31,784 nucleotides of DNA from assembly GCA_030652805.1 (NCBI GenBank), contig JAUSPT010000022.1, forward strand, positions 1 to 31,784, read 5' to 3'. The notes under the pieces were generated by a model, which did no database searches, was not told the DNA's origin, and saw nothing but the letters and a program-made list of their open reading frames with translations. Within the stretch, counting starts at the first letter, position 1; each line of letters starts with the position of its first letter. The stretch comes from a bacterium (lineage in GTDB: Bacteria > JAHJDO01). The position numbers and the translations under genes are program-made. Below, in pieces: positions 1-31,784 of this stretch.

Positions 1-54
1 CACCAAAATTCAGTGTATCATACCTTCCTGGGCGCATTCTCTCTTCTCCTTTCT

Positions 55-86
55 CCCCGAAAGCTTTCGGGGATTTTGTTTTTTCC
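55..86 (+). terminator. Intrinsic terminator of an upstream transcription unit
   Basis: A perfect 9-bp palindrome (CCCCGAAAG / CTTTCGGGG, 55-72) is followed by a T-rich tail at 74-84. It probably ends a transcript that starts before the window. No gene is visible in 1-172 apart from this hairpin. Confidence 0.7.
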
Positions 87-172
87 ATAGGAGAGAGAGG
101 ATAGCCCTTTACTTTTTATACTTCAATCACTTTTGCATAAAATATTTTACATTACCTAAAATCCTATTTTGA

Positions 173-202
173 TTGACACACTGCTCACTCTTATGCTATT
201 AA
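173..202 (+). promoter_or_regulatory. Predicted sigma-70 promoter for the leftmost operon
   Basis: TTGACA at 173-178 and TATTAA at 197-202 are separated by 18 bp. The site lies between the terminator at 55-86 and the first small gene at 241, which is the right place for the promoter of the bS22-like/ctpA/tsaD/lysA/tyrS run. It was read by eye from consensus only. Confidence 0.5.
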
Positions 203-240
203 TATAGCCTATTTACAGATTTTAAGAAAGGAGAACTTAT

Positions 241-336
241 ATGCCGTGCGGCAAGAAAAAAAAGAGGCAGAAAATAGCCACGCATAAGCGTAAGAAAAGA
301 TTGCGCAAAAACAGACATAAGAAGAAGATAGGGTAA
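241..336 (+). CDS. 31-residue Cox24/AURKAIP1-like (bS22-type) basic ribosome-associated peptide
   Basis: This very short gene encodes 31 residues, begins MPCGKKKKRQK, contains ATHKRKKRLRKNRHKKK and ends KIG. More than half the residues are Lys or Arg. It resembles the tiny AURKAIP1/COX24-domain proteins annotated in several bacterial phyla; a relative in mycobacteria (bS22) is a small-subunit ribosomal protein. AAGGAG lies about 10 bases before the ATG. It is the first gene after the promoter at 173-202 and 23 bp before ctpA. A role in the 30S subunit is inferred from family resemblance. The gene is easily missed because of its length. Confidence 0.75.
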   Translation: MPCGKKKKRQKIATHKRKKRLRKNRHKKKIG

Positions 337-359
337 ATAGTTATACATAGGAGTTAGTT

Positions 360-1643
360 ATGTATCAGACCAATATATCAACTGTAAAGAAAATACTGGT
401 AATAGCTATAGTTATTACTACTATTATGTGTTGTCTCTCTATTGAGGCTTCAAGTGAGAATGTCTCAGATAGTGTTATAGCTGACACAAGCCTTTATGGA
501 GAGCTTAAATTATTTAGTGATGTAGTCACTGTTATACAGTCTTCTTATGTTAGAGAAGCTACGCCGCAAGAGCTTATCTATGGCGCTATCAATGGAATGT
601 TAGTGGGGTTGGATTCATATAGTCAGTTTATGTCTCCAGACATTTACAAAGAAATGCAGGTAGAAACAAAGGGAGAGTTTGGTGGAATAGGAATTGTCAT
701 TGGTATCAGAAATGGCTTATTGATTATAATTTCTCCAATTACAGATACTCCTGGAGATCGGGCAGGACTTAAGTCAGGAGATGTGATTACAGAGATAAAT
801 GGTAAATCAGCGCAAAAGCTAACGCTCATGGAAGCTGTGAAAAAATTAAGGGGACAAAAAGGAACAAAGGTCTCTATAGGAATTGCAAGGGAAGGAGAAA
901 AGGAGCTTCTGCACTTTGACATTGTACGTGAAGTAATAGAGATAAAGAACATAGAAAATGCCGGAGTACTGGATGATAATGTAGGATATGTGCGAATAGT
1001 GCATTTCAATCAAAAAGTTATCCATGAGCTTAAAGAAGAGATTAGTTCTCTTTTGGGGAAGAAAATAGATGGATTGATTGTTGATGTAAGAAGCAACCCT
1101 GGTGGTTTATTGGGAGCTTGTGTCAAAGTAACAGATCTGTTCCTGCCAAAAGGGAAACTCATCGTTTCTACAAAAGGGAGAAAGGAAGGACAGAATATAA
1201 CATTCGTCTCACAAACTGGAGCTCTTTATCCTATGGATATGCCATTAGTTGTTCTTATAAATGAAGGGAGTGCCAGCGCTTCCGAAATTTTTGCCGGCGC
1301 AATACAGGACTGGCACAGAGGAATTATACTGGGGACTAAATCATTTGGGAAAGGATCTGTTCAAACGGTAATTCCTCTATCTGATGGATCTGGCATAAGA
1401 TTGACAACTGCTAAGTATTATACTCCCAAAGGCCGTTGTATTGATGAAGTTGGACTTATACCTGATGTTACTCTGGAGATGACAAAAGAGGAGAAGGTTG
1501 AATTATTTGAGGCAAGGATCAAAGCCATTGAAAATAAAGACAAAGCAAAATACTCCATTCTAACTGGAGATAAACAACTTCAATCTGCAGTTAGAATAAT
1601 AAAAGCTGCCAGAATAATAAGACAAAACTTAAAATCGAAATAA
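360..1643 (+). CDS. ctpA: S41-family C-terminal processing peptidase (CtpA/Prc type)
   Basis: This is a periplasmic serine endopeptidase that trims C-termini of exported proteins. An N-terminal hydrophobic segment (about residues 11-27) acts as signal peptide or anchor. A PDZ domain follows at about 95-175, with GGIGIVIG and the GLKSGDVITEING core. The S41 core carries NEGSASASE, with catalytic Ser306, and SFGKGSVQT, with Lys331. The 25-residue Ser-Lys spacing matches known CtpA and Prc enzymes. The length (427 aa) is normal for a compact bacterial CtpA. AGGAG lies 8 bases before the ATG. About 60 charged residues follow the core at the C-terminus and look family-specific rather than catalytic. 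Confidence 0.93.
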   Translation: MYQTNISTVKKILVIAIVITTIMCCLSIEASSENVSDSVIADTSLYGELKLFSDVVTVIQSSYVREATPQELIYGAINGMLVGLDSYSQFMSPDIYKEMQVETKGEFGGIGIVIGIRNGLLIIISPITDTPGDRAGLKSGDVITEINGKSAQKLTLMEAVKKLRGQKGTKVSIGIAREGEKELLHFDIVREVIEIKNIENAGVLDDNVGYVRIVHFNQKVIHELKEEISSLLGKKIDGLIVDVRSNPGGLLGACVKVTDLFLPKGKLIVSTKGRKEGQNITFVSQTGALYPMDMPLVVLINEGSASASEIFAGAIQDWHRGIILGTKSFGKGSVQTVIPLSDGSGIRLTTAKYYTPKGRCIDEVGLIPDVTLEMTKEEKVELFEARIKAIENKDKAKYSILTGDKQLQSAVRIIKAARIIRQNLKSK

Positions 1644-1711
1644 TTAAAGTTTTGCGCAGAATCAAAAATCCATTATCTGGAAATTTGGATAGGTTTTAAA
1701 AGGAGATTATT

Positions 1712-2470
1712 ATGCCTGATACATTTGCTATAACTATAGTTTCTATTATCACATTCACAGTGGTTGCTGCTTTTATTAGAGGAAGAGTTAGAGATAAATG
1801 CCTGTGGGATTTTTCAGAGGACCTGGTAACCCTGGAAAAAACAACTGGCAAAATATTTTGGGGTAAACTGAGCGTGGAAAATACGGGACTAGAACTAATT
1901 TATTCAACCAAGTACAAAGATAAAAGTGGACATGATGAGACGAGCTACATTCTATATAAACAGGAGTATCCTAATATTCAAACCTTAATTCGCTACCACG
2001 ATGAATTAAATGAAGATAGAAAGAAAAAAAGGGAGAAGGAATTAAAAAGAACCTATCATCCCACGGCCTTAAGAAGGCTTAAAAGAAGAATGCAAAATTT
2101 ATTCAAGACGGTAAGAGATTCGATGATGGAGGTAGTGAATCTGTTAATCGGTCAGGCCAAAAAAGCTACTCCTGCTGGGTCGATGCTAACTTCTCAAGAT
2201 AAATACGTCTCCCAGATGAAACAAGAATTGATGGGTTCTATTGGAACGGCTTTCGAGCCTTTATTAGAAAGACATATTGGTAAGAGAGTTGTGCTTGAGT
2301 TGACTAAAGGTGATAAGATATTTGAATATCCCGGCGTGTTAAAGGACTATACGGCGGAATTTATAGAAATCATGGACGTTGATTACAGAACAAAAGAAGA
2401 CCAAACAGCCAGAAAGGCAGATCTTGCGATTCTAAGGAAATACGGTGTCATCCGACATCTCGGAGAATAG
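1712..2470 (+). CDS. Unknown protein with one N-terminal membrane anchor
   Basis: I do not recognise the family. One hydrophobic segment (about residues 4-22) is followed by a strand-rich stretch (40-90) and a strongly basic, probably helical region (about 100-145, rich in RKKKREKELKR-type runs). The C-terminal part (about 185-230) alternates strands in a way that resembles a small beta-barrel (RVVLELTKGDKIFEYPGVLKDY). The topology suggests a short periplasmic end and a large cytoplasmic part. AAAAGGAG precedes the ATG by 7-9 bases. It sits between ctpA and tsaD in the same orientation, so it is probably co-transcribed with them. The RNA-binding or membrane-docking look of the basic region is inference only. 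Confidence 0.85.
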   Translation: MPDTFAITIVSIITFTVVAAFIRGRVRDKCLWDFSEDLVTLEKTTGKIFWGKLSVENTGLELIYSTKYKDKSGHDETSYILYKQEYPNIQTLIRYHDELNEDRKKKREKELKRTYHPTALRRLKRRMQNLFKTVRDSMMEVVNLLIGQAKKATPAGSMLTSQDKYVSQMKQELMGSIGTAFEPLLERHIGKRVVLELTKGDKIFEYPGVLKDYTAEFIEIMDVDYRTKEDQTARKADLAILRKYGVIRHLGE

Positions 2471-2494
2471 ATAAGGTCTGAGGAGTCTCATAAA

Positions 2495-3493
2495 TTGTTA
2501 ATTTTAGGAATAGAAACCTCTTGTGATGAGACTGCAGCGAGTGTTGTAGAAAATGGAAAGCACATTAGATCTAATGTTATCAGCACACAAATTGATATTC
2601 ACAAAAAGTTTGGGGGAGTGGTTCCAGAGCTTGCTTCACGCGCACACATTGAACTGATTAGTCATGTAATTTGGGAAGCTTTGAAAAAAGCGGATTGTAA
2701 GTTATCCGAGCTTAATGCAGTAGCGGTTACGAGCAGTCCTGGATTGGCAAATGCCCTTCTTGTAGGCACAGAGACAGCCAAAGCCCTGAGCTTTTCACTA
2801 AGTATTCCTCTTATAGCAGTTAATCACATACATGCACACTTATATGCCAACTTTATGGAACACAGTAGTATTATCTGTCCTGTTGTTGGTTTGGTTATAT
2901 CAGGTGGGCATACAGCGATATTTTCTGTGAAAGATTATAATGATTACGTATTGCTCGGGCAAACCTATGATGATGCAGCAGGTGAGGCTCTGGATAAGGT
3001 TGCAAAAATGCTGAATTTAGGCTATCCGGGTGGACCAGTAATATCTAAAATGGCTGAAAAAGGCAACTCTAAAGCTATGAATTTTCCAAGGGCGTTTCTT
3101 GGAAAGGATATTTATAACTTTAGTTTTAGTGGAATGAAAACAGCTGTAGCCAGGTATCTTGAGTGTAATTCCACTAAGCATTTGGCAGATGTTAGTGATA
3201 TTTGCGCTGGATTTCAACAGTCTGTAATAGATGTTTTGATAAAGAAGATTGTTAGTGCAGCAGAACAAAAAAATGTTGAGACAATTTTAATTGGTGGTGG
3301 AGTAGCTGCTAATACAGAGTTTCGGAAACAGCTCTCTGAAATTTGTAAAGAAAAGGGCATGAATTTATTTTCCCCTTCATTAAAACTTTGCACAGACAAT
3401 GCGGCAATGATAGCAGGACTTGCATATCATAGGTATAAAGAAGGGAAATTTGAGGATCTTTCGTTAGATATACATCCGCAGTTGCAAGTGTAA
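2495..3493 (+). CDS. tsaD: tRNA N6-adenosine threonylcarbamoyltransferase TsaD
   Basis: It transfers the threonylcarbamoyl group to A37 of ANN-decoding tRNAs, acting with TsaB, TsaE and TsaC. None of those partners is in this window. The ASKHA-fold signatures are clear: GIETSCDETAAS near residue 5, the metal-binding HIHAH with His111 and His115, VISGGHT near 150, and a late DNAAMIAGLAYHRY. The length of 332 aa is normal. The start codon is TTG, preceded by GAGGAG at 2480-2485; no in-frame ATG sits near the conserved N-terminus, so TTG is well supported. Confidence 0.96.
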   Translation: MLILGIETSCDETAASVVENGKHIRSNVISTQIDIHKKFGGVVPELASRAHIELISHVIWEALKKADCKLSELNAVAVTSSPGLANALLVGTETAKALSFSLSIPLIAVNHIHAHLYANFMEHSSIICPVVGLVISGGHTAIFSVKDYNDYVLLGQTYDDAAGEALDKVAKMLNLGYPGGPVISKMAEKGNSKAMNFPRAFLGKDIYNFSFSGMKTAVARYLECNSTKHLADVSDICAGFQQSVIDVLIKKIVSAAEQKNVETILIGGGVAANTEFRKQLSEICKEKGMNLFSPSLKLCTDNAAMIAGLAYHRYKEGKFEDLSLDIHPQLQV

Positions 3494-3543
3494 ATAGTAG
3501 TTGATATACTAAACAAGACATTAATGGTACAAAAGGATTTTCT

Positions 3544-4833
3544 ATGCATGATTTTTCGTATATTGGGAAAAGTTTTTATTGTGAGAATGTGAATCTCGAG
3601 AAAATTGCTCAAAGATTCGGAACCCCGACCTATGTATATAGTTATAAGACTCTGATAGATCACTATCTCAAGCTTGATAGAGCTTTTGATTACATCCCTC
3701 ACACAATATGCTATTCTATTAAGTCAAACTCAAATATAGCAATATGTAAGCTGCTCGCTGATCAGGGATGTGGTGGAGATGTAGTTTCGGGAGGAGAATT
3801 GTATCGTGCTATAAAAGCAGGAGTGAAATCGGATAAAATAGTTTATGCAGGAGTTGGAAAGACAAAGGATGAAATAAAATTTGCACTCTTATCCAATATA
3901 TTACTATTTAATTCAGAGTCTCAAGCTGAACTTGTATTGATAAACAAAATAGCTGGAGAGCTTAATAAACGGCCTAAAATTGGTTTGCGCATAAATCCTG
4001 ATGTTGATGCCAAGACACATGCATATATAACAACAGGAAAGAAAGAAAATAAGTTTGGAATATCTTTGAATGAGGCCTTTAAGATATATAAGACAGCAAA
4101 CAGATATAGGAATCTGGAGTTTAGGGGGATTCACATCCACATTGGGTCTCAAATAACCTCGGTTCAACCTTATGTTGAAGCTATTAAAAAAGCAGTAGAT
4201 TTTATAAATAAGTTGAAATGTGAGGGGATAAAGATAGATTACCTTAATATAGGAGGAGGACTAGGAATAATTTATGATAAAGAAAGCCCTGCAAAAGCTA
4301 GTGAATTTGCAACTAGTTTAAAGCCGTTGTTGAAAGAACTTAACTGTTCATTGATTCTCGAACCTGGCAGATTCATAACAGGAAATGCAGGAGTTTTATT
4401 AACAAAGGTGCTATTTGTTAAGAAATCGATGAATAAGAAGTTTGTTATTGTTGACGCAGCAATGAATGATTTAATAAGACCAAGTTTATATAATGCGTAT
4501 CATAATATACTGCCTTTACAGAAATTTGGCAGAAAGAAATCTTCAGATATTGTTGATATAGTGGGGCCTGTGTGTGAATCAGGAGATTTTTTTGCAAGGG
4601 ACAGAAGATTGCCTTTTGTTGAATCAAATGATGTCTTAGCAATTTTGGGTGCTGGAGCTTATGGGTTTAGTATGTCATCTAATTATAATTCAAGACCAAG
4701 GGTAGCAGAGGTGTTAGTAAAGAACAATAAATGTTACTTAATTAGAAAGCGAGAGACGTACTTGGATTTGATAAGAAATGAAAAAATTCCGGCAATATTA
4801 GCAAAATTGGGACAGAGAAATAGAGGAAAATAA
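3544..4833 (+). CDS. lysA: Diaminopimelate decarboxylase
   Basis: This PLP enzyme makes L-lysine from meso-diaminopimelate, the last step of lysine synthesis. It has an alanine-racemase-like TIM barrel and a C-terminal beta domain. The PLP lysine is Lys60 in CYSIKSNSN. The phosphate-binding glycine loop is GGGLGI. EPGRFITGNAG and the CESGDFF substrate motif, which supplies the cysteine from the other subunit, are present. AAAAGGA lies before the ATG. Only one base separates its stop from the tyrS start, so the two are translationally close. Confidence 0.95.
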   Translation: MHDFSYIGKSFYCENVNLEKIAQRFGTPTYVYSYKTLIDHYLKLDRAFDYIPHTICYSIKSNSNIAICKLLADQGCGGDVVSGGELYRAIKAGVKSDKIVYAGVGKTKDEIKFALLSNILLFNSESQAELVLINKIAGELNKRPKIGLRINPDVDAKTHAYITTGKKENKFGISLNEAFKIYKTANRYRNLEFRGIHIHIGSQITSVQPYVEAIKKAVDFINKLKCEGIKIDYLNIGGGLGIIYDKESPAKASEFATSLKPLLKELNCSLILEPGRFITGNAGVLLTKVLFVKKSMNKKFVIVDAAMNDLIRPSLYNAYHNILPLQKFGRKKSSDIVDIVGPVCESGDFFARDRRLPFVESNDVLAILGAGAYGFSMSSNYNSRPRVAEVLVKNNKCYLIRKRETYLDLIRNEKIPAILAKLGQRNRGK

Positions 4834-4834
4834 G

Positions 4835-6037
4835 GTGTTAAATGAAATAAAAAAAGGCGGAGTAGAGGTCATATCAGAAGAGGCACTTAATAAAAAATTG
4901 GGTCTTGGAAGACCTCTGAGAGTGAAATATGGGATAGATCCTACCACGGCAGATATTCACATAGGGCACATGGTTTCTGTTAGAAAGATGAGACAAATGC
5001 AAAATATGGGACACGTTGGAGTAGTAATAATAGGGGATTATACTGCTCAAATTGGAGATCCTACAGGACTAGATCGTTCAAGGCCTTCTTTGTCAAAGGA
5101 ACAAGTTAAAAAGAATGCAATTGAATATATGGATCAGTTATATACTGTGCTTGATAAAAAAAGAACGGAAGTTCATTGGCAGAGTGAATGGTTTGAAAAG
5201 ATGAAAATTATGAATTTAATAGAGCTTCTTGGTAAGTTTACAGTTGCGCAGATAATGGCCCATGAGACGTTCAGAATGCGATATAAAAAAAGACTGCCAT
5301 TATCCATGAATGAACTTTTGTATCCAATACTTCAGGCATACGATTCTGTTATGATTAAGGCTGACATTGAGTTAGGGGCTAGTGAACAAAAATTCAACAT
5401 ATTGTTAGGAAGAGAAATACAAAAAAAATATTCTCAGGAACTCCAAGTAGCCATTTTATCACCAGTTCTTATAGGGACAGATGGGGTAAATAAAATGAGC
5501 AAAAGTCTTAATAATTATATTGCCATTTATGATACACCAAAGGAAAAGTATGGAAAGATAATGTCCATAAAAGATGATTTGATAATGAGTTATTTTGAAT
5601 TAGCCACTGATATATCTATTGAGAGGCTTGATGAAATTAGAAGTGCGTTGGCCCATGAAAAGAAGAATCCTATGGATGTTAAAAAGCATTTGGCAAGAGA
5701 AATACTGAAAACTTTTCATAATGAGAGTGAAATAAAAGAGGCTGAAGAATACTTCATGAAAGTATGTAGCAGAAGGGAACGCCCTGAAGAGATAGAAGAA
5801 TTACAGATTAACAGCAGCAAGATATGGATAGTTAAGTTACTGATTGATGCAAGGGTGGCTAAAACAAGTGGTGAGGCAAGAAGGCTTATAAGAGGTGGAG
5901 CTGTGTATATTGATGGCAATAAAGTTGTGGAGGAAACTCTTGACATACAGATAAAAAAAGAGTTCCTGCTGAAGGTAGGAAAGAGAAAGTTTATAAAAAT
6001 AAGACCAAATGCCAAAAATGGGCTTGACAGGAATTAA
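4835..6037 (+). CDS. tyrS: Tyrosyl-tRNA synthetase
   Basis: This is a class I aminoacyl-tRNA synthetase charging tRNA-Tyr. The HIGH motif is HIGH at residues 42-45 after DPTTAD, KMSKS is at 220-224, and an S4-type RNA-binding domain occupies about 338-395. The 400-aa length fits the TyrRS subgroup with a compact catalytic core. The start is GTG at 4835, one base after the lysA stop, with GAGGAAAA as ribosome binding site. The nearby ATG at 4842-4844 is out of frame. The last codons overlap the -35 box of the rRNA promoter. Confidence 0.95.
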   Translation: MLNEIKKGGVEVISEEALNKKLGLGRPLRVKYGIDPTTADIHIGHMVSVRKMRQMQNMGHVGVVIIGDYTAQIGDPTGLDRSRPSLSKEQVKKNAIEYMDQLYTVLDKKRTEVHWQSEWFEKMKIMNLIELLGKFTVAQIMAHETFRMRYKKRLPLSMNELLYPILQAYDSVMIKADIELGASEQKFNILLGREIQKKYSQELQVAILSPVLIGTDGVNKMSKSLNNYIAIYDTPKEKYGKIMSIKDDLIMSYFELATDISIERLDEIRSALAHEKKNPMDVKKHLAREILKTFHNESEIKEAEEYFMKVCSRRERPEEIEELQINSSKIWIVKLLIDARVAKTSGEARRLIRGGAVYIDGNKVVEETLDIQIKKEFLLKVGKRKFIKIRPNAKNGLDRN

Positions 6038-6051
6038 TTCTTTGCTATAAT
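6024..6051 (+). promoter_or_regulatory. Consensus promoter of the rRNA operon
   Basis: A perfect TTGACA (6024-6029) and a perfect TATAAT (6046-6051) are 16 bp apart, about 70 bp before the mature 16S 5' end. The -35 box lies inside the last codons of tyrS and the -10 just after its stop. Transcription should start near 6058. Confidence 0.85.
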
Positions 6052-6075
6052 CCAGTCTCTTAAAGACTATAAAGA

Positions 6076-6088
6076 TGTTCTTTGACAA
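6076..6088 (+). promoter_or_regulatory. boxA-like antitermination site in the 16S leader
   Basis: TGTTCTTTGACAA resembles the rRNA boxA consensus TGCTCTTTAACAA, where NusB/NusE load. Its first ten bases recur before the 23S gene at 7986-7995, as expected for duplicated boxA sites in an rRNA operon. Confidence 0.6.
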
Positions 6089-6102
6089 GCGAACAGCGGT
6101 CT
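6087..6102 (+). other. 16S processing stem, 5' strand (pairs with 7703-7720)
   Basis: AAGCGAACAGCGGTCT pairs with the trailer segment at 7703-7720 (AGACCGCTGAATTCGCTT), leaving a two-base bulge. A long-range stem enclosing mature 16S is the usual RNase III processing substrate. Confidence 0.7.
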
Positions 6103-6121
6103 CTGTTGAATTTTTGATGTT

Positions 6122-7676
<1,555 letters not shown>

Positions 7677-7749
7677 AAGGTTGTGTTAAAGAAAGATGAC
7701 AAAGACCGCTGAATTCGCTTAAGTAAATTAAATGTAGTTATAGGCAGTT

Positions 7750-7825
7750 GGGCCTATAGCTCAGCTGTGGTTAGAGTGCACGCCTGATAAGCGTGAGGTC
7801 GATGGTTCAACTCCATCTAGGCCCA
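7750..7825 (+). tRNA. tRNA-Ile (anticodon GAU)
   Basis: The acceptor stem GGGCCTA / TAGGCCC is perfect, and the anticodon loop CTGATAA gives GAT. TTCAA is the T-loop motif. The discriminator base is A and CCA is not encoded. Its place in the 16S-23S spacer is standard. Confidence 0.95.
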
Positions 7826-7897
7826 CAAAAAGTGGCTAAGTTCGCTTACTATTAGCTGATAGCTACGGGCTTTTGGCTAACAGTGAAAGTGCAGCTT

Positions 7898-7970
7898 GGG
7901 GGTGTAGCTCAGTTGGGAGAGCGCCACACTTGCACTGTGGATGTCGCAGGTTCGACTCCTGTCATCTCCA
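7898..7970 (+). tRNA. tRNA-Ala (anticodon UGC)
   Basis: The acceptor stem GGGGGTG pairs with CATCTCC using two G-U pairs. The anticodon stem CCACA/TGTGG closes loop CTTGCAC, which gives TGC. TTCGA is the T-loop motif. CCA is not encoded. This is the second standard spacer tRNA. Confidence 0.95.
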
Positions 7971-7985
7971 CTATAGAAGTTTTTT

Positions 7986-7995
7986 TGTTCTTTGA
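7986..7995 (+). promoter_or_regulatory. Second boxA-like site, before 23S
   Basis: TGTTCTTTGA is identical to the first ten bases of the leader site at 6076 and lies between tRNA-Ala and 23S, the usual place of the spacer boxA. Confidence 0.5.
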
Positions 7996-8042
7996 AAATT
8001 GAAAATATAGAGAAAATGGCTAAAGAAAAGTTTTAAATTTAT

Positions 8043-11080
<3,038 letters not shown>

Positions 11081-11102
11081 TAAATTATTTTTTTAAAGAA
11101 TT

Positions 11103-11218
11103 CCCGGTAGTGATAGGAGAGGAGAAACACCCGTTCCCATTTCGAATACGGAAGTTAAGCTCTCTACCGCCGATGGTACTATTCTGGTGACGGAATGGGA
11201 GAGTAGGTAGCTGCCGGG
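11103..11218 (+). rRNA. rrf: 5S ribosomal RNA
   Basis: The terminal helix CCCGGTAG / CTGCCGGG closes a 116-nt molecule containing the conserved CCCATTTCGAATACGGAAGTTAAGC-type core near 11135-11160 and GATGGTACT near 11172. It lies directly after 23S. Nine T residues follow immediately (11219-11227), so operon termination probably occurs right at its 3' end. Confidence 0.94.
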
Positions 11219-11227
11219 TTTTTTTTT
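11219..11227 (+). terminator. T-run ending the rRNA operon
   Basis: Nine consecutive T residues abut the 5S 3' strand. No separate hairpin lies between, so folded 5S helices would have to supply the termination stem. Confidence 0.45.
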
Positions 11228-11239
11228 ATTGTTATGTTA

Positions 11240-11277
11240 TTGACATAAGCGAGCAATTTATGATACTTTTTATCATA
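11240..11277 (+). promoter_or_regulatory. Predicted prs promoter with an overlapping inverted repeat
   Basis: TTGACA at 11240-11245 is followed after 16 bp by GATACT (11262-11267). A perfect inverted repeat, TATGATA/TATCATA (11259-11265 and 11271-11277), overlaps the -10 and could bind a regulator. A TATAAT also occurs at 11276-11281 but lacks a good -35. The region marks a fresh start of transcription after the rRNA operon. Confidence 0.5.
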
Positions 11278-11307
11278 TAATTGAATGATAATTCAGGAGA
11301 CGAATGC

Positions 11308-12252
11308 ATGAAAAAGAATAATATAAAAATATTCTCAGGAACATCAAATCCAGCTTTATCTAAAGAAATATCCAGCTGTTTAGAAATTTCATTGTGTAAA
11401 GGAGAAACAAGTCGTTTTGGGGATGGAGAATTTAATATAAGAATTAATGAGAATGTAAGAGGGAAAGATGTATTTATTATTCAATCTACATGCCCGCCTG
11501 TTAATGAGAATTTAATGGAATTGCTTATTACAGTCGATGCGTTCAGGAGGGCTTCTGCCAGCCGAATTACTGCAGTGATTCCGTATTACGGCTATGGCAG
11601 GCAGGATAGAAAAGTTCAACCGCGCGCTCCAATAACAGCTAAACTTGTTGCTAATTTAATTACAAAAGCTGGTGTTGACAGAGTTTTGGTAATAGATTTG
11701 CATGCTGGTCAAATACAAGGGTTTTTTGATATCCCTGTGGATAATTTATTTGCTGCACCGCCTGTTTTGGTCAAATATTTTTTGACAAAGAAAATTGAGA
11801 ATGTTACTATCGTCTCTCCAGACTCTGGAGGCGTTGAAAGAGCAAGAGCAATAGCAAAGAGAATGAACGCGACCCTTGCTATTATTGATAAGAGAAGACC
11901 TGAAGTAAATGTGGCTGAAGTGATGAATGTGATTGGAGATGTGAAAGGAAGAAATGCAGTGATTCTGGACGATATGATCGATACAGGCGGTAGTATAATA
12001 AAAGCAGCAGATGCGCTTCATGAGAAAGGTGTAAAAAAAATATTTGCAGCATGTACACATCCAGTATTTTCCACAGATGCTATTGAACGTCTTGATAAGT
12101 CTGTTATTGACGAAATAGTTGTTACAAATACTATCCCAATAGATAAGAAGAAAAAACCAAAAAAAATCAAAGTTCTTTCAATAGCAGAGCTCCTTTCAAA
12201 TGCAATATATAGTATTCACAATAATACTTCTGTAAGTTCATTGTTTGTTTAA
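11308..12252 (+). CDS. prs: Ribose-phosphate pyrophosphokinase (PRPP synthase)
   Basis: It makes phosphoribosyl pyrophosphate from ribose 5-phosphate and ATP for nucleotide, histidine and tryptophan synthesis. FSGTSNPALSKEI and the GDGE loop at the N-terminus, PYYGYGRQDRK, and DLHAGQIQGFF are all class I Prs signatures. The PRPP-binding loop is VILDDMIDTGGS with Asp221 and Asp222; many homologues have TAGT where this one has TGGS. The frame is open back to a TTG at 11281, but AGGAG at 11295-11299, eight bases before the ATG, selects 11308 and gives 314 aa. Confidence 0.95.
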   Translation: MKKNNIKIFSGTSNPALSKEISSCLEISLCKGETSRFGDGEFNIRINENVRGKDVFIIQSTCPPVNENLMELLITVDAFRRASASRITAVIPYYGYGRQDRKVQPRAPITAKLVANLITKAGVDRVLVIDLHAGQIQGFFDIPVDNLFAAPPVLVKYFLTKKIENVTIVSPDSGGVERARAIAKRMNATLAIIDKRRPEVNVAEVMNVIGDVKGRNAVILDDMIDTGGSIIKAADALHEKGVKKIFAACTHPVFSTDAIERLDKSVIDEIVVTNTIPIDKKKKPKKIKVLSIAELLSNAIYSIHNNTSVSSLFV

Positions 12253-12264
12253 TGGGAGATAATA

Positions 12265-12963
12265 ATGCAAAAAATTCAGTTACAAGCCAATATTAGAAAA
12301 GAAATAAATAAAAGATCTACAAAAGATCTGAGGAAACAGGGATATATACCTGTTGTTTTATATGGTCATGGTATAAAGACTTTGAATCTTGCAGTTGAAC
12401 AGAAAAAGTTTGAGCAAATGGTAAAAAAAATGCATGGAGAGAATGTGCTTATATCTTTATCAATAGATAGTGATGGTTCTTCAAGGCAAGAAACTGTAAT
12501 GGTTAGGGAGATTCAGTATCATCCTGTAAGTGATGAATTGCTTCATATAGACTTTTATAAAATATTGCTTCATGAGAAAATTACTACAAGGATTAGTATA
12601 ATTCTTACCGGCGAGGCTCCAGGAGTTAAAGAGGGGGGAGTGCTGGATCACTCCATGAGAGATATGGAAATTCGCTGTTTGCCTGATAAAATACCAGGTC
12701 ATTTAGAAGTAGATGTTGCACAGCTGGGAATAGGTTCATCCATTCATATAAGAGATATGAAGATTCCAGAGGATGTGGAAGTCTTAGCAGACCCTGACCA
12801 GGCAGTTGTTTCCATTGTTCCTCCAACTATTATAAAGGAGGAGGAAGTTTCTGTGGAAGAAGAGCCGGAAGTTATTGATGAAAAGAAGGAAGACGTTAAA
12901 GCTGATGCGTCAGAAGGAGAGAAGAGAGAGAAAGAAGAGAAAAAACCAGATGAGCAAAAGTAG
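12265..12963 (+). CDS. rplY: Large-subunit ribosomal protein bL25, Ctc/TL5 type
   Basis: It binds 5S rRNA on the 50S subunit. The N-terminal L25 domain (about 1-90) includes the RKQGYIPVVLYG core. A second beta domain follows (about 95-190, GEAPGVKEGGVLDHSMRDMEI region), which makes this the long Ctc/TL5 form. The tail after about 190 is low-complexity, alternating Glu and Lys. It sits 12 bp after prs and abuts pth with no gap, an arrangement (prs-rplY-pth) common in bacteria. Confidence 0.94.
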   Translation: MQKIQLQANIRKEINKRSTKDLRKQGYIPVVLYGHGIKTLNLAVEQKKFEQMVKKMHGENVLISLSIDSDGSSRQETVMVREIQYHPVSDELLHIDFYKILLHEKITTRISIILTGEAPGVKEGGVLDHSMRDMEIRCLPDKIPGHLEVDVAQLGIGSSIHIRDMKIPEDVEVLADPDQAVVSIVPPTIIKEEEVSVEEEPEVIDEKKEDVKADASEGEKREKEEKKPDEQK

Positions 12964-13536
12964 ATGAAGATAATTGTAGGATTAGGTAATCCTGGTGTCA
13001 AGTTCAGGGAAAACAGACACAATGCAGGATTTATGACTCTCGATAAAGTGGCAAAAGAGACGGGGATTAATATAAAAACCAGAAAGTTTGATTCTATAAT
13101 TGGCAGGGGTTTTATAGGAAAGGATGAAGTAATTCTTGCAAAGCCACAGACTTTTGTCAATTTAAGCGGGCAAGCAGTCTCAAAGCTTGTTAATTTCTAT
13201 AAAATGAATTTGGAAGATTTGATTGTTGTTTATGATGATGCTGATATAGAATTTGGCAGGATCAAAGTTAAGAAGAACGGAAAATCCAGCGGACATAATG
13301 GTGTAGAATCTATTATAGATGCACTGAGTAATGAGAATTTTCCGAGAATACGCATTGGTATAGGCAGAAGCAGTCATTATGAAGATTTAAAAAAGTATGT
13401 GCTAAGCAATTTTGATAAGCTTGAAAAGAATAAACTTGATAAGATTCTATCTAAGGTTTTAGAGGCTATAATCATAATTATAAGAGATGGTATTGATAGA
13501 GCAATGTGTACTATCAATGCATTGGTAATTGTATAG
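12964..13536 (+). CDS. pth: Peptidyl-tRNA hydrolase
   Basis: It cleaves the ester bond of peptidyl-tRNAs that drop off ribosomes. The N-terminal VGLGNPG, RHNAGF with catalytic His19, and [26 protein letters not shown] are diagnostic. The length of 190 aa is normal. Its ATG follows the rplY stop codon directly, so translation is probably coupled. The C-terminal helix ends with an unusually hydrophobic stretch. Confidence 0.95.
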
Positions 13537-13547
13537 AAAGGATTATA

Positions 13548-15581
13548 ATGAACGTTCAGTTGTTATTTCCGTTGATATGTAGTTTCTTAGCGTTGGGGTT
13601 TGTCATAATTCTTTCAATTGGAGTTTTAAAAAAAGGAGAAGGCACTCAGAAGATGAAGGATATATCTCGTCTTATACAAGAGGGAGCTAGAGCCTTTTTA
13701 AAACGGGAATACAGTTATATTGCTGTTTTTGTAGTTTTAATAGCCGGGCTAATAGGTATAACACCTTTTATAACTAAAGGCATTGGTCTGGGATGGAAGA
13801 CATCCATTGCTTTTATAATTGGTTCTTTTATGTCTGCTTTTGCAGGATATATTGGAATGAGTATAGCAACAAGAGCGAATTCCAGAACAGCAAATGCTGC
13901 TTCTAAAGGAGGAGTAAAAGCAGCATTAAATGTAGCAGTTTCGGGTGGCTCAGTAATGGGAATGAGCGTGGTTGGTCTGGCTTTATTAGGTCTTATCATT
14001 GTATATTTTATATTTAAAGGGGATCCTGTAATAATAAGTGGATACGCTATGGGAGCAAGTCTTGTAGCTCTTTTTGCAAGATCTGGTGGAGGAATATTTA
14101 CAAAAGCAGCAGACATGGGAGCAGATCTTGTTGGAAAAGTAGAAGCAGGTATTCCTGAAGATGACCCTAGAAATCCCGCTGTGATTGCTGATAATGTTGG
14201 AGATAATGTTGGAGATGTTGCAGGTCTGGGTGCAGATCTTTTAGAGTCATACGTTGAATCTATTATTGCAAGCATAGCTATTGGTTCAACATTTGTTGTT
14301 ATAATGGGGCAAAGTGTAGCTGATAAGTTAAAGTTTATGCCGATTTATATAGCAGGCGCAGGGATTATAGCTTCTATTATTGGGGTAGGTTATGTAAAGG
14401 CATTTGGCAAAAAAAATCCTCAGGAAGCTTTAATGGGTGGTACTTATATAAGCGCTGTCTTGTCAATTATAGGTACGTATTTTATCGTGAGTAGATTTGG
14501 TGTGGCGTTTGAGAACTATTCTAAACTGGGTCCTTTTTACGCTACTCTTGCTGGAATTATATCAGGGATGGCAATTGGCTTTACAAGCGAGTTTTTTACC
14601 TCCAGCAAATACAAACCAGTTAAAAAACTTGCTGAAAGTTCCAAGAGCGGTCCTGCAATAACTATTACTGGTGGACTGGCAGTTGGCATGGAAAGCACTT
14701 GTATGCCTGTAGTGGTGCTTGCCGCTGCTATTATGGTTGCTTATCATTTTGCAGGAGGATATGGAGTTGCTATGGCTGCTGTAGGTATGCTTGCTACAAC
14801 CGGCATGATCGTCTCAGTTGATTCATACGGACCTATTGCTGACAACGCAGGAGGTATCGCAGAGATGGCAAAACTAGATCCATCCGTAAGAAAAATAACG
14901 GACAACCTGGACGCTGTTGGCAATACAACAGCAGCAATTGGTAAGGGGTTTGCAATAGGTTCAGCTGCATTTGCAGCTATAGGGTTGATAGCTGCTTATA
15001 CTATGGCAGTTGGCATAAAAGGAGCAGATATTACGGATCCTAAAGTTATGTCAGGCTTATTGATTGGAGGTATGCTGCCGTTCCTGTTTTCTTCAATGCT
15101 TTTTAAGGCTGTTAGTAAAGCTGCATATGAGTTAATAGGTGAAGTGAGAAGACAGTTCAGGGAAATCAAAGGATTAATGGAAGGAAAGGTAATGCCTGAT
15201 TCAGCAACGTGTGTTGATCTTGCAACAAAAGGGGCTATTCAAGGTATGTTGCTTCCTGGTGCTATGGCTATTGTAGCACCTGTTGCAATTGGATTGTTAT
15301 TAGGACCTAAAGCTCTTGCAGGCCTTCTTGTTGGAGCATTGATATCCGGTCTTATGCTTGGAATCCAGATGGCAAATAGCGGCGGAGCCATGGATAATGC
15401 CAAAAAATATATCGAGGAAGGCAATTTTGGCGGAAAGGGTAGCGAGGCTCATAAAGCAGCTGTTATTGGAGACACAGTCGGTGATCCGCTAAAGGATACA
15501 GTTGGACCTTCTATTAATATTTTGATTAAGCTTATGAGTGTTATTTCTCTTGTTTTAGCACCATTGTTTGTAAAATTTTAA
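13548..15581 (+). CDS. hppA: Membrane-bound, ion-pumping pyrophosphatase (K+-dependent type)
   Basis: It couples hydrolysis of pyrophosphate to ion pumping across the inner membrane and recovers energy from biosynthetic PPi. The protein is 677 aa with about 16 membrane helices. The substrate motifs are intact: the [11 protein letters not shown] and [20 protein letters not shown] blocks, and the C-terminal [15 protein letters not shown]. The [10 protein letters not shown] segment has Ala where potassium-independent enzymes carry Lys, which points to the potassium-dependent class; those with this sequence style, as in Thermotoga, often pump sodium. The frame extends to 13506, but AAAGGA at 13537-13542 selects the ATG at 13548. 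Confidence 0.95.
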
Positions 15582-15599
15582 AAAAATGGAGGTGGTTTG

Positions 15600-15887
15600 G
15601 TGGATAGAAATAAGTACGAAGGTTTGTTTATTATAAACTCTGATTTAACAGAAGATGATCGGGATAAGGTTATAGGAGAGATTGAAAAATGTATTGCATC
15701 CGCAAAAGGCAAAGTTATAGATGTTGACCGTATTGGGAAGAAAAAGTTTGCTTATAAGATCAAAAAGCGCAGTGAAGGAGTGTATGTAAATATAAAATTC
15801 GAAGCCCCTTCTGAAGGTATTATTGTGCTTAATAAGAAACTAAAATTAAAAGAAGATATACTTAGAGTTTTTATTTTGAGGAAGTAA
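15600..15887 (+). CDS. rpsF: Small-subunit ribosomal protein bS6
   Basis: It binds with bS18 on the 30S platform. NKYEGLFIINSDLTEDDRDKVI and the IGKKKFAYKIKKRSEGVYVNIKFEAP core are typical of bS6. The length of 95 aa is normal. GGAGGTG at 15588-15594 lies five bases before a GTG at 15600. A TTG at 15597 is in frame but too close to the ribosome binding site, so GTG is preferred. It heads an rpsF-ssb-rpsR unit, the usual bacterial order. Confidence 0.93.
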   Translation: MDRNKYEGLFIINSDLTEDDRDKVIGEIEKCIASAKGKVIDVDRIGKKKFAYKIKKRSEGVYVNIKFEAPSEGIIVLNKKLKLKEDILRVFILRK

Positions 15888-15909
15888 TAAGCAAAAAAGG
15901 AGAATAAAC

Positions 15910-16365
15910 ATGGCAAATTTGAATAAGGTTTTTTTGATGGGCAATTTGACAAGGGATCCAGAACTCAAATATATACCAAGTGGTACTGCAGTTGCGGATT
16001 TTAGCATAGCAATTAATCGGTTTTTTAAAAATAAAGAAGGAACAAAGACAGAAGATACGTGTTTTGTAAGAGTTGTTGTATGGGCTAATCAGGCGGAGTC
16101 CTGCGCAAAATATCTTAGTAAAGGAAGGCCTGTTTTTATAGAAGGGCGCTTGCAAAGCCGTTCATGGGAAGACAAAGATGGACAAAAACGAAGCGCTATG
16201 GAAGTAGTTGCAGAGAGAGTTCAGTTTCTTGGTACTTCGCAAGGAAGTAGCAGTACCACACCTCTACCAAATGAAGAGAAAGGCTCACCTGTCCCTGAAA
16301 TACAGATAGATGAGAAGGAGGAGGAAAAGCCCGAAAAATCTGGAGAGGATGAAGTCCCATTCTAA
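15910..16365 (+). CDS. ssb: Single-stranded DNA-binding protein
   Basis: It coats single-stranded DNA in replication and repair. The N-terminal OB fold (about 1-107) starts NLNKVFLMGNLTRDPELKY and includes FVRVVVWANQAESCAKYL and GRPVFIEGRLQ. A flexible linker leads to an acidic tip ending EDEVPF, the partner-docking tail of bacterial SSB. AAAGGAG lies before the ATG. Confidence 0.96.
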   Translation: MANLNKVFLMGNLTRDPELKYIPSGTAVADFSIAINRFFKNKEGTKTEDTCFVRVVVWANQAESCAKYLSKGRPVFIEGRLQSRSWEDKDGQKRSAMEVVAERVQFLGTSQGSSSTTPLPNEEKGSPVPEIQIDEKEEEKPEKSGEDEVPF

Positions 16366-16389
16366 TATAATAGAAAGGAGATTGCCCTT

Positions 16390-16641
16390 ATGTTTCAAAA
16401 AAGGAAAAAAGACAAAGGTAAGAAAAAAAAGATTATAAGGAAGAAATATTGTAGGCTTTGTGTTGAAAAGATGGATGAAATTGATTATAGGGACACAAAA
16501 ACGCTCTCTGGCTTTATTACTGAGAGAGGGAAAATCCTTTCAACTAAAGTCTCAGGGAATTGCACCCGTCACCAGAAAAAACTTGCCGTTGCAATAAAAC
16601 GAGCAAGAATGTGCTCATTACTGCCTTTTACTGCAGAATAA
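16390..16641 (+). CDS. rpsR: Small-subunit ribosomal protein bS18
   Basis: It is the partner of bS6 on the 30S platform. A basic N-terminal extension (residues 1-19) is followed by YCRLC, the DYRDTKTLSGFITERGKI core, and GNCTRHQKKLAVAIKRAR. The length is 83 aa. The YCRLC and GNC cysteines suggest the zinc-binding style seen in some bS18 proteins, although a full four-cysteine set is not obvious. AAAGGAG precedes the ATG. Confidence 0.95.
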   Translation: MFQKRKKDKGKKKKIIRKKYCRLCVEKMDEIDYRDTKTLSGFITERGKILSTKVSGNCTRHQKKLAVAIKRARMCSLLPFTAE

Positions 16642-16656
16642 ATTGAGAAGTGTCAG

Positions 16657-17592
16657 TTGCCAACAAGTAAAAAGATAATCCTACTCTCCCTTGTATCACT
16701 ATGTTTTTTTATCTCATGGAGATTTTTTGCTTTTGGCCAACTGTTCTTTCAAGTCTTAGTTCCTTTACCTATCATTGTTTGTGTGTATTTACTTGATGTT
16801 CGGAAAGGATTTCTATGCTTTTTTATTATGGCATCAGGTATCTACTTAATTTTTCAGAATCACTTTTTAGCAATTTTATCTATACAACTTGGACTTTTGG
16901 GATTAGTTACAGGTATAATACTTAAGAACAAGTTTTCTTTTGTAAAGACCGTTGTTTTATCAACAGTTGTTTTGAGCCTTATAAGTCTTTTGGCTATTCT
17001 TGTAATTTCGTTGCATAATAGGAATTTTCTTAATGTGATTTACATGAATTTACAGATTCAGATGGATAAAAGTCTGAAAATTTATGAAGAAACAGGTATC
17101 AGCAAAGAAAATATTGAGTTAGTTAAAAAGTCATTTGGTACAGTATTAAATACAATTAAAATTAGTTTTCCGGCTATTATTTTCATTCTTAATTTTTTAA
17201 TAGTCAGCATTAATCTTTTCTTCTCCAAAAAGATACTTGGTTTAAAACATCTTAAATCATCTTCTTTTAAAACATGGAGGCTGAGGGATGAGTGTATATG
17301 GGTGTTTATTATATGTGCCATAATGACATTTCTACTCAAATACGCCAAATTTCAATCAGGATATATAATAGGACTGAATTTGCTGATTATTATTTCGGCT
17401 GTTTACCTGGTAAGTGGACTAGCAATTACAAATTTCTTTTTTGACAAATGGAAAGTCTTTCCTTTTGTTAAGGTTCTGATTTATGTACTGGTTTTTACTT
17501 CTCCAATTTTTCTTATGCTTATTATTATATTAGGTCTGATTGATTTCTGGTTCGATTTTAGAGGTAGAGTGGCTGCAAAAGAAAAATCCTGA
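16657..17592 (+). CDS. Polytopic membrane protein, DUF2232 (YybS-like)
   Basis: About eight hydrophobic segments spread over 311 aa, a loop with basic and acidic residues around 140-165, and the FFFDKWKVF-type C-terminal region resemble DUF2232 proteins. These commonly lie next to rpsF-ssb-rpsR, as here; in many genomes rplI is also close but it is absent from this window. The start is TTG at 16657 with a weak GAGAAG six bases before; no ATG fits. Function is unknown; assignment is from topology and context. Confidence 0.75.
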   Translation: MPTSKKIILLSLVSLCFFISWRFFAFGQLFFQVLVPLPIIVCVYLLDVRKGFLCFFIMASGIYLIFQNHFLAILSIQLGLLGLVTGIILKNKFSFVKTVVLSTVVLSLISLLAILVISLHNRNFLNVIYMNLQIQMDKSLKIYEETGISKENIELVKKSFGTVLNTIKISFPAIIFILNFLIVSINLFFSKKILGLKHLKSSSFKTWRLRDECIWVFIICAIMTFLLKYAKFQSGYIIGLNLLIIISAVYLVSGLAITNFFFDKWKVFPFVKVLIYVLVFTSPIFLMLIIILGLIDFWFDFRGRVAAKEKS

Positions 17593-17601
17593 CCATTTTA
17601 A

Positions 17602-18393
17602 ATGAAACTTTTTGATACTCATGCGCATTTAGCCGATCCTGCTTTTAAAGAGGGGATTGATTCAGTCATATCTGAGGCAAATAGTAATGACGTAAAATAT
17701 ATGATTAATATTTGCTGTGATATTAAAAGCATTGAAATCGGATTAGAGACAATTTATGGGAAGAAGAATATATTGACGGCAATTGGTCTGCATCCGAACT
17801 ATGCTGATAAAGTCAGGCAAGATGATCTAATGTATATAAGAGAATGTTTAGAAAAGCACGCGAATATTACAGCAATAGGGGAAACAGGTCTGGATTATTA
17901 CAGAGATACTTCCAGTAAGAAGTCGCAGAAAGAGCTTTTTCGTAAGCATATTGAACTGGCTTTGGAATTTGATATGCCCATAATTATCCATAATCGTGAG
18001 GCGCACAAAGATATCTTGGATGTTATTAAGGATTACTCTATAAGCAGGGGAGTGATACATTGTTTTTCAGGAACCATGGAATTTGCGCAAACTTGCCTGA
18101 ATCGCGGCTTTTATATTTCATTTGCGGGAAATCTCACCTATCCGAATGCGTCTGGCTTGAGGCAGGTTGCAAAGGAGATACCAAATGATAGGATTCTCAT
18201 AGAAACTGATTGCCCCTATCTTGCTCCACAAGCTGTAAGAGGTAAACAAAATCAGCCAAGTTTTTTAAAGCATACAGCTCTGGAACTTGCAAGAGTTAAA
18301 GAACTTGACGCAGAAGAAGTAGCCTGCCATACTGCAGAGAATGCGAAAAGACTGTTTGGACTAACAAATACCGGAGAAGAAAATGACAGATGA
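17602..18393 (+). CDS. tatD: TatD-family metal-dependent DNase/hydrolase
   Basis: This is an amidohydrolase-fold, metal-dependent nuclease; family members have 3'-5' exonuclease or deoxyribonuclease activity. Metal ligands are visible: His7 and His9 in DTHAHL, Glu94 in GETGLDYY, His130 in IIIHNREAH, His153 in IHCFSG and Asp203 in ETDCPYLAP. The length of 263 aa is normal. The last 11 bases overlap lysS, so the two are translationally coupled. A clear ribosome binding site for its own ATG is lacking. Confidence 0.95.
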   Translation: MKLFDTHAHLADPAFKEGIDSVISEANSNDVKYMINICCDIKSIEIGLETIYGKKNILTAIGLHPNYADKVRQDDLMYIRECLEKHANITAIGETGLDYYRDTSSKKSQKELFRKHIELALEFDMPIIIHNREAHKDILDVIKDYSISRGVIHCFSGTMEFAQTCLNRGFYISFAGNLTYPNASGLRQVAKEIPNDRILIETDCPYLAPQAVRGKQNQPSFLKHTALELARVKELDAEEVACHTAENAKRLFGLTNTGEENDR

Positions 18394-19858
18394 GCATGAG
18401 CTGATTAAAATAAGAAAAGAGAAATTAAAAAAGATAAGAGAGCAGGGGATAGACCCTTATGCTCTGCATTTTAGACGGACTCATTCTGCATCATCAGTGC
18501 ACGAATGCGCCAAAAAAGTATCTGTTGGTGAAGTATTGGAAGAAGTGGAAGTTCTGGTAATCGGAAGGATAATGACAGTAAGGGAGCATGGTAAAAGCTG
18601 CTTTGCTAATATAAGAGATGACTCAGGAGATATACAGATATATGTTAAGTCAAACGCTGTTGGAGCAAAAGCATACGGTTTATTCAAGCTGCTGGATATA
18701 GGCGATTTCATAGGAGTTAAGGGGAAGATTTTTAAAACAAGGACAGGAGAGGATACTATATTTATTTCAGAGTTTTCTGTATTCTCAAAGTCCTTACAAC
18801 CTTTACCTGAAAAGTGGTCAGGTCTTAAGGATATAGAATTAAAATACCGCAGAAGATATGTTGATTTAATAGCAAATACAGATATTAAACCATTATTCAA
18901 ACTTCGCAGTCATATAATAAGCTCAATGAGAAAGTTCTTAGAAGGAAAGAATTTCATGGAAGTAGAAACACCAATGATGCAGCAGATCCCTGGTGGAGCT
19001 ATGGCAAAACCATTTGTAACTCATCATAATACTCTTGATATGGATTTATATTTGAGAATAGCTCCTGAACTGTTCCTTAAAAGATTGATAGTCGGCGGAT
19101 TTGAGAAGATTTACGAAATAAACAGAAACTTTCGCAATGAAGGCATATCAACACGGCATAATCCTGAGTTTACCATGCTTGAATTATATCAGGCTTTTAT
19201 AGATTATGAAGATCTTATGCTTCTAACTGAGGAGATGTTCCATACTATAGCAGCCGAATGTCTCGGTAAGACAAGTTTTGAATATCAGGGGCATAACATT
19301 GAGTTGAAGAAAAAATGGAAGCGATTGAGCTTTGTTGATGCTATAAAGAAATATGCTGAAATAGATTTAGAATCAGTTTCAGACAAAGAACTTAAAGATA
19401 AGGCAAAGCACCTTGTTCCTGAAGCAAAGAAAATGAATTCCTTCAGAGAGATTGTAGATGCTATATTCAAGAAAGTAGTAATCCCGAATCTCATTGAACC
19501 AACCTTTATAATTGACTATCCTGAAAGAATGTGTCCTCTTGCAAAGAAGAAAAAAAATAATAAAAATCTTACAGAAAGATTTCAGCCATATATATGTGGT
19601 ATAGAGTTAGGCAATGCATATTCCGAGCTGAATGATCCGATGGAGCAAAAGGAGCGCTTTTTAGACCAAATAAAAGATAGAAAGATAGGAGATGATGAAG
19701 CGCATCTTATGGATGAAGATTTCATCACTGCTCTGGAATACGGCATGCCGCCAACAGGAGGATTGGGTATAGGCGTTGACAGACTTGTTATGCTCTTCAC
19801 CAATTCCCCTTCAATTAGAGATGTGATACTATTTCCGCAGTTGAAGCCGCAGAAGTGA
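18383..19858 (+). CDS. lysS: Lysyl-tRNA synthetase, class II
   Basis: It charges tRNA-Lys. The N-terminal OB fold (about residues 55-145) binds the anticodon. Class II motif 1 lies in FMEVETPMMQQIPGGAMAKPF, split here between residues of the core near 195-215. Motif 2 is FRNEGISTRHNPEFTMLELY and motif 3 is GLGIGVDRLVMLF near the C-terminus. The length is 491 aa. GGAG lies eight bases before the ATG inside the tatD coding end. It ends the housekeeping run; the next plus-strand gene, lolC/E, has its own promoter. Confidence 0.96.
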   Translation: MTDEHELIKIRKEKLKKIREQGIDPYALHFRRTHSASSVHECAKKVSVGEVLEEVEVLVIGRIMTVREHGKSCFANIRDDSGDIQIYVKSNAVGAKAYGLFKLLDIGDFIGVKGKIFKTRTGEDTIFISEFSVFSKSLQPLPEKWSGLKDIELKYRRRYVDLIANTDIKPLFKLRSHIISSMRKFLEGKNFMEVETPMMQQIPGGAMAKPFVTHHNTLDMDLYLRIAPELFLKRLIVGGFEKIYEINRNFRNEGISTRHNPEFTMLELYQAFIDYEDLMLLTEEMFHTIAAECLGKTSFEYQGHNIELKKKWKRLSFVDAIKKYAEIDLESVSDKELKDKAKHLVPEAKKMNSFREIVDAIFKKVVIPNLIEPTFIIDYPERMCPLAKKKKNNKNLTERFQPYICGIELGNAYSELNDPMEQKERFLDQIKDRKIGDDEAHLMDEDFITALEYGMPPTGGLGIGVDRLVMLFTNSPSIRDVILFPQLKPQK

Positions 19859-19943
19859 AGCTAGCAAAAACTTTTCAACGGTGAAGATCACAGTTTTGGC
19901 GCGTAGTGCCAAATACTATGAATCCTGTTACTAAGCATTCCTA

Positions 19944-20450
19944 TTATTGCATAGAACCTAACCATGCGGATTGCGTTTCTGACATTGTAGTAGCTTCGTC
20001 AATATCCTCTTGCAACATAAATAATACAGTCAGACGGTGAAACCCGTCTGCTACTTCTAGTAATGAATCATTTGAAAAAAGAATTATTGAATTCGGCAAT
20101 TTCCCAGTTTCTTTTAGATATCTATAAATACTTATTGCCCTTTTTCCACTATTACCAATAAAGCTAGTAAGCGCATTTGGCTGGCCTCCAATTCCTCTCA
20201 TCAGGTTGTAGATAATTTTTTGGCTCTTAGGCCCGACCATTTGAAAGGTCAATTTCAATTCCTTCTTCTCCCACTTCAGATTCTGCCAGAACGAAATGGG
20301 CTTATTCCAAAATATACCATCCCATCTTGAGCCATGAGGAGGCCACCCCAAAACACGGATCCGCCCATCTAACCACAAGGTGAACAGCTCTTCATTCATA
20401 TTTGGGAACAGCTCTCTAGCTTGCTGGCAGTGATCTTGGGTATTACTCAT
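19944..20450 (-). CDS. Orphan protein with a ParB/sulfiredoxin-like DGFHR motif
   Basis: I do not recognise a named family. The 168-aa protein has a Trp-rich N-terminal half (GWPPHGSRWDGIFWNKPISFW) and a C-terminal segment LLEVADGFHRLTVLFML. That resembles the substrate loop of the ParB/sulfiredoxin-like fold, where G-x-HR is the key motif, but the usual N-terminal strand pair was not confirmed. It is the only minus-strand protein gene in the window, looks more GC-rich than its neighbours, and has no strong ribosome binding site. Its own promoter is predicted at 20511-20539. Horizontal acquisition is plausible. Confidence 0.7.
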   Translation of the reverse strand: MSNTQDHCQQARELFPNMNEELFTLWLDGRIRVLGWPPHGSRWDGIFWNKPISFWQNLKWEKKELKLTFQMVGPKSQKIIYNLMRGIGGQPNALTSFIGNSGKRAISIYRYLKETGKLPNSIILFSNDSLLEVADGFHRLTVLFMLQEDIDEATTMSETQSAWLGSMQ

Positions 20451-20510
20451 TTTACTTTATGCTGAACAATTAATATACAGAATCCATATTTTCTTGCTTC
20501 CTCAACATAA

Positions 20511-20539
20511 AATATACCAAATTTTTACTAATTCAGCAA
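20511..20539 (-). promoter_or_regulatory. Predicted promoter of the orphan minus-strand gene
   Basis: On the minus strand, TTGCTG (20539-20534) and TATATT (20516-20511) are 17 bp apart, about 60 bp before the ATG. It lies beside the lolC/E promoter, making a divergent pair. Confidence 0.4.
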
Positions 20540-20546
20540 TAAATTC

Positions 20547-20574
20547 TTGTTAACTTTTACATTTGCAATATAAT
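20547..20574 (+). promoter_or_regulatory. Predicted promoter of lolC/E-lolD
   Basis: TTGTTA at 20547-20552 and a perfect TATAAT at 20569-20574 are 16 bp apart, about 33 bp before the lolC/E ATG. Confidence 0.5.
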
Positions 20575-20607
20575 ACCAGAAAGAACGGATTAGGATGAGT
20601 GAATATC

Positions 20608-21816
20608 ATGAGCTATGAATTATTTATTGCCCTGAAGTATCTGAGATTACATCATAAGACAAAATTCATATCCCTTATAACCTTAATATCTGTTCTAGGC
20701 ATAGCTATTGGAGTAATGGCTGTTATTGTTGTTATGTCTGTAATGAATGGGTTTGATAAGCATTTAAAAGGCAAAATGTTGGGGATAAAATCCCACATTG
20801 CCATATCTGATACAGAGATAAAAGAATACCCTCAAATAATAGACAAGGTTAAGAATGTGTCTCATGTTCTAGGCTGTTCTCCTGTAATAGTAGGACAAGG
20901 TATGATCAAATATCAGAACGATGCTATGGGGCTAATGATAAAGGGAATAAATCCTTCAATGGAAAAGAGCACGACAGATATTTCAAAGTATATAATAGAA
21001 GGCTCAATGAAGTTGAATGAAGGTGGTTATAATATCGTGCTTGGAAGGGAACTGGTAAGAAATCTTGGTGTAAGACTGCATGAAGAAGTAACCGTAATAT
21101 CTCCTGAATATAAAATAGGTCCGGGAGGAGCAGTTATTCCAAAGACTGCCAGATTAAAGGTTGTAGGAATATTTGAATGCGGCATATATGAATATGACAA
21201 CACACTGGCGTATGTTTCTCTTGATACAGCGAAGAAACTTTACAACCTGAAAGGTGTGAATAGAATTGAGATAAAGCTGGATAACATTTATCTTTCTCCA
21301 CAGATAAGCGAAGAAATAAAAGAGCTCTTAAAGTATCGTTTTTTGGTCAGAGACTGGCAGACTCTGGATAGAGCATTTTTCTTTGCGCTTAAGCTTGAGA
21401 AAATCACAATGTTTATAATACTGGGCTTAATCATTATTGTAGCTGCATTCAATATAGTCAGCACGCTTATTATGATAATTCTGGAAAAAACAAAGGATAT
21501 AGGAATACTCAAAGCAATAGGTGCGGATTTAAGGAGCATAAGAAGAATTTTTGTTTTTGAAGGCACAATAATTGGGGTTCTGGGAACAATATTAGGATGT
21601 ATTGGCGGAATTGGGCTTTGTTTGCTATTGAAGAGGTATCAATTTATACATCTGCCTCCCGAAGTGTATTATTTAAGAACATTACCTGTTGATATGCGTA
21701 TTTTGGACTTCAGCGCAGTATGTGTAGCATCAGTATTAATCAGTTTTTTATCCACTTTGTATCCAGCCAGCCAGGCTTCAAAGCTTGACCCTGTAGAAGC
21801 GCTAAGATATGAATAA
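20608..21816 (+). CDS. Lipoprotein-releasing ABC transporter permease (LolC/LolE type)
   Basis: This inner-membrane permease extracts outer-membrane lipoproteins for transfer to LolA, which implies a diderm envelope. The protein begins MSYELFIALKYL, has one membrane helix at about 18-42, a large periplasmic MacB-like domain at about 45-265, and three helices in the C-terminal FtsX domain, with the typical ending TLYPASQASKLDPVEALRYE. A GTG at 20599 is in frame; the ATG at 20608 is preferred because LolC/E proteins usually begin at this motif, although AGGA at 20592 does not decide between them. Only one permease gene is present, so it may act as a homodimer (LolF-like). Confidence 0.92.
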   Translation: MSYELFIALKYLRLHHKTKFISLITLISVLGIAIGVMAVIVVMSVMNGFDKHLKGKMLGIKSHIAISDTEIKEYPQIIDKVKNVSHVLGCSPVIVGQGMIKYQNDAMGLMIKGINPSMEKSTTDISKYIIEGSMKLNEGGYNIVLGRELVRNLGVRLHEEVTVISPEYKIGPGGAVIPKTARLKVVGIFECGIYEYDNTLAYVSLDTAKKLYNLKGVNRIEIKLDNIYLSPQISEEIKELLKYRFLVRDWQTLDRAFFFALKLEKITMFIILGLIIIVAAFNIVSTLIMIILEKTKDIGILKAIGADLRSIRRIFVFEGTIIGVLGTILGCIGGIGLCLLLKRYQFIHLPPEVYYLRTLPVDMRILDFSAVCVASVLISFLSTLYPASQASKLDPVEALRYE

Positions 21817-22492
21817 AACAATCATTCAGGCAAAAGGTTTACATAAAAAATATTCTGATGGAGAGAAGGAACTACTGGCTTTGAAAGATGTTAATCTGGA
21901 TATTTACAAAGGAGAATTTCTCTCAATTACAGGTCCTTCAGGTTCAGGGAAAAGCACACTTTTGCATATACTGGGGATATTAGATTCTCCTACAAAAGGT
22001 GTGTTGAAGTATGATGAAGCAGACATCAGCAGTATGAGCGAAGACGAGAAATCTACTCTTCGCAACAGAAAAATAGGGTTTATATTTCAGTTCTTTCACT
22101 TATTCTCTGAGCTAACAGTTATTGAGAACATAAGCCTTCCTCTGATGATAAAAAACAAGAGAAACAGGTTGTTGAACCATGAACATAGAGCTGTTGAACA
22201 TCTAGTTCAAGAGATTGGTTTGGAAAAGAGATCTCTACATAGGCCCAATCAGCTCTCAGGCGGGGAGCAGCAGAGAGTTGCAATAGCCCGCGCATTAGTT
22301 AATCAGCCTGAAATTATACTTGCGGACGAACCAACAGGTAATCTGGATAAAGAGAACAGGAAATCAATCTACAGGCTGCTCTGGGATCTCAATAAGAATA
22401 AGGGTATTACGATTGTTATTGCAACACACGATGAGGCTTTTGCTGAAACTGCTTCGCGCATGCTTAAACTTGTAGACGGCTCTATAATGTGA
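21809..22492 (+). CDS. lolD: Lipoprotein-releasing ABC transporter ATPase
   Basis: It powers the Lol permease. Walker A is GPSGSGKST, the Q-loop region is FIFQFFHLFSELTV, the signature is LSGGEQQRVAIARAL, Walker B is IILADEPTGNLD and the H-loop is ATHDEAFA. The length of 227 aa is normal. It overlaps lolC/E by 8 bp. The last 76 bases of shared sequence recur at 24930-25005; the present C-terminus (GSIM) differs from that copy (GSVTTSV), so this 3' end may have been altered by the insertion event. Confidence 0.94.
   Translation: MNKTIIQAKGLHKKYSDGEKELLALKDVNLDIYKGEFLSITGPSGSGKSTLLHILGILDSPTKGVLKYDEADISSMSEDEKSTLRNRKIGFIFQFFHLFSELTVIENISLPLMIKNKRNRLLNHEHRAVEHLVQEIGLEKRSLHRPNQLSGGEQQRVAIARALVNQPEIILADEPTGNLDKENRKSIYRLLWDLNKNKGITIVIATHDEAFAETASRMLKLVDGSIM
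22412..22487 (+). repeat. Direct repeat of the lolD 3' end, copy 1
   Basis: This segment matches 24930-25005 at 74 of 76 positions with a constant offset of 2518 bp. The differences are at 22458 (G versus A, Arg to His) and 22484 (A versus G, Ile to Val). Similarity stops at once on both sides. Confidence 0.95.
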
Positions 22493-22578
22493 TAAAAAAA
22501 TGCAAACATTTACATAGGAAATTATAGAAAAGAAGGAGATGATACGATAAAAGTCAAAATAGGTGAAAAGCTCTAGAT

Positions 22579-22762
22579 TATTGGTGGTATGATAAATATC
22601 AATAGTCTGGGGTAGATAGGTTATAGGTTGAATTTTTTGGTGGGGCTTAGTTGACCCCGGGAAGGAGATTAATCGAACCTGTAACCGAATAGTCACCATA
22701 GGCCAAGACGAGCCTGGATAGGAGGATGGTGTTCACCGACAAATAGTTCTACTCCGAAGACT
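22579..22762 (+). ncRNA. Candidate IS110 bridge RNA
   Basis: The non-coding left end folds by eye into a bridge-RNA-like plan. A basal stem pairs 22604-22615 with 22749-22762 (12 pairs, two-base bulge). It encloses stem-loop I, 22619-22629 with 22676-22686 (11 pairs, one G-U), whose internal loop carries a GGGG/CCCC hairpin (22642-22658). It also encloses stem-loop II, 22694-22699 with 22726-22731, containing AGGC/GCCT (22700-22703 and 22712-22715). A weak 5' hairpin (22579-22604) precedes. In IS621, the target- and donor-binding guides lie in two such internal loops, and the RNA sits in the same place upstream of the recombinase. Confidence 0.6.
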
Positions 22763-22785
22763 GCAACTGAAAAGGAGGAATAGAG

Positions 22786-23811
22786 ATGGGAAGGTATATC
22801 GGAGTGGATCTGCACAAGAATAACTTTACAGTGTGCTACATGAATGAGAGAGAGGAACACAAAATCCAGAGTTTCAGAGTAGATGCGGGGAGCATCGGGA
22901 TGTTTCAGAAGAGTCTTAGTAAGAGTGATGAAGTAGCTGTAGAATCGACTGGTAATACAGCATACTTTGTAAGGGAAATAGATAGTTTGGTAAAAACAGT
23001 TAAGATTATTAATCCGACACAGTTTAAGGTTATATCCCAGTCGATAAAGAAAACAGATGAGCGCGATGCGGCAACAATCGCTAGATACCTTAGCAAAGGG
23101 CTAATACCAGAGGTAAGAATGCGAAGTAAAGAAGAATCACAGGTAGCAAGTTTAATAAGCACAAGAGATAAGTTTGTAAAGCTAAGAAGTGCATTAAAGA
23201 ATAAAGTACATAATATTCTTAATGCCAACGGGATAGTCACAAAACGAGAAATATTTGGTTCAGAGAAAGGGCTTGAAAGGGTTTTAAATTTGAATTTAGA
23301 TAGTTCTTATTTATTTGAGTTGAGAATTATTGTTGATCAGATACGAAATCTGAATAAATCAATAGACGAAATAAATAAAGAGATGTCAGATAGAGGAAAG
23401 AAGATAAAAGGACATAAGAATCTAAAATCTATTACAGGCATAGGTGATATATCAGCTACGATTTTGCTTAATGCAATAGGTAATGTGAATGATTTTGATA
23501 GTGATAAGAAATTAGCTGCATATTTTGGAATAGTCCCCAGAGTATATATATCTAACCAAACAAGTCATTATGGAAGAATTACCAAGATGGGTAATAAAAT
23601 AGCTCGGACAGCCCTTGTGCAGTCAACACTCATAGCAATAAGATACAACAATTACTTAAGAAACTTTTATCTTAGACTGAAAACGAAGAAAGGTAGCGGA
23701 AAAGCAATTATTGCCACAGCAAGAAAACTGTTGGGCATAATTTATCGTACTTTAAAGAATGATTGGGTCTTTGAAAACTTTAATGAATTTACATTGGTTA
23801 CAAATAACTAA
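22786..23811 (+). CDS. IS110-family transposase (DEDD recombinase)
   Basis: The N-terminal RuvC-like domain has Asp8 in IGVDLHK, Glu53 in AVESTGN and Asp91/Asp94 in KKTDERDA, the DEDD set. A coiled-coil-rich middle (about 110-210) leads to the C-terminal Transposase_20 domain: ITGIGDISATILL, LAAYFGIVPRV, and ISNQTSHYGRITKMGN with a probable catalytic serine at Ser256. The length of 341 aa is normal, and the gene has no frameshift, so the enzyme may be active. AAAGGAGG lies eight bases before the ATG, just after the candidate bridge RNA. Confidence 0.95.
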   Translation: MGRYIGVDLHKNNFTVCYMNEREEHKIQSFRVDAGSIGMFQKSLSKSDEVAVESTGNTAYFVREIDSLVKTVKIINPTQFKVISQSIKKTDERDAATIARYLSKGLIPEVRMRSKEESQVASLISTRDKFVKLRSALKNKVHNILNANGIVTKREIFGSEKGLERVLNLNLDSSYLFELRIIVDQIRNLNKSIDEINKEMSDRGKKIKGHKNLKSITGIGDISATILLNAIGNVNDFDSDKKLAAYFGIVPRVYISNQTSHYGRITKMGNKIARTALVQSTLIAIRYNNYLRNFYLRLKTKKGSGKAIIATARKLLGIIYRTLKNDWVFENFNEFTLVTNN

Positions 23812-23817
23812 AAATGT

Positions 23818-23837
23818 CTGAAGAAATAGGTCTTCAG
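23818..23837 (+). repeat. Hairpin just after the transposase gene
   Basis: CTGAAGA (23818-23824) and TCTTCAG (23831-23837) form a perfect 7-bp stem with a 6-base loop. It lies within the presumed right end of the insertion sequence, six bases after the transposase stop. It is not followed by a T-run, so it is more likely an end-recognition or mRNA-stability structure than a terminator. Confidence 0.6.
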
Positions 23838-23876
23838 GTAGAACTAAATTTTGACTTTTAACATAGGAGCGTAAAG

Positions 23877-24743
23877 ATGTCAGATAAAGACATTTTCCCT
23901 CTGGGAATTATGGTAGGTCTTTCAGAAGACTCTGAAAAGGATTTGCAAAAAGTAAAAGATATGGGGTTCCCGACCTGTCAGATTCAGAATCCCACCGAGG
24001 AATATGTTTCTGGCCCGAAAAGCGATGAACTGTGCCAGCGGCTCAGAGATGCCATTAAACAGACAGGTGTAAAAATATCAGCTGTGTTTATTATGTATAA
24101 AGGCCATATCTGGGACAGGAAGGATGGCCCCCGCACAATAGGTCTTGTCCCTGAGAATACCAGAGCAGAAAGAACAGCGCATGCTTGCAGTATATCTGAC
24201 TGGGCGAAAAAAGCAGGTATTAATACAGTAACCAGCCATATGGGGTTTATTCCCGAAGATGCCACCAGCGGGGTGTATAAAGGTTTTATAGAGACGATGA
24301 AAGAGTTTGTGGCTTACTGCGCAAAAAACAACCAGATATTTGCTTTTGAAACAGGCCAGGAAACTCCTGTGGTTTTGAGAAGGACCATAGATGATATAGG
24401 GGCAGATAATATTGGGGTCAATCTGGATCCAGCCAACCTGCTCCTTTACGGCATGGGTACTCCAATGGAGGGTGTTGAGGCCTTTGGTGAGTTTGTGGTC
24501 AATACCCATTGTAAGGACGGAAAATGGCCAACAGAGGAAGGTAAATTGGGTAAGGAGATGCCCTTGGGACAGGGAGATGTGAACTTTCCTGAACTACTAC
24601 GGGCTCTATATGCAAAAGGGTTCAGTGGTCCGCTGACCATAGAGCGAGAAATTCATGGTGACCAGCAGAAAAAAGATATTTTGGAAGCCAAAGTTATTCT
24701 TGAAGGGATAAGAAAACAACTTGTCAATGTAGGAGTGCGATAA
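23877..24743 (+). CDS. Sugar phosphate isomerase/epimerase-like TIM-barrel protein
   Basis: This 288-aa protein belongs to the xylose-isomerase-like/AP-endonuclease-2 superfamily. Probable metal ligands are Glu158 (FAFETGQE), Asp184 (NLDPANLL), His211 (VNTHCKD) and Glu256 (LTIERE). The substrate is unknown. AGGAG at 23864-23868 is its ribosome binding site and overlaps the presumed right end of the insertion sequence. A broken Gfo/Idh/MocA oxidoreductase follows by one base; the pair isomerase plus oxidoreductase is a common sugar or inositol catabolic module. The gene itself is intact. Confidence 0.88.
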   Translation: MSDKDIFPLGIMVGLSEDSEKDLQKVKDMGFPTCQIQNPTEEYVSGPKSDELCQRLRDAIKQTGVKISAVFIMYKGHIWDRKDGPRTIGLVPENTRAERTAHACSISDWAKKAGINTVTSHMGFIPEDATSGVYKGFIETMKEFVAYCAKNNQIFAFETGQETPVVLRRTIDDIGADNIGVNLDPANLLLYGMGTPMEGVEAFGEFVVNTHCKDGKWPTEEGKLGKEMPLGQGDVNFPELLRALYAKGFSGPLTIEREIHGDQQKKDILEAKVILEGIRKQLVNVGVR

Positions 24744-24744
24744 A

Positions 24745-24929
24745 ATGTTAAAAAGCGGTCTTGTTGGTTTAGGCATGATGGGGCAGAATGCATTTAGGGG
24801 TATACTCTAAAAATCCGCATGTAGAGATAGCTGCTGTAGCAGACGAAAGAATCGAAAAACTAAAAGGTAATCTTGCCGGAGGATGAAACATTGCTAATGA
24901 TCAGGATGTTTTTGATTTCTCTAAAGTCA
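24745..24929 (+). pseudogene. Truncated, frameshifted Gfo/Idh/MocA-family oxidoreductase
   Basis: The start MLKSGLVGLGMMGQ is a Rossmann dinucleotide-binding motif with an AGGAG ribosome binding site at 24731-24735. One extra A at 24787/24788 breaks the frame; removing it restores QMHLGVYSKNPHVEIAAVAD. A TGA then interrupts after GNLAGG, and the frame resumes NIANDQDVFDFSKV. The sequence stops abruptly at 24929 where a copy of the lolD 3' end begins, so about five sixths of the usual gene is missing. Confidence 0.88.
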
Positions 24930-25019
24930 ATTGTTATTGCAACACACGATGAGGCTTTTGCTGAAACTGCTTCGCACATGCTTAAACTTGTAGACGGCTC
25001 TGTAACGACTTCTGTTTAA
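24930..25019 (+). pseudogene. Detached copy of the lolD 3' end
   Basis: It encodes the last 30 codons of a lolD gene in one frame, from IVIATHDEAFAETASHMLKL through VDGSVTTSV to a TAA at 25017-25019. It matches 22412-22487 at 74 of 76 bases. The upstream ABC ATPase core is missing. Its ending may be the ancestral lolD C-terminus, with the present lolD having acquired a new end. Confidence 0.9.
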
Positions 25020-25050
25020 TATACTTTTACCTATTTCAATAAATTAAGGC

Positions 25051-25080
25051 TTGACAATATAGTTTCTATTGTAATACTAT
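25051..25080 (+). promoter_or_regulatory. Predicted promoter of the arsR-type operon
   Basis: TTGACA at 25051-25056 and TACTAT at 25075-25080 are 18 bp apart. The -10 overlaps the inverted repeat at 25076-25101, so repressor binding there would block RNA polymerase. Confidence 0.6.
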
Positions 25081-25101
25081 ATGAGCGTATGGTCATATAG
25101 T
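25076..25101. promoter_or_regulatory. Inverted-repeat operator, probably for the ArsR-type repressor
   Basis: ACTATATGA (25076-25084) and TCATATAGT (25093-25101) are perfect 9-bp arms separated by 8 bp. AT-rich palindromes with ATATGA/TCATAT half-sites are typical of ArsR/SmtB operators. Position over the -10 and start region of the regulator's own promoter implies autoregulation. Confidence 0.75.
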
Positions 25102-25130
25102 TGCATAGTGATAGAATAGGAGGGTTACCG

Positions 25131-25499
25131 ATGAGAATTAAGAAGGCAGACCAGATATTAAAGTCCTTTGCCGATGAAACTCGGCTAAGGATCATAAATC
25201 TCCTCAGCAGATACGAATTAAATGTAACAGAACTGGGTGAAGTTCTGCAATCAAATCAATCCAATCTTTCCAAGCATCTTACTCGATTACGATTAACTGG
25301 GGTGGTATGTGATAGAAAAGACGGGCTCAACGTTTATTATCAATTAATAAAACCAGAGGGAAAGGCTTATAAAGAATTGCTTAGGATTGTCACAGTTGGG
25401 CTTGTTGGATTAGAGACGTTTAAGCAGGATTTGGACAGGCTCAAAGAAATCAGAAAGATTAGGAAAAATACAAATGCGAAAGGAGGTGATAAAAAATGA
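25131..25499 (+). CDS. ArsR-family winged-helix transcriptional repressor
   Basis: A 122-aa DNA-binding protein with the ArsR helix-turn-helix: ILKSFADETRLRIINLLSRYELNVTELGEVL, then the recognition helix QSNLSKHLTRLRLTGVV and the wing DRKDGLNVYYQL (residues about 8-75). The metal-sensing ELCVCDL motif of ArsR is replaced by ELNVTEL, and there is only one cysteine, so it does not use the classic arsenic site and its signal is unknown. The frame reaches back to 25101, but AGGAGGG at 25118-25124 selects the ATG at 25131. It overlaps the next gene by ATGA. Confidence 0.92.
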   Translation: MRIKKADQILKSFADETRLRIINLLSRYELNVTELGEVLQSNQSNLSKHLTRLRLTGVVCDRKDGLNVYYQLIKPEGKAYKELLRIVTVGLVGLETFKQDLDRLKEIRKIRKNTNAKGGDKK

Positions 25500-25825
25500 A
25501 TAGACATTTAGTGATGGCTACAGGGTTGGCGTTGAGTCTTCTGATGTGTTTTGTATCTAACATATCGCTGGCTCAAGAGGAAGAGGAGTTAGAGTCTTCT
25601 TACGGTATAGTGCGAAGCTTATCTTCTAACGAACTCGTAGTTAGAGAGTCTAATGACGACGAGGGCGAAGAAGTAGATGTCTCCTACATTATAGACACCA
25701 AGGTAGAACTCAAAAATGTGAAGGTACTGGAAGATATCGCTGTAGGTGATAGTGTCGAAATTGAGTATGTGATTAGAGACGGCAAAAAAGTGGCTAAGAT
25801 TATCTCTGTTGAGAAAGAAACTTAA
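25496..25825 (+). CDS. Small secreted protein, unknown function
   Basis: It has a clear Sec signal peptide (residues about 1-26, ending NISLAQ) and a mature part of about 83 residues. The mature part looks like a small beta-barrel: SYGIVRSLSSNELVVRE, then VSYIIDTKVELKN, then VGDSVEIEYVIRDGKKVAKII. This resembles short periplasmic OB-like domains such as DUF5666, but I could not confirm the family. An acidic loop (SNDDEGEE) could bind cations. AGGAGGTGAT precedes the start, and the ATGA overlap with the repressor gene implies coupled translation, so it is probably what the repressor controls. Confidence 0.85.
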   Translation: MNRHLVMATGLALSLLMCFVSNISLAQEEEELESSYGIVRSLSSNELVVRESNDDEGEEVDVSYIIDTKVELKNVKVLEDIAVGDSVEIEYVIRDGKKVAKIISVEKET

Positions 25826-25843
25826 TAAAGAAGACAAAGAACA

Positions 25844-25880
25844 ATGCAGCGGGGTGAGAAATCCCTTTACCCCGCTGCAT
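25844..25880 (+). terminator. Strong 12-bp hairpin after the repressor operon
   Basis: ATGCAGCGGGGT (25844-25855) and ACCCCGCTGCAT (25869-25880) pair perfectly over a 13-base loop. It lies 18 bp after the secreted-protein gene and just before the next ribosome binding site. It lacks a T-run, so it may be an inefficient terminator, a processing site or an mRNA 3'-end stabiliser. Confidence 0.55.
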
Positions 25881-25904
25881 GGCAATAAGGAGGTTTAAGA
25901 ATCT

Positions 25905-26819
25905 ATGTTAGGTATTTCCACTGCCTGTATGCCTGGACTTTCTTCTAGTTTAGATGGGTTCTTTAAGAGAAGTATAGAAATAGGCTTCGACACATTTGAG
26001 ATCGGGGTCTCTTCAGTAAAAGTATCTAAAAAGGATGTTCTGAATTGTCAGAGAAGATTGAAGTTAAAGGTAGCAAGTGTCCACAACATATTTACCGATA
26101 AGCCTGTTGATCCTGAGAATAAACGAGGGGATTTCCTCGCGTCCGCTGACGAGAAGAAAAGAGAGGAGACAATTGAACTCACCCTGGAAACAGCTAAGTT
26201 TGCTAAATCTTTAGGAGCAAGAGTAGTCGTTCTCCATGCCGGATATATTGAAGATAAAGACTTGAAGGAGAGCTGCAGAGATTTCAAGAAGAGATGGGCT
26301 GAAGGGAATACTCATTTGCAAGTGCTAAGAGAGCATTTGCGGGAAATGCGAACAAGATACGCCTACGAGTACGTGGAAAGGGTTATCAGGAGCTTAAGGA
26401 CGCTCTGCCAGAGAGATAGAGAAACTCTGTTCTGTCTGGAACCAAGAGTAAATTTTTATGAAATTCCCAGCTTGAAAGAGATGGAAGGAATATTTAACAG
26501 GATAAAAGAATATAACCTCTGCTATTGGCACGATACCGGACACTGTCAGGTTCAAGAGAATCTGGGATTAAGCAGACAAGAGGATTGGCTCAAGACTTTT
26601 AGGGAGAAAATGGTTGGGATTCATCTGCACGATGTTAGATGCCTGGAAGATCATCTCCTGCCCGGCCTGGGAGACATGGATTTCTCTTTAATCAGGAAGT
26701 ATCTATTGAAAAAGACTATTAAGGTAGTGGAAGTGGGGAGTAAGGTCTCCGAAGAGGAGTTAAGAAAAGGGGTTGATTTTTTAGGAAAGGCTGGTTTAGA
26801 ATTTTTGGCTGAGGGGTAA
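25905..26819 (+). CDS. Second sugar phosphate isomerase/epimerase-like TIM-barrel protein
   Basis: This 304-aa protein is also of the xylose-isomerase-like superfamily but is distant from the one at 23877. Likely metal ligands are Glu179 (FCLEPR), Asp210 and His213 (YWHDTGH), His242 (IHLHDV) and Glu276 (VVEVGS). A basic helical insert (about 118-155, ending EHLREMRTRYAYEYVERV) is longer than usual. AAGGAGG precedes the ATG by 11 bases. It starts a run of five closely spaced genes to the end of the window. The substrate is unknown. Confidence 0.85.
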   Translation: MLGISTACMPGLSSSLDGFFKRSIEIGFDTFEIGVSSVKVSKKDVLNCQRRLKLKVASVHNIFTDKPVDPENKRGDFLASADEKKREETIELTLETAKFAKSLGARVVVLHAGYIEDKDLKESCRDFKKRWAEGNTHLQVLREHLREMRTRYAYEYVERVIRSLRTLCQRDRETLFCLEPRVNFYEIPSLKEMEGIFNRIKEYNLCYWHDTGHCQVQENLGLSRQEDWLKTFREKMVGIHLHDVRCLEDHLLPGLGDMDFSLIRKYLLKKTIKVVEVGSKVSEEELRKGVDFLGKAGLEFLAEG

Positions 26820-26824
26820 GTTTT

Positions 26825-27805
26825 ATGCTCGAAGAATTTTACGATTGTAACGTGAGTAAGGATTTCCTGCAAGGATTTCCTCTCAAAAAGTACGGATATA
26901 CCTTTGAAGCAAGGTTAAATTGCAAGGATAGTTGGGGAAGAAAGGTAGTCTATACCGTTCTCAAGGGTGAGACTCGGAGGTTTGTCTCCACAACTTTCCC
27001 CGATGAGGAAAGGCACCTGAGATCCTTAGAGATATTTGCTCTTTTAAAGGAACGCAGGATGTTTCACCCCGAGGTATTCCAAGTTTGCAAAAAGGAGAGA
27101 ACAATCGTCTGCCATTATATAGGAGAGTTTCTTCCTCCGTTTCTGTTAGGCGAGGAAGCCTATTCTGCCATAGATGCTGTCCTCGACTACTTAGACCTGC
27201 TGGACACTATGTTTCCAAGAAAAGAGATATTTCAGATGCCGCATATCTTAAGAGGATTCCTCGAATTGAGCGAGCAATTCCCTCAACTCACCCCTTTCAT
27301 CTCAGGGACGAAAGATGTCCTTCCCAAGTTAAGAGACAAAGGCATTTGCTTTTGCTACGGTTCGGGCATTGAGGACCCTGATATTAAAAATTTTCGCATC
27401 GTCAGGTATGATGGGAAGTTTCAGGCTTTGACTACCGACTACGACTGCTGGTCGGATAGAATCAACTACTACTGGGCAATTGGCTACTTCTATGCCAGTT
27501 TGCGTTGGTTAGCTAAGGCTTCTGTTGAAGCCAGTAAAGAATGTTGTGAATATATCCTCCAGGCCATAAATACCAATGACCGAAGAGAAGAATTTATGTT
27601 CTGGCTGGGCGTTCTATCCGGCTACTGCGGATACAAAAGGACATTGAAAAAAGCTATAATTGAAGATAGAATGAATAAGTTTTACGATAAGCTGGAGATA
27701 ATCAAAGAGCTGGATGAGAAGGTTTCCCATTTAGCTGGTCGTTTGATAGAAAGCGAGGAGAAAAAAATTGCGAATCGGGATGGTCTCTACCTACCCACCG
27801 ATTGA
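26825..27805 (+). CDS. Degenerate protein-kinase/APH-like protein, unknown substrate
   Basis: I do not recognise a named family. The layout resembles the aminoglycoside-phosphotransferase/kinase fold: an N-lobe with VVYTVLKGETRRFVSTTF and a helix EERHLRSLEIFALL, then a hinge-like KKERTIVCHYIGEFLPP. A catalytic-loop-like GIEDPDIKNFRIV follows, with Asp184 and Asn189 in D-x4-N spacing, and TTDYDCW with Asp205 takes the place of DFG. The usual HGD is altered to YGSGIED. It starts five bases after the isomerase stop, so both are probably translated from one mRNA. Kinase activity on a sugar or lipid-linked sugar is a guess. Confidence 0.75.
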   Translation: MLEEFYDCNVSKDFLQGFPLKKYGYTFEARLNCKDSWGRKVVYTVLKGETRRFVSTTFPDEERHLRSLEIFALLKERRMFHPEVFQVCKKERTIVCHYIGEFLPPFLLGEEAYSAIDAVLDYLDLLDTMFPRKEIFQMPHILRGFLELSEQFPQLTPFISGTKDVLPKLRDKGICFCYGSGIEDPDIKNFRIVRYDGKFQALTTDYDCWSDRINYYWAIGYFYASLRWLAKASVEASKECCEYILQAINTNDRREEFMFWLGVLSGYCGYKRTLKKAIIEDRMNKFYDKLEIIKELDEKVSHLAGRLIESEEKKIANRDGLYLPTD

Positions 27806-27863
27806 GTGTAGTTTCTGTCCCTTACGGGAGAGCAAGGTATATTGACCTATAAAGGAGAGGGCG

Positions 27864-28100
27864 ATGGCAGATAAAGAAAGGTCTTTGGTTTATGAGGCAG
27901 ACGGAGTAGTCATCGCTTTATTTCCTGACCTATGCAATAGCTGTGGAAAATGTATTGAAAAGTGCCCTAAAAAAGCTTTGGGCTGGTCAGAGGATGCGAG
28001 GGAGAAGATAGCCATTCTGGACATCAGGCTCTGTGATGCCTGTGGAGGGTGTCAAGAAGCCTGTCCAGAGAAGGCATTGAAAGTGAAAAAAAACTTTTAG
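27864..28100 (+). CDS. 2[4Fe-4S] ferredoxin-like protein
   Basis: A small electron carrier of 78 aa with two complete CxxCxxCxxxC motifs: Cys24, 27, 30 and 34, and Cys57, 60, 63 and 67. Each is followed by Pro as in bacterial-type ferredoxins. The charged N-terminal 20 residues are not a signal peptide, so it is cytoplasmic. AAAGGAG lies before the ATG. No radical-SAM or dehydrogenase partner is visible in the window; the partner may lie beyond the right end. Confidence 0.92.
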   Translation: MADKERSLVYEADGVVIALFPDLCNSCGKCIEKCPKKALGWSEDAREKIAILDIRLCDACGGCQEACPEKALKVKKNF

Positions 28101-28112
28101 AAAGGAGGATGT

Positions 28113-29039
28113 ATGATGGATAAAAAACAATGGCAGCAGGAGGTTGCCAAAAGATATGAGAAGAATCCCATTATAACCCTAAATGATATTCCACAGGCTA
28201 GCAATTCGGTCTTTAATGCGGGGGCAGCATACTATCAGGATAAGTATTTTCTTTTACTGCGGGTAGAAGGATTAGATGGAAAGTCAAGGTTTTTCCTGGC
28301 AGAGAGTCGGGACGGAATTAAGTTTAAAATTTCCCAAAATCCGGTTATGCATCGAAGTAATAAGGAGCCGTTTGAGACATATGAAAGGAGAGGTATAGAA
28401 GACCCAAGAATTACAAGGATTGGAAATATTTACTACATCATTTATACCGCTTACTCTCATGTCGGACCACGCATTGCTCTTGCTTCTACAAAAAATTTCG
28501 AAACTTTTGAAAGAATCGCCCTTATTTCACAACCGGATAATAAGGATGCGGTTCTTTTCCCTAAAAAGATTGATGGCTGTTTTGTCCGCTTTGACCGTCC
28601 AGCCCAGCAAGGGATGTGGATATCCTATTCCAAAGATTTGGTCTATTGGGGAAACTCCAAATGTGTTATGGAGAGTAGATCCGGCTATTGGGATTCCCAT
28701 CGCATCGGCGCTTGCGCGCCTCCGATTGAGACTGATAGAGGCTGGCTGGAAATTTACCATGGAGTGAAAAAGACGGCGAGCGGCAGTATCTATCGCTTGG
28801 GAGCCGCTTTATTTGACCTCAAAGACCCTTCCAAATTAATTGCCAGGAGCGAAGCTCCCATCCTCTCTCCCCGAGAATACTATGAAAGGGTAGGTGATGT
28901 GGATAATGTGGTTTTCTGTTGTGGAGCGATTTTAGACGAAAAAACCCGTGAGGTAAAAATTTACTACGGAGCATGTGATACTTGTATCTGCTTGGCTACT
29001 GCTAACCTCAACAATCTGGTGGAAAGATGTTTTAATTAA
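28113..29039 (+). CDS. GH130-family glycoside phosphorylase (beta-mannoside type)
   Basis: Members reversibly phosphorolyse beta-mannosides, releasing mannose 1-phosphate, usually in the cytoplasm. The five-bladed propeller fold is indicated by repeated strands such as YFLLLRVEG, IYYIIYTAYS and GWLEIYHGV. The GIEDPR motif holds the catalytic Asp97. NSVFNAGAAYY near the N-terminus and SPREYYERVGDVDNVVFCCGA near the C-terminus are typical of the family. AGGAGG at 28103-28108 precedes two adjacent ATG codons; the second, 28116, is better spaced. The length of about 307 aa is normal. The substrate cannot be read from sequence. Confidence 0.9.
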   Translation: MMDKKQWQQEVAKRYEKNPIITLNDIPQASNSVFNAGAAYYQDKYFLLLRVEGLDGKSRFFLAESRDGIKFKISQNPVMHRSNKEPFETYERRGIEDPRITRIGNIYYIIYTAYSHVGPRIALASTKNFETFERIALISQPDNKDAVLFPKKIDGCFVRFDRPAQQGMWISYSKDLVYWGNSKCVMESRSGYWDSHRIGACAPPIETDRGWLEIYHGVKKTASGSIYRLGAALFDLKDPSKLIARSEAPILSPREYYERVGDVDNVVFCCGAILDEKTREVKIYYGACDTCICLATANLNNLVERCFN

Positions 29040-29072
29040 CACAATAACAGCAAAACAAAGAAGGGAAAAACG

Positions 29073-31049
29073 ATGAATGAAAGAACGTCTAGTGACAAAC
29101 CTCCTCAAAGTAAGAAAAAGAGTAAATACTATCAAAGAATATTAGGCCCCGTATCAAGTCTTGAAGAGCATGTGCGTCCAGATTGGTGGCGTAATATTTT
29201 CAACTCCCTATATATAAAAACAGATGGTGATGTAGTTGAGGATAAGAATATCACTAATCAAGAATTGGACTTGTTCTCTGATATTCTAAAGTTGTCTCCA
29301 GACAATAAAATCCTGGATTTATGCTGCGGACAAGGACGTCATTCTATGGGATTAGCAAAGAGAGGTTTCAAATATGTTGAAGGGATAGATCGTTCCCACT
29401 ATCTGATTCAAAAGGCAAAATTTAGAGCGAGAAAGAAAGTGTTGGATATTAAATTTAAGGAAGGTGATGCCCGAAAACTTCCCTATACACCAGACACCTT
29501 TGATGTAGTAATGGTTTTAGGAAATAGTTTTGGCTATTTTGAAACAGTTCAAGATGATATGAGAGTTTTAAAAGAGATTTTTCGAGCCCTAAAGCCGTGG
29601 GGAAAACTTCTCATCGATATTACCGACGGGGAATATTTAAGAGAACAGTATAAAACAAGATCATGGGAATGGATTGATAAAAAGTATTTTGTTTGTAGAG
29701 AACGTTCGCTTTCGGCGGACAAACAGCGTCTAATTTCTCGGGAATTGATAACTCATGTTGGAAAAGGCATTATTGCGGATCAATTTTATGCAGAGAGACT
29801 CTATACCCGCAAGACAATAACTGAACTTTTAAAAACAGTAGGATTCAACGACATTACCATTCCCGATCAGATATCCACTAATTCTCAACGGAATCAGGAC
29901 TTGGGAATGATGGCGAAAAGAATTATCGTAACAGCCTTAGTAAGAAAAGGATGGACAGCTTCCAAGAAGAAAAAAGAGGCAGCAAAGAATGTAGTTGTGA
30001 TCTTAGGCGACCCGGCAAAACCGGATCCTTTGAAGCCATTATCTTCCTTTGACGATGATGACTACTATACAATCGATCAATTAAAAAATGCACTAAGAGA
30101 ACTGAAAGACTATTCCTTTACCTATCTTAGCAATCACGATACTCTGCTTCATGATATGGCAAAACTGAAAACAAAAGAAAATCTGATGGTTCTTAACTTA
30201 TGTGATGAGGGCTTCAATAATGATGCCAGAAAAGAGCTTCATATATCTTCTCTACTGGAAATGCTTGATATTCCATATACAGGCTCTGGGCCTCAGTCTC
30301 TTGCTTATTGTTATGACAAATCACTTGTACGTGGAATTGCGCAGGAAATGGATATTCCTGTACCTGCGGCATTTTTTATCAAACCCGAAGACACTGCTTT
30401 TGAACTTCCCTTTGGATTTCCTGTTATAGTCAAACCAAACTTCGGCGATTCCAGTTTTGGAATAACCCAAAGAAGTGTGGCAAATAATATTGAGGAACTT
30501 GTTAACGCAATCTCAGAAATGCGGGAGAAATTCGGCTATGATAAACCTATTCTTGTTGAGGAATTTCTTACAGGAAAAGATTTGAGCGTAGGAATAATAG
30601 GAAATTCCCCTGGATCTTACACAGTCTTACCTATTATTGAGGCGGATTATTCATTAATTTCAGCAGAACTTCCAAAAATATGCGGATACGAGTCTAAGTG
30701 GCTCCCAGACTCACCATACTGGAAAATTAAATCCGTCCCTGCTGAATTACCGGAGGAGACAAATAAGCTTATTGAAGAATGGTGTTTAAAGCTTTTTGAA
30801 AGGCTGGAAAATAGAGATTACTGCCGTTTTGATTGGAGACTTGACTCAGAAGGCAATCCCAAGCTTCTTGAGGTGAATCCCAATCCGGGCTGGTGCTGGG
30901 ACGGACATCTTACAAAGATGGCAAGTATAGCGGGCATGTCTTATTCAGAAACGCTGGAGGCTATCTTAAAAGCAGGCGAACAACGATTGAATATCCAGAC
31001 GGATGAAAGGATAGAGGAGCGTGTTGCCTACAATAAAGAAAAACAGTAA
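29073..31049 (+). CDS. Methyltransferase fused to a D-Ala-D-Ala-ligase-like ATP-grasp enzyme
   Basis: Two catalytic domains lie in one 658-aa chain. Residues about 1-295 form a class I SAM methyltransferase with ILDLCCGQGRHS (80-91), GDARKLPY (131-138) and FDVVMVLGNSFGYF. Residues about 306-640 form an ATP-grasp ligase like Ddl: YDKSLVRGIAQEMDIPVPA (about 412), FPVIVKPNFGDSSFGI (about 449), VEEFLTGKDLSVGIIG and LLEVNPNPGW near the C-terminus. The N-terminal GG-x-S loop of true Ddl enzymes is replaced by LGDPAKPDPLKPL, so another acid or amine substrate is likely. The junction has a basic linker (KKKKEAAKN). The next gene overlaps its end. Confidence 0.88.
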   Translation: MNERTSSDKPPQSKKKSKYYQRILGPVSSLEEHVRPDWWRNIFNSLYIKTDGDVVEDKNITNQELDLFSDILKLSPDNKILDLCCGQGRHSMGLAKRGFKYVEGIDRSHYLIQKAKFRARKKVLDIKFKEGDARKLPYTPDTFDVVMVLGNSFGYFETVQDDMRVLKEIFRALKPWGKLLIDITDGEYLREQYKTRSWEWIDKKYFVCRERSLSADKQRLISRELITHVGKGIIADQFYAERLYTRKTITELLKTVGFNDITIPDQISTNSQRNQDLGMMAKRIIVTALVRKGWTASKKKKEAAKNVVVILGDPAKPDPLKPLSSFDDDDYYTIDQLKNALRELKDYSFTYLSNHDTLLHDMAKLKTKENLMVLNLCDEGFNNDARKELHISSLLEMLDIPYTGSGPQSLAYCYDKSLVRGIAQEMDIPVPAAFFIKPEDTAFELPFGFPVIVKPNFGDSSFGITQRSVANNIEELVNAISEMREKFGYDKPILVEEFLTGKDLSVGIIGNSPGSYTVLPIIEADYSLISAELPKICGYESKWLPDSPYWKIKSVPAELPEETNKLIEEWCLKLFERLENRDYCRFDWRLDSEGNPKLLEVNPNPGWCWDGHLTKMASIAGMSYSETLEAILKAGEQRLNIQTDERIEERVAYNKEKQ

Positions 31050-31626
31050 ATGCGCTGTTATCGTTGCTCATCCGGATGATGAAACTTTGTGGGCTGGAGG
31101 TATGATACTGTCAAATAGTCAAGTTGACTGGACAATAGTTACAATTTGCAGAAAAAGTGATACTGACCGTGCTCCTAAGTTTTTTAAAACTCTTGATAAT
31201 TTCAAAGCATCTGGCTTTATGGCTGATTTGGATGATGGGCCAGAACAAAATCCTTTAAGTAGTATAGAAATTCAAAAAACTATAATGGAATTATTGCCTT
31301 CCAGCATGTTTGAGATCATTATTACACATAGTTTGGATGGTGAATACACAAGACATTTAAGGCATGAAGAAACTGCAAATGCAGTTTTAAGTTTGTGGCG
31401 CAGTAAGAAAGTATCCGCAAATCAGTTATGGACATTTGCATATGAAGATGGTAACGGAAATTATCTCCCAAAAGCGATTGTTGAGGCAGATTTGTTAGTT
31501 GAACTTACTGATGAGATATGGCAGAGAAAGTATAACATTATAACTGAAATATATGGTTTCAATAAGGATAGTTTTGAAGCAAGAACCACACCCAGAAAAG
31601 AAGCATTCTGGCGTATGAAAGTTTAG
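31021..31626 (+). CDS. PIG-L (LmbE-like) family zinc deacetylase
   Basis: Family members remove N-acetyl groups from GlcNAc-type sugars, for example in mycothiol and bacillithiol synthesis. The zinc motif AHPDDETLWAGG gives His17, Asp19 and Asp20; His112 and His115 in YTRHLRHEETAN supply the later ligand. The 201-aa length is on the short side. The start is GTG at 31021 (or TTG at 31024), preceded by GAGGAG, inside the end of the ATP-grasp gene. The 29-bp overlap implies translational coupling and a shared pathway. Confidence 0.85.
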   Translation: MLPTIKKNSKCAVIVAHPDDETLWAGGMILSNSQVDWTIVTICRKSDTDRAPKFFKTLDNFKASGFMADLDDGPEQNPLSSIEIQKTIMELLPSSMFEIIITHSLDGEYTRHLRHEETANAVLSLWRSKKVSANQLWTFAYEDGNGNYLPKAIVEADLLVELTDEIWQRKYNIITEIYGFNKDSFEARTTPRKEAFWRMKV

Positions 31627-31640
31627 AAAGAAGGGCTTAA

Positions 31641-31685
31641 ATGAAAGGTAACAGTTTAGCTACAAAAAGTAATGAGAAAATTTAG
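31641..31685 (+). other. 14-codon reading frame after the deacetylase gene
   Basis: ATG to TAG encodes MKGNSLATKSNEKI, with AAGAAGGG 5-12 bases before. The next ATG follows the stop directly and is in the same frame, so this may be a leader peptide or the start of a gene broken by a single stop. It may equally be chance. Confidence 0.25.
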
Positions 31686-31784
31686 ATGAGAAAATCAGCG
31701 AATAAATTTGAACGAAATAAAAATAATAATCAAGGCGATCTTGTTTGTGGCAAATCAAATTGTCTGAAGAGTTCGGGAGTTAGC
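31686..31784 (+). CDS. 5' end of an unidentified gene running off the window
   Basis: The frame is open from the ATG at 31686 to the last base, 33 codons. The start is hydrophilic (MRKSANKFERNKNNNQGD) and contains CGKSNC. It has no strong ribosome binding site of its own. I do not recognise it; it may be the N-terminus of a longer protein or a short peptide gene. Confidence 0.35.
   Translation, partial: MRKSANKFERNKNNNQGDLVCGKSNCLKSSGVS

What the first reader, a model, noticed from the sequence alone, without database searches (positions are those of the whole stretch)
22579..22762. Probable bridge RNA encoded in the left end of an IS110 element
The 270 bp before an intact DEDD transposase hold three nested pairings found by eye: a 12-pair basal stem (22604-22615 with 22749-22762), an 11-pair stem (22619-22629 with 22676-22686) with a large internal loop and a GGGG/CCCC tip, and a 6-pair stem (22694-22699 with 22726-22731) with an asymmetric loop. 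Two internal-loop hairpins on one base, placed just upstream of the recombinase, match the known plan of IS621 bridge RNA. This element comes from an apparently uncultured lineage, so its guides and core may be new.
Basis: partly seen in the sequence, partly recalled or inferred. Interest (0 to 1): 0.75.

Follow-up and report, generated by a model that had tools for sequence, protein, structure and literature searches.

The report
Jumping gene guided to ribosome-binding sites
The sequence before this transposase encodes a bridge RNA, and the mobile element it belongs to, with relatives in many bacterial phyla, appears to be RNA-guided into the ribosome-binding (Shine-Dalgarno) site in front of genes, leaving a working site on the downstream gene; no description of this target was found.

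Summary
Bases 22535-23869 are a complete IS110-family insertion sequence. Its left end encodes a bridge RNA: 38 left ends from several phyla share its fold with strong compensatory change (22 of 33 pairs; covariation 0.39 against 0.08-0.12 in slid controls), and a covariance model finds it in 24 further loci. Basal stem, target hairpin and both tips are conserved.

The target is a Shine-Dalgarno sequence. Both junctions hold GGAG. Of 88 right junctions, 72 are followed 4-13 nt later by the ATG of an open frame, mostly at 5-7 nt; one genome shows this for 15 of 16 copies. An exact empty site exists: a parB Shine-Dalgarno on Sphingobium plasmids. Guide bases 22661-22663 covary with the target just left of GGAG and are the top three of 6,055 comparisons.

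The clade mixes traits: bridge RNA in the left end (IS110-like), with long subterminal inverted repeats here and reversed guide order (IS1111-like). It groups with neither IS621 nor IS4321/IS5075. No paper on Shine-Dalgarno targeting was found. RNA expression, RNP binding and recombination are untested.

The parts
22535..22538 (+). Left junction GGAG: left half of the split/duplicated host Shine-Dalgarno sequence; 22532-22534 GAA is the left target read by the guide
   Evidence: Left junctions of homologues end in NNN|GGAG; exact empty site for a relative; coordinates checked
22543..22560 (+). Left subterminal inverted repeat TACGATAAAAGTCAAAAT; 22543-22548 TACGAT also supplies the -10 box of the circle-junction promoter
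   Evidence: 16 of 18 match to 23848-23865; promoter geometry conserved in 38 of 40 homologues
22555..22770 (+). Bridge RNA (5' end inferred from the reconstituted promoter; modelled part 22596-22770)
   Evidence: Covariance model R1: 144.6 bits, E 1e-40 (the window is in the training set); 24 loci outside the training alignment also hit
22609..22616 (+). Basal stem P1, 5' strand, pairs with 22748-22755
   Evidence: 92.8% of cells paired, 6 of 8 pairs with compensatory change
22748..22755 (+). Basal stem P1, 3' strand
22619..22629 (+). Target hairpin stem P2, 5' strand, pairs with 22676-22686
   Evidence: 7 of 11 pairs with compensatory change
22676..22686 (+). Target hairpin stem P2, 3' strand
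22630..22641 (+). 5' side of loop 1: candidate right-target guide, not confirmed
   Evidence: Position by analogy; no significant covariation with right targets
22642..22658 (+). Tip of target hairpin, P3 GGGG/CCCC (22642-22645 with 22655-22658)
   Evidence: 98% paired, 4 of 4 pairs compensated
22661..22669 (+). Left-target guide GAA-GGAG-AT on the 3' side of loop 1; identical 9/9 to the left junction 22532-22540
   Evidence: Positions -3,-2,-1 match LT at 0.80/0.90/1.00 against 0.45/0.68/0.86 expected; +1,+2 match the left end 0.885/0.865 against 0.77/0.50; all p <= 5e-5; top hits of an unbiased scan
22692..22695 (+). Right-donor guide GTCA on the 5' side of loop 2, complementary to left-end bases +2 to +5 (22540-22543, TGAT; last pair is a wobble)
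   Evidence: Position +2: 33/37 against 17.1 expected; +4: 37/37 against 25.3 expected, three pair types; p 5e-5
22700..22715 (+). Tip of donor hairpin, AGGC/GCCT (22700-22703 with 22712-22715)
   Evidence: 100% paired, 4 of 4 pairs compensated
22718..22724 (+). Left-donor guide ATAGGAG on the 3' side of loop 2; identical to the right-end terminus 23863-23869
   Evidence: Invariant in nearly all homologues; identity only, no covariation test possible
22786..23811 (+). IS110-family DEDD recombinase, 341 aa; D8, E53, D91, D94, S256; motif G--P----SN
   Evidence: PF01548 and PF02371, NF033542, catalytic residues aligned to IS621
23848..23865 (-). Right subterminal inverted repeat; 23851-23856 TTGACT supplies the -35 box of the circle-junction promoter
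23866..23869 (+). Right junction GGAG, which serves as Shine-Dalgarno of the downstream gene (ATG at 23877 after 7 nt)
   Evidence: same arrangement in homologues

Best explanation
Bases 22535-23869 are an intact IS110-family insertion sequence whose left end encodes a bridge RNA. The RNA guides the DEDD/serine recombinase to Shine-Dalgarno sequences (NNN-GGAG). Proposed cycle: the element excises as a circle; joining of the ends rebuilds a promoter (-35 TTGACT in the right end, 17 nt, -10 TACGAT in the left end) that drives the bridge RNA; in loop 1 the strand 22661-22669 reads the target bases left of and including GGAG; in loop 2 the strands 22692-22695 and 22718-22724 read the element's own left and right ends; recombination inside the shared GAG splits the Shine-Dalgarno so that GGAG stands at both junctions, and the downstream gene keeps GGAG at its original spacing from the start codon. 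Shown here by sequence: RNA fold, left-target and right-donor guides, junctions, empty site (in a relative), target class, promoter geometry, intact catalytic residues. Inferred from IS621 and IS1111 work: transcription, binding of RNA by protein, circle formation, strand exchange. The pairing of guide bases +1,+2 with the left end resembles the handshake pairing of IS621, also by inference.
For: Compensatory change in 22 of 33 pairs and CM hits in 24 loci outside the training alignment. Left-target guide covariation, p <= 5e-5, and the top three of 6,055 comparisons. Right-donor guide covariation. Right junction CATA|GGAG| plus ATG 4-13 nt on in 72 of 88 sites, 56 of them at 5-7 nt, against 22% of GGAG sites as a lenient control. 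Multicopy elements: G089 5/5 left and 5/5 right junctions; G014 15 of 16 copies. Empty site CTCGAAGGAGACAACCGATG on three Sphingobium/Rhizorhabdus plasmids read base by base, one or two mismatches in the joined flanks, far from the junction, and no base lost or gained at it. Promoter at fixed place with 17-nt spacing. Host anti-Shine-Dalgarno present at 7653-7666.
Against: No right-target guide could be confirmed, so right-side target choice is unexplained. The left-donor guide rests on identity alone. No RNA-seq, binding or transposition data. The element is single-copy in its own genome, so activity here is unproven. The permutation tests do not remove all relatedness, chiefly for the donor guides.
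Confidence: 0.92

Rival explanations
1. The left end is a bridge RNA, but the apparent Shine-Dalgarno preference is survivorship: insertions between genes are tolerated and GGAG is a short common core.
For: Insertions inside genes are selected against; the core is short; GGAG is common (2,609 sites in the control set).
Against: Intergenic survival does not predict a start codon 5-7 nt to the right on the same strand (56 of 72), 15 of 16 copies in one genome, or guide bases that follow the target bases left of GGAG.
Confidence: 0.06
2. The structured left end is a cis-acting leader that controls translation of the transposase, not a guide RNA.
For: It lies just upstream of the transposase start and its tail holds the transposase ribosome-binding site.
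Against: Guide segments covary with target flanks that lie outside the element; the reconstituted promoter has fixed geometry; loops hold copies of both element ends.
Confidence: 0.02

Closest known systems
IS621 bridge RNA and recombinase (IS110 family; PMC11208160, PMC11208158)
   Same: Bridge RNA in the left end upstream of the recombinase; two hairpins with internal loops reading target and donor; DEDD plus serine active site; promoter rebuilt at the circle junction; no target-site duplication
   Different: [quoted passage not shown] 18-nt inverted repeat instead of 2-3 bp; shared GAG instead of an established CT core; Shine-Dalgarno target instead of REP elements; separate branch of the tree
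IS1111 group, e.g. IS4321/IS5075, ISEc11 (seekRNA; PMC11187229)
   Same: Long subterminal inverted repeats in the window element; guide order within the target loop (top-strand-pairing segment 5' of the bottom-strand-pairing one, if the 5' side is the right-target guide)
   Different: Guide RNA upstream of the transposase, not downstream; transposase groups away from IS4321/IS5075; motif G--P----SN instead of GL-P----S(t)G
ISEc21 (IS110 family with upstream non-coding region; PMC11187229)
   Same: Upstream guide RNA, no added bases at the target, promoter at the circle junction, both flanks part of the target
   Different: Target is a codon region in IS3-family transposase genes; opposite guide order. 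Not compared directly here

Membership tests
IS110 family | DEDD_Tnp_IS110 (PF01548) plus Transposase_20 (PF02371) recombinase of about 300-460 aa | tested here: met
   341 aa, both Pfam domains above cut-off; NF033542 237 bits against cut-off 140
IS110 family | Catalytic D, E, D, D and serine | tested here: met
   D8, E53, D91, D94, S256 align with IS621 D11, E60, D102, D105, S241
IS110 family | Insertion without target-site duplication beyond a short core | tested here: met
   Empty and occupied sites compared for relative L035: only the shared AGGAG is repeated; not shown for the window copy itself
IS110 group (IS621 type) | Bridge RNA in a left end longer than the right end | tested here: met
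   Left end 22539-22785, right end 23812-23865; fold conserved
[quoted passage not shown]
   Left-target guide at 22661-22669 and left-donor guide at 22718-22724 lie on the 3' side; right-donor guide 22692-22695 on the 5' side
IS110 group (IS621 type) | CT core dinucleotide | tested here: inconclusive
   Exchange lies within GAG (L168; L059); AG, that is CT on the other strand, is possible but not singled out
IS1111 group | Subterminal inverted repeats of 7-17 bp | tested here: met
   16 of 18 matched; weaker in some relatives
IS1111 group | Guide RNA region downstream of the transposase | tested here: not met
   Upstream in the window and in homologues hit by R1
IS1111 group | Transposase groups with IS1111-type transposases | tested here: not met
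   Clade of 22 Shine-Dalgarno-targeting rows plus three spirochaete rows, support 96/92, apart from IS4321/IS5075; only two IS1111-type references used
Any Rfam family | Match to a curated RNA family | tested here: not met
   Only rRNA and tRNA found in the window
Bridge RNA | Transcribed and bound by the recombinase | not testable with these tools
   Needs small RNA-seq and a binding assay

The most novel reading that the evidence does not exclude
A widespread clade of bridge-RNA elements has fixed its guide on the Shine-Dalgarno sequence, a target set by the host's 16S rRNA and therefore present in front of genes in nearly every bacterium. This gives host-independent, low-harm insertion in which the right end hands the downstream gene a Shine-Dalgarno sequence at the native spacing.
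Probability: 0.8. Interest if true: 0.8.

Novelty: new variant of a known kind. Interest (0 to 1): 0.74.

Why it matters
Known IS110/IS1111 elements use host-specific targets such as REP elements, attC sites or Tn21 ends. Reading a universal translation signal would explain how closely related machinery is found in Omnitrophota, Planctomycetota, Acidobacteriota, Nitrospirota, Spirochaetota and Pseudomonadota, and would be a natural case of a safe harbour: the gene downstream keeps its ribosome-binding site. The clade also mixes IS110 and IS1111 traits, so it can help to show how the guide RNA changed ends and orientation. For tool builders it supplies compact recombinases with a short target and natural guide variants (NNN-GGAG) that can be tested at once.

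Tried and rejected
Single-sequence folding as proof: rejected, z = -1.75. Viral contigs: two scans, no relatives. Right-target guide: tested on 42 elements over all offsets, best diagonal z = 3.2 among 16, not convincing, and absent from the unbiased scan. Left-end bases +1,+2 as the shared core: rejected, since they do not recur at the right junction. Filing as IS1111: rejected on location and tree, although repeats and guide order agree. Congeneric genomes for an empty site at this locus: only distant paralogues of the downstream gene.

Full report
OBSERVATION. The window holds a 341-aa IS110-family recombinase at 22786-23811 (PF01548 and PF02371; NF033542), one copy in its 2.0 Mb genome. 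Folding of the one sequence is not remarkable (z = -1.75), and no Rfam family matches, so the question had to be settled with relatives.

RELATIVES. A search of other genomes and of plasmids gave elements of 80%, 61%, 49% and 34% identity. An alignment of the closest, used to scan 84,980 species genomes, gave 80 loci from Omnitrophota (76%), Planctomycetota, Acidobacteriota, Nitrospirota, Pseudomonadota and others. Their left ends align with the window over the whole region in question.

FOLD. On 38 left ends the structure P1 22609-22616/22748-22755, P2 22619-22629/22676-22686, P3 22642-22645/22655-22658, P4a 22694-22699/22726-22731, P4b 22700-22703/22712-22715 gives 87.2% paired cells, 164 cells with changes on both sides (shuffled 60) and a covariation score of 0.393; sliding the partners by one to three columns gives 0.077-0.122. 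The alignment was made by sequence, not fitted to the structure. P4a is the weak helix (71%, one pair compensated). A covariance model built from the set scores the window at 144.6 bits (training member) and finds 24 loci outside the training alignment with E of about 5e-5 or better, among them the 34% relatives L007 and L036; it does not find the paralogous IS110 elements of the own genome beyond one chance-level partial hit.

ENDS AND TARGET. In nearly every homologue the left junction reads NNN|GGAG| followed by the left end, and the right junction reads CATA|GGAG| followed by a start codon. Of 91 sites, 88 have a resolved right junction; 72 have an ATG 4-13 nt after GGAG that opens a frame of at least 40 codons (20 for the G014 copies) or one running off the contig, 56 of them at 5-7 nt. 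The same test, which also allows GTG and TTG, is passed by 22% of all GGAG sites and 29% of AGGAG sites in these loci. Several of the 16 failures do have an ATG at the right distance but a short frame. Two genomes carry many copies: G089 (80% identity) has five left flanks, all TAA|GGAG, and five right flanks, all Shine-Dalgarno plus ATG; G014 (34%) has 16 readable copies, 15 of them directly before an ATG. In the window itself the right junction is CATA|GGAG|CGTAAAG|ATG, the Shine-Dalgarno of the gene at 23877, and rejoining the flanks gives AAGAAGGAGCGTAAAGATG. The host 16S rRNA ends in the usual anti-Shine-Dalgarno.

EMPTY SITE. The flanks of L035 (49% identity, plasmid pHSL4 of Tardibacter) were joined across one GGAG and searched in plasmids. 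Three records read base by base (Sphingobium indicum pCHQ1, S. cloacae pSCLO_4, Rhizorhabdus dicambivorans p1) match contiguously, with one or two differences, all far from the junction. The empty site is the Shine-Dalgarno of a parB-like gene, and only AGGAG is repeated at the two ends after insertion. In L168 and L059 the two ends share only GAG, which places the exchange inside GAG.

GUIDES. In loop 1 the 3' side holds NNN-GGAG-NN. Its bases -3, -2, -1 equal those left of GGAG in the flanking host DNA in 80%, 90% and 100% of 52 elements (45%, 68%, 86% expected from shuffles; p <= 5e-5 each); base -4 and beyond show nothing. Its bases +1, +2 equal the first two bases of the element's left end (88.5% and 86.5% against 77% and 50%); +3 and +4 show nothing. 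In an unbiased scan of 6,055 combinations of bridge-RNA columns with flank positions, the three best are exactly 22663/-1, 22662/-2 and 22661/-3. Because the left flank is host DNA, shared descent of the elements explains this poorly. In loop 2 the 5' side, 22692-22695, is complementary to left-end bases +2 to +5: base +2 in 33 of 37 (17.1 expected), base +4 in 37 of 37 (25.3 expected) with three kinds of pair; here both partners belong to the element, so relatedness is a larger concern. The 3' side of loop 2, ATAGGAG at 22718-22724, equals the right-end terminus but is nearly invariant, so it rests on identity. A right-target guide was not found.

PROMOTER. Joining right and left ends puts TTGACT 17 nt before TACGAT in the window; a -35-like and a -10-like box stand at the same places, nearly always with 17-nt spacing, in the 40 elements compared (about 38 conform; mean score 8.3 of 12 against 6.3 in shuffles). 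This is the arrangement described for IS621 (PMC11208160) and for ISEc21 (PMC11187229).

PLACE AMONG KNOWN SYSTEMS. A tree puts all 22 Shine-Dalgarno-targeting elements tested in one clade (support 96/92), together with three spirochaete elements whose targets were not worked out, apart from IS4321/IS5075 (IS1111 type), IS621 and ISAtu7. The long branches of IS621, L007 and G024 make deep order unsure. The clade has the upstream guide RNA of the IS110 group, the reversed guide order reported for IS1111 (PMC11187229), long subterminal repeats in the window and its nearest relatives, and G--P----SN where IS621 and IS4321 have SG or TG (L007 has SG). The pairing of guide bases +1,+2 with the left end recalls the handshake guides of IS621 (PMC11208158), an inference. 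Papers on Shine-Dalgarno-targeting insertion sequences were looked for and none found; the library is limited to open-access papers and ISfinder could not be consulted.

LIMITS. No transcript, binding or transposition has been shown. Permutation tests do not fully allow for relatedness. The 88-site figure mixes independent insertions of different elements with copies of two multicopy elements.

Noticed in passing
L043, L048, L050, L052, L053, L057, L091, L049, L064, L045: These relatives, mainly acidobacterial, carry an extra 100-330 nt between the transposase stop and the CATA|GGAG right end, in many of them G+C-rich.
   Followed up: no
L101-L109: Spirochaete relatives, most from rumen (33-36% identity), lack the left-end RNA as modelled; one has a weak model hit downstream of the transposase and several hold GAATTGGAG motifs on either side, so the guide RNA may have changed ends.
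   Followed up: partly
L116, about 300-360: The right end appears twice in a row (TCACTTTATCATAGGAGTCACTTTATCATAGGAG) before a start codon, as if an element had inserted into or left its own end.
   Followed up: no
window 340-359: TATACATAGGAGTTAGTT before the ORF at 360 resembles the element's right end ACATAGGAG; it may be chance or a remnant.
   Followed up: no
L035, L062, L063, L065, L067, L071, L073-L075, L079, L080 and others: The transposase stop codon TAG is itself the TAG of the TAGGAG right junction, so the right end is entirely coding.
   Followed up: partly
L134 (G002, same genus): A congeneric genome carries the 3' end of a related element, also placed on a Shine-Dalgarno sequence before an ATG.
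   Followed up: no
window 6121-11219: Complete 16S - tRNA-Ile - tRNA-Ala - 23S - 5S operon in the same contig; useful for naming the host lineage.
   Followed up: no
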